Source: Thalassotalea sp. HSM 43 (lineage in GTDB: Bacteria; Pseudomonadota; Gammaproteobacteria; Enterobacterales; Alteromonadaceae). Taken from it: 64,000 nucleotides of DNA. The notes under the pieces were generated by a model. That model was not told where the DNA came from and did no database searches. It worked only from the letters and a program-made list of their open reading frames with translations. Positions within the stretch are counted from its first letter, which is position 1; each line of letters begins with the position of its first letter. Below are positions 1-64,000 of this stretch, piece after piece. The position numbers and the translations under genes are program-made. The stretch covers positions 992,001 to 1,056,000 of the forward strand of contig NZ_CP038493.1 of the NCBI RefSeq assembly GCF_004752005.1, given 5' to 3'.

Positions 1-275
1 CCTTGCATCATCAATGCCGTACTTGTTGCGCCATCGGCATCAAAGTCACCAACGATAATGATGCGCTGCTTATTATCTATTGCAGCAATTAAAATATCCG
101 CGGCTTGCTCGATGCCAAGCAACTGTTTCGGCGCCAACATAACCGTCAGCGCTTGGTCAAGCTGCTCTTGCTTGGTAATGCCACGACTGGCATAGATGTG
201 TCTTAATATAGGGTGTAAATCTTCACCAAAACCAATATCTGACGGTTGTTGACGACGACGAATTTGCTTATCCAT
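1..275 (-). CDS. recJ: RecJ single-stranded-DNA exonuclease, N-terminal fragment (cut by window edge)
   Basis: Reading leftwards from an ATG at 275, the frame stays open to base 1. It encodes about 91 residues beginning MDKQIRRRQQP, with the typical RecJ segment around HPILRHIYASRG and then IIVGDFDADGATSTALM. The DxD of that last segment is the first metal-binding motif of the DHH phosphoesterase core. RecJ is a 5'-to-3' single-strand exonuclease acting in mismatch repair and RecF-pathway recombination. It follows dsbC on the same strand, as in most gammaproteobacteria, but a hairpin terminator lies between them. The rest of the gene is outside the window. Confidence 0.93.
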   Translation of the reverse strand, partial: MDKQIRRRQQPSDIGFGEDLHPILRHIYASRGITKQEQLDQALTVMLAPKQLLGIEQAADILIAAIDNKQRIIIVGDFDADGATSTALMMQ

Positions 276-430
276 ACCAATCCGTAATGAAAGTTAATCA
301 AACCATGACCACCTGTGTGTCATTCAACAGGTGTTGCATAGCTATAAAGAGATTTAGAGTATCGCGAAATGGCCAACAAAAGAAGAGACAGGTGAGTGAT
401 CACTTTGATTGAAATCGCATGACATATAAT

Positions 431-452
431 AAAGGCGCCCAACGGCGCCTTT
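431..452 (-). terminator. Hairpin terminator after dsbC
   Basis: A GC-rich inverted repeat (arms AAAGGCGCC/GGCGCCTTT) lies just downstream of the dsbC stop and is followed on the minus strand by an A/T run. It probably separates dsbC transcription from recJ. Confidence 0.7.
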
Positions 453-475
453 ATCGGTAAACATTAGGTTATCGA

Positions 476-1204
476 TTAACCTTTTTGCGCACTGTAGGCT
501 TCAAGAATTTGCTTCATTTGTTCAGGTGTTTTATAACCTGGAACCATTAGACCATCATCCAACATAATTGCTGGTGTGCCTGATACACCGATCTTTTTAC
601 CAAATTCGTATTGCTCACCAACCGGTTGCTTACAAATTTTCTGATCGATTTGTGAACCACCTTTAGCGCGAGTCATTGCCGATTGTTGATCATCACTACA
701 CCATACGCTGCGGATATCGGTGTACGACTTGCTGTTCAAACCACCACGAGGGAACGCAAGGTAGCGCACGGTAATACCCATGTCATTGTAGGCTTGCATT
801 TGATTATGAAGTTTACGGCAATAACCACAGGTCAAATCGGTAAATACCGTCATTTGGTATTTTTCTTCCGTGGCCGGGAAAACAATCATTGACTCTGAGA
901 AGCGCTCCATACCGGCAACACGTTGCTCAGCCAATGCTTCTTCGGTCAGCGAGGCGATGCCCGCTTCTTGAATTTGATAAAGCTTACCTTGAATCAAAAA
1001 TGAACCATCCGCAGAACTGTAAAACAGCCCTTGGTTGGTAAACACTTCGTAAACATTGTCCATTTTTGATGCTTTAATGCTCTCAACTTCAAGACCAATT
1101 TTTGCCAAATTCGCTTCAATTTTACTGTTCGCGTCTTCGGCATGTACTGACATAGATAACATCACGCCAGACACAATAGTGATTAATAATTTTGCTAACT
1201 TCAT
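476..1204 (-). CDS. dsbC: Thiol:disulfide interchange protein DsbC
   Basis: Periplasmic protein-disulfide isomerase that reshuffles wrong disulfides and is normally kept reduced by DsbD. The 242-residue length fits the family. Residues 1-22 form a Sec signal peptide ending in HAE. An N-terminal dimerisation domain is followed by a thioredoxin fold with the active-site motif CGYC at residues 126-129. A second cysteine pair sits about 40-60 residues later, and the cis-proline loop reads SGTPAIML. It lies upstream of recJ on the same strand. The xerD gene that usually precedes dsbC in enterics and Shewanella is not present here. Confidence 0.95.
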   Translation of the reverse strand: MKLAKLLITIVSGVMLSMSVHAEDANSKIEANLAKIGLEVESIKASKMDNVYEVFTNQGLFYSSADGSFLIQGKLYQIQEAGIASLTEEALAEQRVAGMERFSESMIVFPATEEKYQMTVFTDLTCGYCRKLHNQMQAYNDMGITVRYLAFPRGGLNSKSYTDIRSVWCSDDQQSAMTRAKGGSQIDQKICKQPVGEQYEFGKKIGVSGTPAIMLDDGLMVPGYKTPEQMKQILEAYSAQKG

Positions 1205-1636
1205 AATTTAAACCTTGCTGCAATAAACGCCAGTCATTGACGTTATATGTCCATATGTTTTTAATGTTGAAATAATGTGCACCATGTCAAAGACGTCAAA
1301 GACCAACTTTTATAACCTATTCGTCGACACTGTTCGTGACACCTGCAACATACAGACCAGAAAACTGCGCATAAAATTACTGCCCTTTTGATGTAAATGC
1401 AAGGTAAACACCAGAAAAAAAACAATGAATTGCCGCTTTTGCCAAGTTTTAACAGCCTGTTTACCAAGTATAGTTATAAAGTCGCTAATAATGTCGTTAA
1501 AAACCGTTAAACGGGGGAAAATATAAGTTATATAGCCGACAATAATAAACTGGCGTTTTTTCTCTGCTGAGATCATAGGATCTGCATGCAATTTGCGGTA
1601 GAATCGCGGCTCAAATTATTAAGGTACTGTTTTACG
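1205..1636. other. Intergenic region between divergent dsbC and fldB
   Basis: This 432-base, AT-rich stretch separates the divergent dsbC and fldB genes and should hold both promoters. The open frames inside it on the minus strand do not resemble any family I know and lack good ribosome sites. I see no remnant of xerD, which occupies this position in E. coli. Confidence 0.6.
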
Positions 1637-2161
1637 ATGAAAATAGGCTTATTTTACGGCTCAACAACCTGCTACACCGAAATGGCGGCTGAAAAAATTC
1701 AGGCGGCTTTAGGCGCGGATTTGGTGGATATTTTCAATATAAAAGATGCACCTCTTAGCGACTGCCAAGACTATGACATCATCATTTTTGGTATTTCCAC
1801 TTGGGATTTTGGCGAATTGCAAGAAGACTGGGAATCAAAATGGACGGACGCCGAAGCGCTAAACCTAAACGGCAAGATAGTGGCGTTATTTGGTCTTGGT
1901 GACCAAGAAGGTTACGGTCAGTGGTTTCAAGACGCGCTTGGCATGCTGCACGATGTGGTTATTGCCTGTGGTGCCGACATAGTTGGCTACTGGCCAAACC
2001 AAGGCTATGAATTTGACGATTCAAAAGCGTTAAGCGAAGACGGTGACTATTTTGTCGGCTTATCTCTTGACGATGAAAACCAATACGATAAGACGGATGA
2101 TCGCATACAACAATGGTGCGAGCAGATCCTCACTGAAATTCAGCAATTGCTTAACGATTAA
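1637..2161 (+). CDS. fldB: Flavodoxin FldB
   Basis: FMN-binding electron carrier of 174 residues. The N-terminal phosphate loop ([15 protein letters not shown]) and the segments [27 protein letters not shown] and [11 protein letters not shown] match E. coli FldB closely, rather than FldA. An in-frame upstream ATG at 1586 would add 17 unrelated residues, so the ATG at 1637 (MKIGLFYGS) is preferred. The gene is divergent from dsbC. In E. coli fldB is next to xerD-dsbC-recJ, so the neighbourhood is conserved apart from the missing xerD. Confidence 0.93.
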
Positions 2162-2278
2162 CACCCTTTTGCGCGACACCTTGCGGCTATGCAAGTGTTT
2201 GCAAAACAAGGTTAATCATTAAAAGTACGATATACTTGTAAAAAATAAATACCCACAGTGGTTTAAGGTCTCCCCTTC

Positions 2279-3550
2279 ATGTTTGCACAATTTGATTTAG
2301 ATGATGCGTTAGTTGGTGGCTGTGATAAAGCCGGATTTAAAAAGCCAACCTCAATTCAGCAGCTGGTATTGCCAGAAGCTATGGCCGGCAAAGATGTGCT
2401 TGCTTCGGCGCCTACCGGCACAGGTAAAACTGCAGCATTTATATTGCCGTGTGCGCAACATTTACTGGATTATCCGCGCACCAAACCAGGTTACCCAAGA
2501 GTGCTTATTTTGGCGCCCACTCGTGAATTGGCGACGCAAATTTTTCAGCAAGCAGAGTTATTAACGCAACTTACTGATATTAAAATTGGCCTGATCACAG
2601 GTGGTGTTAATTATGGGTCACATAAGGAAATCTTGACCAAAACTACCGATATCTTAATTGCCACACCGGGGCGTTTGCTTGAGTATATCGATAACGAGCA
2701 GTTTGATGCCCGTGAAGTCGAAATATTGGTATTGGATGAAGCCGATCGCATGCTAGACATGGGGTTTAGCGATAATATTCACCGCATTGCTGGTGAAGCG
2801 AGATGGCGTAAACAATCATTGTTGTTTTCGGCGACATTAGCTGGTGCCGGTATCATTCGTTTTTCTAAAGAAATCCTCGAAGAGCCAGTCTATTTAGAGT
2901 CGGATCCATCACGCAAAGAAAAAGCCAAAATACACCAATGGGTGCACCTTGCTGATAGCAAAGAGCATAAAATTGACCTGTTGGTTGCATTACTTAATGA
3001 TGACAGCGTCAAACGTGCGGTTATTTTTGCCAACAAACGCGAAACCGTGCAGTTTTTATCTGGCAAGCTGCAAAGTGAAAATTTATCTACGGCATGGCTC
3101 GAAGGCGAAATGCCACAGGATAAACGCAACAACGCTGTCGCGCGCGTCAAAGATGGCGAGGTTAATATCCTAGTCGCCACCGATGTTGCCGCTCGAGGTC
3201 TTGATATCGATGATATCACTCACGTTATTAACTTTGACTTACCACGCAAAGCGGATGTGTATGTGCACCGTATCGGTCGCACCGGTCGAGCCGGTAAAAA
3301 AGGCACGGCAATTACCTTAGTCGAAGCTCATGATGTTGTTTATCTCGCAAAAATTGAACGCTTCACCGATCAACGCTTGCAACGTCGAGTTATCGACGGC
3401 TTGCGTCCTCTGCATAAAGAAGCACGAGTACCGAGTAAGAAAAAACCAAAGCAAAAAGCCAAAAAGAATGCCGGCTTAACGCGCCAGCAAAAACTGGCGA
3501 AAAAGCGTAAGAAAGATAAGAAAGCCCGTAAGAAATCGCAAAAATCCTAA
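2279..3550 (+). CDS. srmB: DEAD-box RNA helicase SrmB
   Basis: ATP-dependent RNA helicase that helps early assembly of the large ribosomal subunit. The 423-residue protein has the helicase motifs in order: Q motif (GFKKPTSIQ, about 19-27), Walker A APTGTGKT (44-51), PTRELA, TPGR, DEAD (from 152), SAT, ARGLD and HRIGRTGRAG. The segments TGGVNYGSHKE and GEARWRKQSLLFSATL are typical of SrmB. The last 45 residues form a Lys/Arg-rich RNA-binding tail, as in the enteric protein. It is followed at once by a strong terminator and appears monocistronic. Confidence 0.93.
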   Translation: MFAQFDLDDALVGGCDKAGFKKPTSIQQLVLPEAMAGKDVLASAPTGTGKTAAFILPCAQHLLDYPRTKPGYPRVLILAPTRELATQIFQQAELLTQLTDIKIGLITGGVNYGSHKEILTKTTDILIATPGRLLEYIDNEQFDAREVEILVLDEADRMLDMGFSDNIHRIAGEARWRKQSLLFSATLAGAGIIRFSKEILEEPVYLESDPSRKEKAKIHQWVHLADSKEHKIDLLVALLNDDSVKRAVIFANKRETVQFLSGKLQSENLSTAWLEGEMPQDKRNNAVARVKDGEVNILVATDVAARGLDIDDITHVINFDLPRKADVYVHRIGRTGRAGKKGTAITLVEAHDVVYLAKIERFTDQRLQRRVIDGLRPLHKEARVPSKKKPKQKAKKNAGLTRQQKLAKKRKKDKKARKKSQKS

Positions 3551-3580
3551 GCCCTTTCAGCCCTGCTGCAATGCTTCTTA

Positions 3581-3615
3581 AAGGTGAACCTCAAAACCAG
3601 GTTCACCTTTTTTTA
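3581..3615 (+). terminator. Terminator after srmB
   Basis: Hairpin with arms AAGGTGAACC and GGTTCACCTT followed by a T tract, about 30 bases after the srmB stop. Confidence 0.85.
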
Positions 3616-3707
3616 TGTCCAAAAAAAGCATATAGTTTAATAACTTAGTTGAACTATACAAGACAATCACAGTCGTAATTTCAACACTAATAATGCAAAG
3701 GAATGTT

Positions 3708-4724
3708 ATGAGCAAATTCAAACGGCCTATCTACATGCTGTCTTCAATGTTATTGTTCGGTTGCGGTGGAGGCCCTGACAATGAAGTCGATGAGCATATT
3801 GCAAGGCAGCCATTCCCTATTGAAGGCAATATCAATTCATTAGCCAGTGTTGATGGCGATTTTTACTTTGTCCATGAGCAGTCTCTGTATATGGTTGAAG
3901 ACATGAATTTCGATGCCGTGTATTGTCTTGGCCACACATTTGATCACAACGGGATGGGGCAAATCAGCTCTACATCCGTCTATTCTATCGACGACAAATT
4001 ATTCACTGCTAATGGTGAGGTTTATCAAGGCTATAACTTGGTTGAAAACTTTGCCAAAGGCTATGAACGAGAGCCCTATTATCTCAGTGCCAGCTCCGAG
4101 CAAAGTTTTGTCATAGAATCGTTCTGGGAAGAGCAAGTTAGTTATTCTACGGATTTAAATCAATGGCATGATTTATATGTCGATAAAAATGAATTACCTA
4201 TAAACGTTCGCTTTTTGCAAGATGCGCAATACATTTATGAACGGGATACATTGGTGACCTTATTTGACGCAAATACGGGATCCGGTACGGTCAATCTTTT
4301 GCTGACATATCAGCAGGGCGATTGGCAACTGATGCAAGAAGATGTCAATGGTTTACGTCTAGTGTATGTCGACAATACGTTATTGTTTATGCGGAATCAG
4401 GGCATTCAAAAATTAAAACAGGATGATTTGTCGATAGAACAAGAGTTAAGCATCGATAATCTGCTTCACTTTAACGTGCACCAGGATAGTGTGATTTTCA
4501 CCGATGGAGCTAAAAACTGGCGACTGAAACCGTCAACCATGACGCTAACGGAGTATCAGCTACCCGCAGAAATAGGTATGTTAACCGGTATTGCACACCA
4601 TGATGAGCAAACCTACTTAAGCAGTAATAAAGGCATTTGGCAATACGATGGCAAGCAATACCAGCAACTATACAAGGTTGAGCAAATGGCAAGCGAAGGT
4701 TGTTACAGCCCGCCCAGTCAATAA
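3708..4724 (+). CDS. Putative lipoprotein of unknown function
   Basis: A 338-residue protein whose N-terminus (MSKFKRPIYM...) ends in the lipobox LLFGC, with Cys19 followed by GGGPDNEVDE, so it should be acylated and probably sorted to the outer membrane. Repeating strand-rich segments (for example VDGDFYFVHEQSLYMV and VYVDNTLLFMRNQGI) suggest a beta-propeller-like body, but I recognise no family. I chose ATG 3708 over 3693 because an AAGGA site lies at normal spacing before 3708. It stands alone between two terminators. Confidence 0.7.
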   Translation: MSKFKRPIYMLSSMLLFGCGGGPDNEVDEHIARQPFPIEGNINSLASVDGDFYFVHEQSLYMVEDMNFDAVYCLGHTFDHNGMGQISSTSVYSIDDKLFTANGEVYQGYNLVENFAKGYEREPYYLSASSEQSFVIESFWEEQVSYSTDLNQWHDLYVDKNELPINVRFLQDAQYIYERDTLVTLFDANTGSGTVNLLLTYQQGDWQLMQEDVNGLRLVYVDNTLLFMRNQGIQKLKQDDLSIEQELSIDNLLHFNVHQDSVIFTDGAKNWRLKPSTMTLTEYQLPAEIGMLTGIAHHDEQTYLSSNKGIWQYDGKQYQQLYKVEQMASEGCYSPPSQ

Positions 4725-4730
4725 TCAATA

Positions 4731-4756
4731 AAAAAGGAGGCATGAGCCTCCTTTTT
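4731..4756. terminator. Bidirectional terminator
   Basis: Symmetric hairpin (AAAAAGGAGGC/GCCTCCTTTTT) between two converging genes, with A and T tracts on either side. It can end transcription from both the lipoprotein gene and the TIGR03546-TIGR03545 operon. Confidence 0.85.
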
Positions 4757-4782
4757 AATCGTCTTTAAACCTTTTATACAAG

Positions 4783-6570
4783 TTAACCAAACAGCTTACC
4801 AAGTTTCTTCTTTAACTTGTCTTCCAACTCTTTTTTCTTATTGTCGGTGACATTGGCTTTTAATAGTTTATCCAATGCTTGGTCGGTATCCGTTAATAGT
4901 AATTCCATATCGGCAATCTGTGCAGCATCGGTTTGCGAGCTATTCAAGGCACTTGCGACCTTATCATTTAAACCGGTTTGCAAATCCGTTTGAAAGCGAT
5001 TGAGTTGGGCTTGCAATTGCTTATTGACCGCTTGGCCAATGATGCCATCAAGATCCGATGCAACACGCATATCTGGCGCACTGATATCACCGCTCAATTC
5101 AACCGATAAGTCGAAGTTATCGATATCACTGACACTGGCAAGCAAGGCTTGACCAATACTGGAGTCAGCATGTCCCGAATAGTGCGCGTCGACTAATTTA
5201 AATTCATTAACGTTCACCACCCCTTGAGGCTCAATAGCAAATTGCCCGACACCAGCGATATTGGCAGTATCAAGCGATAAAGCAAAACTGTCTTGTTCAC
5301 GCAATTTGGCGTTAGTTACTGGTACTTGCTCAAACAGGTAATCACCATCAACCTTATAGCTATCTGGATGATTAAAAATATTAGCCTGCAACTGACCGCT
5401 TCCACCTTTTAACAAATCGCTTGTTGCGACGGTCATCAAGGTCGGTTTATTGCGTATCCAATGCTGCGCGGTAACTTCTTGCAAAGAGAATTGAAAGGTC
5501 CCTTGTGGCAGTTTTAAGCTGAATTCGGCATTTTTAATCAACCAATCAGGTAACAGGTTATTGTCATTAAAATGAACAAATCGGCCGGCAGCTAAACTCT
5601 GCTGTTGTTGTGCTTTTTGCTCAGCGCTCTGCTGTGATTTTTGTTGCAGATACGGCGCTAACTTATAATAAATCGTTTCCGCCGTTTGGTAGTATTCTCG
5701 CGCCTGCTCACCAAACAAAATGTGCGCAAAGTCAGCATTATCAATTTTGTCTAACTGATATTTGGTTTGCAGATACTGCCAGTCTTTTTCTGGTGCCTGC
5801 TGTGCATCTTTAACAGCCTGAGCTATAACATCTTTACTCTGTGTTAATTGATTTTTGGCTTGTTTGATCAGCTTCTTGTCTTGCTTAAATTGCGATTTCA
5901 GTTGATCCAGCTCGGCTTTTACTTTTGCCACGTCATCGAGCGACTTAACCTTACTATCGACCAATTTTTTGACTTTCACTTCATAAGCTTTAAGGCGCTC
6001 GTCATCCGGTAGCTGGGACTCCAAGGCAAGCAGTTTTTGCTTTTCATCATGATACAGTTGTTGTAGTTGTTTGGATGCTTTGATGCTGAGCAAGTCACTG
6101 TCATTGAGAATGTCTTTTACATTCGGCAGCGATTGTTCGACCGCAGGCAATTGACGCTTTAGTGATTGTCCAGTGTGTTGCGCAATACTGGTATTGCTGT
6201 CTCTATAGACCTCACCAGCAGACGCTCGTTGTGAGTCAAATGCCAAACCCGTGATATTTAAATCGTCGATCACTACTCGCCCGAATACATATTGCCAAAC
6301 ATCGACACTGGCGCTGGCGTGCTCAAAGCTAAATAGATTATGACTTGGTTTGCTGTTGTCCGTTACGGCCAGTTCACTGACATCAACTTTGAATGGTGTG
6401 TAGTCGATTTCAACCGACTCAACATTCACTTGAGCACCAAAATACCAGCTGCCACCCTGCTCAATTGACAGTTTAACAATACTCGGTGCCAGCACCCATA
6501 AGATAGCCGCTAACGCGGTCAACGTAGCGAAAAAGCCAGCAAGTCCTTGCCATCTAAAATAATGATTCAT
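4783..6570 (-). CDS. TIGR03545 family membrane-anchored protein
   Basis: A 595-residue protein with one N-terminal transmembrane segment (about 12-32), so most of it should lie in the periplasm. A long charged, Gln-rich coiled-coil region (about 165-310) is followed by a beta-rich domain with AsmA/DUF748-like repeats (NAEFSLKLPQGTFQF and similar). It matches what I know of TIGR03545, a family found next to TIGR03546 in marine gammaproteobacteria; its function is unknown. The start codon overlaps the stop of the upstream TIGR03546 gene (TAATG), which implies translational coupling. Confidence 0.75.
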   Translation of the reverse strand: MNHYFRWQGLAGFFATLTALAAILWVLAPSIVKLSIEQGGSWYFGAQVNVESVEIDYTPFKVDVSELAVTDNSKPSHNLFSFEHASASVDVWQYVFGRVVIDDLNITGLAFDSQRASAGEVYRDSNTSIAQHTGQSLKRQLPAVEQSLPNVKDILNDSDLLSIKASKQLQQLYHDEKQKLLALESQLPDDERLKAYEVKVKKLVDSKVKSLDDVAKVKAELDQLKSQFKQDKKLIKQAKNQLTQSKDVIAQAVKDAQQAPEKDWQYLQTKYQLDKIDNADFAHILFGEQAREYYQTAETIYYKLAPYLQQKSQQSAEQKAQQQQSLAAGRFVHFNDNNLLPDWLIKNAEFSLKLPQGTFQFSLQEVTAQHWIRNKPTLMTVATSDLLKGGSGQLQANIFNHPDSYKVDGDYLFEQVPVTNAKLREQDSFALSLDTANIAGVGQFAIEPQGVVNVNEFKLVDAHYSGHADSSIGQALLASVSDIDNFDLSVELSGDISAPDMRVASDLDGIIGQAVNKQLQAQLNRFQTDLQTGLNDKVASALNSSQTDAAQIADMELLLTDTDQALDKLLKANVTDNKKKELEDKLKKKLGKLFG

Positions 6571-7088
6571 TACAAGCTGCCCTCACCACTTAGGCTTTGA
6601 TAAACCTTATAAAAACGCGAACCTTTAAGCATTTGCACAACTTTAAATCGTTCTATAAATTGCATCATATGATGTCGGTAACGTTGCACCAATAACGTCG
6701 CTAAAAAGTACACCGGGATAAACGCTATGATGGCACTGACCAAAGAACCTAAGGTTAGCGTGTTATGAAAATGAGCGAGTTTAAGCACATCAACTTGATA
6801 CAGACTTTGCCAGAAAGCCTGCAAGTGTTGCGATAACAATAAGCTGTCACCGAGCAACGCCATCGGCGTTGCCAGTAATAAAGACAAGATTGAAAACACC
6901 GCAATAGAGACAAAGAATGCACTTAAATTAATGCGTAATAGGAACGCAATTAATAACAGTAAGACATTATGCAAACTCAATGTCGGTGTTAAACCAACAA
7001 TCATCCCCAGCGCTACCGCTAAGGCTATTTGTCGAGGGGAGCTCTCAGAATTGAGCGCCTTAAAAAATTTAGCCAGTAATGTCAGCAT
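6570..7088 (-). CDS. TIGR03546 family membrane protein
   Basis: A 172-residue integral membrane protein with about four hydrophobic segments. The N-terminal part (SPRQIALAVALGMIVGLTP) resembles DUF2062 proteins. The invariable partner of TIGR03545 fits this family. It is the first gene of the two-gene operon and its stop overlaps the next start by one base. The biochemical role is unknown; a membrane platform for the periplasmic partner is only an inference. Confidence 0.75.
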   Translation of the reverse strand: MLTLLAKFFKALNSESSPRQIALAVALGMIVGLTPTLSLHNVLLLLIAFLLRINLSAFFVSIAVFSILSLLLATPMALLGDSLLLSQHLQAFWQSLYQVDVLKLAHFHNTLTLGSLVSAIIAFIPVYFLATLLVQRYRHHMMQFIERFKVVQMLKGSRFYKVYQSLSGEGSL

Positions 7089-7114
7089 GACAATCCCTTT
7101 TGCTGGTGCTGTTA

Positions 7115-7891
7115 TTATTCTACCAATTTGCGCGTAAACACGGGTTCAGTCGGCGTCGACATTGCCTCGTTGTAGCCATAACCATCGACATCGAACTGTT
7201 TCAATTGTTCAAGGTCAGTGATTTGCTTGTCGATAATGTAACGCGCCATAAGACCACGGGCTTTTTTAGCAAAGAAGCTGATCATTTTATATTGACCGTT
7301 TTTCCAATCTTTAAAGGCTGGGGTAATAATGTTCGCTTGTAATTGCTTTTTCTTTACCGATTTGAAGTACTCATTAGAGGCTAAGTTAATCAATACATCG
7401 TCACCTTGAGCGGCAATGGCTTGATTTAGTTTATCAGTGATCACCGTGCCCCAAAATTCATACAGATTTTTGCCACCCTTATTATCGAGCTTGGTACCCA
7501 TTTCAAGTCGATAAGCTTGCATTAGATCCAAAGGTTTTAATAAGCCATACAAACCAGACAATATACGCAGATGCTGTTGTGCAAAATCAAAGTCAGTTTC
7601 AGTAAATGACTTTGCGTCCAAACCGGTGTAAACATCACCATTAAAAGCCAATACCGCAGGTCTGGCATTGTCAGGAATAAAAGGCTGAGACCACTCGGCA
7701 AAACGCGCCGCATTAAGGCCTGAAAGCTTATCGGAAATACTCATCAAAGAACCGATTTGCGCTGGTGTAAGTTCAATACAGCGATCAATCAATTCTTGGC
7801 TATACTCTAATAAATCAGGTTGACTATACTTATCAGTAACTAGCTCAGATTCGTAATCAAGATTCTTAGCAGGGGATACAACAATTAACAT
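7115..7891 (-). CDS. yaaA: Peroxide stress protein YaaA (UPF0246)
   Basis: A 258-residue cytoplasmic protein of the YaaA/DUF328 family. In E. coli it is induced through OxyR and limits intracellular free iron during peroxide stress. Family hallmarks are the N-terminus [15 protein letters not shown], the segment [15 protein letters not shown], the motif [12 protein letters not shown] and the late [12 protein letters not shown]. The preserved reading and length suggest an intact gene. It is 26 bases upstream of the TIGR03546 gene on the same strand, with no obvious terminator between them. Confidence 0.92.
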
Positions 7892-8172
7892 GGTTTTGCT
7901 CTATCTTTTTGTAATTAAAAAATTCGATGAAGCAAAACTATAACACGTAAAACAACAGCAAAATAAGAGTCTTGTGCACAAAAATAATAAAGCGATGACC
8001 TCCTTTAGATGAATTTTTAGTGAACAAGCGTATTTAGTTCTAACAAGAGCTGGTGACTAGTGATAATTTTTGGTAATTTTACAACACTTACAATTGAAAG
8101 CCTGTGTTAAAGCTAACTTTTTGAAAAACATTACGAAATATAATTACATAGATAATAAGGAATGCGGTATTT

Positions 8173-9126
8173 ATGACTTCCCAACTAGAACAATTGAAAG
8201 CAATGACAACGGTTGTTGCCGACACCGGTGATGTCGGTGCTATTGCCCAATTCAAACCGATCGATGCAACCACCAATCCTTCCTTGTTATTGAAAGCCGC
8301 TGACTTGGATGATTACCAAAGCTTGCTGACAGCATCTGTCGATTACGCTAAGTCGCAATCAAACGATTCATCGCAGCAAATTATGGACGCCGGCGATATG
8401 TTATCGGTATTAATAGGTGTGGAAATATTAAAAGTCGTCCCTGGTCGCATATCGACGGAAGTGGATGCAAGATTATCATTCGATACACAAGCAACCATCG
8501 CTAAAGCAGAACGATTGATTGAATTGTATCAACAACAAGGCATTAGCAAAGACCGTATCCTTATCAAAATGGCGTCAACCTGGGAAGGCATTCGTGCCGC
8601 TGAAGTATTAGAGCAAAAAGGCATCAATTGTAATTTGACCTTATTATTCAGCTTTGCTCAAGCACAAGCTTGTGCCGAAGCAGGGGTATACCTCATTTCA
8701 CCGTTTGTCGGCCGTATCCTTGATTGGTACAAAAAAGCAGAAGGTCGTGAAAGCTATCCAGCGCATGAAGATCCAGGCGTTGTGTCGGTAACCAAAATCT
8801 ACAACTACTATAAGCAACACGGTTATAACACCGTTGTCATGGGCGCCAGTTTCAGAAACAAAGACGAGATTCTTGAATTAGCCGGTTGCGATAGATTAAC
8901 CATTAGCCCGCAGCTATTGGCGGAACTAGAGCAAGGTGAAGGCGTTGTTGAGCGTAAGTTAGTTGCCGCGCAAACCGGCCATGATCGCTTAGTTGCAATG
9001 GATGAAGCGACGTTCCGCTGGCAAATGAACGAAGATGCTATGGCCACCGAAAAATTGGCTGAAGGCATCCGTGGTTTCACCGCCGATCAAATTAAGCTAG
9101 AACAAAAGTTAAGCGAGCTATTATAA
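8173..9126 (+). CDS. tal: Transaldolase (TalB type)
   Basis: Transfers a dihydroxyacetone unit between sugar phosphates in the non-oxidative pentose phosphate pathway. The 317-residue length and the motifs [26 protein letters not shown] and [13 protein letters not shown] are those of the TalB family. The Schiff-base lysine is Lys132, the same position as in E. coli TalB. An AAGGA lies 11 bases before the ATG. It is divergent from yaaA and closed by its own terminator. No transketolase gene is adjacent. Confidence 0.96.
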
Positions 9127-9195
9127 ATTAGCCATATTTTGTTCAGTTAAAGTACCAGAAGCACACTTTTTTTAAGCAAAAGTTGCCAACTGATT

Positions 9196-9222
9196 AAAAA
9201 GTCGCCAAATGCGACTTTTTTA
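9196..9222 (+). terminator. Terminator after transaldolase
   Basis: Hairpin with arms AAAAAGTCGC and GCGACTTTTT followed by T-rich DNA. Confidence 0.85.
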
Positions 9223-9342
9223 TTATTTAATTGTGAAAAAAGTGTTTTATTTTATTTTTTACTATGGTATCAAGAAGGTGACGTTGTAAGTCGACGAGTT
9301 CATTCTCGCTGGCAATAAAAATAAAAAATAAGGAGCTTTGTC

Positions 9343-9510
9343 ATGGATCCAATTGATAGCATCATGGAAATCATTGAAGGTAAATCGAAGTCAAAAAGCA
9401 AACAAAAGCGAAAATGGCGTGAGATTGAGCAACTTAGAGAAAAAATGGAGCTGGAAAAAGAAATTGATTTTTACAACGGCTCTCCGGAACATCTACTTGA
9501 AGAGTCCTGA
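9343..9510 (+). CDS. Small charged protein, DUF3545-like
   Basis: A 55-residue open frame beginning MDPIDSIMEI, with a Lys/Ser-rich stretch (GKSKSKSKQKRKWREIEQLR) and a C-terminal acidic end. A good ribosome site (AAGGAG) lies 7 bases before the ATG, and a terminator follows the stop, so it is very likely a real gene despite its size. The KWREIE motif and size match what I recall of DUF3545, a family of unknown function in marine gammaproteobacteria. The basic-then-acidic helical pattern might suit nucleic-acid or ribosome binding, but that is a guess. Confidence 0.75.
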   Translation: MDPIDSIMEIIEGKSKSKSKQKRKWREIEQLREKMELEKEIDFYNGSPEHLLEES

Positions 9511-9540
9511 TAGATAGAATGCTCTACATTCCAAGAGATT

Positions 9541-9571
9541 AAAAAACCTGTTTCGATAACAGGTTTTTTTA
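9541..9571 (+). terminator. Terminator after the DUF3545-like gene
   Basis: Hairpin with arms AAAAAACCTGTT and AACAGGTTTTTT. Confidence 0.85.
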
Positions 9572-9660
9572 TATTTGAAATTTACGCAGCAACTGGTCAT
9601 ACTTGTTGCTTAAGCCTACACATTAAGGCGTTTCCCGATTTAGCAACAAAATGGCGTAAC

Positions 9661-10311
9661 ATGAACAGCAAAACAGATTCGAATACTAACCCTGCTTATT
9701 CATTGGCAGAAGAATTAGTAAATGCCATTACCCACGGCATAGGCGCTCTTTTGAGTGTTGCCGCGCTTACCTTAATGATTATGGTTGCCAATGATGCGGT
9801 GGAGATGACCAGTGCCATTATCTATGGCAGTTCGATGGTTATTTTATTTCTCGCGTCCACCTTGTATCACGCCATCGCTCATACGCAAATTAAACAAGTA
9901 TTAAAGCTGCTTGACCACTGTGCCATTTATTTATTGATTGCCGGTACCTATACACCATTTATGTTGATCAGTTTAAAAGGTGCTTGGGGCTATTCGCTAT
10001 TGTCGATTGTCTGGACGTTAGCCATTGTTGGCATCAGCTTCAAACTCATATTCAAACAACGATTTCCTAAAGTATCGTTGTTAACATACCTAGCCATGGG
10101 GTGGTTGGTCGTTATCGCCGCACCGCAAATGTTAGCTAACGTTGCTGTTGGTGGATTGATATTACTGGCCAGTGGTGGCGCTGCCTACACCTTAGGCGCG
10201 GTATTTTACGCATTTAAAAAAATCCCTTTCAATCATGCCATATGGCACGTCTTTGTACTTGCTGGCAGCATCTGTCATTTTCTCGCTATTTATCTGTATG
10301 TCATTGAATAA
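9661..10311 (+). CDS. trhA: Hemolysin III / TrhA family membrane protein
   Basis: A 216-residue, seven-helix membrane protein of the PAQR/hemolysin III family (E. coli YqfA/TrhA). Family marks are the N-terminal EELVNAITHGIGALLS, the internal STLYHAI with its histidine, DHCAIYLLIAGTYTPF, and the C-terminal HAIWHVFVLAGSICHF. The conserved Ser/His/Asp set is thought to bind zinc. E. coli TrhA affects membrane energetics; hemolysis is not implied. It begins directly at 9661 with only a weak ribosome site. No partner gene is adjacent. Confidence 0.88.
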   Translation: MNSKTDSNTNPAYSLAEELVNAITHGIGALLSVAALTLMIMVANDAVEMTSAIIYGSSMVILFLASTLYHAIAHTQIKQVLKLLDHCAIYLLIAGTYTPFMLISLKGAWGYSLLSIVWTLAIVGISFKLIFKQRFPKVSLLTYLAMGWLVVIAAPQMLANVAVGGLILLASGGAAYTLGAVFYAFKKIPFNHAIWHVFVLAGSICHFLAIYLYVIE

Positions 10312-10420
10312 TAGTTAAATAGCCAGATTGATTGAGCAAGGAACACCACCACTTACAATGTAAAACAGTCCGTTTTACGTTATATTAATTAGCGAAACTT
10401 AGAGTATCTCAGGATTGACT

Positions 10421-11497
10421 ATGCAGTACGCAGAAATTACCGGCTGGGGCAAATACACGCCACCAAGTGTTTTAACCAATGATGACCTCGCGACATTCAT
10501 GGATACCAATGACGAGTGGATTTCGACTCGTACCGGTATTAGAAACCGCCGTATATCACATATTAATACCGCTGAAATGTCGACTCTAGCCGCAAAACAA
10601 GCGTTAGCGCGAGCCGGCCTTCAAGCCGATGATATCGATATGATCGTCGTTGCCACATGTACCCCAGATTTGCTGGTACCAAATACAGCCTCTCGCGTGC
10701 AACAGCTATTAGGCACCAACCAGGCAGCTTGCTACGACGTCAGCGCCGCCTGCTCGGGTTTTATCTATGCCTTGCAATCAGCCACAGCACAAATTCGTAT
10801 GGGCATGGTCAAACGCGCTTTGGTGATCGGTGCAGAGCGCATGACCTGGTTTATCAATTGGGCGAAACGCGATACCGCGGTATTATTTGGTGACGGTTCC
10901 GGTGCGGTCGTGCTTGAAGCGACGGATCAGCCACTGGGCATGTTAGAGTCTAAAATTGGTTGTGACTCATCCGCTAGGGATATCCTAAAAGTCAGCAATT
11001 TCGGTACCGACATGGATCGCTATGTAAACCCACCGAGTGCATTGGATATTGACTTTGAAGGGCCAGAAATTTTCAAACGCGCCGTACGTGGTATGGGCCG
11101 AGCAACAGAAGCCGTGCTCAGCAACGCTAAATTAGCCGTCGATGATATCGACGTTTTAATTCCACACCAAGCCAATGCCCGCATCATTGAAACCTTGCAA
11201 CAAAAGCTGAAAGTTGATGATGATAAGGTGATGGTCAACATTAATAAGTACGGTAATACATCGGCGGCAACCATCCCTCTGGCACTGTGTGAAGCCGTTG
11301 AACAAGGCATGGTAAAACCGGGAGCTAATATTATGTCAGCTGCCTTTGGTGCCGGCTTAACCTGGGCAGCAACGTACATCAAATGGGGTGAACGTGTTAC
11401 CCCAGTAAACGATTATCAGCAAGAACAACAACACTGTGAGCAAACTGCGATGCAGTTAATTGCTGTGGCCAGAGAGCATTGTCTCAAAGGGCAGTAA
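10421..11497 (+). CDS. FabH-like 3-oxoacyl-ACP synthase III
   Basis: Thiolase-fold condensing enzyme of 358 residues with the FabH triad: Cys111 (in AACSGF), His249 (IPHQAN) and Asn279 (KYGNTSA). The protein is about 40 residues longer than canonical FabH because of an insertion around residues 185-215 and a C-terminal tail. It stands alone, away from a fab cluster, so it may be a second ketoacyl synthase III with a special primer or acyl chain. The ATG at 10421 has a CAGGA site at good spacing and is preferred to the TTG at 10415. Confidence 0.85.
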   Translation: MQYAEITGWGKYTPPSVLTNDDLATFMDTNDEWISTRTGIRNRRISHINTAEMSTLAAKQALARAGLQADDIDMIVVATCTPDLLVPNTASRVQQLLGTNQAACYDVSAACSGFIYALQSATAQIRMGMVKRALVIGAERMTWFINWAKRDTAVLFGDGSGAVVLEATDQPLGMLESKIGCDSSARDILKVSNFGTDMDRYVNPPSALDIDFEGPEIFKRAVRGMGRATEAVLSNAKLAVDDIDVLIPHQANARIIETLQQKLKVDDDKVMVNINKYGNTSAATIPLALCEAVEQGMVKPGANIMSAAFGAGLTWAATYIKWGERVTPVNDYQQEQQHCEQTAMQLIAVAREHCLKGQ

Positions 11498-11521
11498 TCA
11501 TCGTTAATTGAATTGTGAAAT

Positions 11522-11551
11522 AAAAACGCCTGCTTAGCAGGCGTTTTTTTA
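11522..11551. terminator. Terminator after the FabH-like gene
   Basis: Hairpin AAAAACGCCTGC/GCAGGCGTTTTT between converging genes, likely used from both sides. Confidence 0.85.
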
Positions 11552-11568
11552 TCCGTCGTGACCGGTGT

Positions 11569-12576
11569 TTATCTATCCGCATCCCAACTAAATAAGCGCG
11601 AGCTCAATAACAAGCAAATCAGGGTGAAGCTTAACAACCAGATAATCGAATAGCTGACATCATTAAGTGTTGCACCTTCGGTAATAATACGTCGGCCGGC
11701 ACCCACTAAATGCGTCAATGGTAAAATATCGGCAATGGTTTTAACCCAACCAGGGGCGCCTTCTAAAGAAAACCACACCCCGGATAATAGCATCATTGGC
11801 CAAGTCGCCATGTTTAACAAGCCGCCAACCAACTCCTCGGATTTACTGCGCGTTGCGATCAACAAGCCCATACTAATAAGGCTTACCGCGCCAATAACAG
11901 CGATTAAAAATAAGTCGAGGTAACTGCCAAGCATGATAAAATCGAAAATCCAGTTACAACCGATGTAAACCACCGCTGCCATAAACAACACGATAAATAA
12001 TCGCGACAACAGTTGCGCGCCGACAAACTCAAGCGCCGATAATGGCGTTGCCTTTAATCGCTTAAGTACGGAATTTTTTCGATAGCGAACAATGACATAA
12101 CCAACACCAAACAAACAAGAAAACATCATGTTCATGGCAAAAATCCCCGGCAACACCCAGTCGATATAACGAATTGGCTCACCACGGGTAACCTGGCGTT
12201 GATAATCTAAGCTGTCGGCAAGAAATATCTTTTCCACCATATAGCTCTTGGGTGAATTTTCGTTAACCCAATAGGCTTTACCCGCATCATCAACAATCAA
12301 GTCTATTTCGTGTTGATCGAGTTTGATCATCGCTTTATCAATGTGTTGATAATCGATAAAATCAATAAATCGGGTCTGTAAAAATGGGTGGCTCGATTCA
12401 GCTTTGGCCATGACACCAACCTTGTATACCGCGCGGCCATCACCAGAAAAAGCGATAGAAAAAATCACCAGTAACAACACCGGAAAAGCAATGTTCCAAG
12501 CCAACGACGACCGGTCGCGAAAAAACTCCAAATTACGGGCTTTGAAAACTGCCCACAGCCTTGACCACTTAATCAT
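11569..12576 (-). CDS. ABC-2 type transporter permease
   Basis: A 335-residue permease with one N-terminal membrane segment, a large external loop (about 45-165) and five C-terminal membrane segments (ending LLSFTLICLLLSSRLF). This is the usual layout of ABC-2/DrrB-like exporters. An upstream in-frame TTG was rejected because a GGAGG site lies 5 bases before the ATG at 12576. The gene overlaps the 3' end of its ATPase gene by 8 bases. The substrate cannot be told from sequence; drug, lipid or polysaccharide export are all possible. Confidence 0.85.
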   Translation of the reverse strand: MIKWSRLWAVFKARNLEFFRDRSSLAWNIAFPVLLLVIFSIAFSGDGRAVYKVGVMAKAESSHPFLQTRFIDFIDYQHIDKAMIKLDQHEIDLIVDDAGKAYWVNENSPKSYMVEKIFLADSLDYQRQVTRGEPIRYIDWVLPGIFAMNMMFSCLFGVGYVIVRYRKNSVLKRLKATPLSALEFVGAQLLSRLFIVLFMAAVVYIGCNWIFDFIMLGSYLDLFLIAVIGAVSLISMGLLIATRSKSEELVGGLLNMATWPMMLLSGVWFSLEGAPGWVKTIADILPLTHLVGAGRRIITEGATLNDVSYSIIWLLSFTLICLLLSSRLFSWDADR

Positions 12577-13462
12577 ATTCGCCTCCAAGGCTATGGCCGG
12601 TGAGTTTTAAAAATAAATCATCGAGGTTGGCCGACTTTATGTGCAAGCCCGTAAGCGGGATAGCTAAAGCCAACAATTGTGATACGGTTTGTTCAACGTC
12701 GGTGGACTTTATCTCAACCCGATTATCGCGAATCTGCCACTGATTTACGTCGATAATTTGAGTGCTGACATTATCTAAAGGCAAGTACATAAACACTTGT
12801 TGGAAGTGCCTATCAAGCAGCGCTTGCGGTGCCCCTTGCTCTATGATTTTACCTTGATCCATAATCGCTATTTGATCGCATAATTGCTCAGCCTCATCCA
12901 TGTAGTGGGTGGTTAAAATCACCGTTTTACCTTGCCCTTTAATGCGTTTTATTAGCTGCCAAAACTGCCGTCTTGAATGCGGATCTAGACCGGTTGTTGG
13001 TTCATCAAGAAAGACTATCTTTGGATCATTAATCAGTGCTAGCGCCAATAACAAGCGTTGCCGTTGACCACCAGACAGTAAGCGACTGTCTCTGTCGATA
13101 AACTCATTGAGCTGACAGAGCTCTAATAGCTCTTCAATGGCTAAGTGCTGTTCATAAAAACTGGCAAACAAATTTAATGTTTCACGGACCGTTAAAAAAT
13201 CCTGTAACGCTGTATGTTGAAACTGAATACCAATAAGCTCATTAAACGGTTTATCGCTATCACTGTTAATCACCACATCGCCAGAATCTGCGGTCAATAT
13301 ACCTTCCATAATTTCAATGGTGGTGGTTTTTCCGGCGCCATTTGGGCCAAGTAAACCAAAGCACATGCCTTGTTCAACGTTAAAATTAATGCCATCGACC
13401 GCTTTGACCTGACCGTAGTGTTTAACCAGATTATTTACCGTCAGTATGTTATGTTTCGCCAT
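12569..13462 (-). CDS. ABC transporter ATP-binding protein
   Basis: A 297-residue ATPase with Walker A (GPNGAGKTT, about 38-46), Q-loop, signature LLSGGQRQR, Walker B (KIVFLDEPTTGLD) and H-loop (LTTHYMDEAEQLCDQ). The C-terminal DUF4162-like extension is typical of DrrA/NatA-type exporters. It pairs with the overlapping permease downstream and begins where tmcA ends, sharing one base, so tmcA, ATPase and permease are probably one transcript. Confidence 0.9.
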   Translation of the reverse strand: MAKHNILTVNNLVKHYGQVKAVDGINFNVEQGMCFGLLGPNGAGKTTTIEIMEGILTADSGDVVINSDSDKPFNELIGIQFQHTALQDFLTVRETLNLFASFYEQHLAIEELLELCQLNEFIDRDSRLLSGGQRQRLLLALALINDPKIVFLDEPTTGLDPHSRRQFWQLIKRIKGQGKTVILTTHYMDEAEQLCDQIAIMDQGKIIEQGAPQALLDRHFQQVFMYLPLDNVSTQIIDVNQWQIRDNRVEIKSTDVEQTVSQLLALAIPLTGLHIKSANLDDLFLKLTGHSLGGEYD

Positions 13463-15723
13463 TACAACTCATCTTCATGTCGTTTTCTCGTTATCATCTC
13501 GTCTGGCGCTGACTCATCGAGAGAATCAACGTGTAAGTACAAGCTACGTATCGCCTGTTGCAGCTGTTTGTATGCGGCTTTTTTACCAGTAAGTCCTATT
13601 TGTTCGGCAATATCTGAGAAACTGCGCCGTTGCCAGAGCTTACCCACCAACAATGCTTTGTCTTGGTCACTAATTACAGTGATTTTATCGCTCTGGATAT
13701 CAGCAAAATTAGCCTTTAACCAACGCGACAAACTGGCGGCGCAACTAGAATAAACCATAGCACCATCGACAAATTTAGCGACGATTTGATTATCACGACT
13801 CGGCGATATATCAACAGAGGAATGGGGTCGCTTGTTGGCCAAAATTTGCGATGTCAGCTCGCTTGCTAAAGCGCTAAACTCTTCTGCCAAATAATAGTAA
13901 AAGTTTATATAAAACTCGCTGCTAATTTGTGCAGCAAATTCCTCGCTACGCTTATTCAATGCTTGCAGAACCATGGCCGAATGTTCACCACTGGCTTTGT
14001 CTCGACTAAAGCCCAAGCGAGCCATGGAAAAACCAGCGTTTTGCCAAAACTTAAGCAATGGCGCATTGACGCCAAAACTTGAACATAAAAAATCAAAGCT
14101 TTGGTTGCGGCTGTAATCAAGGCATTTGCCCAGCAGATCCGCGCCAATACCTCGATTTTGCCAACGCGGCAGCACCGCAATGCGAACAATGCGTAAATAA
14201 CGGTATTTGAATGCTTGTTCGAAACCGCCATGCGCCAACAAAGATTGCGGTAATAAATGCCCCTTAGGTCGACGCTTGCCTAGTTTGATTTGCCTAATTA
14301 GTGCATCATCGAGCTCGCCTTCAGCCAACATCAAACTAACACCACACACCAGATTATCGGCTTTTACCACCAATAAATGAACGTGTTCATCATCAAGCAA
14401 AAGCTTTAAATCGCTGGGTTTGGTTTGATAGTGTGCGCAAACCAACAAAGAGAATATCTGACTCAACAGCTCATCATCTTGATACAACTGTTTGGCTTGA
14501 TATTGGTGGTAAGTTAATTCAGTAAAATCGTCTGCTACCTCTGGCAATGTTGCCGCCAATAGAAAGCTATCAAAGCTGAACCTTTCCAACATGTCGTCGT
14601 CACGCCAACGAATCGGTTGTTGCATATGCAAATGACGATGTTGCGGTTTTTGTTGTCTCAATAGCGCCATAAATTTTTGACTGAATCCCCTACCCGCGCC
14701 TTCATAACCATGTATGGTTGAAGCAAACACGATACGATGATAATCCGCCAGTAGCTGCACAAGTAGAGGCACCGGGATCCCTGCAGCCTCATCCACTAAC
14801 ACCATTGCGGCGGACACTTTTTGCTTGAGCAACACATCGACGGGAATAAATTCAATGCGGCTATCACCATATTCAATGCCGTGTTGCTTTTGCCGTGCAT
14901 CAGGTAAATGCTGCTTAAGCTGTTGATAAAATATTTGCAAACTGTCTGGGTGAGGTGCGGTTACAACAATGTGTTTATCGCCCTTGGTCAATATCTTGGC
15001 AGCGGCGATGGCTAACGCGGTGGATTTACCGCGACCGCGATCGGCGCTGATCACTAACGGCCTATCTCGATGTCCAAGCAGTACCTGTTCAATGGCATTG
15101 ACGGCGTCGACTTGCTCTTCGGTTTTACAATCAAAGGGCAACTTAACCGGCGTTGTTTTGGGGGTGTTAGACGCAGGTGTAGGATGACAATTAGCCCGCA
15201 GTTTATCGATATCTAGGGTTTGATGCTGTGCAATCACGTCGATATCAGAAAACCTTGCCGAAATAGCCAGCATTCTTTTTAAAAACAAGCTATTACTGAC
15301 TTGTTCAGCAGACAAAAAGACAACGCTCAACGCGCCTTTAACTAAGGTTCCTGATAACGCAGCAAACGCATCAACATGAAACGGTGTCGTTAATGACGGA
15401 TCTGTATTGCACATATCTTGGCAAGCGCTTATGCCGCCACCGTTAAACCATAAATAGCCATACTCTCGCCCCAGTTGATGGCGATAGTTTTTACTGTCCG
15501 CATTGTTATTTTGTTTTTGGTTTTGTTTGTTGTTTTGCTTAGTGTTTTGGCTGTCATTTTCAGGCGCGTTTAAATTAAAACGTAAAACCTGTTCGGAGTT
15601 GACTAAGTCATCAACAATCGCCAACGTTTGTTGCAACCAAACCTGCTCACCGACACAAATCAATACACCACGCTGTTCGCTGGCTTTTAGATTTATTATT
15701 TTTTCGGCGATATATCGTTGCAC
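13462..15723 (-). CDS. tmcA: tRNA(Met) cytidine acetyltransferase TmcA
   Basis: Makes N4-acetylcytidine at the wobble base of elongator tRNA-Met using acetyl-CoA and ATP. The 753-residue protein has an N-terminal DUF1726-type domain, an RNA-helicase-like module with P-loop SADRGRGKSTALA and Walker B VLVDEAAGIPVP, and a GNAT domain (ILRIAVLPRWQNRGIGADLL-like segment, about 510-580). A C-terminal tRNA-binding region follows. The start is a GTG at 15723 with AGGAT 8 bases upstream. A Gln/Asn-rich insertion (about 57-75) is unusual and looks like low-complexity expansion. Confidence 0.92.
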   Translation of the reverse strand: MQRYIAEKIINLKASEQRGVLICVGEQVWLQQTLAIVDDLVNSEQVLRFNLNAPENDSQNTKQNNKQNQKQNNNADSKNYRHQLGREYGYLWFNGGGISACQDMCNTDPSLTTPFHVDAFAALSGTLVKGALSVVFLSAEQVSNSLFLKRMLAISARFSDIDVIAQHQTLDIDKLRANCHPTPASNTPKTTPVKLPFDCKTEEQVDAVNAIEQVLLGHRDRPLVISADRGRGKSTALAIAAAKILTKGDKHIVVTAPHPDSLQIFYQQLKQHLPDARQKQHGIEYGDSRIEFIPVDVLLKQKVSAAMVLVDEAAGIPVPLLVQLLADYHRIVFASTIHGYEGAGRGFSQKFMALLRQQKPQHRHLHMQQPIRWRDDDMLERFSFDSFLLAATLPEVADDFTELTYHQYQAKQLYQDDELLSQIFSLLVCAHYQTKPSDLKLLLDDEHVHLLVVKADNLVCGVSLMLAEGELDDALIRQIKLGKRRPKGHLLPQSLLAHGGFEQAFKYRYLRIVRIAVLPRWQNRGIGADLLGKCLDYSRNQSFDFLCSSFGVNAPLLKFWQNAGFSMARLGFSRDKASGEHSAMVLQALNKRSEEFAAQISSEFYINFYYYLAEEFSALASELTSQILANKRPHSSVDISPSRDNQIVAKFVDGAMVYSSCAASLSRWLKANFADIQSDKITVISDQDKALLVGKLWQRRSFSDIAEQIGLTGKKAAYKQLQQAIRSLYLHVDSLDESAPDEMITRKRHEDEL

Positions 15724-15853
15724 AGTGATAATCCTAAGCCATTATCAAATAAAGAATATTTTGCATTCTAGCAAACCCACAGAGCATTTAGAATTTTTCA
15801 TATTTTATTGGCCCATAAGTGGCTAACTTTTTTCGGTGAACTAAACTAATTAG

Positions 15854-15867
15854 ATGATCAAGATCAA
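15854..15867 (+). promoter_or_regulatory. FNR-type box upstream of napE
   Basis: The sequence ATGATCAAGATCAA matches TTGATN4ATCAA at 9 of 10 specified bases. Its centre is 84 bases before the napE start. A -10-like TTAAAT lies at 15890-15895, which would put the box at -41.5 from a start site near 15902, the class II activator position. Confidence 0.7.
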
Positions 15868-15944
15868 GTTTTAAGCAACTTGTTTACATTTAAATCAGAT
15901 AACTGTTTACAATTGCTTAACAATTCAAACAACTGAGCAGCGCT

Positions 15945-16109
15945 ATGACTGAACATATCGATATTGAAAATCAGAAGAAAGATGAGCGTAATACCTTTAT
16001 CTTTTTAGCGGTTTTTCTAGCACCGATTTTATCTGTCGCCATCGTTGGTGGCTTGGGTTTTGCGATTTGGATAAGCCAAATAATTTTTGGTCCTCCAGGG
16101 GTAAGCTAG
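15945..16109 (+). CDS. napE: Periplasmic nitrate reductase subunit NapE
   Basis: A 54-residue protein with a charged N-terminus (TEHIDIENQKKDERN) and one transmembrane segment of about 25 residues, ending GPPGVS. This matches NapE, a small inner-membrane protein of unclear role in Nap systems of Shewanella, Paracoccus and related bacteria. It ends directly before the napF start and is the first gene of napEFDABC, downstream of an FNR-type box. Confidence 0.9.
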   Translation: MTEHIDIENQKKDERNTFIFLAVFLAPILSVAIVGGLGFAIWISQIIFGPPGVS

Positions 16110-16625
16110 ATGACACAACCAAGTCGCGTTGCCGATGTTTCGCGGCGCAATTTTTTGCGTGGCCGGCAATGGATTAAACAACCTAAACTCCGACTGCCCT
16201 GGGTTATTAATGAAAAAGTCTTTCTTGATGGTTGCACTCAGTGCGGCGACTGTCTTTCCGCGTGCCCGGAAAACATTCTTGTAAAAAGTGACGATGGTTT
16301 CGTATCGGTTGATTTCAATATAGGTGAATGCACCTTTTGTGAAAAGTGTGTTGACGTCTGTGAGCAACCACTATTTAGAAGTACCGATGAGCAGGCTTGG
16401 TCTGCTCATCTCAATATAAAAGACAATTGCCTGGCTAATAACCAGATCTATTGTCAAAGCTGTAAGGATGTCTGCGACACCAGAGCGATGGAGTTTCACT
16501 ATAAAAGCTCTATACCGACACCCAGCATCAATCAATCTCAGTGCACCAGTTGTGGTGCGTGTGTTAATGCATGCCCCAGCCAGTCGCTGGAGTTAATCGC
16601 GGTCTCGGAGGTAAGTGATGAGTGA
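16110..16625 (+). CDS. napF: Ferredoxin-type protein NapF
   Basis: A 171-residue cytoplasmic iron-sulfur protein thought to help mature NapA before export. Cys motifs are CTQCGDCLSACP, CTFCEKCVDVCEQ and CTSCGACVNACP. A further incomplete set, CQSCKDVCD, appears before the last. The N-terminus holds SRRNFLRG, a twin-arginine-like sequence seen in other NapF proteins. The start abuts napE and the 3' end overlaps napD. Confidence 0.92.
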   Translation: MTQPSRVADVSRRNFLRGRQWIKQPKLRLPWVINEKVFLDGCTQCGDCLSACPENILVKSDDGFVSVDFNIGECTFCEKCVDVCEQPLFRSTDEQAWSAHLNIKDNCLANNQIYCQSCKDVCDTRAMEFHYKSSIPTPSINQSQCTSCGACVNACPSQSLELIAVSEVSDE

Positions 16626-16869
16626 GACACAAGAATACCATATTGCGAGCTTTATCAGTCAAATTGACGTCTCGCAAAAAGACGCAGCAATGCAATCCAT
16701 TGCCGACACACCCGGCGCCGAAATTCATGCAAGTAATGAACAAGGCAAAGTGGTTTTTACCCTTGAGGCCGATAATCAAGGTGTGATAGGGCAACGCGCC
16801 GATCAACTCAAACTGGCACCGGGTATGCTTACCCTAGCGCCAGTTTACCATCAGTATATTGAAGAATAG
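16618..16869 (+). CDS. napD: NapA-signal-peptide chaperone NapD
   Basis: An 83-residue chaperone that binds the twin-arginine signal peptide of NapA until the molybdenum cofactor is inserted. It has the NapD start (EYHIASFISQIDVSQKDA) and ends LAPVYHQYIEE. The ATG at 16618 is 6 bases after a GGAGG site and is preferred to GTG 16615. It overlaps napF by 8 bases and precedes napA by 9 bases. Confidence 0.92.
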   Translation: MSETQEYHIASFISQIDVSQKDAAMQSIADTPGAEIHASNEQGKVVFTLEADNQGVIGQRADQLKLAPGMLTLAPVYHQYIEE

Positions 16870-16878
16870 GGAGCGACC

Positions 16879-19374
16879 ATGAAACTCAATCGTCGTGAAT
16901 TTATTAAAGCAAATGCGGTAGCCGTTGCTGCTGCTACGGCCGGTATCGCGGTTCCAGCCAGTGCCTCTAATTTAATCACCAGTTCAGACTTAACCAAGTT
17001 AAAGTGGGACAAAGCGCCTTGTCGTTTCTGTGGCACGGGTTGTAGTGTCAACGTCGCCACTATGGACGGTAAGGTCGTTGCGACTCATGGTGATATTAAA
17101 TCGCCGGTGAATAAAGGCCTTAACTGTGTGAAAGGTTACTTCCTGTCTAAAATCATGTACGGCAAAGACCGTTTGACTCAGCCATTGCTGAGAATGAAAA
17201 ATGGCAAGTACGACAAAAATGGTGATTTTACCCCTATCGAATGGGATCAAGCCTTCGATATTATGGCGGAAAAAGCCAAAGCAGCGCTGAAGAAAAATGG
17301 CGAGAACGGTGTCGGTATGTTCGGCTCCGGACAGTGGACCATTATGGAAGGTTACGCCGCTGCAAAATTGTATAAGGCAGGTTTCCGCTCCAACAACATT
17401 GACCCGAATGCCCGTCACTGTATGGCATCTGCGGTTGTTGGCTTTATGCGTACCTTTGGTATTGATGAGCCGATGGGTTGTTATGATGATATTGAAAACG
17501 CCGATGCCTTCGTTCTGTGGGGCTCAAATATGGCGGAAATGCACCCTATCCTTTGGACTCGAGTGACCGACCGTCGTTTAAGTGCACCGCATGTTAAAGT
17601 CGCTGTACTGTCTACTTTTGAGCATCGCAGCTTTGAACTTGCAGATAATGGCATGGTGTTTGTTCCACAAACTGACTTAGCGATTCTTAACTATATCGCC
17701 CATTACATTATTGAAACCGATCGCGTAAACAAAGACTTTGTTAATAAACATACCAATTTTAAAATTGGTAATGCGGATATCGGTTATGGCTTACGTCCAG
17801 AGCATCCGCTAGAGAAAAAAGCCAAAAATGCCACAAAAGCTGGTGGCTCAAAACCAATTACGTTTGACGAATATGCTAAGTTCGTTAGCAAGTATACCGC
17901 CGAGTATGTATCGAAGCTATCAGGTGTCTCTGTCGACAAGTTAAAAGAATTAGCTGAGATGTATGCTGATCCAAATACCAAGGTTACTTCGTTTTGGACT
18001 ATGGGCTTCAATCAACATACCCGTGGTGTTTGGGCAAATAACTTGGTTTACAACATCCATTTGTTAACCGGTAAGATTTCCACTCCGGGTAATAGCCCGT
18101 TTTCACTGACCGGCCAACCATCGGCGTGTGGTACGGCACGTGAAGTTGGTACCTTCGCGCATCGATTGCCAGCAGATATGGTTGTAAATAACCCTGATCA
18201 TCGTAAAAAAGCCGAGAAACTTTGGAAACTGCCTCCGGGCACCATCAACCCTGAACTGGGTTATCATGCGGTATTGCAAAACCGTATGCTTAAAGATGGT
18301 AAAACCAACTTTTATTGGGTTCAGGTAAACAACAACATGCAAGCGGCAGCGAACATGAATGAGGAAGGTTACCCTGGCTATCGTAACCCAGACAACTTTA
18401 TTGTGGTGTCAGACCCCTACCCAACGGTAACTGCGCAAGCAGCGGATTTGATACTACCAACGGCAATGTGGGTAGAAAAAGAAGGTGGCTATGGTAATGC
18501 CGAGCGCCGTACCCAATTGTGGTATCAACAAGTACCACCACCTGAAGGTGCCCACTCTGACTTATGGCAGCTGGTCGAGTTTTCCAAACGCTTTAAAGTG
18601 GAAGAGGTATGGCCGGCAGATTTGATTGCCAAGCAACCTGAGGTGAAAGGTAAAACGCTATTTGACGTATTGTTTGCTAATGGTCAAGTGGATAAGTTTA
18701 AACTGGATGAGATCCCTGATGACCGACTTAATGACGAAGCACGTTACTTTGGCTTCTACCTGCAAAAAGGCTTGTTTGAAGAGTATGCGTCATTTGGCCG
18801 TGGTAAGGCTCATGATTTAGCACCATTTGAACGATACCATGAGGAGCGCGGTTTGCGTTGGCCTGTGGTTAACGGCAAAGAGACGTTGTGGCGTTTCAAA
18901 GAAGGCAGTGACCCATACGTTGAAGCGGGTACTGACTTCCAATTTTATGGTCACAAAGACGGCAAAGCCATTATCTTCGCCCTACCGTACGAGCCACCAG
19001 CGGAAGTACCTGATGGTGAATTTGATTTATGGTTATCAACTGGACGAGTGCTTGAGCATTGGCATTCAGGCTCGATGACCCAACGTGTTCCTGAACTGTA
19101 TAAAGCGGTACCAGATGCCGTGGTGTATATGCATCCAGAAGATGCGCAAAAACGCGGGTTCCGTCGTGGCGACTTGGTAAAAATCGTGTCTCGACGTGGT
19201 GAAGTGCAAACCCGAGTTGAAACCCGAGGTCGTAATAAACCGCCAGTTGGTTTGGTATTCATGCCGTGGTTTGATGCAAGTCGTTTGGTCAACAAGGTTA
19301 CCTTGGATGCCACCGACCCAATGTCAAAAGAAACCGACTTTAAAAAATGCGCTGTTCGCATCGAGAAGGCTTAA
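16879..19374 (+). CDS. napA: Periplasmic nitrate reductase catalytic subunit NapA
   Basis: Reduces nitrate to nitrite at a bis-MGD molybdenum centre. It is 831 residues long, as usual. A twin-arginine signal ([16 protein letters not shown]) is followed by the [4Fe-4S] motif [12 protein letters not shown], with the fourth cysteine in GLNCVKGY. The molybdenum-ligand region is [16 protein letters not shown]. Electrons come from NapC through NapB. Cofactor synthesis and molybdate uptake genes follow within 10 kb, consistent with this enzyme as a main consumer. Confidence 0.97.
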
Positions 19375-19383
19375 GGAGGCAGT

Positions 19384-19875
19384 ATGAAACGTTCAAAACT
19401 CACGTTCACCGGCTTAGGCTGCGTATTGGCTTTTTTGGCCTTATTTGCAACCGCCAATGAAATAGCAACGTTGCGAGACGCAACCGCTCTTGACACTCAA
19501 CAAAAGCCTGAGATTATTCCAAAGGTTAACAACGATGATGTCAGACGCAGTCGTGCCTATCCGATGCAACCGCCATTAATACCGCACAAAATTGACAACT
19601 ATCAAGTCGATCTTAACGTCAATAAGTGTATGTCCTGTCATTCAAGAAACAGGACAGAAGATTCACAAGCGCCTATGGTAAGCGTAACCCACTACATGGA
19701 CAGAGACGGCAATTTTCTTGCAGAAATATCACCAAGACGTTATTTCTGTAATCAATGCCACGTGGTTCAATACGACACAAAAGCGCTGGTAGAAAACCAG
19801 TTTGTTGATATGAACAAACTGATACAGGCAAAACAATTAGAAAGTAGTAAAAAAGACGGCGACACAAATGACTAA
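19384..19875 (+). CDS. napB: Nap diheme cytochrome c subunit NapB
   Basis: Electron-transfer subunit of NapA, 163 residues. It has an N-terminal export signal and two c-type heme motifs, CMSCH and CNQCH. The segment RAYPMQPPLIPHKIDNYQVDLN is NapB-like, with a histidine for axial ligation. AGGAGG precedes the ATG by a few bases, and it follows napA after 9 bases. Confidence 0.95.
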   Translation: MKRSKLTFTGLGCVLAFLALFATANEIATLRDATALDTQQKPEIIPKVNNDDVRRSRAYPMQPPLIPHKIDNYQVDLNVNKCMSCHSRNRTEDSQAPMVSVTHYMDRDGNFLAEISPRRYFCNQCHVVQYDTKALVENQFVDMNKLIQAKQLESSKKDGDTND

Positions 19876-19884
19876 GGATGTGCT

Positions 19885-20472
19885 ATGAAAGATACTATTA
19901 TGCGTATTTGGCACACTCTCAAGCGTCCGAGTGTGCATTACAGTCTAGGTACTTTAGTAATCGGTGGGTTTGTTGCTGGCATCATATTCTGGGGTGGTTT
20001 TAATACCGCGTTAGAAGTCACCAATACAGAGGAATTCTGTACTGGTTGCCATGAGATGAGTGACAATGTCTACCAAGAACTGAAACCGACCATTCATTTT
20101 ACCAATCGCTCCGGTGTTCGGGCAACGTGTCCCGATTGCCATGTGCCGCATAACTGGACAGATAAAATTGCCCGAAAAATGCAAGCATCTAAAGAGGTTT
20201 GGGGTAAGATTTTCGGTACCATAAGTACCCGTGAAAAGTTTCTTGCGAAGCGGCGAGAACTTGCCGAACATGAGTGGGCTCGACTCAAAGCCAATGATTC
20301 ATTGGAATGTCGAAACTGTCACAACTTTGATTATATGGACTTTACCGCACAAAGTAGCCGAGCGTCTGACCAACATTCGACCTCGTTAGCTAGCGGCGAG
20401 AAAACCTGTATTGATTGTCATAAAGGCATTGCTCACGAGCTGCCTGACATGCAAGGTGTCGAAGGGTTTTAG
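19885..20472 (+). CDS. napC: Tetraheme cytochrome c NapC (NapC/NirT family)
   Basis: Membrane-anchored quinol dehydrogenase that passes electrons to NapAB. A single N-terminal anchor (about 20-42) is followed by four heme motifs: CTGCH, CPDCH, CRNCH and CIDCH. The 195-residue length is usual. There is no napGH in the cluster, so NapC is the only visible quinol route to NapAB here. It is the last gene of the operon. Confidence 0.95.
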
Positions 20473-20530
20473 TACCGACTTTATTGATCATGTGGTTTAG
20501 TATCCAGCTATAAGGCTAATGTATATAAAA

Positions 20531-20590
20531 CCTAGATACATATAGCTTAGATACATAAACCATAGATACATAAAGCTCAGGTACAAAAAG
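20531..20590. repeat. Short tandem repeat, 15-base period, downstream of napC
   Basis: Four imperfect 15-base units share the core TAGATACA (starts near 20533, 20548, 20563, and a degenerate one at 20578). They lie in the 302-base gene-free stretch between napC and the next gene. The remainder of that stretch holds only the nap terminator. Confidence 0.8.
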
Positions 20591-20630
20591 CAAGAGCCTA
20601 TGACGTAACAGTCAATGTTTGATAAAACGC

Positions 20631-20660
20631 AAAACGCCAGAGATGCTCTGGCGTTTTTTT
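20631..20660 (+). terminator. Terminator of the nap operon
   Basis: Hairpin AAAACGCCAGAG/CTCTGGCGTTTT followed by T residues, about 160 bases after napC. Confidence 0.85.
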
Positions 20661-20774
20661 ATGTCTGCTTTATATACTTGTTTATGCCGCTTTCTTGTGC
20701 TGCTTTGCTAGTGTCGCTTTAACTGCTCGTTTAACAACGTTAGCGGCTTAACTAGGCAACCAAAGACCAGCCTA

Positions 20775-21314
20775 TCACTTAAAAATGACTTTCTTGTTAG
20801 AACGGGTATAACTTCTCGATTCAGAAGGTGTCCATTCATCATTTTTAAAATATGCGGTACTGACCGTTAATTTATCCTTTTCAAGCACACTGGTTGAACG
20901 TACTTTGGTAATACCGTCATCATTACCCGTTACGTCCTCATAAGCAATAAAACTGTTATCACTGACGATTTCAATGTAGCCCTGAGTATAAAAATCAGCG
21001 GTGGTGAAGTAATAAAATACCACCTTTTGCTTTTCTTTATCCCAAAATATCAATGACTCACCGCCATACACGCCATCATTAATGGAGTGCAAGGTACGAA
21101 TCGCTTTGCCATTTAATGCTCGCTCCCAATGAGCAACATCAACCACACTGGGTTTGCCATCTACAGATTCAAATACCGCCTCCCAGTTACCAAGATATTT
21201 GCCAAACAAAGTTAACTTTTCATCAAGTTGTTGTTCTTGCTCTTGCGCTTGCGTTTGCGTAACAGGGGTTATCATTAACAATAAAAAGACGCTGGTAATT
21301 AGATATTTCATCAT
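20775..21314 (-). CDS. Exported protein of unknown function (DUF1579-like possible)
   Basis: A 179-residue protein with a Sec signal peptide ending about TQAQE, followed by LTLFGKYLGNWEAVFESVDGK. The pattern of a GxW near the start and successive beta strands (GGESLIFWDKEKQKVVFYYF, YTQGYIEIVSDNSF) is like small lipocalin-like or DUF1579-type barrels. I cannot assign a function. ATG 21311 is an equally good start. It is convergent with the nap operon and not obviously part of it. Confidence 0.65.
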   Translation of the reverse strand: MMKYLITSVFLLLMITPVTQTQAQEQEQQLDEKLTLFGKYLGNWEAVFESVDGKPSVVDVAHWERALNGKAIRTLHSINDGVYGGESLIFWDKEKQKVVFYYFTTADFYTQGYIEIVSDNSFIAYEDVTGNDDGITKVRSTSVLEKDKLTVSTAYFKNDEWTPSESRSYTRSNKKVIFK

Positions 21315-21436
21315 ATTGTTTTCTCTTCTCGTTTAGGCTCAGCATTGGTTGTTTTGGTTGCTTATGGTGAATCGTTATCAATGCCTAAGCCAGTATATTA
21401 ACCTTAAGTTTGGCAAATTATGAAAAACTTGCAATA

Positions 21437-22678
21437 TCAGCAGCTTAACAAGGAATCGAATGGCTCTACCCAAACCTTTTCACCCGCACTTATCCGCCCT
21501 TGTTGGCGCGCTAAAATAATGAAACAATTGGCGTTGGAAATACTTGATAATATGCCCGAGCCTTGTGAGCCGGTGCTGTCAACAACAATGTCGCCATCAT
21601 CGTTTACCATCCAAACAGCCCGCTGAAATTCCATGCGACCTGGTGACTTTTTTAGATCATGTAAACAGGTGGCTAAAAACTTAGCACGTTGACGTTGTGG
21701 CTTACCTTGCATTTTTTCAATGCCAGCCAAAGCGAGTTGATACAAGGTAATCGTCGCCGATACGGGATTGCCCGGCAAACCAAAAAAGACACTGTCAGAT
21801 AAGCGTCCAAACGCTAATGGTTTACCTGGTTTCATGGCGATTTTCCAAAAATCTATCTGTCCGAGTTCTGCTAATATATCTTTGGTGTAATCTGCTTCAC
21901 CAACGGACACGCCACCGCTTGAAATTACGATATCGGCCATCTGATCAGCCTGTAAAAAGGCTTGGCGCAAGGCGTCTTTATCATCGGGGACGATGCCAAA
22001 ATCAATCACCTCGACCGCTAATTTGTTTAGCATTGCTTTTAGGACAAACCGATTGGTTTCATAAATATCGCCATCTTTGAGCTCACTACCGGGTGTTTTT
22101 AGCTCATCGCCCGTGGCGATTAACGCCACCTTTAGCGGACGATACACGCTCACACTGGCAACACCAATTGACGCTAATAAGCCAATATCTGCAGGGCCTA
22201 AGCAATGTCCAGAGTCGAATATTTGACTGCCATGGGCTATGTCCTCACCAGCTAGGCGTACGTTACGCCCTTTCGCTGGTAACGTATCTATGCGCAGTTT
22301 GCCATTATCGTGCTGCGTATGCTCTTGCATCACCACAGTATCGCAATCGGCAGGCATTTTACCGCCGGTCATTATACGTACACATTGGCCAAAGCCGACA
22401 TCCCCATTGAATGGCTCGCCGGCAAAAGAGTGGCCGACAACATCAAGCTCTACGGCGCTGTTTAAATCCATGTGCCAAACGAAGGCATAACCATCCATGG
22501 CTGAATTATTGTGAGGCGGTACAGCCATAGTCGCCAACACCGGCTTAGCCATCACTCGACTTGCTGCTTGCTCTATTGCGATGTCTTCAATCTCAATGAC
22601 GGGCTTAACAATATCAAGCAACATGTTTTTTGCTTGTTCAAATTCCAGTAGTCCTGGAACCGCACATGAATCACTCAT
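21437..22678 (-). CDS. moeA: Molybdopterin molybdenumtransferase MoeA
   Basis: Inserts molybdate into adenylylated molybdopterin, the last common step of cofactor synthesis. The 413-residue protein has the MoeA marks PPHNNSAMDGYAF, GxIYETNRF-like (GDIYETNRFVLKAM), SSGGVSVGEADY and PGKPLAFG, plus FGLPGNPVSA. It is divergent from the porin gene, and a perfect FNR-type box lies 121 bases before its start. No moeB was found nearby. Confidence 0.95.
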   Translation of the reverse strand: MSDSCAVPGLLEFEQAKNMLLDIVKPVIEIEDIAIEQAASRVMAKPVLATMAVPPHNNSAMDGYAFVWHMDLNSAVELDVVGHSFAGEPFNGDVGFGQCVRIMTGGKMPADCDTVVMQEHTQHDNGKLRIDTLPAKGRNVRLAGEDIAHGSQIFDSGHCLGPADIGLLASIGVASVSVYRPLKVALIATGDELKTPGSELKDGDIYETNRFVLKAMLNKLAVEVIDFGIVPDDKDALRQAFLQADQMADIVISSGGVSVGEADYTKDILAELGQIDFWKIAMKPGKPLAFGRLSDSVFFGLPGNPVSATITLYQLALAGIEKMQGKPQRQRAKFLATCLHDLKKSPGRMEFQRAVWMVNDDGDIVVDSTGSQGSGILSSISNANCFIILARQQGRISAGEKVWVEPFDSLLSC

Positions 22679-22792
22679 TTATATCTACAACCTTTATAAA
22701 ACGCGTTTATATCTTCTGTTATCTACTCTATTGAAGATTAGCAACATTACAACCCCTTTGTTAATCAGGTGTTACATTAATGTTGCTACTCA

Positions 22793-22806
22793 TTGATCAG
22801 AATCAA
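22793..22806 (+). promoter_or_regulatory. Perfect FNR-type box between moeA and porin
   Basis: TTGATCAGAATCAA matches all ten specified bases of the FNR consensus. A -10-like hexamer TAGAAT lies exactly at 22829-22834, so the box centre would be at -41.5 from a start site at 22841. That is the class II activation geometry for the porin gene. It could also act on moeA in the other direction. Confidence 0.8.
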
Positions 22807-22904
22807 CTAAACTTAGTGTGCGATGCAATAGAATCAACAGCGACAAAACAAATAATAACGATTTATTGCAAATTAATAAGCCCAATAGTCCGAGGAAACT
22901 GCTT

Positions 22905-24110
22905 ATGAAATATCAAAAGCTTTTACCACTGAGTGCCGCTGTACTTGGCCTTAGCACTAGTTTTTATGCCAATGCTGATTTAGGCGACAAAATCAGCAAA
23001 GCCGTTAAAGACAGTAAAGTTGATGTAAACTTAAGATATCGAGTCGAGTCGGTCGATGAAGACGGCAAAGATGAGGATGCGCTTGCATCTACGTTAAAAA
23101 GTAGGCTCACCGTGACCACAGGTAAATTTGCCAACTTTTCGGCCAAAGTCGAAGTAGATGATGTCACCAACATTGGCGATGACGCGTTTAACTCAACCGT
23201 CAATGGCAAAACCGACTACCCTGTCGTCGCCGATCCAGACGGCAGTGAAATCAATCAAGCCTTTGTGCAATACAGTAATAAAATACTTACCGTCAGTGGT
23301 GGCCGTCAGCGTATCGTACTTGATGATCAACGTTTTGTTGGTGGTGTTGCTTGGCGTCAAAATGAACAAACCTTCGACGGTTACCGAGTACAATTCAGCC
23401 CTTTTAAACGCTTAAAACTTGATGGCAGTTATGTGTACAACGTAAACCGAATATTTGGCGAAGATAGTGCCAATTCCGATTACCATGGCGATATCTACTT
23501 ACTTAATGCTAAGTTCAATTTCAATAAAAAACATAGCATTACGGGGTACAACTACTACCTTGATTTTGACAACGCTGCAACAGCGTCAAGCAACACCATA
23601 GGTGCTTTGTATCAAGGGCAAGTCGATATCGGTGGCCTTGGCTTGATGTTAAAGTTTGCTGCGGCAACCCAAGAAGATGAAGGTGACAATCCAAACAACT
23701 ATGAAGCGGATTATTATCTCGCACAAGTGGCTGCCAAACTTGGCAGCTTTACCGTCACCCTAGGTCAAGAATCGTTAGGCAGCGACAATGGCGTTGGCTT
23801 TAGTACACCATTAGCGACATTACACGCGTTTCAAGGTTTTACCGATAAGTTCTTGAATACCCCCGCTGATGGTGTAGTAGATACTTATATCAAGGCGTCG
23901 ACCAAGTTTGCAGGTTTTGGTTTGGCTGCCGGTTACCACATTCTTGAAGCTGATTCAGGCAATGACGAATACGGCGATGAAATTAATTTCACAGCCTCAT
24001 ATGGCATTAATAAGCACTATTCAGTGTTGGTTAAAGCGGCACAATATAATGCCGATGACTTATCAACGGACACCACCAAACTTTGGTTGATGTTGAGTGC
24101 CGCTTATTAG
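22905..24110 (+). CDS. Outer-membrane porin, alginate-export-like barrel
   Basis: A 401-residue protein with a clear signal peptide (MKYQKLLPLSAAVLGLSTS...ANA). Alternating beta-strand segments follow, such as LKSRLTVTTGKFANFSAKVEVDD, KILTVSGGRQRIVLDDQRFVGG and a last strand ending LWLMLSAAY with an aromatic C-terminus. The RQRI-x-DDQRFVGGVAWRQNEQTFDG region resembles the alginate-export (PF13372-type) porins. Its site between moeA and moaA and its FNR-type promoter suggest anaerobic passage of nitrate, nitrite or molybdate rather than alginate. ATG 22905 has GAGGA 8 bases before it; the longer upstream frame lacks this. Confidence 0.75.
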   Translation: MKYQKLLPLSAAVLGLSTSFYANADLGDKISKAVKDSKVDVNLRYRVESVDEDGKDEDALASTLKSRLTVTTGKFANFSAKVEVDDVTNIGDDAFNSTVNGKTDYPVVADPDGSEINQAFVQYSNKILTVSGGRQRIVLDDQRFVGGVAWRQNEQTFDGYRVQFSPFKRLKLDGSYVYNVNRIFGEDSANSDYHGDIYLLNAKFNFNKKHSITGYNYYLDFDNAATASSNTIGALYQGQVDIGGLGLMLKFAAATQEDEGDNPNNYEADYYLAQVAAKLGSFTVTLGQESLGSDNGVGFSTPLATLHAFQGFTDKFLNTPADGVVDTYIKASTKFAGFGLAAGYHILEADSGNDEYGDEINFTASYGINKHYSVLVKAAQYNADDLSTDTTKLWLMLSAAY

Positions 24111-24173
24111 TCGCAACTGAATCAAAACTCAGCCAATAATTGATCCGTACTTAGTTACAAGACTCAAATTAAT

Positions 24174-24206
24174 ACGGCCAATGAATTTTTAATTGGCCGT
24201 TTTTTA
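24174..24206 (+). terminator. Terminator after the porin gene
   Basis: Hairpin ACGGCCAAT/ATTGGCCGT followed by a T tract. It isolates the porin from the moa leader downstream. Confidence 0.8.
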
Positions 24207-24302
24207 TAAGCTAACTTATCGTTTCACAAGGCATTTTTGTGCATCATAATTTGGTGTATTTTGCGATTTGGTGTTAACCTTAAGTGACACATGTAATACA
24301 AA

Positions 24303-24437
24303 CACGCCGAGCCTTGCACGCTAACCCTGACTATCAGGTATGGGTGTCTGGCCGTAGCCAAGCATGATATTTCGTTATGTTTTCGCTGCCAGGGTCAAAA
24401 GGGAAACCGATTGGCCTCCCGACTTTGGAAAGGTGAA
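24303..24437 (+). promoter_or_regulatory. Molybdenum cofactor (Moco) riboswitch
   Basis: The moaA leader closely follows the E. coli moaA Moco RNA motif. Recognisable blocks are GCCTTGCAC near the 5' end, TGGCCGTAGCCAAGCATGATA, GCCAGGGTCAAAAGGGAAACC with a GAAA-type loop, and the 3' block GCCTCCCG...GGAAAGGTG. The last block includes the moaA ribosome site (GGAAAGG at 24428-24433), so cofactor binding could hide it. The boundaries are approximate. It should control the whole moa-mob-mod operon. Confidence 0.85.
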
Positions 24438-25409
24438 ATGTTAAAAGACGTATTTGGCCGCAGATTTTATTATCTGAGGCTATCCATAACCGATGTATGC
24501 AACTTTCGTTGCGAATATTGTTTGCCTGATGGTTATCAGTGTGAGCATGATCGCCAATTCCTGACCCTTGATGAAATCTCTCGAGTCGCTCGTGGCTTTG
24601 CCCGTTTAGGCACAGAAAAAATCCGCATAACCGGCGGTGAACCGGCGTTGCGCAAAGATTTACCGCAAGCAATAGAGCTGTGTAAACAAACATCCGGTAT
24701 TAATACTGTGGCGTTGACCACCAATGGCTTTAATATGCAAAGCCAATATCGACATTGGATGGATGCTGGCCTAGATGCCCTGAATGTTTCTATTGATTCA
24801 TTTGACCCACGCCAATTCGCCGCGATTACGGGCAAAGATAAGCTCGACAGTATTATGTCAGCCATTGATAACGCCTTGTGCGATGGCTTTCAACAAATAA
24901 AAATCAATACCGTTTTAATGCGCGAGTATAATGGTCACGATTTACAGCAGTTTTTTCGTTATGTTAAAGACAAGCCAATCAGCTTACGTTTTATCGAATT
25001 AATGCAAACCGGCGATAACCGCGATTTTTATAATGCCCAACATGTCAGTGGTCAGCACATCAAAAATCAACTGTTAGTCAATGGGTGGATACCGCAAGTC
25101 CGTGCTAAAACAGCAGGCCCTGCGGAAGTGTATCAACACAGTGATTATCAAGGCTCAATCGGCCTTATCATGCCATATGACAAAGACTTTTGTGCAACCT
25201 GTAACCGACTTCGCGTGTCCAGCTTAGGTAATTTACATTTATGTTTATTTAGCGAACAAGGGTTACCTATTCGTCAATACCTACAAACTGATGACACCCG
25301 TGAATTTGAACAAAACTTAGTAGCACTCTTGCAGGATAAAAAAATAAGTCACTTACTGCATGACGGTTTGACCGGTGCGACCAAGCATCTGTCTATGCTG
25401 GGCGGTTAG
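24438..25409 (+). CDS. moaA: GTP 3',8-cyclase MoaA
   Basis: Radical SAM enzyme for the first step of molybdopterin synthesis, turning GTP into 3',8-cyclo-GTP. The 323-residue protein has the SAM cluster motif CNFRCEYC near the N-terminus and a second cluster motif CATCNRLRVSSLGNLHLC near the C-terminus. It ends in GG as active MoaA does. ATG 24438 is preferred because it follows the riboswitch ribosome site; an upstream TTG frame would run into the aptamer. First gene of a nine-gene operon. Confidence 0.95.
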   Translation: MLKDVFGRRFYYLRLSITDVCNFRCEYCLPDGYQCEHDRQFLTLDEISRVARGFARLGTEKIRITGGEPALRKDLPQAIELCKQTSGINTVALTTNGFNMQSQYRHWMDAGLDALNVSIDSFDPRQFAAITGKDKLDSIMSAIDNALCDGFQQIKINTVLMREYNGHDLQQFFRYVKDKPISLRFIELMQTGDNRDFYNAQHVSGQHIKNQLLVNGWIPQVRAKTAGPAEVYQHSDYQGSIGLIMPYDKDFCATCNRLRVSSLGNLHLCLFSEQGLPIRQYLQTDDTREFEQNLVALLQDKKISHLLHDGLTGATKHLSMLGG

Positions 25410-25447
25410 TAGCAAAAGCGAGTAAATTAGGATGGAAGTTTAATAGC

Positions 25448-26047
25448 ATGGAATTTCAATACGAATGCCTTGGTGTCGTCCTTGCTGGCGGTCAATCACA
25501 GCGCATGGGGCAAAATAAAGCCTTATTAAACCTTGAAGATAGTACGCTAAAACAACGCAGTGTTAATCTATTACAACAATGCGGCGTCGACAAAGTCGTG
25601 GTATCCGGCGCAAACAGCGGCGGAGCGCCTGATTTGATCAGCAACGCCGGCCCGCTTGGCGGCATTTATTCGATCATCAACACCTATCGACCAGCAAGCA
25701 TATTGGTCTTGCCCGTTGATATGCCAATGATGGACGCCAAGCATTTGCAACAACTACGAATTAAAGGTGCATTGGCCAACAAGATCAGTTATTTCAATGA
25801 AAGCGCACTACCGGCGTACATTCCCGTTAGTGCACCATTTATTGACTTTCTCAATGATAGCTTTGCCCATGGCCAGTTTAAAGCGAACAGTAAAGCGCCC
25901 TCATTAAGACAAGCATTTTCAAAAGCCAGCAGTCAATCTATCGCTCTACAAGATGGCAAACTATTGTTTAACACCAATACGCCACAAGAGTTTGAGCAGG
26001 CAAAAAAAATGCTTGGTAAATCCGCCTTTTCTAGGCCAATAGAATAA
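25448..26047 (+). CDS. mobA: Molybdenum cofactor guanylyltransferase MobA
   Basis: Attaches GMP to molybdopterin to make the MGD form used by NapA. The 199-residue protein has the nucleotide-binding loop LAGGQSQRMGQNKALL at about 11-26 and the metal site LPVDMPMM. It follows moaA by 38 bases. Placing mobA inside the moa operon fits production of the bis-MGD form needed by NapA. Confidence 0.92.
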   Translation: MEFQYECLGVVLAGGQSQRMGQNKALLNLEDSTLKQRSVNLLQQCGVDKVVVSGANSGGAPDLISNAGPLGGIYSIINTYRPASILVLPVDMPMMDAKHLQQLRIKGALANKISYFNESALPAYIPVSAPFIDFLNDSFAHGQFKANSKAPSLRQAFSKASSQSIALQDGKLLFNTNTPQEFEQAKKMLGKSAFSRPIE

Positions 26048-26069
26048 AACAAGAACAAGGACAAAGCGT

Positions 26070-26609
26070 ATGTCTTCTCATGCGAGCGAACAATTTACAG
26101 CACTTAACATTGCCGTTTTAACGGTATCAGATACCCGCAATGAACAAACCGACACCTCGGGCAAAGCCCTAGTCGACAGGTTAGAGCGCGCCGGTCACAC
26201 ATTGGCCGCTAAAACCATCGTCAAAGATGATGTATATCAACTAAGAGCCGCCGTTTCGAACTGGATAGCCGATGATAATATCCACGTTATTATCTCAACA
26301 GGTGGCACAGGTTTTAGTCAACGAGACAATACCCCCGAAGCGATAAGTGTGTTATTTGATAAAGCCGTTGAAGGCTTTGGCGAGCTGTTTCGCTATATCT
26401 CATATAAAGAAATTGGCACCTCGACCATTCAATCAAGAGCCTTTGCTGGCATGGCTAATAAAACCGTCATTTTTTGTGTACCAGGCTCAACCAACGCATG
26501 TAAAACCGCATGGGACAAAATCATAGCGGAACAATTGGATGCAGAGCATAAACCTTGTAATTTTGCACCGCATTTAAATTTGTCTGATGCCTGTCAAACG
26601 CGAGGTTAA
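26070..26609 (+). CDS. moaB: Molybdenum cofactor biosynthesis protein MoaB
   Basis: MogA/MoaB-fold protein of 179 residues that adenylylates or binds molybdopterin before MoeA. Motifs include [34 protein letters not shown] and [17 protein letters not shown]. It sits two bases before moaC. No separate mog gene is visible, so MoaB may do the adenylylation, which is an inference. Confidence 0.93.
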
Positions 26610-26611
26610 CC

Positions 26612-27091
26612 ATGGCAGAGCTAAGTCATTTAAATCAGCAAGGCGAAGCCAACATGGTCGATGTTAGTGCTAAGCCTATCAGTGCGCGTGAAGCGCGAGC
26701 AGAAGCGTATATCAGTATGAGCGAACAAACGTTACAACTGATCAGTAAAGGTGAGCACCGCAAAGGCGATGTGTTTGCTGTCGCTCGAATTGCCGGTATT
26801 CAAGCGGCAAAGAAATGCAGTGATTTGATCCCTTTATGCCACCCTTTGATGTTGTCCAAAGTACAAGTGGATTTTCAAATTCTGCCTGAAACCAATCAAG
26901 TACGGATCGAAACCATGTGCCGCCTAAGTGGCCAAACAGGCGTAGAAATGGAAGCACTTACCGCTGCCAGTGTTGCTGCTCTGACCTTATTCGATATGTG
27001 TAAAGCGGTTGATCCCGCGATGGTGATCGATGGCACTCGGGTTTTGGAAAAGCAAGGCGGCAAAACCGGCCATTGGCAAGCTCAGCCGTAG
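26612..27091 (+). CDS. moaC: Cyclic pyranopterin monophosphate synthase MoaC
   Basis: Converts 3',8-cyclo-GTP to cyclic pyranopterin monophosphate. The 159-residue protein has the typical [18 protein letters not shown] start, [28 protein letters not shown], and the C-terminal [12 protein letters not shown]. It follows moaB after two bases in the same operon. Confidence 0.96.
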
Positions 27092-27100
27092 GAGAAGATG

Positions 27101-27358
27101 ATGATCATTGATGTGTTATTTTTTGCCGCAGTAAGAGAATCATTGGATTGCCCACAACTGCAACTCGAGCTAGGCGATGAACAACAAACCTTGCAGCAAA
27201 TAAAGCAACAATTGGCGCAACGTGGCGAGGCTTGGCAGAAAGTATTTAATGACCGTAATTTAATGCAAGCGGTTAATCAGGTAATGGTTAATGACGACAG
27301 TCTGGTCATAAATAGCGGTGATACTTTGGCTTTCTTTCCACCGGTCACGGGTGGCTAG
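27101..27358 (+). CDS. moaD: Molybdopterin synthase sulfur carrier MoaD
   Basis: Small ubiquitin-like subunit of molybdopterin synthase. The 85-residue protein ends FFPPVTGG; the terminal Gly-Gly is the thiocarboxylate site. Two adjacent ATGs exist; 27101 has the better spacing (6 bases) from GGAG. moaE starts one base after its stop. Confidence 0.94.
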   Translation: MIIDVLFFAAVRESLDCPQLQLELGDEQQTLQQIKQQLAQRGEAWQKVFNDRNLMQAVNQVMVNDDSLVINSGDTLAFFPPVTGG

Positions 27359-27359
27359 T

Positions 27360-27815
27360 ATGGCTAATATCATTATTAAAGTGCAACAACAAGACTTTGA
27401 TTTTGCCTCAGAAGTTGATATTTTAGAGGCGCATAACCAGAGCGATGGCGCACTGGTTACTTTTGTCGGTCGAGTCCGCAACAACAATGACGGCGAACAA
27501 ATCAGTCAATTGACCTTGGAGCATTATCCAGGCATGACAGAACAATGTTTGCAGCACATAGCCGAGCAAGCGTGCCAGCGTTGGCAGCTAGGTCGCATTA
27601 CCATCATTCATCGCGTTGGCGACTTAGCGGTAGGTGACAAAATTGTTTTTGTTGGCGTCACCAGCAAACACCGAAAAGATGCCTACCAAGGCAACGAATT
27701 TATAATGGATTATCTCAAAGTAAACGCGCCATTCTGGAAAAAAGAAAACACATCCCGCGGTGAACGCTGGGTAAGTGCCAAACATTCAGATAATCAAGAG
27801 GCTAATAAATGGTAA
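27360..27815 (+). CDS. moaE: Molybdopterin synthase catalytic subunit MoaE
   Basis: Large subunit that adds dithiolene sulfurs to cyclic pyranopterin using MoaD. The 151-residue protein has GALVTFVGRVRNNN, LEHYPGMTEQ, RVGDLAVGDKIVFVGVTSKHR and the C-terminal APFWKKE with the catalytic lysines. The start is the ATG right after moaD; an upstream frame reading into moaD is a shadow. It overlaps modA by 7 bases. Confidence 0.95.
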   Translation: MANIIIKVQQQDFDFASEVDILEAHNQSDGALVTFVGRVRNNNDGEQISQLTLEHYPGMTEQCLQHIAEQACQRWQLGRITIIHRVGDLAVGDKIVFVGVTSKHRKDAYQGNEFIMDYLKVNAPFWKKENTSRGERWVSAKHSDNQEANKW

Positions 27816-28651
27816 CCATTAGGTTATTGTTATTGTGTATCGCAACCTTTGCTAGTACCCACAGTATCGCTTTCAACAACGACACACTCAGAGTGGCGAG
27901 CTCCGCCAATTTTGCCAAACCCGTAGAAGCATTGTTGGCCGAATTTGCCAAACAACATCCACATCGACCAATGATCTCTGTCGCATCGACTGGCGTGCTG
28001 TATCAACAGCTGCGCCATGGTGCACCGTTTGATATATTTTTCGCTGCGGACATTCGTCGCCCGCAATTATTAGAGCAGCAAGGCCTGATTGAAGAGCATC
28101 ATCGAAAAACATACGCAATAGGCCAAATAGCGCTTTGGTCCAATACCCAAAAAGGGCCTATTAGTTTAGCCGATTTACAAGATTACAAAGGCCGAATCGC
28201 CATGGCGGCGCCCCATCTTGCCCCCTATGGTAATGCCGCCAAACAAGTGCTGGTTAAGCGAAATTTATGGCGATACTTTCATCAACAGTTAATAACGGGC
28301 AACAACATTAATCAAACCTATCAGCAGACACTGACAGGCGCCGTCGACTACGGATTTATCTCTTACTCGCAGCTGCTCACATCGACGCAAGGAAATGGCG
28401 TATTGATTGATAACAGCCTGCATACGCCGTTAGAACAACAGGTAGTAGTATTAAAAAATGCCGCTAACCTCGAATTGGCGCGTAAGTTTTATCAATATGT
28501 GCTGTCAGAACAAGGTCAGAAAATTATTGCCGATTTTGGTTATTTAACTGCTGACAAGGCCACCGATGCTGTACCTGTTAGCGATCAAGCTGATTCGTTA
28601 CCACCGAATAACGGCACAAAACCAGCAACACAAACAAAAAAAACACAATAA
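27809..28651 (+). CDS. modA: Molybdate ABC transporter substrate-binding protein ModA
   Basis: Periplasmic molybdate/tungstate binding protein of 280 residues. It has a Sec signal (ending about SIAFN), then RVASSANFAKPVEALL, SVASTGVLYQQLRHGAPFDIF and FAADIRRPQLLE. The Ser/Thr-rich ligand motifs are as in ModA. The C-terminus is a low-complexity Thr/Gln/Lys tail of about 30 residues. Overlap with moaE ties molybdate uptake to cofactor synthesis in one operon. Confidence 0.92.
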   Translation: MVTIRLLLLCIATFASTHSIAFNNDTLRVASSANFAKPVEALLAEFAKQHPHRPMISVASTGVLYQQLRHGAPFDIFFAADIRRPQLLEQQGLIEEHHRKTYAIGQIALWSNTQKGPISLADLQDYKGRIAMAAPHLAPYGNAAKQVLVKRNLWRYFHQQLITGNNINQTYQQTLTGAVDYGFISYSQLLTSTQGNGVLIDNSLHTPLEQQVVVLKNAANLELARKFYQYVLSEQGQKIIADFGYLTADKATDAVPVSDQADSLPPNNGTKPATQTKKTQ

Positions 28652-28666
28652 AAGGTCGAGCTTGGT

Positions 28667-29356
28667 TTGGATTATTACAATGAATGGCTAGCCCTAGCCA
28701 CAACCCTAAAATTGGCAGCAATAACCACCATTATATTGGTGATTATTGGTACGCCATTGGCATGGTGGCTGGCACAAATGCAGTCACGCTTTAAGGTGAT
28801 ACTGGAAGCCTTAGTCGCCCTACCATTAGTCTTACCACCAACGGTGTTAGGCTTTTATCTACTCTTACTATTTTCGCCTAATTACGCCACAGGTTCGTTT
28901 TTACAATCCCTTACGGGCTCGTCATTGGCATTTTCTTTTACCGGTATTGTCATTGGCTCAATCATTTATTCTCTGCCGTTTGTGGTGCAACCATTACAAA
29001 AAGCTTTTGAACAGTTAGGTGATACTCATATTGAAGCGGCCACTATGCTCGGTGCAGGCCCTTTAGACAGGTTTTTTAATATTGTCGTGCCAATGACCAA
29101 AGCAACCTTTATCACCGCTGCTAGCCTCGGTTTCGCCCATACAATCGGAGAATTTGGTGTGGTGTTAATGATAGGTGGCAATATTGAAGGCGAAACGCGG
29201 GTTTTATCCATCGCCCTATTTGATCAGGTCGAAGCGATGAATTACCAGACGGCGCATTATTTAGCCGGCGGGTTATTAGTTGGTTCACTGCTATTGCTGG
29301 CGTTTATCTACCTGTTAAATTACCGTGCTGAACGCAAGATTAAGGTGGCCAACTAA
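28667..29356 (+). CDS. modB: Molybdate ABC transporter permease ModB
   Basis: A 229-residue inner-membrane permease with five to six helices and the EAA-loop motif EAATMLGAGPLDRFFNIVVP. PTVLGFYLLLLF and GEFGVVLMIGGNI are typical of ModB. The only reasonable start is TTG 28667, because no in-frame ATG lies near. An AAAGG site is 11 bases upstream, a weak arrangement that may lower expression. It overlaps modC by one base. Confidence 0.92.
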   Translation: MDYYNEWLALATTLKLAAITTIILVIIGTPLAWWLAQMQSRFKVILEALVALPLVLPPTVLGFYLLLLFSPNYATGSFLQSLTGSSLAFSFTGIVIGSIIYSLPFVVQPLQKAFEQLGDTHIEAATMLGAGPLDRFFNIVVPMTKATFITAASLGFAHTIGEFGVVLMIGGNIEGETRVLSIALFDQVEAMNYQTAHYLAGGLLVGSLLLLAFIYLLNYRAERKIKVAN

Positions 29357-30453
29357 TGTTAGCTATTGATATATCGCTCAGCTATCCAGGCTTTAAGCTC
29401 GATTTTGCCCAGCACATCAAGGTTGATGGCATAACCGGTATTTTAGGTCATTCTGGATCCGGTAAAACCAGCTTATTACGCATAATCTCGGGCCTTAATA
29501 ATGACGCAGATGGGCAGATAACTTTTTCTGATCAAGTCATGCAAGATGACTCGACATTTATCGCCGCCGACAAAAGACAGATTGGCTTTGTGTTTCAAGA
29601 CGCCCGCCTGTTTCCACATCTAAATGTCGAACAAAACCTGGCATTTGCATTAAAGCGCAGCCGAAATAAAGGCTTATCGCTGGCTACAATCAGTAAACTG
29701 ACCAAAATCGACGCCTTGTTATCACGCAGTGTCGATAAACTGTCTGCCGGAGAGAAGCAACGTGTTGCCTTAGCCAGAGCTCTGTTGAGTGCCCCTAAAC
29801 TCTTGCTTTTAGATGAACCGTTAAGCTCGCTCGATAACAAGAGTCGTGGGGAAATGATCACCCTGTTAAAAGACATCCACCAGCAATTGTCTCTACCCAT
29901 GCTATATGTCAGTCATAGCGTTGCTGAGATCCAACAATTGGCGGATGACGTGTTGGTCATGGAACAAGGCAAAGTGATTCAAATGGGCCATGTGCATCAC
30001 GTTATTAATCAACTTGATCAATCAATTGCCTCATCATTTAGCCAGCAAACATCGTTGTCACTTAAAGTTCAGCAGCATTTAATAAACTTTGGTTTAACAC
30101 AGTTGGCATTGATTGATGACAACAGCCATGATCAACAGGGCCGAAAACAGCACATCAATCTATTTAGTAACGTTATCAATCAGCCATTAGGCAGCTTTAC
30201 CCGCGCCTATGTCATGGCAAGTGACATCTCGATTACGTTAGAAAAATCTGAGAACAGTTCAATTAACAATATTATTGCCGGTAACATTAGTGAAATTCGT
30301 CGCTTGAGTCGCAACCTTGCGCTGGTTTATGTCGACGTATTGAGCAACCGATTTGCGGTAAACATTTCCCGCTACTCGGTCGAAAAGTTGAATTTGCAGA
30401 TTGGTTCAGAGGTTTATATTCAATTTAAAGCCTCGGCGATAAGGCATTTATAA
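29356..30453 (+). CDS. modC: Molybdate ABC transporter ATPase ModC
   Basis: A 365-residue ATPase with Walker A GHSGSGKTS (about 32-40), signature LSAGEKQR, Walker B LLLLDEPLS and the H-loop YVSHSVAEIQQ. A C-terminal TOBE/Mop-like molybdate-binding domain spans about 295-362. It ends the operon and is followed by a terminator. No modE gene is in the window. Confidence 0.95.
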   Translation: MLAIDISLSYPGFKLDFAQHIKVDGITGILGHSGSGKTSLLRIISGLNNDADGQITFSDQVMQDDSTFIAADKRQIGFVFQDARLFPHLNVEQNLAFALKRSRNKGLSLATISKLTKIDALLSRSVDKLSAGEKQRVALARALLSAPKLLLLDEPLSSLDNKSRGEMITLLKDIHQQLSLPMLYVSHSVAEIQQLADDVLVMEQGKVIQMGHVHHVINQLDQSIASSFSQQTSLSLKVQQHLINFGLTQLALIDDNSHDQQGRKQHINLFSNVINQPLGSFTRAYVMASDISITLEKSENSSINNIIAGNISEIRRLSRNLALVYVDVLSNRFAVNISRYSVEKLNLQIGSEVYIQFKASAIRHL

Positions 30454-30473
30454 ATCCTTGTCGACAGACAAAT

Positions 30474-30505
30474 AAAAATGCCCTCAATTGAGGGCATTTT
30501 TATTT
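30474..30505. terminator. Terminator of the moa-mob-mod operon
   Basis: Hairpin AAAAATGCCCTCAA/TTGAGGGCATTTTT between converging modC and rmf. Its A and T tracts allow use in both directions. Confidence 0.85.
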
Positions 30506-30523
30506 GAATTCGTTACCTTAGTT

Positions 30524-30697
30524 TTACTTGAATAATCCCAAATTTCGATCGTTAATCGCTTCACGCCAGCCGCCTAGCCATTGCATTTTTGCTTCTTCCG
30601 TTTGGTAAGGACAATTATCTCTTTGTTTCCCGGCAAGACCTGCCTGGTAGCCATTAGAATGAGCTCGTTCTAGACGATCACGCTTCTGTCTTTTCAT
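30524..30697 (-). CDS. rmf: Ribosome modulation factor RMF
   Basis: A 57-residue protein beginning MKRQKRDRLERAHSNGYQAG, with NCPYQTEEAKMQWLGGWREA. This is nearly the E. coli RMF pattern. RMF dimerises 70S ribosomes to inactive 100S particles in stationary phase. A GAGGAAT ribosome site lies just before the ATG, and a 380-base leader region is upstream. The gene is easily missed because of its size. Confidence 0.96.
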   Translation of the reverse strand: MKRQKRDRLERAHSNGYQAGLAGKQRDNCPYQTEEAKMQWLGGWREAINDRNLGLFK

Positions 30698-31078
30698 AAA
30701 TGATTCCTCTATTATTTGAAGATCAGCGGTTACAGGGACACCGCTTGGAAGTGGTCGAAATTACTGCGTCGACATATCTAATATAGACGTATTTAAAACT
30801 CCGACGCAAGCCCTTTTATGTAATCAAAGAGACGAAAATTGTTGCCATTGATTACAATAATTTATGATTTTTTGTTGATATTTATTGATTATTCACCCGT
30901 TTTAATTGCACTAAAGCCTTAAAAACGTCATTTATCTGTAATAAAAACATCACGTTAAATTGATAGGGTGAAATGTTTAAAACAAGACTTTTAACCTCAG
31001 TGCGCCAAGATACATCATAAAAAACTATTAAAAAGATGGTTTTACATCTAAAAATATCTACAAAAGTACCGATATAGA
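30698..31078. other. Intergenic region upstream of rmf
   Basis: This 381-base AT-rich stretch should carry the rmf promoter (minus strand). It also holds the 3' flank of the DUF3820 gene. I see no convincing open frame, hairpin terminator or known regulator site in it. Confidence 0.5.
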
Positions 31079-31291
31079 TTAATCTTTAAGCAATGGCATT
31101 AACATCGACTCTAAGCCGTTAACTTTAACTTCATGAATAAGCGCCAATTGTTGGCCAAGTTTGCCGTTAGGAAAACCTTTACCGTTAAACCAAACCAAAT
31201 AAGGCTCAGGTAATAACAAAAGTTTACGACCTGCGTACTTGCCAAACGGCATTGTCGTATTAATCGCGTCGAGTAAAGCTTGTTGATTCAT
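31079..31291 (-). CDS. DUF3820 family protein
   Basis: A 70-residue protein with the family motif MPFGKYAGRKLLLLPEPYLVWF and GFPNGKLGQQLAL. DUF3820 is a small uncharacterised family; a Pseudomonas homologue was described as a quorum-sensing-regulated virulence factor. The ATG at 31291 has a TTTGGA site upstream; an in-frame TTG three codons earlier is less likely. It is divergent from msrA. Confidence 0.85.
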   Translation of the reverse strand: MNQQALLDAINTTMPFGKYAGRKLLLLPEPYLVWFNGKGFPNGKLGQQLALIHEVKVNGLESMLMPLLKD

Positions 31292-31381
31292 ATAGTCCAA
31301 AGAGTTAAACGCAAAATGAATGCGCTAATATAAAGGTTTCATCGTATGATTAATATAACAGCATTAATTTAAGAGACACAA

Positions 31382-31924
31382 ATGACCACGGTTTTATCGA
31401 AAGCCTATCTTGCGGGCGGTTGCTTTTGCTGTATTGAAGCACCTTTGATTCGACTTAAAGGTGTACATCATGCCATCTCCGGATACATGGGTGGGCACGT
31501 AGCCAACCCAAGTTATCGTGACATTTGCTCTGGTCGTTCTGGCCACGCGGAAGTCGTAGAAGTAGCCTATGACCCTAGCATCATAGGTTTTGCAGAGTTA
31601 TTGCAGGTATTTTTTACCGTTCATGATCCAACACAACTCAATCGCCAAGGTAACGATGTTGGTAGTCAATATCGCTCTGCTATATTCCCTATTGATAACG
31701 AGCAACAGGTAATGGCGGAAAAGATGATTAAAGAACTCGATAACAATGGGGTTTTAAACAGCAGCATTGTTACCACTATCGAACCATTACAAACGTTTTA
31801 CCCAGCTGAGAATGCACATCAAAGCTATTTTGATAACAACCCATATCAGCCTTACTGCCAGATAATTATCGCCCCTAAGTTACAAAAATTTGCGCACCTG
31901 TTTAGTGACAAACTAAAACCTTAA
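31382..31924 (+). CDS. msrA: Peptide-methionine (S)-S-oxide reductase MsrA
   Basis: Repairs methionine-S-sulfoxide. The 180-residue protein has the MsrA folds GYMGGHVANPSYRDICSGRSGHAEVVEV and GNDVGSQYRSAIF. The catalytic cysteine is Cys14 in GGCFCC, where nearly all relatives read GGCFWC, so the substrate-pocket Trp is replaced by Cys16. The C-terminal half lacks the usual Gly-rich resolving-Cys tail, though Cys16/17 could take part in recycling. Whether the substitution alters activity is unknown. Confidence 0.88.
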   Translation: MTTVLSKAYLAGGCFCCIEAPLIRLKGVHHAISGYMGGHVANPSYRDICSGRSGHAEVVEVAYDPSIIGFAELLQVFFTVHDPTQLNRQGNDVGSQYRSAIFPIDNEQQVMAEKMIKELDNNGVLNSSIVTTIEPLQTFYPAENAHQSYFDNNPYQPYCQIIIAPKLQKFAHLFSDKLKP

Positions 31925-31935
31925 GTTGATACAAC

Positions 31936-31974
31936 AAGCTGTTAATTTAAGCTGTTAATTTAAGCTGTTAATAT
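31936..31974. repeat. 13-base tandem repeat after msrA
   Basis: Three copies of AAGCTGTTAATTT (third ends AAT), directly downstream of the msrA stop. Confidence 0.85.
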
Positions 31975-32002
31975 AAGCATTTATATAAAGCGCGACCATA
32001 AA

Positions 32003-32032
32003 AAACCCTCTAACCATAACGGCAGAGGGTTT
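32003..32032. terminator. Terminator between msrA and ybbN
   Basis: Hairpin AAACCCTCT/AGAGGGTTT with an A tract on its left, so it works best for ybbN on the minus strand. Confidence 0.7.
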
Positions 32033-32069
32033 GTAATATACGCGCTAAATCTGCCGCGTCGATAAACCG

Positions 32070-32918
32070 CTAGTACATCATCGCAAAGAGTTTGCGACGA
32101 TAGGTTGTCGCCAATTTGTCGCCTTCAGCGAGTCCGGCGATAACATCGAGCATTAATTTTTTACTGTCAGCATCACTTGAGTCCCCGAGTAACAAGCTAT
32201 AAAGCAATTGCAATGCTTCTTCTTGGCGATTCACTTGAGAATATTGTACCGCCAATTCACGCTTTATCTCGACGTTATCAGGTTGCTCCAGCACCTTTTT
32301 CTCCAGTGCTTGAATTTCCGGTGAATTTCCGGCTTTTTCAGCCAATTCAAGTTTTGACATCAATGATTGATAGTAAGAATCTTGATCAACCATTAGAACA
32401 CTTTCAAGCAATGCTTTGGCTTGTTCTAGCTTACCGACTTGAATAGAAACATCAGCGAACGCTTTAGTAATATCCGCACGCTTGTCATCCAACGCTTTGG
32501 CTTGGGTCAAGGCCGATAACGCCTCGCCTATTTGTCCTTGTTCAAGTGCCTGCAAGCCATTTGCCAATAATGTATCTTCTGGCTTAGGTAAAAACTTGGC
32601 AAGAAACTCATCAAGTTGTTGTTCTGTCTGAGCACCGGCAATACCATCGACTGGTTGGCCTTGCTTTACCATAACCGCCGTAGGTAAAGACTGAATACCA
32701 AACTGTTGCGCAATCGCTTGTTGAGTTGCACAATCAACGGTAGCCAACGTAATAAATTGTTCAAAACCCGTTAACTTGCGAGCTAACATATCTCTTAGCT
32801 CAATACTCTCTGGCATCTGTTCGGCAAAAAAGTCGACTAATACCAATTTTTTTTGTGATTCTTCTAACACCACTTGCTGAAAATTCTCTGGGGTCAGAGC
32901 AACGGTTGCTTGTGTCAT
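32070..32918 (-). CDS. ybbN: Thioredoxin-domain co-chaperone YbbN (CnoX)
   Basis: A 282-residue protein with an N-terminal thioredoxin fold and C-terminal TPR-like helices (about 120-282). The position of CxxC in thioredoxins reads FAEQMPESIELRD, so both redox cysteines are absent. E. coli CnoX also lacks a full CxxC and acts as a holdase that hands clients to GroEL and DnaK under chlorine stress. The IQSLPTAVMVKQGQPVDG loop keeps the cis-Pro region. Confidence 0.88.
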   Translation of the reverse strand: MTQATVALTPENFQQVVLEESQKKLVLVDFFAEQMPESIELRDMLARKLTGFEQFITLATVDCATQQAIAQQFGIQSLPTAVMVKQGQPVDGIAGAQTEQQLDEFLAKFLPKPEDTLLANGLQALEQGQIGEALSALTQAKALDDKRADITKAFADVSIQVGKLEQAKALLESVLMVDQDSYYQSLMSKLELAEKAGNSPEIQALEKKVLEQPDNVEIKRELAVQYSQVNRQEEALQLLYSLLLGDSSDADSKKLMLDVIAGLAEGDKLATTYRRKLFAMMY

Positions 32919-33004
32919 ATGTGTTCTCGTTAAATTAACTCTTATCTATAAAATGTGGGTATACCAGGCAAATTACAAGGGACGCTGAATCAATCGCGCA
33001 ATTG

Positions 33005-33505
33005 TTAACCATCATCGCCGGTGTGATGAATCGCATCGATAACAATCACAATAGCCAGGGCGATAGCGCTAAAGTCATCGTTTTCTACTTCAAGACCATA
33101 ACAATCCGTCATCGAAAACCAACTTTTACTGACTTGCGCCAATTGCTGCTCTTGCTTTTGCTGCTGCTCCGTAAATTGATATTCGTGGCTGAGGAAATTG
33201 CCCATGATAGTCACTTCTCGATCATCAAAGTCGGCGACAAAACGTGACTTAAACAGCGGTGTGAACATCTTTCTCACGCGTATGTTTAGTCCGTCATTGA
33301 AAGTGATAAAAAATGTTGGCCGAAATGCCATTAGCTTTTGCTTAATCTGAGCTAATTCTCGACCTTGCGCATCAAACAAGGTAAAACGTTTGCCAATCGA
33401 GAAAAGCTTACCGCTAACTTGGTAAGCGACTTGCTCATTTTCATCGGTTACCTTGAAGTTTTCGGCAAGGGAAAACAGCTTTTGTTGTAATTGAAATCTT
33501 TTCAT
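33005..33505 (-). CDS. LURP-one-related family protein
   Basis: A 166-residue protein with the tubby-like LURP-one beta-barrel pattern: KLFSLAENFKVTDENEQVAYQVSG, FTLFDAQGRELAQIKQKL, ITFNDGLNIRVRKMF. The C-terminal hydrophobic segment AIALAIVIVIDAI matches the buried helix of the fold. Function in bacteria is unknown; phospholipid or membrane binding is suggested for relatives. It starts with a reasonable ATG and stands alone. Confidence 0.82.
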   Translation of the reverse strand: MKRFQLQQKLFSLAENFKVTDENEQVAYQVSGKLFSIGKRFTLFDAQGRELAQIKQKLMAFRPTFFITFNDGLNIRVRKMFTPLFKSRFVADFDDREVTIMGNFLSHEYQFTEQQQKQEQQLAQVSKSWFSMTDCYGLEVENDDFSAIALAIVIVIDAIHHTGDDG

Positions 33506-33540
33506 ATCAAATTATTATCGACCATTATTATTGGGGCTAT

Positions 33541-33626
33541 CGTCATTAACGCTTTCGTCATTAACGCTTTCGTCATTAAGGCTTTAGTCATAAACGCTTT
33601 AGTCATAAACGCTTTAGTCATTAAAG
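33541..33626. repeat. 15-base tandem repeat
   Basis: Five full and one partial 15-base unit, first CGTCATTAACGCTTT (three units) then AGTCATAAACGCTTT (two units), with a final half unit. It lies between the LURP-one gene and the small lipoprotein gene on the minus strand. Confidence 0.9.
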
Positions 33627-33659
33627 TTATGGATATCACTCACGCTATGGTTGGTTATC

Positions 33660-33989
33660 TCACTGGCTAAGTAGTTCATCGATGTAGGCACACCATTTTT
33701 CACTACCGCGCGCCGGAATGCCTTGCTTACCGCGAATCCCCAGTTTAAATTCAACCACAGACATCCATTCATCCGAGCCGACATCTGGGCCATGGCCTTG
33801 GCCATCACCGCTGCTGATGATTTTATCGACCTGCTGATACCAGCTTGGCGTACACAACAGCGCGGGTTGTGCTTGTTGTATAGGTTGTGTTGGCTGGCAA
33901 GCACTCGATAATAAAATCAGCATAAACAACAGCACCATCAAGCCTAGTGAATTGCCACCATTACGAGAAAACTTTTGCATTAATAACAT
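33660..33989 (-). CDS. Small lipoprotein of unknown function
   Basis: A protein of about 109 residues with a hydrophobic signal and lipobox LLSSAC (Cys at about 31), then QPTQPIQQAQPALLCTPSWY. Its body holds SGDGQGHGPDVGSDEW and WCAYIDELL. I do not recognise the family. The start is uncertain: in-frame ATGs occur at 33980, 33989, 34037 and 34058, none with a strong ribosome site. Confidence 0.6.
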   Translation of the reverse strand: MLLMQKFSRNGGNSLGLMVLLFMLILLSSACQPTQPIQQAQPALLCTPSWYQQVDKIISSGDGQGHGPDVGSDEWMSVVEFKLGIRGKQGIPARGSEKWCAYIDELLSQ

Positions 33990-34060
33990 AGCTCTAAAGT
34001 AATTGTTTAAGTTTTTTATTACAATATGGGTAACCATAGCAAATAACGATCTGGACAACC

Positions 34061-34402
34061 ATGACTGAACAAGACCTGGATACCTACTTAGATACCATTA
34101 ACGAAGAACAACGTCTTTATGCCTTAACAACCAGTGAGGGTGATTGGGTCGTATGTGACTCGGATCAGGACTTCAACGATGTAATGCCTTTATGGGCGGA
34201 TGCTGAACAAGCAAAAAGCTTTTGTGTCGAACAATGGCAGGATTATCAAGTAGGCGAAATTTCGCTTGAGCAATTTCTTGAAGAATGGGTTGGCGATCTT
34301 AATGAAGACAATGTCGGTATTGGCATGAACTGGCGTCTCGATCAAGTTGGCTTAGAACTCAACGCCATCGATTTCGCCAAGCTGTTAGTTAAGGCGCTTT
34401 AG
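34061..34402 (+). CDS. DUF2750 domain protein
   Basis: A 113-residue acidic, Trp-rich protein. EGDWVVCDSD, VMPLWADAEQAKSFC and LEEWVGDLNEDNVGIGMNW match the DUF2750 pattern, a family of unknown function in gammaproteobacteria. The 3' end runs into a 14-base tandem repeat, so its last residues are part of the repeat. Confidence 0.82.
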   Translation: MTEQDLDTYLDTINEEQRLYALTTSEGDWVVCDSDQDFNDVMPLWADAEQAKSFCVEQWQDYQVGEISLEQFLEEWVGDLNEDNVGIGMNWRLDQVGLELNAIDFAKLLVKAL

Positions 34403-34470
34403 TTTAGGCCCTGTAGTTAAGGTCCTTTAGTTAAGGCCCTGTAGTTAAGGCTCAGCAGCCAAGGCTCTGT
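34387..34470. repeat. 14-base tandem repeat overlapping the end of the DUF2750 gene
   Basis: Six units of about AGTTAAGGCCCTGT with small changes. The first unit overlaps the last codons of the DUF2750 gene, and the last forms the left arm of the terminator hairpin. It was probably seeded from the coding 3' end. Confidence 0.88.
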
Positions 34471-34485
34471 AGTCAACAGAGCCTT
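34461..34485. terminator. Hairpin after DUF2750 gene
   Basis: Arms AAGGCTCTGT and ACAGAGCCTT, lying between converging genes. No long T tract follows, so strength is uncertain. Confidence 0.55.
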
Positions 34486-34509
34486 AACGACAACTTCCTA
34501 TACCTCATC

Positions 34510-35328
34510 TTAAAAGTGCCGCGGTTGGCTACGAATACGTTGGTCAAAACGGTTCCAAGCCAACTGCTGTTGCGATGCAACGCTACCCTGCACAGGTTCA
34601 GCCTCGATAACATAGCGCAATGACGTATTTGCATCGGTGCTATCAAATGGATAGCAGGTTATTAATAACAAGCCATCATGATCGCCTAAGTAAAGTTGCT
34701 GGTGCTCAATATCAACGATGCGAATATCGGTAATTTGATAGGCGTATTTATCTCCGGCTAAGTCTTGTAAAAGCACAGGTTCCGACGGGTTCAGGTGCTG
34801 TAAGGCATTAAAGTGGGTATCTCGATGGGCGCTTATCACAACCGTACCCGCCTCACCAGGTTTAGCCGCTTGACCATGTAAACCAGGTGCAAAAGCCAAT
34901 TCCTGCCCGGAATCCCCAGCCAAGACGATATGTTCAACCTGCAAGCTTGGCAAAATCAACTTGGCGATTGGCAATGAATCAAACCAAGGCCACGGTTTAT
35001 GCTGGTTTTCTGTATCACTTTTCTGCCATGCTTTTTGCAGTAAATATTGTGCGGCATACGCCTTGGCATGGATGTAAAAACTATTGCCGATAAACGCCAA
35101 GGCCATAACAAATATCAGCCAACGAATATAAGGGCGATTAGATGACACTGCGCTCGCTGTTGCCTGCTTGGTTTTCTTTGCCCTTGTATGAGCTGTTGTA
35201 TGAGCTGTTGTATGGGCTGTTGTATCCGCGCTTGTGCTCGAGTTTGCGTTTGTTTGATTGCGGTCACTCGCGTCATTTTCAGTGCTAAGTGTTAATGAGC
35301 GAATATCGACGACGGGTTGATATTTCAT
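34510..35328 (-). CDS. Class GN sortase of the proteobacterial dedicated sortase system
   Basis: A 272-residue transpeptidase anchored by one transmembrane segment (about 68-84). The catalytic set is His168 (VVISAHRDTHF), Cys225 (LLITCYPF) and Arg238 (SLRYV). Such sortases in Gram-negative marine bacteria pair with a single target, here the adjacent upstream gene. Before the membrane segment is a cytoplasmic tail of about 65 residues with a 4-residue repeat (TAHT). AAGGAGG lies before the ATG. It is 13 bases after the target gene. Confidence 0.9.
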   Translation of the reverse strand: MKYQPVVDIRSLTLSTENDASDRNQTNANSSTSADTTAHTTAHTTAHTRAKKTKQATASAVSSNRPYIRWLIFVMALAFIGNSFYIHAKAYAAQYLLQKAWQKSDTENQHKPWPWFDSLPIAKLILPSLQVEHIVLAGDSGQELAFAPGLHGQAAKPGEAGTVVISAHRDTHFNALQHLNPSEPVLLQDLAGDKYAYQITDIRIVDIEHQQLYLGDHDGLLLITCYPFDSTDANTSLRYVIEAEPVQGSVASQQQLAWNRFDQRIRSQPRHF

Positions 35329-35341
35329 ATTCCTGCCCTCC

Positions 35342-37594
35342 TTAATTTTGTTGGTTATCGCTGGTATCTATATGGTCTCGCTTAAAACGGTCACGACATC
35401 GCAACGACAGTTGCCATAATGCGCAGATCAGCAGTAATAACAGGCCCGTTTGTAAGTGCCGAGCAGACATGGTTGCCGTTTGCCCAATCGATAATGGCAT
35501 TTGCGTCGCACTGGGCTTGTTTGTGTTTGGCGTTTTGCTATCGGCTAACGTTGAACCATGCGGCATGGCGTTGGCTACGTTTTTCTGATGCAAAATATCT
35601 TGCATCGCTCTCGCCGGCGTATGATCAACCGCTACAAAGCTGGTGTATTTGCTCATTAAGCGATTATCTAAGGCCAAAAGGGTGATGTCATCGACTAACG
35701 CTTGGCGCTCGGTTTGCGAACTGGTGCGTAGTTTTTGATACTCTAATTGTTTGATTTTTTGCCTTGCCCACCAGGTTTTAATACCGCTGTGTGGTTGCCC
35801 TGTTATGGTATTGAGTGATTGTTGCCATTGTTGCTCAGCAACTTTACCCGACACTTCTATATGTTGCGCAGCGGTTTCACCGACAGGCCAACGCACACTT
35901 ACCAACAATGGTTGGCCCATATAGACATCAGCAACCTTATTTGGAAACATGCCATGCGGTTGAGTTGGCCATTGAATATTGATATCTGTTAATTGCGGCT
36001 GATTTAAGCGACTCAATAAAGTCTGCATTTGTGTTTGCACTTCACTGATGTCACCAATATAGGTGTAACTGCCACGGCCAAGTTCGGCGCTGCGTTGCAT
36101 AAAATAGCTATTGGGAGCACTGCCGATACCTACCGTATGTAAGCGGGCATCCGCTAACGAATTATTGATAGCGAGGAACAATTGTTGTTCATTACCAATT
36201 GCGCCATCAGTGATAAACACAATTTGACGTAACATGTTATCCAGTACCGGCATATGCATTGCGGCATTGAGCGCCGGCAACATTTCGGTACCACCATCGG
36301 CTTGTAAAGATTGAACAAAGCGTTGCCCATATTGAATATTGGCATGTGTTGCGTATTGAGGCGTACCGTATAAAGCGCGCATACTGGAATCAAACTCAAT
36401 GACATTAAATCGGTCAGCTGCCGTCAATTGCGATAACGCAAACGCTAAGGCCTGTTTGGCTTGTTCCATTGAACGCCCGCCCATTGACCCCGATGTATCG
36501 ATGATATAAATCATTTCCTTGGCAATATGGTTGTGTGAGGCGGCAATTTTCGGTGGCATAAACATCAACAAGCCATACTGATAGTTATCATCTTGCTCAG
36601 TAAATAATGCCGCCCTGACCATACTTGCATCGGATAGCTGCCAACGTAAAACAAAGTCTCTGTCCATGGCAACCTGTTGTTGCTGTAGGCTAATCTGATA
36701 GGCATTGTCGGCGTTATAATCTTTTTGCTGAGTGATAAGGTGATATTGGCTGTTGATCTTATCCAGCGGTAAACCTTGATTTAAATAAACGTTTATTTTT
36801 GCCGATTGCCCTGCTCCCTTGTGCTCCTGTGGCGGAGTGATGCGTGAGGCGTCAGTTACCTGATTATTATCAAGTGCCCAACCACTGCCTGATTGCGCAG
36901 CCAAAGGTTGCAACTGCTGCGCTTGCAATTGTTGTTCAATGTCGTGCTGGTATTGTTGCTCAGCCTGGTCTTTAAACTGCTGGGGAATGTATCTAGGGGT
37001 GATGGTTAATGGCAACCGTAAAGCGAAATGACTGTCTTGCAGCTGCAGTTGTTGCAAAAAGCTGATTTCAATTTCTATTGATTCTCCCGGTGGAATGTTG
37101 GCCACTGAGGTGGTAAAAAGATTGGCTCGCTCTTGTTCAAGCAACGCCGCTTTTTTACCTTGCTGCTTAGCTTGTTGATAGATGATTTTCGCCTGCTTTC
37201 GCGGTTTAATTTCCGACTTAATAATGCGCTCGCCAATACGCATCTGCATATCATCGACTGCGACACCATCTTGTAATGGAAACACATAAATCGCCTCAGC
37301 CCATTGTTTAGATGGGTTTTCAAATGACTGTTTTAAGGTGATTCGCGCCATCATGCCAGTCACATTAACGGTATAGTCACTGTTACTGATGATGCCTACT
37401 TGATAGCCTTGCGGCTGCTTGAGAAACATGGTGCCCGAGCTAATCGCGTTATAATCAATAGTCGGTTCAAATGATGTTTGATTGACGCTCGCATTGGCAA
37501 TATGACTGAACACTAATGCGCTGCCAAACATTAGATAACATAGCCATGCTAATGCATTGTTGAGTTGAATTTTTGCGGTGGATTTTACACTCAT
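35342..37594 (-). CDS. Marine proteobacterial sortase target protein (VIT and VWA domains)
   Basis: A 750-residue protein with a signal peptide, an N-terminal VIT domain (about 55-180), and a VWA domain (from about 362) with the MIDAS motif IDTSGSMGG. A C-terminal hydrophobic segment precedes the basic tail CRDRFKRD. It is the expected substrate of the adjacent sortase. The position of the LPXTG-type signal reads IGQTATM, then HLQTG nearer the membrane, so a canonical motif is not evident. An 18-base direct-repeat element lies about 83 bases before the start. Confidence 0.9.
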   Translation of the reverse strand: MSVKSTAKIQLNNALAWLCYLMFGSALVFSHIANASVNQTSFEPTIDYNAISSGTMFLKQPQGYQVGIISNSDYTVNVTGMMARITLKQSFENPSKQWAEAIYVFPLQDGVAVDDMQMRIGERIIKSEIKPRKQAKIIYQQAKQQGKKAALLEQERANLFTTSVANIPPGESIEIEISFLQQLQLQDSHFALRLPLTITPRYIPQQFKDQAEQQYQHDIEQQLQAQQLQPLAAQSGSGWALDNNQVTDASRITPPQEHKGAGQSAKINVYLNQGLPLDKINSQYHLITQQKDYNADNAYQISLQQQQVAMDRDFVLRWQLSDASMVRAALFTEQDDNYQYGLLMFMPPKIAASHNHIAKEMIYIIDTSGSMGGRSMEQAKQALAFALSQLTAADRFNVIEFDSSMRALYGTPQYATHANIQYGQRFVQSLQADGGTEMLPALNAAMHMPVLDNMLRQIVFITDGAIGNEQQLFLAINNSLADARLHTVGIGSAPNSYFMQRSAELGRGSYTYIGDISEVQTQMQTLLSRLNQPQLTDINIQWPTQPHGMFPNKVADVYMGQPLLVSVRWPVGETAAQHIEVSGKVAEQQWQQSLNTITGQPHSGIKTWWARQKIKQLEYQKLRTSSQTERQALVDDITLLALDNRLMSKYTSFVAVDHTPARAMQDILHQKNVANAMPHGSTLADSKTPNTNKPSATQMPLSIGQTATMSARHLQTGLLLLLICALWQLSLRCRDRFKRDHIDTSDNQQN

Positions 37595-37676
37595 AACATA
37601 TCTCCATTAAGTTATAAGTGCAGTAAAACAATAAACCCTGACCTTTCTGCAAAGCCAAAGTGACAAGTCAGAGATT

Positions 37677-37694
37677 AATTATGACCAATTATGA
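37677..37694. promoter_or_regulatory. Candidate PdsR operator before the sortase target gene
   Basis: Two AATTATGA octamers with a two-base spacer give a 10-base period direct repeat, as used by OmpR-type regulators. Seventeen of these bases are identical to an element at 40866-40882 between pdsO and pdsR. It lies 83 bases upstream of the target gene start. Confidence 0.6.
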
Positions 37695-37718
37695 CATGCC
37701 AGTATTTATCGCGAGCAA

Positions 37719-38048
37719 TCAGGCAAAATCATCTTTGATAAATAGAAACGTCAAGGCCAATACAAATACCGGGATAAGCGACCAAAGATCCGCTTGGTTT
37801 AGATTTAACGCCGCCAGCGGTGTAAAACTAATCGACTGATTAATCTCAGTTAACGTTGTTGCTAAGCCTTGCATTGGTAAAAACAATAACAAAGACAACA
37901 AGGCTAAAACCAAACTTATGGTTAACACCTTTACTCGGTATTGCTGCATTTGCTGATAACGGTTTACCAGATTATCAACAAAATCATCCGCTTTGAGTGA
38001 CGGCATAGGTTTGCTTAGCAGTTGTTCTAATTCGGTTTTGTCGTTCAT
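37719..38048 (-). CDS. Two-helix membrane protein, probable anti-sigma factor
   Basis: A 109-residue protein with a short cytoplasmic N-terminus (residues 1-38) and two transmembrane segments (about 40-62 and 88-105). Its start overlaps the stop of the ECF sigma gene, the usual place for a membrane anti-sigma factor. It has no zinc-binding His/Cys motif. The role is inferred from position. Confidence 0.6.
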   Translation of the reverse strand: MNDKTELEQLLSKPMPSLKADDFVDNLVNRYQQMQQYRVKVLTISLVLALLSLLLFLPMQGLATTLTEINQSISFTPLAALNLNQADLWSLIPVFVLALTFLFIKDDFA

Positions 38049-38584
38049 CAGGCAACCCCTTTATAACAAGATGGTATATGTTTCTGCATCGCTTCTTTGC
38101 CTCTATTGCAATGCGATTTCACCGTGCCAAGTGGCATGTGTAACAGATCACTAATTTCAGAATGGCTATAACCCAAGGTTAAGTGCATGGTGATCACCGC
38201 TCGCTGTGCAACACTCAATGGTGCCATGAGGCGATAGATTAACTGTTCTTGAGCCAGTTGCTCGGTTAATTCGGGACTTTGCTCATCAAGCATGGTTTGC
38301 TCATCGATGGCCTGTGCCTCACCGCGTGCTTTAAGCATCTGCAAAAATTGACGATAAGCGATGCGATATAACCAAGACTTAAATGCTTTGACGTTTTGTA
38401 GCTTGCCCAATTGTTGATAGGCAATCAACAAACTCTCTTGTGCGATGTCATCAGCCAAAGCGCAATCACCAGCGGTTAATCGCCGACAATAACCACGCAA
38501 GTCCGACTGACATGTTGTGACGATGCGGTCAAATGTCTGTCGGTTTTGCGTGCTTTGAAAGTGAGCGATTAAACGTTTAAGCAT
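38048..38584 (-). CDS. ECF RNA polymerase sigma factor
   Basis: A 178-residue sigma-70 family protein with region 2 (DDIAQESLLIAYQQLGKLQNVKAFKSWLYRIAYRQFLQ) and region 4 (LTLGYSHSEISDLLHMPLGTVKSHCNRG). ATG has AAGG 5 bases upstream. It overlaps the downstream membrane protein and follows the DUF6249 gene by 15 bases. Its site within the sortase cluster suggests control of envelope genes, but no target can be named. Confidence 0.88.
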   Translation of the reverse strand: MLKRLIAHFQSTQNRQTFDRIVTTCQSDLRGYCRRLTAGDCALADDIAQESLLIAYQQLGKLQNVKAFKSWLYRIAYRQFLQMLKARGEAQAIDEQTMLDEQSPELTEQLAQEQLIYRLMAPLSVAQRAVITMHLTLGYSHSEISDLLHMPLGTVKSHCNRGKEAMQKHIPSCYKGVA

Positions 38585-38599
38585 ATATGCCTTATTGTA

Positions 38600-38947
38600 T
38601 CAGCTTTTATCGGCGAATCGATACACCAACAAATAGCCAATGCCTATGGTCAACGGAAACATGGCAATACCGGCCATATCCGCATCTGCGGTGCTAATCC
38701 ATGCATACAAGGCAATACCTACGGCTAATGAGACTAACAGGATGCCACGTTTAAAATCCGCTTTCGGATTACGCTGCACGTGCAGTATTTTTTCGATACT
38801 TTCTGGGCTTAATGCTTGACCATTATCCAGAGCTTTTTGAATGGTTTGCTGCAGAGCCATTTTATTTTTATAAGCATAAAATAAAAACAACCAAGCAACG
38901 ACACCTATGGTCACAAATAATACGATAGGGACTAGTTCTTCCATCAT
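38600..38947 (-). CDS. DUF6249-like membrane protein
   Basis: A 115-residue protein with one N-terminal and two C-terminal membrane segments. A cytoplasmic part between (ALQQTIQKALDNGQALSPESIEKIL) matches the DUF6249 pattern of proteins often encoded next to ECF sigma factors. It is the first gene of the three-gene sigma unit. The next ATG codon is an alternative start. Confidence 0.72.
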   Translation of the reverse strand: MMEELVPIVLFVTIGVVAWLFLFYAYKNKMALQQTIQKALDNGQALSPESIEKILHVQRNPKADFKRGILLVSLAVGIALYAWISTADADMAGIAMFPLTIGIGYLLVYRFADKS

Positions 38948-39002
38948 TACATTCCTCTTTTTCTGTAGTGTTATCGTTAAGAGGGATTAAATAATGAAAA
39001 TG

Positions 39003-39035
39003 GATGCAGTAAATGAAAATATTTTTACTGCACCC
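39003..39035 (-). terminator. Hairpin after the 39089-39544 gene
   Basis: Arms TGCAGTAAA and TTTACTGCA with an A/T-rich loop, about 55 bases beyond that gene's stop on the minus strand. It could also overlap the sigma-unit promoter. Confidence 0.5.
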
Positions 39036-39088
39036 ATTGCTACGTTACAACATTGACGTGTGATAGATACCGCTAACAAGCAGTAATA

Positions 39089-39544
39089 TTATACTTCACA
39101 CTCTTTTTCTTGAGTCTTCCAAACAACCGGATCCCAATATTCGCCAGTCTTTAATTTTGACTTATGCTTACGATTATATTTAGCACCTAAGTAGTATCGC
39201 ATGTTGGCTTCAACATCGATTTCGATCACTTTATAGTTAAGCATTTCACCGCGTCGACGAGTAAAGTAGCTGTCGGTAATATTTTCCATTACTTTGATTT
39301 TATGCTTACCTGGCGACAAAACAAACGAATGGCTATTGCTGCCTACCGGCACGCCATCAATGGTATTGATAACCACATGATACAGTCGCTTTGTTTCTGG
39401 CGGGCGCTTGTAAACGCTAACGATGCCACAAGCCGTTGGGTCGAGTGTTTCAGCACTTTCTTGCTCATCAAAAGCTTGGGTGCTAAAAGCCAACATTGGT
39501 GCCATAGCCATGGCGATAAATGAGAGTTTTTTACTGGTTTTCAT
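39089..39544 (-). CDS. Exported protein of unknown function
   Basis: A 150-residue protein with a Sec signal peptide (MKTSKKLSFIAMAMAPMLAF) and a beta-rich body with GVPVGSNSHSFVLSPGKHKIKV. That pattern resembles PEGA/DUF2846-type small sandwiches. Two cysteines near each end (TACGIV, KECEV) may form a disulfide. ATG 39544 has AAGGAAG 5 bases upstream and beats the longer frame starting at 39574. It lies inside the sortase cluster, so a link to it is possible. Confidence 0.62.
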   Translation of the reverse strand: MKTSKKLSFIAMAMAPMLAFSTQAFDEQESAETLDPTACGIVSVYKRPPETKRLYHVVINTIDGVPVGSNSHSFVLSPGKHKIKVMENITDSYFTRRRGEMLNYKVIEIDVEANMRYYLGAKYNRKHKSKLKTGEYWDPVVWKTQEKECEV

Positions 39545-39955
39545 ATTTTCTTCCTTAAATGTCACTAAAGCCAAAATGCGATTAGAGCCAATGACTTAAC
39601 TAATTGCTAACGACTTATAGATAGCCTGCAATTGCCTGACAAACAACCCGCTAACTTTGTCCAAATGTAAGTAAATTTGTCGCCGATTATATAATCGCCT
39701 AACAAACCACTGGAACAAGCGGGGTCATTTTCCTTAAAACGCCTATTTCTCATGCTCTGCAGAGCAAAAACACAAATAAATCAAGACGTAACAAACTGTG
39801 CACTGTGACACACTTTGTAACCTAACTATAGGAGATAAAATCACCATTACAAACGATAAATCATGTTTTGCAATGAAAAAAAGACGATAACTAGAGGCCG
39901 ATATCGTCTTTGTTTTGGTGGGAGATTTAGGACTAAAAGTCCTTAATAAACAGGG
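39545..39955. other. Intergenic region between pdsO and the 39089 gene
   Basis: These 411 bases hold the promoter of the small exported protein and, at 39875-39912, the pdsO terminator. I find no other open frame with a ribosome site. Confidence 0.5.
39875..39912 (-). terminator. Terminator after pdsO
   Basis: Hairpin AAAGACGATA/TATCGTCTTT followed by a T tract on the minus strand. Confidence 0.85.
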
Positions 39956-40729
39956 TTATAAATTTGCTTGTTTGGCCACCTCCTCACTGTCGACTTTTAA
40001 TTTTAAAACAACGCGACGGTCAAAGTAATTTACCTCTTGTTGTTGCTCTGGTTGCAATGGCAAGGATTCACCAAATGCGGTGGCATAAATACGATCTTCA
40101 CCGACCCCTTGTGCGACTAACAGCTGTTTTACTTTGTCGATGCGACGCTGCGCCAATTTTAGGTTCAAGGTTTCATCGCCTTGACGGTCGGTGTAACCTT
40201 CAAGGTCGATATATAAGTGTGGCGAGCGCTTTAACACGGTTGCTAGGGCGATAACTTGCTGTTGATAATGGGCTTCAATGTCACTTGAGCCGGTTCGAAA
40301 CATTAGGCTAACGAGAATATTTTCCACTTGCGCTTTTTCGCTGTTTTCATAGGCCTTAGCGATATTCATCATCTCATTTTGATACTGCAACTCGAGATTT
40401 TTTAGCTCACTGCTTTGCTTATGCGCTAAATTTTTACGTTGCATTTGTTCGCTGGCCAGTTGCTGCTCCAAACTGTCAATTTCCCGTTCTGATACCAAAT
40501 GCTTGGCAAAGTAATCACCGGCAAAGGCCGTGATAAAAGCGCCTGGTGGACCACCAAAGATGCCACCAATCACCGCACCAATGCTGATACCCCACTTTTC
40601 TTCGTTTGGCATTTCGTCGATATGCTCGACCAATGTTTTCGCTTGCGGCTGCTCGTCAGCTTGGGCAATGTTAATAAATGAACTGCTTAATATCGTCGCG
40701 ATAGCTAGTGTAGTCATGGTCTTTTTCAT
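39956..40729 (-). CDS. pdsO: Sortase-associated OmpA-like protein PdsO
   Basis: A 257-residue envelope protein with a signal peptide (cleavage after about QADE). A glycine-rich hydrophobic stretch (GAVIGGIFGGPPGAFITAF) and a coiled-coil (about 80-130) follow. The C-terminal OmpA domain (about 140-250) has LEGYTDRQGDETLNLKLAQRRIDKV, which should bind peptidoglycan. This matches TIGR03789. It is divergent from pdsR, with a shared operator-like element between. Confidence 0.9.
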   Translation of the reverse strand: MKKTMTTLAIATILSSSFINIAQADEQPQAKTLVEHIDEMPNEEKWGISIGAVIGGIFGGPPGAFITAFAGDYFAKHLVSEREIDSLEQQLASEQMQRKNLAHKQSSELKNLELQYQNEMMNIAKAYENSEKAQVENILVSLMFRTGSSDIEAHYQQQVIALATVLKRSPHLYIDLEGYTDRQGDETLNLKLAQRRIDKVKQLLVAQGVGEDRIYATAFGESLPLQPEQQQEVNYFDRRVVLKLKVDSEEVAKQANL

Positions 40730-40864
40730 AATGATTCCTCGTCAATTAAAATAACTGTGCAGATCAACAGTGACTTGCGTCGAAGCGTTGCTGTCCTGCC
40801 GATGAATTCATTAAACAAAATAAAATTGACTTTTTTTTCGTCAAAAACTGATACTTGTGAAATA

Positions 40865-40882
40865 GATTATGACCAATTATGA
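40865..40882. promoter_or_regulatory. Candidate PdsR operator between pdsO and pdsR
   Basis: The direct repeat TTATGA-N4-TTATGA (10-base period) shares 17 bases, ATTATGACCAATTATGA, with the element before the sortase target gene. It is 78 bases before pdsR and 136 before pdsO. Confidence 0.6.
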
Positions 40883-40959
40883 AAATTGCTTTGTTTCGCT
40901 AGAATCAGATATGCAATCGGGTATAGTGGCTTTAATAACAAAATCAAAACGAGAACATA

Positions 40960-41652
40960 ATGAGTAAACGCATTGCCATAGTTGAGGATGATGAAGCCAT
41001 TCGAGAGAATTACGCGCAAGCTCTGCGTCAACAGGGCTTTGTTGTACAAACCTATAGGAATAAGAGTACGGCTTTGTCGGCGTTTGAACTAAGCTTGCCA
41101 CATCTGGCCATTCTTGATGTCGGCCTCGAAGAAGAATTTGATGGCGGCTTTGATATATGTCGTTATTTGCGAGAAAAGTCGGCCACGTTACCCATTATAT
41201 TTTTAACCGCACGCGATAGCGATATCGATCAAATCAGTGGCCTGCGTCTTGGTGCTAATGACTACGTCAGCAAAACCATGAGTTTTGATAACCTTAGCGC
41301 TCGTATTCATGCCACTCTTAATTACTTAAAAATCATTGAAACCCCGGTTGTTGAAAACATTTTGCAGCGACAGGCGTTAACCATTAATAAGGATCGATTA
41401 TCGATCAGTTGGCACAATGACTTGGTAAACTTCACCATTACCGAGTTTTGGATGATTCACTCTTTGGCGTTAAATCCAGGTCACGTTAAAAGTAAGGATC
41501 AATTAATGCAGGATGCAAATATTGTCGTTGATGACAACACCGTCACCGCCCATATAAAACGCATTCGCAAAAAGTTCATGCAGGTCGATACCAATTTCAA
41601 CTGCATTGATACCGTATATGGCATGGGTTATCGTTGGCTAGAAGCTAAATAG
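40960..41652 (+). CDS. pdsR: Dedicated sortase system response regulator PdsR
   Basis: A 230-residue OmpR-family regulator. The receiver has the acidic pair VEDDEAI, the phospho-Asp in AILDVGLEEE and the LTARDSDIDQISGL segment. The C-terminal winged helix ends HIKRIRKKF...VYGMGYRWLEAK. It matches TIGR03787 and pairs with the histidine kinase 9 bases downstream. Confidence 0.92.
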   Translation: MSKRIAIVEDDEAIRENYAQALRQQGFVVQTYRNKSTALSAFELSLPHLAILDVGLEEEFDGGFDICRYLREKSATLPIIFLTARDSDIDQISGLRLGANDYVSKTMSFDNLSARIHATLNYLKIIETPVVENILQRQALTINKDRLSISWHNDLVNFTITEFWMIHSLALNPGHVKSKDQLMQDANIVVDDNTVTAHIKRIRKKFMQVDTNFNCIDTVYGMGYRWLEAK

Positions 41653-41661
41653 GACGGATTT

Positions 41662-43839
41662 GTGCGCATCAGTATTACCGTAAAGCTTATGATGGTGGCC
41701 AGTGTGTTATTGGCCATACCGTTTATCGGTTATTACTATATTTGGGATATGGAAAAATACTTGCGTGTTGGTCAGGAACAGACGCTAAAAAATAATGCCA
41801 AAGCATTGGCCACGGCATTACATAATCGCCCTAATCTGTTTAATCCCCATGCCAGTTATAAAGACACCTTAGAACAAGGCAAAGACTTTTTCCCTACTGA
41901 AATTAATGATGCCATTTTATTAGATGGCAAAGATGAAGATTGGCAGCAATACAGTGCCACACGTAATATCAATCGCTATGACTATCAAAACCAAATTGGC
42001 AGCAAGTTAACCAAGCAGCAAGTCAGTGTTGAATACAGCGCCAATATCGGCCGCTATAAAGGCTTTGTGTATGCGTTCTTTAACGTGACTGACGATAAAC
42101 TGATTTTGCGACCTGAAAATGCCATTTCGATCAGTAATAATGATCACCTAGAAATCGCCACCATTGATTACCTAGGTCAGTTACAACGCTATATCATCTC
42201 CAATCACAAAGCTGGATGGGTAAGCGCATTCAAAGTCAGTGATGTGCCCGGTGCAACGCCGCAAAATGAACCGGGTATACAAGGTCATTTAGCCATTACT
42301 GAAAACGGTTACAACATTGAAATTCGTCTTAAAGAAGACATGTTAGGAGACAAAGTTGGTTTCCAGATATTGGATGTCGACAGCCTGCAAAAGCCCATTC
42401 AACATGTTGCTGTAGGTACCGCCAACACCCACGACGCACAAGACCTTGGTACCTTTACCGTACCTTCTCCTGAAATTGAGGCGATTATCGCTGCTATGGG
42501 TCGTACTCATTCAGCGATAACCGTGGTCGATAAACACTCGCGCATTCTCAAACATCAAGGCAGCATTTATAACGCCACCGGTGATTATCTTGAGCCATTA
42601 GATTTACAACAAAACACCTACAGTGCTGGCTTTTCTGGCAACTGGATAAGTCAATTCAAACAATGGGTTCTAGAACCGTTTTATCAGTACCTGCTTACTA
42701 GGCCACCAAAAGAATTCCAGATCCAAGCATTTGATAATCGTCGCCATCAAAATCGCCATGTCAATAATGCCTTATTGCGCGGTAGACTCGATTCAATATG
42801 GTGGACCACACCGGATAACAAGGCGGTTATCTTGTCTGCGGCACACCCTATTTATGTTGATGATAAGGTGATGGGAGCCGTGGTTGTAGAGGAAACAACG
42901 CATGGCATTCGTAACATTCGTAATGCTGCCGTTGAAGGTGTACTACTCACCAGTTTATTTATTTTTATTTCGGTACTCGCACTGTTTCTCTATACCGTGC
43001 GTTTGTCCTATCGTATTCGACAATTGCGCAATCAAACCGACGCATTAATCGATGACAATGGCCGTTTACGTGGCATGATGACCGCGGCAACGGCTAAAGA
43101 TGAAATCGGTGATTTATCACGAAGTTTTACCGACATCATTCAACAGCTTGGCCAGTACAATGACTATTTACAAAACATGTCATCACGTCTTTCCCATGAA
43201 CTAAAAACCCCAGTAGCCGTGGTGCGCTCCTCACTCGAGCATTTAGCGCTAACCGAAACCGATGCCAATAAATCGGTATTTGTGCAACGGGCGCAACAAG
43301 GCATCAACCGCTTACACTCAATATTGTTGGCCATGAGTGAAGCAACTCGACTTGAACAAACCATCGAGCACAGTGAATTTGAATCGTTTGATCTGGCCGC
43401 ATTGGTAAAGGGTTGCAGTAACAGTTACCAACAAATTTATCAGCCTCAATCATTTCATGTCAGTATTAGCGAAGAGCCGACGCTATTTATCGGCAGTGAC
43501 GAACACATCGCCCAGCTTTTTGATAAATTGATTGCCAACGCGGTAGAGTTTTCTGATGGCAGTGCCATTGATATTGATTTGCAACACGACAAACAGCAGG
43601 TGCAATTATCGGTCAGCAATAAAGGGCCATTATTGCCAGACAATATGATGCTCAGTATTTTTGATGCCATGGTGTCGATTCGCACCCCGCAACAATCTAT
43701 GGCAGAAAGTGAGCAATTGCACTTAGGCATCGGTTTGTATATTTGCCGCTTAATCGCAGAACAACATAAAGGCAAAATCATTGCCGAAAACCTAATTGAT
43801 GACAGCGGCGTGCGCTTTACCCTGACCCTGCCAAAATGA
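41662..43839 (+). CDS. pdsS: Dedicated sortase system histidine kinase PdsS
   Basis: A 725-residue sensor kinase. The first transmembrane segment is near 8-28 and the second near 428-448. A large periplasmic sensor domain of about 400 residues lies between, with a carbohydrate-binding-like pattern (YSANIGRYKGFVYAFFNV). HAMP and HisKA (SSRLSHELKTPVAVV) follow, then an HATPase with GIGLYICRLIAEQHKGKI. GTG start at 41662 with AGGACGG upstream. It fits TIGR03785. The signal it senses is unknown. Confidence 0.92.
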   Translation: MRISITVKLMMVASVLLAIPFIGYYYIWDMEKYLRVGQEQTLKNNAKALATALHNRPNLFNPHASYKDTLEQGKDFFPTEINDAILLDGKDEDWQQYSATRNINRYDYQNQIGSKLTKQQVSVEYSANIGRYKGFVYAFFNVTDDKLILRPENAISISNNDHLEIATIDYLGQLQRYIISNHKAGWVSAFKVSDVPGATPQNEPGIQGHLAITENGYNIEIRLKEDMLGDKVGFQILDVDSLQKPIQHVAVGTANTHDAQDLGTFTVPSPEIEAIIAAMGRTHSAITVVDKHSRILKHQGSIYNATGDYLEPLDLQQNTYSAGFSGNWISQFKQWVLEPFYQYLLTRPPKEFQIQAFDNRRHQNRHVNNALLRGRLDSIWWTTPDNKAVILSAAHPIYVDDKVMGAVVVEETTHGIRNIRNAAVEGVLLTSLFIFISVLALFLYTVRLSYRIRQLRNQTDALIDDNGRLRGMMTAATAKDEIGDLSRSFTDIIQQLGQYNDYLQNMSSRLSHELKTPVAVVRSSLEHLALTETDANKSVFVQRAQQGINRLHSILLAMSEATRLEQTIEHSEFESFDLAALVKGCSNSYQQIYQPQSFHVSISEEPTLFIGSDEHIAQLFDKLIANAVEFSDGSAIDIDLQHDKQQVQLSVSNKGPLLPDNMMLSIFDAMVSIRTPQQSMAESEQLHLGIGLYICRLIAEQHKGKIIAENLIDDSGVRFTLTLPK

Positions 43840-43999
43840 ACATTAAATGAATTTTTTGTTATTTCATATTAACTTAGGCACGAAACGTGCAAACTTATCT
43901 ATGTTGCCGCTGTGAAACACCGGTAACGCATCATGGTTGTGCGCAATAGCGGTTTTTCCGCACTAATTTGGCGCAAGACATACATTTAGGGAGATAATT

Positions 44000-44296
44000 A
44001 TGTTAAGCAAAAAGTTTTTTAAAACCAAAGACGAAGCTGAAATCACCTTTGATTTTGCTCGTGAAGATGTCACGTCAGTGGAGCTCTATGCTGACTTCAA
44101 TGATTGGCAACCGATTGCAATGAAGTTTGTTAAATCAAGTAACAGCTTTAAAACCAAAGTACGTTTGCCAAAAGACTCGGAGTATCAATTTCGCTACCTG
44201 CTAAACGGTCAAGAGTGGGAAAACGATTACAAAGCTGATTGTTATTTAGCCAATGACTTTGGCAGTGATAACTCGATTGTCAGCACCACTGTATAG
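44000..44296 (+). CDS. Small isoamylase/AMPK-beta-like (CBM48) domain protein
   Basis: A 98-residue protein made of a single early-set domain. DVTSVELYADFNDWQPIAM, VRLPKDSEYQFRYLLNGQEWENDYKAD is the CBM48 pattern that binds alpha-glucans. It is followed by glgC, about 210 bases downstream, so a link to glycogen is likely. Its role as a glycogen-binding regulator is an inference. Confidence 0.85.
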   Translation: MLSKKFFKTKDEAEITFDFAREDVTSVELYADFNDWQPIAMKFVKSSNSFKTKVRLPKDSEYQFRYLLNGQEWENDYKADCYLANDFGSDNSIVSTTV

Positions 44297-44508
44297 CGCA
44301 TAACAACGCGGTATAGCAGTTCATTGCCGCAGCTATATAGCCAATACGGACAGGCTGTTATTTACTGCCTGTCCGTCCATTCAAAATATGTTGGCAGCAA
44401 GATAATGAACTTGCTGATCCGACCATGCCATATTGGGTGAGTATTATTGATGCATTTTTGTTCAACTTGCCCTAGTATTGAACTAACCTAACAAAAAAGG
44501 ACGCCGCC

Positions 44509-45786
44509 ATGCCATTCACTTCGCATCGTTATATCAGTAACCTAACCCGAGATACTTACGCATTAATTCTCGCCGGTGGTAAAGGTTCAAGATTACATGA
44601 ACTCACTGATTGGCGAGCCAAGCCAGCAACATTTTTTGGCGGCAAATTTCGTATTATCGATTTTCCTTTATCCAATTGTATTAACTCCGGCATTCGTCGA
44701 GTTGGCATCGCCACGCAATATAAATCTCATTCACTGATCCGCCATATCAACCGAGCATGGGGACATTTCAAGAAAGAACTGGGAGAGTCGGTAGAAATAC
44801 TGCCAGCGTCACAGCGCTATGGTGAAGGTTGGTACGCCGGTACCGCCGATGCCGTATTTCAAAATATCGATATTATCCGTCATGAACTGCCTAAATATGT
44901 GATGATTTTATCCGGTGATCATGTCTATCGAATGGATTACGGTAATTTACTGGCCAAACACGTTGAAACGGGTGCTGACATGACCGTATGTTGTATTGAG
45001 GTACCTTGTGAAGAGGCCGCTGGCGCATTTGGTGTCATGACCGTTGATGAAAACAACCAAGTACAACGCTTTGATGAAAAACCAGAAAACCCATCAGACA
45101 TTCCGGGTAAACCGGGTCTGACGTTGGCGTCAATGGGTAATTATGTGTTCAATACCGAGTTTTTGTTTGAACAACTGCAACGTGATAATGAAAAAGAATC
45201 GTCTAGCAAAGATTTTGGTCACGATATTATTCCAGACATCATCAAATCCCATAAAGTCTTTGCCTTTCCATTTATCGATCCAGACACCGGTGGTCAGCCA
45301 TATTGGCGCGATGTCGGTACTCTAGATTCGTTTTGGGAAGCCAATATGGAATTGGTCGAGCCTGAACCACAACTTAATATGTACGATGCTGACTGGCCTA
45401 TTTGGACCTACCAAGAGCAAACGGCGCCGGCTAAATTTGTATTTGATGAAGAAAACCGTCGTGGTTTGGCGATTAACTCTACCATTGCCGGTGGTGCCAT
45501 CGTTTCCGGTTCAACGGTCAAACAGTCTTTGTTATTCTCTCATGTACGGGTTAATTCATTCTGTTATATCGAACAATCCGTGGTGCTACCTGGTGCCACT
45601 ATCGGTCGTAATTGCACCATTAAAAAGGCCATCATTGATCGTAGTGTTAATGTACCTGAAGGCATACATATTGGCGTCGATCACGAACAAGACAAAGCCA
45701 ATGGCTTTAGGGTAACCGACAAAGGCGTCGTATTGGTTACTCGCGAAATGGTCAGCGCGTACCTGGAAAAGCAACAAGAAACATAA
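44509..45786 (+). CDS. glgC: Glucose-1-phosphate adenylyltransferase GlgC
   Basis: Makes ADP-glucose for glycogen. The 425-residue protein has the nucleotide loop [21 protein letters not shown], the allosteric-type [24 protein letters not shown] and a C-terminal left-handed beta-helix. Length and motifs are as in E. coli GlgC. It precedes glgA by 9 bases. Confidence 0.96.
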
Positions 45787-45795
45787 GGCTGCCCC

Positions 45796-47346
45796 TTGAA
45801 GGTATTAATGGTTGCGTCTGAAAATGACGCGTTAAAAAACGGCAAAGTCGGTGGTATAGGTGATGTCATTCGCGACATCCCTAAGTTCCTCAGTGAGCAA
45901 GATGTTGAAGTCGATGTGGTTACACCCGGCTATCAATATCACGCCATGGCAAATCCTTCTCGTCTCGTCACGAGCATTGATGTACCGTTTCGAAACGGCT
46001 TTGAAAAAGTCGAACTGTATTACTTAGAGCAACAAAGCTCAGCAAAGATTGGCCAGTATGTGCTAGAAAGCAAGCTGTTTTGCCAAGGCAGCCCAGGGCA
46101 AATCTATGTTGATGACGGTGCCGACAACCCTTTTTATTCCGATGCCAACAAATTTGCCTTATTTTGCGCCAGTGTTTGCGAGCTACTCATCGGTGAGTGG
46201 AAAGACCGCTTTCAGGTGCTGCATCTGCACGACTGGCACAGCGCGTTTATCCCAATATTGAGCCGTTATGCACCTCGCTACCAAAGTATTGAGGCATTGC
46301 GCAGCGTTTATTCAATCCATAATTTAGGCATTCAGGGCATTCGCCCTCTAACGGAAACCGAGTCAAGTTTACAAGCATGGTTTCCAACCTTGCAATACGA
46401 TAAATCACTGCTCGTTGACCCAAGATACGATAATTGTATTAATCCCACGCGGGCGGCGATCAATCTTGCGGATATGGTGCATGTTGTATCACCAACCTAT
46501 CGTCTAGAAGTGATGAAAGCCAGTGCCCCTGAGCATGGTTTTATCGGTGGCGAAGGTTTAGAGCAAGATTTACAAAAAGCGGATCAGCAAGGGCGATTTG
46601 TTGGCATATTAAATGGCTGTGATTATTCCGTTGAAAGCCCGTTAATGCTGTCTAACAAAGAGCTGTTAGCACTTATTTGCCGTCAAATTCGCGGCTTGCA
46701 TGGCTCGGATAATTTCATTAAAGCCTCACATTTTGTCGCTGAACAGCGATGCCAATCTTGGGCTGAACAGGCATTTTCTGGACCGATGCTGATCAGCGTT
46801 GGTCGTCTTACCGAGCAAAAAGTACGGTTGATCTTTGAAACCAGCGAACGTGGTTATGTGCTGGATGATATTATGCACCAATTAGCCCAATACAAAGGTC
46901 GAATGATCATTTTGGGCTCAGGTGATAAGAGCCTAGAACGCAAGATCACCCAAGTCATGCAGCGCCATGAAAACCTATTATTCATTAATGGGTTTTGTGC
47001 CGGCCTTGCTGAACAGCTGTACGTTAACGGCGACATATTTTTTATGCCAAGCTCATTTGAACCGTGCGGTATTTCACAAATGTTGGCGATGCGCGCAGCG
47101 ATGCCAGTCATTGCTCATCAAATTGGCGGATTGAATGACACCATTAGCCATATGCACACCGGATTTTTATTTTCTGGTGATAGTATCAATGCGCAAGTAT
47201 TTGATTTGATGGATAAAATAGAATTAGCTGTGGAGATGTATCAACAAGACAAAGCCGCGTTCGCAAAAATGTGCGTTAATGCCAAAGCCGAACGGTTTTT
47301 ATGGCAAACTTGCATTACCGCCTATATAGAGCAACTCTATCGCTGA
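45796..47346 (+). CDS. glgA: Glycogen synthase GlgA
   Basis: GT5 glycosyltransferase of 516 residues that extends alpha-1,4-glucans from ADP-glucose. The N-terminal ADP-binding loop reads KVGGIGDV. LHLHDWHSAFIP and the C-terminal PSSFEPCGISQMLAMR-type donor site are present. It starts with TTG 45796. No glgB, glgX or glgP is seen next to it, so branching and breakdown must be encoded elsewhere. Confidence 0.93.
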   Translation: MKVLMVASENDALKNGKVGGIGDVIRDIPKFLSEQDVEVDVVTPGYQYHAMANPSRLVTSIDVPFRNGFEKVELYYLEQQSSAKIGQYVLESKLFCQGSPGQIYVDDGADNPFYSDANKFALFCASVCELLIGEWKDRFQVLHLHDWHSAFIPILSRYAPRYQSIEALRSVYSIHNLGIQGIRPLTETESSLQAWFPTLQYDKSLLVDPRYDNCINPTRAAINLADMVHVVSPTYRLEVMKASAPEHGFIGGEGLEQDLQKADQQGRFVGILNGCDYSVESPLMLSNKELLALICRQIRGLHGSDNFIKASHFVAEQRCQSWAEQAFSGPMLISVGRLTEQKVRLIFETSERGYVLDDIMHQLAQYKGRMIILGSGDKSLERKITQVMQRHENLLFINGFCAGLAEQLYVNGDIFFMPSSFEPCGISQMLAMRAAMPVIAHQIGGLNDTISHMHTGFLFSGDSINAQVFDLMDKIELAVEMYQQDKAAFAKMCVNAKAERFLWQTCITAYIEQLYR

Positions 47347-47359
47347 TCAATTTGCTGGT

Positions 47360-48067
47360 TTATTCAACCAGCAAATTAGAAGTGTCCATATCTTTAGAGA
47401 AATTATCTTCTTCTATGGTGAAGTTATTGGAATGGGTAATGTAAGGATGATCTTCCAAAAATATCTCTATGGCGCGACGCACCTTCATCGAAATAAAATC
47501 GATTTTATCATCAAAGAAATTTTTGCGGTGATCCTCACTATCAAAAATGCCGATAACCTGACCATCTGGGGCAAAAATCGGACAACATAATTCTGATTTC
47601 ACTTTTGCGTCACAACGGTAATACGGACCTTTATGGCTATCAACATCGGCGATATAGTATGGGCGCTTCTCCATAATAACGCGGGTATTGATCGACTTCT
47701 CCAAGTATTCCTCTGATATATCAAATTCAGCTTTACTCATTTCACCGTTATAAACGTATTTGACCAACTTGTCGCCATGACGCAAATATATGCCAAACCA
47801 CAACACATCGGTTTTTGCATGTATCCAGCGCACTAAACGATTCAAACGCGCCAATAAATCCAATAAATTATGCTTTTGCTCTGCAGCCGTGATGCCATGT
47901 ACATCGTCAACATATTGTTCAAGGTTATAGGTGCGACCCGGCTCTTTAAAAATAGGACAGGTACCATCGTCATTGAGTTTAGGCTCAATGTACGTCAGTA
48001 AATGTTCGTGATTATCGAGCACATTAATTGGCTCGTAAAGCACCCCAAGAATATCGAATAAGCGCAT
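47360..48067 (-). CDS. GAF domain protein
   Basis: A 235-residue soluble protein. Residues about 70-210 form a GAF domain with DVLWFGIYLRHGDKLVK, KRPYYIADVDS, CDAKVKSELCCPIFAPDGQVIGIFDSEDH. The central KSELCCPIF segment is like free-methionine-sulfoxide-reductase or nitric-oxide-sensor GAFs. No output domain is present. It may be a sensor or a small-molecule enzyme; I cannot choose. Confidence 0.75.
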   Translation of the reverse strand: MRLFDILGVLYEPINVLDNHEHLLTYIEPKLNDDGTCPIFKEPGRTYNLEQYVDDVHGITAAEQKHNLLDLLARLNRLVRWIHAKTDVLWFGIYLRHGDKLVKYVYNGEMSKAEFDISEEYLEKSINTRVIMEKRPYYIADVDSHKGPYYRCDAKVKSELCCPIFAPDGQVIGIFDSEDHRKNFFDDKIDFISMKVRRAIEIFLEDHPYITHSNNFTIEEDNFSKDMDTSNLLVE

Positions 48068-48343
48068 TATTAATTTTCCACACAGCGAAGTTTTTAGCGA
48101 CAGATTAACATTAGGTTAATCGTTTATTTAACTGGATGTTTAGACGTCTAAACATCTTTAAGTATTATACATATAAAAAGGTGCTTGCCAACTATTTTAT
48201 CGAATTAAGCTCCTCTTAAATGTTGACCTTATGGCGGCAAAAGGCAACTTTTGTAGCAAAAGCATAGATAAGTGTCATCCAGGTACTTGTTTTAAGCGTA
48301 TATGATCCTGTTATACTGAATAAAATAATGAAACGGAAAAGCT

Positions 48344-48754
48344 ATGGAAAACGTGTCAAAACTGTCCGAAATAAACAGTCAAAGTCAGTTGCAACTCGAT
48401 GATGCTACCATCGACATTATTAATCTTAGGTTAAGAACTTTTATTGGCTTTAACCCAGATGAACTGACCAAGCAGCAAGATATTGTTATCAATGCGCAAA
48501 TCAAATATCCCGCGGTAGATGCCTGCCAAACCGACGAAGAAACACAAGCACTCAATTACAAAACCATTACCAAGGCTATGATCCATCATGTCGAAGATGG
48601 TCACTTTAAGCTGCTTGAAAAGCTCACCAAAGATCTATTGGAAATTTGCATGGAGCACAAGCAAGTGAACTTTGCCAAGGTAACCGTAGAAAAGCCGCAC
48701 GCGTTGCGCTTCGCAGATTCGGTATCACTGACTTTAAGCGCCAGTCGTAAGTAG
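48344..48754 (+). CDS. folX: Dihydroneopterin triphosphate 2'-epimerase FolX
   Basis: A 136-residue member of the FolB/FolX fold. INLRLRTFIGFNPDELTKQQDIVINAQI and KLLEKLTKDLLEICMEH are FolX-like. It converts dihydroneopterin triphosphate to the monapterin form. It is followed by folM and folE, so a tetrahydromonapterin pathway is probable. A sigma-70-like TTATACT lies about 35 bases before the ATG. Confidence 0.88.
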   Translation: MENVSKLSEINSQSQLQLDDATIDIINLRLRTFIGFNPDELTKQQDIVINAQIKYPAVDACQTDEETQALNYKTITKAMIHHVEDGHFKLLEKLTKDLLEICMEHKQVNFAKVTVEKPHALRFADSVSLTLSASRK

Positions 48755-48764
48755 AGCAACGACA

Positions 48765-49487
48765 ATGAACAAAGACACCATCATCATTACAGGCGCAGCC
48801 CAGCGCTTGGGGTTAGAGACGGCCAAACACCTGATCGAACAAGGATATCATTTGGTCATTAGCTACCGACGTGATAAGCCGGGAGTGGAACAACTCAACG
48901 CTTTAGGTGCTGATTGTATTCAAGCCGACTTTGCCAATACCCAAGGTATTGAGGATTTTATTGCCACGGTTAAAGCGCGTTATTCGCAAATCCGAGCTAT
49001 TATTCATAATGCCTCAGACTGGCACCCAGAAAACCAACAACTGGCGCCAGATATCTTGATGAACAACATGATGCAAGTTCATGTGCATGCACCGTATCAA
49101 ATTAATTTAGCCTTGCAAGATGCACTTTTTAGCTATGCCGACGCAAAACAAACATGTGCTGATATAATCCATCTCACCGATTACATCGTAGAAACAGGTA
49201 GCAGTAAGCATATTGCATACGCAGCGAGCAAAGCAGCGCTCGCCAACCTAACCTTATCGTTTGCTAAAAAGTTTGCGCCTAAGGTTAAAGTAAATAGCGT
49301 CGCTCCATCGTTAATGTCATTTAATGAGTGGGATGACGACGCTTATCGGCAAAAAACCATCAACAAGTCATTACTTGGCGTCGTTCCTGGTGAGATTGAA
49401 GGGGTTGAAGCACTGCAATATGTGCTTAATAGCCGATACCTAAACGGCCGTACCATATCCATCGACGGTGGTCGACACATACGTTAG
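48765..49487 (+). CDS. folM: Dihydromonapterin reductase FolM (SDR)
   Basis: A 240-residue short-chain dehydrogenase with the NAD(P) loop [13 protein letters not shown], catalytic YAASKAA and the C-terminal [14 protein letters not shown]. It is 10 bases after folX and 14 before folE. Reduces dihydromonapterin to tetrahydromonapterin. Confidence 0.88.
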
Positions 49488-49501
49488 TCAGGGAATTACC
49501 T

Positions 49502-50188
49502 ATGAGCAAATCACATAATAGTTTGGCACTTGCTTCACAAAACACAACGATCAGCGATGAAGCGATCCTTGTGCAAAAAGCCTTGATCAAAGCCGGTCTG
49601 GAAACACCAGTCAAAGACAATACCCTCAGCAGCGAGGAAAAGTATCGTCGCATTCGAGACAGTTATACTGACATTTGTAAAACACTGGGGCTCGACTTAA
49701 CTGACGACAGTTTGCAAGAAACCCCACATCGCATTGCCAAAATGTTTGTCAGTGAAATTTTCAGTGGCTTGGACTATCAAAACTTTCCAAAAATAACCGC
49801 CATTGATAATAAGATGCAAATCGATGAAATGGTGATGGTTAAAGACATCGATTTAATAAGCACCTGCGAACACCATTTTGTCACCATCGACGGTTTCGCT
49901 AAGGTTGCCTACATCCCAAACAAAAAAGTCATTGGTTTAAGTAAAATTAATCGCATCGTGCGCTTTTTTGCACAGCGCCCCCAAGTGCAAGAACGATTGA
50001 CCCAACAAATCCTTATCGCCTTAAAAGCGCTACTCAATACCGAGCATGTTGCGGTAAGCATCAACGCCGCTCACTATTGTGTTAAAGCGCGTGGTGTTAT
50101 GGACAGCAACTCCAGTACCGTCACCACAGCATTAAGCGGCTGCTTTAAAGAAAATATGGCCTCGCGCAGTGAATTTTTGAAAGGCTAG
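49502..50188 (+). CDS. folE: GTP cyclohydrolase I FolE
   Basis: Converts GTP to dihydroneopterin triphosphate. The 228-residue protein has [27 protein letters not shown], the zinc ligands in [12 protein letters not shown] and HYCVKARG. Close to E. coli FolE over its length. It is the third gene of folX-folM-folE. Confidence 0.95.
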
Positions 50189-50241
50189 ACCCTGTTAATC
50201 GATTTGTGCCATACTCTGCAAAAGCATTAAGGGAGCCGATT

Positions 50242-50508
50242 ATGGCAATGAAAAAGATAAAGCACGAAGCGGAACTATTGAAAGTCGCTTTAAGGGTTGG
50301 CGAAGGGTATGCTGTTAAGCGCGGTTATAGTGCATTTTCTGGTACCGATTCGGCAAAGCAAAAAGTTGAAGCCTTGTATCGCTTATTGGTAAATGACAAG
50401 CTGATTACGCCGGTACCGGAAGATAAAGCAGACCAGCCTATGATGAAACACAAATTGGCGTTATGGATCGCCAAACAGTTGCCTGAAGGCCACCCTCTCC
50501 TTAAGTAG
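50242..50508 (+). CDS. DUF5062 family protein
   Basis: An 88-residue protein beginning MAMKKIKHEAELLKVALRVGEGYA, ending HPLLK. It matches my memory of DUF5062 proteins from Vibrio and Shewanella, of unknown function. ATG 50242 follows AAGGGAG and is preferred over the longer frame from 50206. Confidence 0.78.
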   Translation: MAMKKIKHEAELLKVALRVGEGYAVKRGYSAFSGTDSAKQKVEALYRLLVNDKLITPVPEDKADQPMMKHKLALWIAKQLPEGHPLLK

Positions 50509-50522
50509 CTACGCCAGTAGCC

Positions 50523-50966
50523 CTACAAATTTATGTAAATGTTCTGCGTGCGCGTCTGACGCTCACCCGCAATCAGTGCTTCAACAACGACGGTCAGGGT
50601 GTGATAGCCCTGACCTTTTGGCATAACAGCAATATTTAACGTACCGTTTTTATCGGCAACATCAATCACTTCATCGGCAAGCAAGGTTAGCTTACTGCTG
50701 CTATTTACCAGCACTTTAACATCTTCGCTATCTGCAGGCAGTCGGTAACCAATTTTGACATCACCAGGGACATCAGGGGTCAAACGGATTTGCTGTTTGT
50801 AATCAAGAGTGATGGTTGGCTTAGCAAACATGGGATCGTTATACATGCTGGCATCGATATGACCAAACATTGGATCAAACCCAGCGCCATGGTTTTCACA
50901 GGCCTGTGTCGAAAAAAACATTAACGAAGCTGCTAAAGTTAATACTTTTGTTGGTTTGATGATCAT
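50523..50966 (-). CDS. Exported protein of unknown function
   Basis: A 147-residue protein with a signal peptide ending near STQAC and a beta-rich body (ITLDYKQQIRLTPDVPGDVKIGYRL, GYHTLTVVVEALIAGERQTRTQNIYI). It looks like an immunoglobulin-like sandwich but no family is evident. Two cysteines occur only in the signal region, so lipidation cannot be excluded. Confidence 0.6.
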   Translation of the reverse strand: MIIKPTKVLTLAASLMFFSTQACENHGAGFDPMFGHIDASMYNDPMFAKPTITLDYKQQIRLTPDVPGDVKIGYRLPADSEDVKVLVNSSSKLTLLADEVIDVADKNGTLNIAVMPKGQGYHTLTVVVEALIAGERQTRTQNIYINL

Positions 50967-51137
50967 CTCGTTTATCCTGCTGTAATTCGCTTTATTCCTA
51001 AATGAGCCAGCATTAGCGCATTTGAGTGGGCCAAGGTTAGCACATTATTGCCGTTATTATAAATGTAAAAAAGCGCGACCGTAATCACGCTTTTGTTATT
51101 AATTTGTATCTCACCGTCACAATGACATGTTCGGCGT

Positions 51138-52379
51138 TTAATGTGCCTTACGAGCAACAAAGTGTACCGTTGAAATAGAGCGCTCAATAAACGCACCTTC
51201 ACAATACCCTAAGTAATATAGCCAAAGCTTCTTAAAGCGTTCGTCATAGCCATAATTAAGCAACTCGTTCCAGCTCGCTAAAAATCGCTCACGCCAACAA
51301 TGCAAGGTTTTCGCATAATCTAAGCCAATATCATCAAGTTGATGTAATACCATATTGGTGCGTTGACTCAATTTTTTACTCATCAATTGAACCGATGGTA
51401 AAAAGCCGCCGGGAAAAATATAACGCTGAATGAAATCAACATTGTTAAGATACGATTCAAATCGTTGATCAGCAATGGTTATCGCTTGAATGAGCATTTT
51501 GCCACCGGGTTTGAGACGCGCATTACATTGGCTGAAAAAGCTGTCCATATACTCATAGCCAACCGCTTCGATCATCTCAATTGAGACTAATTTGTCAAAC
51601 TGGCCTTGCAAGTCACGATAGTCTTGCTTCAACAAGGTAATCTGTTGCTGCAATCCTTGCGCGGCAATTTGTTGTTTAGCGTATTGGTATTGCTCTTCAG
51701 AAATGGTGGTGGTGGTAACATGCACACCGTAATGCTTTGCAGCGAAAATCGCCAAACCGCCCCAGCCAGTGCCAATTTCAAGAAGCTGGTCACCTGGTTC
51801 TAAGGCTAATTTATCGCAAATGGCACGCAGTTTATTTTGCTGTGCCTGGTCCAAGTCCATACTGCCTTCGCTGAAAATAGCGCTAGAGTACATCATCGAC
51901 GGGTCCAGAAAGCGGCTATATAACTCATTTCCTAGGTCATAATGCGCTAAAATATTTTGTTTCGAACCTGAGTGAGAATTACGATTACCGCGGTGAAACA
52001 CTTTGTTTTTGATCCGGCTCAACCAGGCCATTTTTTGTTCCAGTTGATCGGTTTGTGATTGCGCTCGGGCAAACAAGCGAATCACCTCTGTTAAGTTCGG
52101 ACTTGACCACATTCCCTCAATAAACGCCTCTGCCGCGCCAATGCTGCCACCTTTGACAAAGCGTTGGTAAGCGGCGCCGTCGTGAATGTGCACAATACCG
52201 TTGAGCGCTTCAGGATAGTGATGCCCTTGGTTGTCACCAAACTGATATTCTTCGTCGCCTTCAATGACCACCAGTTGACCTACATCGAGTCGTTGTAAAA
52301 TCGAAAATACCAGACTTCGACAGCGTTTTTGAATCCAGGTTAACGATGCTGTTGACTCTCTAGAAACTATGCCTTCCAC
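51138..52379 (-). CDS. Cyclopropane-fatty-acid synthase family methyltransferase
   Basis: A 413-residue SAM-dependent enzyme of the Cfa family. SAM motif LLEIGTGWGGLAIFAAKHYG, the ISEEQYQYAKQQI segment, SIEMIEAVGYEYMDSFF and PGGKMLIQAITI are all family marks. It probably methylates unsaturated acyl chains of membrane phospholipids. GTG start at 52379 with AGGAT upstream. It is last in the NTF2-SDR-amine oxidase-DUF1365-Cfa operon, a lipid-modifying set that is tied to ECF/ChrR control in other bacteria. Confidence 0.88.
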   Translation of the reverse strand: MEGIVSRESTASLTWIQKRCRSLVFSILQRLDVGQLVVIEGDEEYQFGDNQGHHYPEALNGIVHIHDGAAYQRFVKGGSIGAAEAFIEGMWSSPNLTEVIRLFARAQSQTDQLEQKMAWLSRIKNKVFHRGNRNSHSGSKQNILAHYDLGNELYSRFLDPSMMYSSAIFSEGSMDLDQAQQNKLRAICDKLALEPGDQLLEIGTGWGGLAIFAAKHYGVHVTTTTISEEQYQYAKQQIAAQGLQQQITLLKQDYRDLQGQFDKLVSIEMIEAVGYEYMDSFFSQCNARLKPGGKMLIQAITIADQRFESYLNNVDFIQRYIFPGGFLPSVQLMSKKLSQRTNMVLHQLDDIGLDYAKTLHCWRERFLASWNELLNYGYDERFKKLWLYYLGYCEGAFIERSISTVHFVARKAH

Positions 52380-52393
52380 TATTCATCCTACCT

Positions 52394-53221
52394 TTATTTA
52401 TTTGTCATCGTCTGTGCATCTGCTTGTTTATCATTTTGTTTTGCAGACGCTGACGCTTGTTGTTTACCCTGTTGATACGGAACAAATTTAATCCGCTTTA
52501 AAAATAATTTCAGGGCTTGATAATAAATACCTGCAACCACCTTTACGGTCATCGCCGGTAACTGCAACCATACCGCTAACATATGTTTGGCGTTTAATGA
52601 CGTTGCTTTGAGGGCCAAAGTGGCATCAAATACGTGTTCGCCGTGGCTGCGTTTGTTTTCAATATGTACCAGTAAATTATTACTATTTTGTGATGGTGCT
52701 TTGATACGCCAGTGATATTGCATGGCAAGATCCATAAACGGCGATACGTGAAAATCCTTATCGCTGATCATTTCTTGCTGCATATCAATTAAATAATAAT
52801 GACGTTCGTTCCATGGCGTATTGCTCACCTCGGCCAGCATATATCGGCAATTACCACAGTCACTTTTGCCATAACAAAAGTAAAAGTTTGCTGGTGAAAA
52901 ATACAAACCAAAACAACGTGCTTGCACTAACATCATGACCTCGCCATCAGGCATAACACCACCCAATTGCGTCACTTTATGGCTTATACGTTGTCGTAAT
53001 GAACCTGGTTCACCGCAAACATAATCGCTTTCAACCAAACGAACCGGGTTAAACCATGAATAGCCAAAAATACGGCCAAATTTTTTCTTGCTCATAACCT
53101 CATTAACGTTGAGTCCGAGCATGTATAAGCTGTAGTTAAAATGATGTGATTTAGGCACAAAGCGACGGTGGCGAACATTGCCATGAAAAATCTGACTTTG
53201 AAGTGGCATACGATGCGCCAT
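52394..53221 (-). CDS. DUF1365 family protein
   Basis: A 275-residue protein with SQIFHGNVRHRRFVPKSHHFNYSLYML, FNPVRLVESDYVCGEPGSL, CFGLYFSPANFYFCYG and DKDFHVSPFMDL, all DUF1365 marks. Function unknown; it is constantly next to the FAD oxidase and Cfa-like genes. ATG 53221 follows GGGGA and fits homologues better than 53236 or 53272. Confidence 0.88.
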   Translation of the reverse strand: MAHRMPLQSQIFHGNVRHRRFVPKSHHFNYSLYMLGLNVNEVMSKKKFGRIFGYSWFNPVRLVESDYVCGEPGSLRQRISHKVTQLGGVMPDGEVMMLVQARCFGLYFSPANFYFCYGKSDCGNCRYMLAEVSNTPWNERHYYLIDMQQEMISDKDFHVSPFMDLAMQYHWRIKAPSQNSNNLLVHIENKRSHGEHVFDATLALKATSLNAKHMLAVWLQLPAMTVKVVAGIYYQALKLFLKRIKFVPYQQGKQQASASAKQNDKQADAQTMTNK

Positions 53222-53237
53222 CTTTTCCCCAATCATG

Positions 53238-54491
53238 TTACAAATAACACTCAAATCGTTGACCAACATCAACGGCGCTTCTTACGCCATCTTCATGAAA
53301 GCCGTTATACCAATAAGCGCCGGCAAAATGGGTGCGATTTTGCCCACAAATGCTGTCTCGTTGCTGTTGTGCTTGCATCGAATCAACATTAAACACCGGA
53401 TGGTGGTAGACAAATTTTCGCAGGATTTTAGCCTCATCAATGTCGTCATTTTGATTTAAGGTGACACAAAATGTAATGTCTGTTTCTAGCCCCTGCAATA
53501 TATTCATATTGTAGGTGACGCTGGCAGGTTTATCCCTATTGGCGGATAATTGATAGTTCCAACTGGCCCAAGCTTTGCGTCGGTCCGGCAGCAGCGCCCG
53601 GTCTGTATGCAAGACCACATCATTGGCGCTATATGGAATGTTGCCAAGTACTCTTTGTTCATCATCACTGGCATCGTCTAGTAACGCCAGCGCTTGGTCA
53701 GAATGACAGGCTAATATAACCTCATCAAAATCCTGCTCGCTGCCATCCGCCATTAACAATGTCACCTTGTCTTGTTGTCGCTTAATCGAATCAATATCGG
53801 CATTGAGATGGATATTATCTTTGAACGGTGCAATAAGTGGCTCAATGTAATTGCGTGAGCCGCCAGGGATAACATACCATTGCGGTCGGTCAGCGATATT
53901 CAGTAATCCATGGTTATGGAAAAAGCGGACAAAAAAGTGGAATTGGAATTGATTCATTTGCTCAAGAGAACTTGACCAAATTGCCGCACCCATAGGTAAA
54001 ATATAGTGCTCAGCAAAGAACTCACTGAAACCTTGTTGCTGTAAAAACTCACCCAGTGTCAGTTCCATACCATGCTGGTTGTCTTCAAAGGCCAATTTAC
54101 ATGCTTTGTTAAAACGCAAAATCTCGCCAATCAAAGACCAAAATTTAGGTCTCAGTATATTGCGTCGTTGCGCAAACAAGGTATCGAGATTATGGCCATT
54201 ATATTCAAGTTTGCTTTGACAATTGTGCACAGAGAAACTCATCTCTGTTTCTTGTTTGTCGACGCCTATATTGGCCAACAACTTTAAAAAATTAGGGTAG
54301 GTTTTGTCGTTGCAGACAATAAATCCGGTATCAATAGCGAACGATTGCCCTTCAACTTCGACGTCGACAGTGGCTGTATGCCCGCCAATATAATTATTTT
54401 TTTCAAACACAGTTACGTGATGTTTTTGCGATAACAACCAGGCGCTGGTTAAGCCAGATATGCCTGAGCCAATAACGGCGATTCTTTTCAT
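53238..54491 (-). CDS. FAD-dependent amine-oxidase-family protein (lipid-modification cluster)
   Basis: A 417-residue flavoprotein with the dinucleotide loop IAVIGSGISGLTSAWLLS, FEKNNYIGGHTATVDV and the C-terminal HFAGAYWYNGFHEDGVRSA. It belongs to the NAD(P)-binding/amine oxidase family found with DUF1365 and Cfa-like genes, probably acting on acyl chains. ATG 54491 with AGGAG upstream is preferred to 54524. Confidence 0.88.
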   Translation of the reverse strand: MKRIAVIGSGISGLTSAWLLSQKHHVTVFEKNNYIGGHTATVDVEVEGQSFAIDTGFIVCNDKTYPNFLKLLANIGVDKQETEMSFSVHNCQSKLEYNGHNLDTLFAQRRNILRPKFWSLIGEILRFNKACKLAFEDNQHGMELTLGEFLQQQGFSEFFAEHYILPMGAAIWSSSLEQMNQFQFHFFVRFFHNHGLLNIADRPQWYVIPGGSRNYIEPLIAPFKDNIHLNADIDSIKRQQDKVTLLMADGSEQDFDEVILACHSDQALALLDDASDDEQRVLGNIPYSANDVVLHTDRALLPDRRKAWASWNYQLSANRDKPASVTYNMNILQGLETDITFCVTLNQNDDIDEAKILRKFVYHHPVFNVDSMQAQQQRDSICGQNRTHFAGAYWYNGFHEDGVRSAVDVGQRFECYL

Positions 54492-54496
54492 TTGCT

Positions 54497-55207
54497 TTAG
54501 CTCCTGCAAGCAATTTTGGTCCATAGTTTTGTCGGTAATAACGATAATAACGACAAAAGCCAGGTTAAACGTCTAGGGAATTGCAAGTAATGCTTACCTT
54601 GGCTTACCCCATTATAAATTCTTGTTGCTGCCTCATCGCTAGTCATTAAAAACGGCATAGCGAAATTATTTTTGTCGGTCAAAGGGGTTTTGATAAACCC
54701 TGGATGAACGAGGGTTACGTCGATGCCGTGCTGATGCAGATCAATACGTAAACTATTGGCCAAATAATCCATCGCCGCTTTTGAGGCACCGTATGCTTCT
54801 GCTCTTGGCAATGGCAATTTGGTCACGCTGGATGAGACAAAAACAATACGCGTACCTGACGATAAGCCAGGTAATAATGTTTGCAAAATAGTCGCCACCG
54901 ATAAGGTATTTACCTCCAGCACACGTCGAAACAAGTTTGCACTGAAGCTTTTAACGTCATCGATGTATTCGCAATTGCCAGCATTAATTATCACCAAATC
55001 GAGATCATCAATAGTCGACAATGCCTGCTCGGTTTGCTGTTCATCGGTGACATCAAAACATAAACCTTCGATATGAGTATGCTCGGCAATTTGCGACAAT
55101 ACGTCCTGATTGCGACCACAAGCAACGACATAATGGTCATTCTTGGCGTACAGCTTTGCTAACGCTAATCCGATACCTGAGGTTGCACCAGTGATCAGTA
55201 CTTTCAT
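54497..55207 (-). CDS. Short-chain dehydrogenase/reductase
   Basis: A 236-residue SDR with TGATSGIGLALAKLYA, NAG motif (VIINAGN), and catalytic Ser-Tyr-Lys (VSSSVTKL, YGASKAA). Its start overlaps the upstream NTF2-like stop by four bases (ATGA). The substrate is unknown; cluster position suggests lipid or aldehyde chemistry. Confidence 0.9.
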   Translation of the reverse strand: MKVLITGATSGIGLALAKLYAKNDHYVVACGRNQDVLSQIAEHTHIEGLCFDVTDEQQTEQALSTIDDLDLVIINAGNCEYIDDVKSFSANLFRRVLEVNTLSVATILQTLLPGLSSGTRIVFVSSSVTKLPLPRAEAYGASKAAMDYLANSLRIDLHQHGIDVTLVHPGFIKTPLTDKNNFAMPFLMTSDEAATRIYNGVSQGKHYLQFPRRLTWLLSLLSLLPTKLWTKIACRS

Positions 55208-55674
55208 TGGCCAGCTCGTTGCTTGATGGCTTTGATAATGCGGCCAACGACAGGGATGTGTTCATATAACATCGCCCCCACATCGAGGTAATCACGATGA
55301 TAAATAACCTTTCCTTGGGCTTGCTTAATGTGACTGTGACCGTCTACGCTGACCGGGTCGCCACCATTGAGTTTTGGGTGGGCGAACTGCATTTGCCAAT
55401 AGATCGCGGCTTGCTCATCACCGGGGATGACCTCATTGATGCGAAACGTACACGCACTTAAGTTGCTATACAACGCCGCAAAATATTGATTCAGGTTTTG
55501 ATAACCATGTACCTTGTGCATAGGGTCTTCAAACAATACGTCTGAATGGTATATGCGCTCAAGCAAGTCGAGGTTGTCGGTAGACAACTGCTGATATACC
55601 TCAACAAAGTTGTTTAACCAACCTGGGTAACCGCCTTGTGTGTCGAGCGATTGATGTGTTGCTGAATTATCCAT
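55204..55674 (-). CDS. NTF2-like (SnoaL-type) protein
   Basis: A 156-residue alpha/beta cone protein. LLERIYHSDVLFEDPMHKVHGYQNLNQYF and QMQFAHPKLNGGDPVSVDGHSHIKQ fit the family. ATG 55674 with GGATAA upstream is preferred to TTG 55686. First gene of the lipid-modification operon; function unknown. Confidence 0.85.
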   Translation of the reverse strand: MDNSATHQSLDTQGGYPGWLNNFVEVYQQLSTDNLDLLERIYHSDVLFEDPMHKVHGYQNLNQYFAALYSNLSACTFRINEVIPGDEQAAIYWQMQFAHPKLNGGDPVSVDGHSHIKQAQGKVIYHRDYLDVGAMLYEHIPVVGRIIKAIKQRAGQ

Positions 55675-55898
55675 AATTTTATCCAAAATTATTAGCTTAT
55701 GCGCAAACTGCTTACTTTAACTTAGTATAGATAACACATTGTTTCACAATATCATTTCAATACAATGCGCTATATCAGCTAAACAATCAAATATGAACAA
55801 AAGTACAAACATGCTTAGGTTCAAAGAGAATGCTTAAAAGTAGCCGGTCCTGCGGTTATTGGAATTATCGTCTTGGTCTAGGAAATGTTTGGCGCTTA

Positions 55899-57296
55899 CT
55901 AAACCGCTTGCTTATAAAATTGCAGTGCCGACAAACGTGCTTGCTTGTGTTCTACAATGGCTGGCCAGTAACATGTCAGGCCCTGCTCTTTAATATAATC
56001 GTGTGGAAAATGAATATATTTATCAGGCACATGCGCTAGCTCTGGTAAATATCTACGGATAAAATTGCCATCTGGATCAAACTTTTTACTTTGGCTGATA
56101 GGATTAAATATACGAAAGTACGGTTGCGCATCACAGCCTGTGCCAGACGCCCATTGCCAACCACCATTGTTGGCTGCGAGATCCGCATCTATCAATTGTT
56201 GACTGAAAAACCTTTCACCAAGCCGCCAATCCAACAGTAAATGCTTGGTTAAAAAGCTGGCCACTATCATTCGCAAGCGATTGTGCATCCAACCAGTTTG
56301 CAGTAACTGACGCATAGCCGCATCGACAATCGGATACCCTGTTTTGCCCTGTTGCCAGGCACGTAATTTTTGTTCATCAAAGTGCCAAGGCAAGCTGTCG
56401 TATTTGCCATTAAAATTTTCGCCCATGGCAAGTTTAGGGAAATGATGCAGCAGATGACGGTAAAACTCTCGCCAAACCAGTTCATTTAAAAAGGTGAAAA
56501 TGCCACCCGATTGCCGGCTTAGTAAATCCGGATCACGGCTCAACAACAATGCCAAGACGTATCTAGGGCTGATTGCCCCTATCGCCAAATAGGCAGATAA
56601 CCCGGAGGTTCCTTTCACTGATGGAATGTCCCTGTGCTGCTCATAATCGCTGACCTTTTCTTGTAAAAAGCTTGGCAGAATGTGGTGCATCATGTCAGTT
56701 GCCAACGGCCATTTAAGCGAACACTGCCTTTTAAAAGCCGTATCTATTGGCAGCATTTGTTGCTCGCTTATGGCAGCGAGTTGTAATGTTTGCGGTTGAT
56801 AATTGAAGCCCTGATTGAGCAAATGTGCGAGCCAAGCACGGCGAAATGGCGTATAGACTTTATACATCTCTCCTTGCTTGTTTCGAATAGCGCCTTTGTT
56901 GACGATTACATCGGCTTCAAACAAGGTTAATGCCATCCCCGATTGTTGTAATTGTTGGTCTCGGCGTCTCTCGTTGATTTCAAGCTCTGCATTTGCAACC
57001 ACCTGAGATATGCTATGACGCTGGCAATAATCTTGTAAAAATAATGCTTGTTCGGCAAAGTCCTCAACTTCGACTACCTGCAACGTTACGCCGAACGCTT
57101 TGAGTTGTTGCTGCAATAAGGCAACGTGGCGCAACATAAAATCAACTTTAATGGCTGACAGGTTATGCGCTTGCCATTGTCCTGGAGTGGTAAAATAAAT
57201 GGCCTTAGTCAGGCCATTATCAAGTGCGTATTTAACAGCAGGGTTATCTTGCAACCTCAGGTCATTACGAAACCAAAGCAAGATATCAGTAGCCAT
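55899..57296 (-). CDS. phrB: Deoxyribodipyrimidine photolyase PhrB
   Basis: Light-driven repair of cyclobutane pyrimidine dimers. The 465-residue protein has the antenna-domain start ILLWFRNDLRLQDNPAV and the FAD-domain motifs AYLAIGAISPRYVL, ELVWREFYRHLLHHFP, GYPIVDAAMRQL and WMHNRLRMIVASFL. Its 5' end overlaps the upstream DUF523/DUF1722 gene by 11 bases, so the two are co-transcribed from an ECF-type promoter. Confidence 0.94.
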   Translation of the reverse strand: MATDILLWFRNDLRLQDNPAVKYALDNGLTKAIYFTTPGQWQAHNLSAIKVDFMLRHVALLQQQLKAFGVTLQVVEVEDFAEQALFLQDYCQRHSISQVVANAELEINERRRDQQLQQSGMALTLFEADVIVNKGAIRNKQGEMYKVYTPFRRAWLAHLLNQGFNYQPQTLQLAAISEQQMLPIDTAFKRQCSLKWPLATDMMHHILPSFLQEKVSDYEQHRDIPSVKGTSGLSAYLAIGAISPRYVLALLLSRDPDLLSRQSGGIFTFLNELVWREFYRHLLHHFPKLAMGENFNGKYDSLPWHFDEQKLRAWQQGKTGYPIVDAAMRQLLQTGWMHNRLRMIVASFLTKHLLLDWRLGERFFSQQLIDADLAANNGGWQWASGTGCDAQPYFRIFNPISQSKKFDPDGNFIRRYLPELAHVPDKYIHFPHDYIKEQGLTCYWPAIVEHKQARLSALQFYKQAV

Positions 57297-58230
57297 AGCG
57301 TAACCTTAAATCAACCGGGTATGGGTCAAGGTAGAACTGCTGTGCCAGATACTCTTTTGGAAATTCCAATAAGTAGTGTTTGATCAAAGTCAGAGGTGCA
57401 ATTAACGGCAATACCCCTTGACGATAATGATTGATTTGTTGACACAATTCTTGTTTTTGCTCAGCGGTTAGCTCTTTGGCAAAATAACCTTGCAGATGTT
57501 GCAGCGTATTAGCGTGTTTTTTACGCGTGGCTATTTTCTTCATAGCCATCATCAGACCATAGATATACTGTTGCGCCATATCTTCAAGGCTAACATCCGA
57601 AGAAGCCAATAAGCGCCCCAATTTTTTATAAGCAACAAGATCATGACTCATCAAGGTATATTTGTATCGAGCATGAAATGTCATCAATAAATGTTTGCTC
57701 AGCCCTTTGCGTTGCAGCTGTTGCCAATCGCGATAGGCGAATACTCGGGCAACAAAATTTTCACGAATTTTTGCATCATTGAGGCGGCCATTCTCTTCAC
57801 ATGGTAATAATGGATTGGCTTCCATGATTTGGCGTGCAAATGCGCCAACACCATCCGATGTCGATCCTTTACCATCTTCACTGTAAACCTTTACGCGCTC
57901 CATGCCACAGCTAGGGCTTTTTGCGCAAAAAATGTAGCCGCTAAAATTTTCCGCAAGCTTGGCCACACGTTTGCCGTACTCAGACAACGCTTCAGTGACA
58001 TCGCCACTACCATCAGGTCGAGATACAACAATCATGTCGTCTTTTTTGATTTGACGGATGGTCGGTCTAGGCACAGGTAAGCCGATGGCAACTTCAGGGC
58101 AGAATGCTCTGTATTGTACGTGCTTGCCTAGCTCTTTAACGCAGAAGTGTGATGTTTTTGAACTGGAATCAAAACGGACTTGTTGACCTACTAAACAAGC
58201 GCTGATACCGATAGTGATTGGAGTAGCCAT
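57286..58230 (-). CDS. DUF523 and DUF1722 fusion protein
   Basis: A 314-residue protein with an N-terminal DUF523 domain (ISACLVGQQVRFDSSSK, AKSPSCGMERVK with conserved cysteines) and a C-terminal DUF1722 domain (FHARYKYTLMSHDLVAYKKLG). It is commonly next to photolyase genes. The DUF523 cysteines suggest iron-sulfur or zinc binding. ATG 58230 with GAGG upstream is chosen over 58278. Confidence 0.88.
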   Translation of the reverse strand: MATPITIGISACLVGQQVRFDSSSKTSHFCVKELGKHVQYRAFCPEVAIGLPVPRPTIRQIKKDDMIVVSRPDGSGDVTEALSEYGKRVAKLAENFSGYIFCAKSPSCGMERVKVYSEDGKGSTSDGVGAFARQIMEANPLLPCEENGRLNDAKIRENFVARVFAYRDWQQLQRKGLSKHLLMTFHARYKYTLMSHDLVAYKKLGRLLASSDVSLEDMAQQYIYGLMMAMKKIATRKKHANTLQHLQGYFAKELTAEQKQELCQQINHYRQGVLPLIAPLTLIKHYLLEFPKEYLAQQFYLDPYPVDLRLRYGY

Positions 58231-58267
58231 ACTTACAACCTCAATATGTTTAGGTATTGTTATAAGA

Positions 58268-58293
58268 TACGGCAGCAATGCTGATTAAGATTA
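58268..58293 (-). promoter_or_regulatory. ECF-type promoter of the DUF523-phrB operon
   Basis: TAATCT-N16-CGTATC on the minus strand, with the same 16-base spacing as three other promoters in this region. The -10 part lies about 38 bases before the start. The -35 part differs from TGATCC at two places. Confidence 0.6.
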
Positions 58294-58313
58294 CTATTTG
58301 AAAAATTTAGCCA

Positions 58314-58341
58314 CAAAAAAACCCGCTAACAGCGGGTTTTA
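58314..58341 (-). terminator. Terminator of the sigma-chrR operon
   Basis: Hairpin AACCCGCT/AGCGGGTT followed on the minus strand by a T tract, just downstream of the chrR stop. Confidence 0.85.
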
Positions 58342-58357
58342 TCAATTGCTCAATCTG

Positions 58358-59032
58358 TTAATAAATCAAATTGGCAAATGGATTCAGTAGCTTGTTGATA
58401 CCTTGGGTAAAATGCAATGCATCATTGGCCACGGTGAAACATAAGCAACCGTCTTCCGTCACAGGTTGATGTTTATGAGACGCGTCGAGCAAAATAAAGT
58501 CACCTTTGACGTATTCGCCCATCTCGTCTTTGAAGCTACCATCTAATAACAATGTCACTTCATACCCTTTGTGGGTATGCTCAGGCACTGAACCGCCCGC
58601 ATCAATTTGCAACAGACTAGAGTGTAACTCACCTTCGCCTAATTCCATTCGAGAGCGAGTCAATTTACCAATATTGCTCCAACGACCCAGTGGCATATGT
58701 TGCATCGCTCGCGGCAACTGATAGGTTTTACCTTTGACGGTAATCGACACCGGTACTTCTTCAGTTTCAAAGGCAGTCTCGTCGCTGGCGGTGATATCAC
58801 CGATCATCGCTTCCATGTCAAAGCCCGCTAAAACGTCATCTTCGTTGCGACTATTATCAACAGCCGGTAACTCAAAACTGTCTTCCGCTTGAAGCTCAGT
58901 CATGGTTGCAACTTTGGTTTGGCATAATGGACACATTTCATTATGCATTGCTACAGCGGCAGACATTGAGGCAGGTAATTCACCTCCTACAAAGGCCTGT
59001 AACAATTCAGTGGTTGGATGATGTTTAATCAT
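58358..59032 (-). CDS. chrR: ChrR-like zinc anti-sigma factor with cupin domain
   Basis: A 224-residue anti-sigma factor. The N-terminal zinc domain has His4/His5, His30, Cys34 and Cys37 (HNEMCPLC). The C-terminal cupin keeps HTHKGYEVTLLLDGSF and the later SHKHQP, the pattern of the ChrR metal site. In Rhodobacter sphaeroides ChrR releases RpoE in the presence of singlet oxygen, and the same is inferred here. The start overlaps the sigma factor's stop. Confidence 0.9.
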   Translation of the reverse strand: MIKHHPTTELLQAFVGGELPASMSAAVAMHNEMCPLCQTKVATMTELQAEDSFELPAVDNSRNEDDVLAGFDMEAMIGDITASDETAFETEEVPVSITVKGKTYQLPRAMQHMPLGRWSNIGKLTRSRMELGEGELHSSLLQIDAGGSVPEHTHKGYEVTLLLDGSFKDEMGEYVKGDFILLDASHKHQPVTEDGCLCFTVANDALHFTQGINKLLNPFANLIY

Positions 59033-59595
59033 AACTGCTCTCCAATCTGCTGCCTTAATTTATTTAATGCCAGTCGTAAACGGGATTTAACCGTTCCTAG
59101 CGGTAAGTCGAGATGCTCAGCCAATTGCTCTTGAGACATCTCCATAAAGTAAAAACCTTTAATCACTTGTTTTTGGTTCTCCGGTAACGTATCGAGATAA
59201 TCAAGGATCTTCTTGCTTTGTAGGTGGTCATCAAACTGATGTTCTTCAGCTGTTTGCCCTTCTACCATCGGCCAGATGTCGTCACTCAAATTATCTTCTT
59301 TCTTCGCTTTTTGCTTACGCAATAAGTCGAACGTTACGTTTCGCATCACCGTATACACCCAAGTTGTCGGGGCACCTTTGTTGGCACTATAAAGGTGGGC
59401 TTTACGCCAAACGTTGGTCATGGTTTCTTGCACCACCTCGTTCGACATCGCCTGATTGGTAAACTTTCCCGCAGCGATACGCTGGATCTTTGGCGCGAAA
59501 AATTTGAATAAGTTAGTAAACGCCAACTTATCGCGCTTTTCAGCCACCGCCAATAACCATTGCACCAGTTGCTTGTGATCTATTTCTTTTGTCAT
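59029..59595 (-). CDS. ECF sigma factor (RpoE/ECF11-like) partnered with ChrR
   Basis: An ECF sigma factor of 188 residues. Region 2 covers AFTNLFKFFAPKIQRIAAG and TWVYTVMRNVTFDLLRKQKA. Region 4 covers YFMEMSQEQLAEHLDLPLGTVKSRLRLALNKL. It overlaps chrR. ATG 59595 fits family N-termini. ATG 59658 would add 21 residues and has an AGGG site nearer to the likely promoter, so it remains an alternative. Confidence 0.9.
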   Translation of the reverse strand: MTKEIDHKQLVQWLLAVAEKRDKLAFTNLFKFFAPKIQRIAAGKFTNQAMSNEVVQETMTNVWRKAHLYSANKGAPTTWVYTVMRNVTFDLLRKQKAKKEDNLSDDIWPMVEGQTAEEHQFDDHLQSKKILDYLDTLPENQKQVIKGFYFMEMSQEQLAEHLDLPLGTVKSRLRLALNKLRQQIGEQL

Positions 59596-59694
59596 CGTTA
59601 CCAGTCTTGAATTACTTCTTTGCTGTGATGACCTTGATGTTAGCATAGTTAAGCCCATTGAAAACCCTAATTAGTCTTACAATTCACTATATAT

Positions 59695-59720
59695 TACGAG
59701 CACTAATTTACTTTGGATCA
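59695..59720 (-). promoter_or_regulatory. ECF-type promoter of the sigma-chrR operon
   Basis: TGATCC-N16-CGTAAT on the minus strand, right after the LON gene. This is the expected autoregulatory promoter of the sigma factor. Confidence 0.75.
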
Positions 59721-59724
59721 TAAT

Positions 59725-60303
59725 TTACAGATATTTTTCAATACGTTTCTCGTCAATAATAACCGCAGTTAAAAACTCGATAGCATCATCAACGCTTTGC
59801 GCTTCAGCAAAGTGGTTCTTGTCCTCAATGCTGATAGGAAATAACTCTAACCAACGTGCACAGACCCAATTAGGCTGATCAACAAACTCTTGTTTGTATA
59901 ACTCATTTAAGTCGCTATTGGCGGAAAAGAATCGTTTCAATTGCTCACTGAAGATTCGAGTTTCATCGGTATGCTTGGTTTCTGGCCAATGCTGCATACT
60001 TTGTTTACGTGCCAATAATAAATTTTCATCATTGCGCTGAAAATCATCAATCAATACCAATTCATTACACTTAACATCGATAACGAGAACGTTATCTTGC
60101 CCTAATTGAAAATCAATGATCTCTACCCAGCTGCCCCAACGACCGACATATTCTGATTTGTCTGCTCTATATAAACTGATAACAAAGCCATCAGTATTGC
60201 GGGCATTTTTAACCATATTGAGATAACGTTGCTCAAAAATTCTCAATCGAGTAATACCGCCAGGCAGCAAGTATATAGGTAATGGAAACACGGGTATGTT
60301 CAT
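59725..60303 (-). CDS. LON-substrate-binding-domain protein
   Basis: A 192-residue protein with the LON N-terminal fold: IPVFPLPIYLLPGGITRLRIFEQRY, VISLYRADKSEYVG and a C-terminal helical part. There is no protease domain. Such stand-alone LON-domain proteins have unclear roles. It lies 5 bases upstream of the sigma factor promoter and has its own ECF-type promoter. Confidence 0.88.
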   Translation of the reverse strand: MNIPVFPLPIYLLPGGITRLRIFEQRYLNMVKNARNTDGFVISLYRADKSEYVGRWGSWVEIIDFQLGQDNVLVIDVKCNELVLIDDFQRNDENLLLARKQSMQHWPETKHTDETRIFSEQLKRFFSANSDLNELYKQEFVDQPNWVCARWLELFPISIEDKNHFAEAQSVDDAIEFLTAVIIDEKRIEKYL

Positions 60304-60351
60304 CGGTATAAATGTTTCTCTTCGGTATTTATTAAATTCTCTGTTTAGTTA

Positions 60352-60377
60352 TACGATAGCAGCGTAGTTGCTGATCA
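60352..60377 (-). promoter_or_regulatory. ECF-type promoter of the LON-domain gene
   Basis: TGATCA-N16-CGTATA on the minus strand, about 50 bases before the LON gene start, with the same spacing as the sigma and fasciclin promoters. Confidence 0.65.
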
Positions 60378-60416
60378 CATCTTGCAACTAATCAATTGCG
60401 AAATGTCAATTTGTAT

Positions 60417-60963
60417 GAATCGTGTCATTTTGACGGCACCAAACTGTGGTCGCGATGACTAGGTATCAAACAGCGACTAAGCAAACTGTATTACGAACCC
60501 CTAATCGCCAATCACTGTCTGCCAAACACAATACGGGAGGATATTGGCATGGATGCCAAGTATGTCGCGGTGACAGGATGTCAAATAGCGACTAAGCACG
60601 TCCCTGCACGAACCCTCCCTATCCACCATCCCCTGCCTACCAAACATAGTACGGGAGGATATTGGCATGGATGCCATGTATGTCGCGGTGACAGGATGTC
60701 AAATAGCGACTAAGCACGTCCCTGCACGAACCCTCCCTATCCACCATCCCCCGCCTGCCAAACACAATACGGGAGGATATTGGCATGGATGCCATGTATG
60801 TCGCGGTGACAGGATGTCAAATAGCGACTAAGCACGTCCCTGCACGAACCCTCCCTATCCACCATCCCCTGTCTGCCAAACACAATACGGGAGGATATTG
60901 GCATGGATGCCATGTATGTCGCGGTGACAGGATGTCAAATAGCGACTAAGCACATCCCTGTGC
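60417..60963. repeat. 118-base tandem repeats (four copies plus a degenerate one)
   Basis: Three full copies start at 60535, 60653 and 60771, and a part copy at 60889 ends about 60963. Adjacent copies differ at only a few bases. A diverged copy lies at 60417-60534. Each full unit contains GGGAGG, then 8 bases, then an ATG. The palindrome TGGCATGGATGCCA surrounds this ATG. The copies fill most of the 737-base gene-free stretch between the LON and fasciclin genes. No significant protein coding is supported. Confidence 0.92.
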
Positions 60964-60990
60964 AAAAAAAAGCCCCCTTTCGGGGGCTTG
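60964..60990 (-). terminator. Terminator of the fasciclin gene
   Basis: Hairpin AAGCCCCC/GGGGGCTT with a T tract on the minus strand, 50 bases after the fasciclin stop. Confidence 0.88.
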
Positions 60991-61040
60991 GAACATCACT
61001 TTGTATGGCGGAAAGTGATGTGTACAGCTACTGTTCGGTG

Positions 61041-63743
61041 TTACTCAGTGATGACTGCGTCAATCACATGAATTACACCATTTTTCGCATAGATATTGGT
61101 GACGATAACCTTGGCACCACTAACGGTGATCATGCGTGAATCCATATCGATACCAATATCGACCGTTTCACCACCTAAGGTTTCTACCATCATGCCGTTC
61201 GCTGCATACGCATCGGTAGCTGATAACGCAGCACCGTTAACAACATGTAGCTCAAGGATGTCGGTTAGTGCCGGAATATCAGCAAGCAAGGCTTCCACTG
61301 TACCCGCCGGTAATGCGTCAAACGCATCGTTAGTAGGCGCGAATACGGTGAACGTTGCTGACTCATCATTTAGGGCATCAGCCAAACCTGCAGCAGATAC
61401 AGCAGCTAGCAAGGTTGAGAAGTTGCTGTCGGCAATAACAATTTCAGCGATGGTTTTATCCATCATATCGGTCATTTCTGGCGGTACAATCACTGTATCA
61501 ACAACGTGAATGATGCCGTTATCAGACATAACGTCCGGTGCCGTTACCATTGCGCCGTTGACATATAGCATGCCGTCCATAGAAGACAGAGCCAGGTTCG
61601 ACATATTTGCCGCTTCTACTTGATTGCTCATAGATGTGGCAACAGATACTGCCGTAGTCGAGTCGACACTACCAGCAAGCACATGATAAAGCAGGATATT
61701 GCTTAATGCGTCGGTGTCAGCAAGTAAGGCTTCAACGGTACCATCAGGTAGCTTAGCGAACGCTTCGTCGGTTGGTGCAAACACGGTATAGCTTGAGTCT
61801 AGGTCGGCTAATACAGCGTCTAAACCTGTCGCTTGCAATGCCGCAACTAAGGTGGTGAAATTACCGTTTGCAACGGCAACATCAACAAGACTCATACGTG
61901 GCTCTGGTAACTCAAGGTCGCCAGTCACAACCGCATCAATGACGTGGATCACACCATTGGTCGTGTAAATATCTTTCATAACGATATTAGCGCCACCGAA
62001 CATTAACATGCCAGTGTCAGCCATAACGCTTACGCCAATTTTCGCACCAGATGCGGTTTCAACCATTTTGCCATTCGCGGCATAGGCATCCACTGATGAC
62101 AAGCTGGCATCAGCAACAACATGTTGTAGCAGAACCGCAGTCAATGCATCGGTATCGCCAAGCAATTGGTCTAGTACATCAGGGTCAATCATCGCAAACG
62201 CATCATTCGTTGGTGCGAATACGGTGAACATTGCGCCTTCGTCTGCCAACACATCAACTAAGTTAGCAGCAGATAGAGCCGCAACTAAGGTTGAGAAGTT
62301 TTCATCGGCTAAAGCAACGTCAACAATGGTGCCGGTAGGTTCATTCATCATTGGCGGTAAAATCACGTTATCGATAACATGGATAACGCCGTTAGCCGCA
62401 GTGATGTTTGCAGCGCTAACCATAGCGCCATTGACGTATAAGCTTGAATCAACAAAAGACAGTGCAGCATTGCTACCGTTAACCGTCATCACTTGATTTT
62501 CCATAGAGCGGGCAACACCGATTGCGGCATCAGACAATACTTCACCACCCACAACGTGGTATAGCAAAATACTGCTCAAGGCGTCGGTATCGTTCAATAA
62601 TGCTTCTACTGTACCGTCTGGTAATTTAGCAAACGCAGCATCTGTTGGTGCAAATACGGTGAATGAGCCATCTAAGTCAGCTAATACCGTGTCTAGGCCC
62701 GTTGCTTGCAGTGCAGCAGCTAGGGTATTAAAACTGCCAGCTGAAACAGCAACATCAACAATACTTGCTGCCGGTGCAGGTAACTCGGCGTCAGCCAAAA
62801 TAACCGCATCGATAACGTGAATTACACCATTGGTTGTATAAATATCTTTCATAACAATGTTGGCAGCGCCAAACATTAGCATGTCGCTGTATGGGTCAAT
62901 CATCAGTTTGATTTCAGCACCTGATGCGGTCGCTGGCATTGAACCGTTTAACGAGTAAGCTGTTGTTGAATCAACCGCGGCACCTGAAATAACGTGTTGC
63001 AATAACACCGCTGACAACGCATCAGTGTCTGCAAGCAAGGCATTGATGGTATCGGCACCAATCAGTGCGAAGGCATCATCCGTTGGTGCAAATACGGTAA
63101 ACGACTGTGACTCATCTGCTAACACAGAGTCTAAGCCCGTCGCCTGCAAGGCTGCCACTAGGGTGGTAAAACTACCTGCAGCAACCGCAGTATCAACGAT
63201 ATTAGCCGTTGGCTCACCCATCTCCGCTGGTGGTAATAACACCGCGTCAATGACATGAATAATACCGTTATCGGTCATGATGTCGGTGGTAATCACGGTC
63301 GCCGTGTTCACTAACAAGTCGTCACCACTTAATGACAAACCAACAGAGGCGCCATTTAAGGTAGCAACTGTTGTACCTGCTGCGCCTACGGCTGCAGCGG
63401 CATCAACTTGTCCATCAACAACATGGTATAACAAGATGGCTGATAACATATCAGGGTCTGCCAATAAGGCATTGATTGTTTCCTCACCCAACATCGCAAA
63501 CGCTGCGTCAGTTGGTGCGAAAACGGTATAGCTTGCGTCTGGGTCGGCTAACGCCTCATCAAGGCCGGTGGCCTCTAACGCAGCAACAAGAGTTGTAAAA
63601 TTGCCGGCATCAACTGCCGCGTCAACAACCGTTGTTGTAGGTTGTGCGGCAGCGCTTACGCTGTCGCTACCACTGTCTCCACCACATGCACTGATGACAC
63701 TTAGTAAAAACACGGGTAAAATGATCTGTATGATCCTTTTCAT
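61041..63743 (-). CDS. Six-domain fasciclin (FAS1) lipoprotein
   Basis: A 900-residue protein with lipobox SVISAC (Cys20) and six FAS1 domains of about 143 residues each. They start near residues 39, 181, 325, 467, 610 and 754. Each has the H1 box (TVFAPTDAAF-like) and the H2 box (NGIIHVIDAV-like). It is a surface or outer-membrane adhesion-type lipoprotein. Domains 2 and 4, and 3 and 5, are the most alike, suggesting a pairwise duplication. GAGGAA precedes the ATG, and an ECF-type promoter lies 30-60 bases upstream. Confidence 0.92.
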   Translation of the reverse strand: MKRIIQIILPVFLLSVISACGGDSGSDSVSAAAQPTTTVVDAAVDAGNFTTLVAALEATGLDEALADPDASYTVFAPTDAAFAMLGEETINALLADPDMLSAILLYHVVDGQVDAAAAVGAAGTTVATLNGASVGLSLSGDDLLVNTATVITTDIMTDNGIIHVIDAVLLPPAEMGEPTANIVDTAVAAGSFTTLVAALQATGLDSVLADESQSFTVFAPTDDAFALIGADTINALLADTDALSAVLLQHVISGAAVDSTTAYSLNGSMPATASGAEIKLMIDPYSDMLMFGAANIVMKDIYTTNGVIHVIDAVILADAELPAPAASIVDVAVSAGSFNTLAAALQATGLDTVLADLDGSFTVFAPTDAAFAKLPDGTVEALLNDTDALSSILLYHVVGGEVLSDAAIGVARSMENQVMTVNGSNAALSFVDSSLYVNGAMVSAANITAANGVIHVIDNVILPPMMNEPTGTIVDVALADENFSTLVAALSAANLVDVLADEGAMFTVFAPTNDAFAMIDPDVLDQLLGDTDALTAVLLQHVVADASLSSVDAYAANGKMVETASGAKIGVSVMADTGMLMFGGANIVMKDIYTTNGVIHVIDAVVTGDLELPEPRMSLVDVAVANGNFTTLVAALQATGLDAVLADLDSSYTVFAPTDEAFAKLPDGTVEALLADTDALSNILLYHVLAGSVDSTTAVSVATSMSNQVEAANMSNLALSSMDGMLYVNGAMVTAPDVMSDNGIIHVVDTVIVPPEMTDMMDKTIAEIVIADSNFSTLLAAVSAAGLADALNDESATFTVFAPTNDAFDALPAGTVEALLADIPALTDILELHVVNGAALSATDAYAANGMMVETLGGETVDIGIDMDSRMITVSGAKVIVTNIYAKNGVIHVIDAVITE

Positions 63744-63780
63744 TATATTTTCCTCACAGAAGTTATGTCGCAGTAATCTC

Positions 63781-63806
63781 TACGAGGAAATTTTTGAAAG
63801 GGATCA
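63781..63806 (-). promoter_or_regulatory. ECF-type promoter of the fasciclin gene
   Basis: TGATCC-N16-CGTAGA on the minus strand, matching the sigma-chrR promoter in both boxes and in spacing. Confidence 0.75.
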
Positions 63807-63869
63807 AACTTTTTAAAGCTTTGAAATATTAAGAAAAAAATTAGACCTAAAGGCAACTAAAAACAATCA

Positions 63870-64000
63870 TCAGTTTTTTGCAGTCGGTTTCGATGTGTGT
63901 TCTACCCAAATTAGCTGTTTAGTATCGAACCCTTTGCTTTTTGCCATAGCGACAAATTGTGTCTTTAATTGTTGAGAAATTTCAGGCGTTCGGCTCAACA
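63870..64000 (-). CDS. Blc-type lipocalin, C-terminal fragment (cut by window edge)
   Basis: The last 43 codons before a TGA at 63870-63872 read LSRTPEISQQLKTQFVAMAK and then SKGFDTKQLIWVEHTSKPTAKN. The pattern SRTPxIS...GFDxxxLIWV is the C-terminal signature of the bacterial lipocalin Blc. These outer-membrane lipoproteins bind lysophospholipids. The start lies beyond the window. It lies upstream of the fasciclin gene on the same strand, with a 126-base gap that holds the fasciclin promoter. Confidence 0.85.
   Translation of the reverse strand, partial: LSRTPEISQQLKTQFVAMAKSKGFDTKQLIWVEHTSKPTAKN

Follow-up and report, generated by a model that had tools for sequence, protein, structure and literature searches.

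Most of what is known about the dedicated sortase system of Gram-negative bacteria comes from family models; the proteobacterial sortase has been described as dedicated, with its LPXTG target encoded in an adjacent gene (PMC3237569). In the stretch of 64,000 nucleotides of Thalassotalea sp. HSM 43 analyzed here (the window), all five curated families of this system are represented. The minus strand encodes the class GN sortase (TIGR03784; 34510-35328), the sortase target protein, which includes VIT and von Willebrand A domains (TIGR03788; 35342-37594), and the OmpA-like protein PdsO (TIGR03789; 39956-40729); the sortase gene follows the target gene after 13 bp and both are predicted to form a single transcription unit. 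The plus strand carries pdsR (TIGR03787, 343.9 bits against a cut-off of 335.7; 40960-41652), which encodes a response regulator of the OmpR/PhoB family and the predicted DNA-binding protein of the system, followed by pdsS (TIGR03785; 41662-43839), the gene for the cognate histidine kinase. Between pdsO and the target gene (37719-39574) there are four genes, shared by several congeners, that encode an ECF sigma factor with a possible anti-sigma partner (a membrane protein of 109 aa), a DUF6249 protein and a secreted protein of 151 aa. A sequence-only reading of this region pointed out that a 17-base element, ATTATGACCAATTATGA, is present twice in the sortase cluster, proposed it as a candidate operator of PdsR, and knew of no operator described for this regulator; the open-licence literature on PdsR, the dedicated sortase, Shewanella SO2193-2195 and the Shewanella regulon reconstruction likewise gave no PdsR operator or regulon. 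The locus raises the question of whether this repeat is a control element and, if so, which protein binds it and which genes depend on it.

The repeat is part of a larger module

Exact copies of the 17-mer lie at 37678-37694 and 40866-40882, both on the plus strand; the sites are as had been described, except that the start given for the first, 37677, was one base early. The period of 10 bp in the TTATGA pair was borne out, as was the location of the copies in control regions, one 84 bp upstream of the target gene start and the other between the divergent pdsO and pdsR. The pattern TTATGA-N4-TTATGA is found in only two places in the whole genome (4,014,670 bases), and the reversed pattern used as a control has one match. 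Allowing up to three mismatches, the 17-mer has two matches in the window, both exact, against 0.35 expected; at least two such matches appeared in 5 of 100 shuffles, therefore the repeat count alone is weak and the case rests on conservation. In this respect, a recent duplication (shared ancestry) or a random repeat with no regulatory role could be invoked, since two identical 17-mers in AT-rich intergenic DNA are by themselves only mildly improbable; nevertheless, we give this explanation almost no weight, because the spacing described below is conserved over more than 100 loci and the module occurs independently before unlinked target genes. A repeat search of the intergenic regions revealed no further repeats in them.

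The alignment of the upstream regions of congeners on the 17-mer revealed four TGA cores per operator, located at 0, +22, +43 and +53 (spacings of 22, 21 and 10), and a −10 box (ATTAAA or ATTTAA on the plus strand) placed 17 bp before the first core and reading into pdsO or the target gene. Each 17-mer is the distal half of this larger module, with two further TGA cores and the −10 box beyond it; that is, the outer, gene-distal part of a control sequence of roughly 60 bases that precedes the same surface-protein genes in many Gram-negative bacteria. In the window, the full operator between pdsO and pdsR (40827-40882, plus strand) has its cores at 40827, 40849, 40870 and 40880, the last two within the 17-mer. 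The pdsO −10 box is located at 40810-40816 on the minus strand (ATTAAAC on the plus strand, GTTTAAT on the minus strand), 17 bp from the first core and 60 bp from the third, and the pdsR −10 box, TATAGT, at 40922-40927 on the plus strand, 42 bp from the last core. The full operator before the target gene (37639-37694, plus strand) contains the other 17-mer and has its cores at 37639, 37661, 37682 and 37692, again with spacings of 22, 21 and 10; the −10 box of the target-sortase unit (37622-37628, minus strand; AGTAAAA on the plus strand, TTTTACT on the minus strand) keeps the same distance to the operator as that of pdsO. None of the four genes at 37719-39574 has a four-core operator of its own. 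The module consists of direct repeats with a period of 10-11 bp, as the operators of the OmpR/PhoB family do, and it is very probably the binding place of the neighbouring regulator PdsR; the initial proposal is supported in this regard and was too narrow in size, given that the 17 bp with one dimer become about 56 bp with three dimer positions.

Conservation within the genus

PdsR was found in 14 of the 16 other members of this Thalassotalea-type genus, with 72-83% identity, and the operator module is kept in all 14, while the four-core pattern has no match in the two congeners that lack PdsR. Over 17 genomes this pattern has 25 matches, 23 of which are located at pds loci, and the reversed control has one; a congener (G396) escapes the pattern because its first core is TGC. 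The search upstream of the target and pdsO genes of other genomes, put forward in the sequence-only reading as a check, was thus positive in every PdsR-bearing congener, far beyond chance, and in a wider search also at about 100 further loci and at unlinked target genes; negative controls lack the module. When one mismatch was allowed, the matches of a 14-base dimer pattern occurred genome-wide at about the control rate, and no credible extra regulon genes emerged. Within the genus, pdsO is often separated from the target gene by other genes, and the target gene then has its own full copy of the operator; a single run of genes comprising pdsO, target and sortase, with one operator, is seen in many genomes of the order. 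The target copies of the operator are less well conserved than the pdsO copies.

Spacing between the module and the −10 boxes

The spacing was evaluated in 121 loci anchored on the last two cores alone, using 200 dinucleotide shuffles as the null, whose largest peak was 4. With this anchoring the other cores fall at −21 and −43, and in 93 of the 121 loci the pdsO −10 box precedes the third core by exactly 60 bp. The pdsR −10 box (TATAGT and relatives) is placed at +42 from the last core in 59 loci and at +52 or +53 in 31 (for both promoters the null maximum was 4). In the 59 loci left out of consensus finding, the pdsO −10 box is at the same place in 45, and that of pdsR is 42 bp away in 20 and 52 or 53 bp away in 21. 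The two preferred pdsR distances differ by one helical turn, which argues for a requirement that a protein on the operator be turned towards the polymerase of the pdsR promoter. TTGACA matches indicative of a −35 element were not above background in the pdsO or pdsR promoter, which favours activation. The operator occupies the place of the −35 element at a fixed distance from the −10 box, which is the layout of class II (PhoB-type) promoters, and from this we infer that the pdsO and target-sortase promoters are probably activated instead of repressed. The PHO box likewise substitutes for the −35 element.

Repression by OmpR-family regulators is known, and the module could be a PdsR operator from which PdsR represses pdsO, target and sortase genes until it is released when PdsS is inactive. 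The innermost half-site indeed falls between the −10 box and the position of a −35 element, so that a protein bound there could block the polymerase; however, there is no −35 element to occlude, and a fixed distance from the −10 box to the operator is characteristic of activator-dependent promoters, so we consider repression improbable.

A variant module in other proteobacteria

TIGR03787 is above its cut-off in 130 of the 395 genomes of the order. Beyond the genus, we sampled 66 of the TIGR03787 loci of the order and 80 loci from named Gamma- and Betaproteobacteria. In most of them, and across both classes, the region upstream of pdsR shows a variant module formed by TATTAAAC, TGGCA, GGG, AAAAATGGCAAT and TCAATTGTGGCAACAATATGGCAATTG. 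This family form has TGGC as its core and, in most cases, a last spacing of 11; the TGAC form with 10 bp is peculiar to the Thalassotalea-type genus. The last period is 10 in 15 of 15 genus members (window included) and 11 in 97 of the 105 loci whose PdsR has Ser197. The GGG placed 11 bp beyond the first core points to a second half-site there, hence the module would accommodate three tandem dimers.

A weight matrix trained on 34 loci was applied to 2.45 Mb, and every match of at least 15 bits lies upstream of pdsR, with at most one per locus; whole-genome scans were done with patterns instead of the matrix. The site is present in 113 of 125 loci with a pds gene nearby, the other 12 being under the site threshold, and in 8 of 32 loci in which no pds gene was recognised. 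Exact matches of the canonical pattern over 89 genomes of the order are mainly at pds loci, and those outside the pds system occur at the control rate; across genomes, the site is found upstream of pdsO, target or sortase genes, as expected for a PdsR regulon.

This distribution also bears on the identity of the bound protein, because a different regulator or a sigma factor could recognize the module, for instance the ECF sigma factor encoded at 38048-38584. Its gene lies between pdsO and the target gene in the window and in several congeners, and the −10 boxes belong to the conserved block. Against this, the module persists in families in whose loci no ECF gene of this kind was detected and in loci that have only pdsR and pdsO in common, it is absent from distant PdsR-like clades without pds genes, and the core base follows residue 197 of PdsR (see below). 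A binder other than PdsR is accordingly very unlikely.

Seven loci (L085, L091, L094, L098, L099, L102 and L111) encode PdsR-like proteins with Thr197 that are above the TIGR03787 cut-off and whose surroundings contain neither pds genes nor the operator; the TIGR03787 model probably takes in a separate regulator group.

Unlinked target genes

Target genes located away from pdsR provide an independent test. We examined 34 genomes, mostly without target and sortase genes in the pdsR locus, and 12 of them have these genes elsewhere. The module was found upstream of the unlinked target gene in 10 of the 12 genomes (p ≤ 0.005, shuffle), mostly no more than 33 bp from the farthest in-frame ATG; in the other two a degenerate copy is visible but does not reach significance (p 0.065 and 0.159). 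Four VIT-VWA paralogues that score under the target family cut-off have no module upstream, including the second VIT-VWA protein of this genome (G000:C1:816013-817764, L261). The operator therefore follows the target gene and not the pdsR locus.

Two Thalassotalea genomes without target and sortase (L059 and L060) have a gene that resembles the C-terminal half of the sortase (10658-11359 and 11524-12258, respectively, in coordinates oriented with pdsR on the plus strand). Its product shows 31% and 29% identity to the sortase of the window and lacks the catalytic cysteine (LILHSPY versus LLITCYPF), and a PdsR-like operator is located upstream of it.

Residue 197 of PdsR and the last core

PdsR has a winged-helix domain, as indicated by a PF00486 match and by the alignment to solved OmpR/PhoB members, and residues 193-205 lie in its recognition helix (N193-T194-V195-T196-A197-H198 in the window). 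In this alignment residue 197 corresponds to Val197 of PhoB, which touches thymines in both half-sites (PMC3973317). Ala occupies position 197 in all 15 genus members, whose last core is invariably TGA. A further 105 proteins have Ser there, and in 104 of these cases G is the third base of the last core; in the third core, TGA is tolerated alongside Ser197 in a few loci. In a tree of 157 PdsR proteins, Ala197 arose once, on a branch that is long and fully supported; it represents therefore a single event, and further PdsR residues changed together with it. The correlation is for this reason only suggestive, and what it suggests is that PdsR is the binder.

The change from TGG to TGA introduces a thymine opposite the altered base, and the PHO-box half-site CTGTCAT corresponds to ATGACAG on the complementary strand (PMC4415409); a hydrophobic residue 197 together with TGAC is consistent with PhoB. 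We tentatively propose, at slightly less than even chances, that a change of Ser197 to Ala in the ancestor of the genus accompanied a simultaneous conversion of all PdsR operators, in the two transcription units alike, from TGGC to TGAC cores, which would have produced a natural pair of mutually orthogonal PdsR-operator systems; the hydrophobic residue would touch the additional thymine methyl in the way that Val197 of PhoB touches thymines. The correlation offers a clean test of evolutionary change in OmpR-family specificity.

Proposed mechanism and comparison with known systems

Taken as a whole, we consider it highly likely, from comparison of sequences, that three tandem PdsR dimers activate pdsO and the target-sortase unit, and probably also pdsRS. 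PdsS would pass a signal to PdsR, and the regulator, presumably in its phosphorylated form, would occupy the direct repeats with at most three dimers in head-to-tail orientation, spaced about 21-22 bp, with TGAC as the putative binding core in the Thalassotalea-type genus and TGGC elsewhere. Since the dimer nearest to the gene would overlap the missing −35 region, PdsR would recruit RNA polymerase at pdsO and target-sortase in a PhoB-like manner. The other face of the operator, in fixed helical phase with the pdsR −10 box, would probably tune pdsRS (autoregulation).

A direct-repeat operator of an OmpR-family regulator is of a well-known kind; what is distinctive here is the bidirectional, helically phased, three-dimer layout. 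The PHO box of PhoB in Escherichia coli also consists of direct repeats bound head-to-tail; the complement of its half-site is close to the TGAC core, its period of 11 bp is that of the PdsR family form, and the positions of T194, H198 and R201 are equivalent (PMC4415409, PMC3973317). In contrast, PdsR belongs to a different regulator family with a different regulon, and its module has three dimer positions in a fixed bidirectional arrangement, with period 10 and TGAC in the genus and TGGC elsewhere. The possibility that the module is itself a PHO box was discarded, since PdsR is a TIGR03787 equivalog, the PhoB models are far below their cut-offs and the genes are those of the pds system, not of phosphate. 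PhoP of Mycobacterium tuberculosis recognizes 7-bp direct-repeat motifs with a 4-bp spacer and strict spacing, and its stacking to trimers and tetramers has been shown experimentally (PMC4832192); however, its motif is TCACAGC and the regulons are unrelated.

A defined operator delimits the predicted regulon from sequence alone, i.e. pdsO, target-sortase, pdsRS and apparently nothing else; it also allows the assignment of unlinked targets and the design of reporter promoters for finding the inducing signal. In contrast with the description of a dedicated sortase system, many genomes have pdsR, pdsS, pdsO and the operator with no sortase or target gene nearby. In 57 of the 157 loci (e.g. L069, L070 and L106), pdsO, pdsR and the operator are present with no target or sortase gene within about 8-10 kb, and in several of these genomes such genes are found nowhere; it may be that the regulator PdsR and PdsO predate, or reach beyond, the sortase system that names them.
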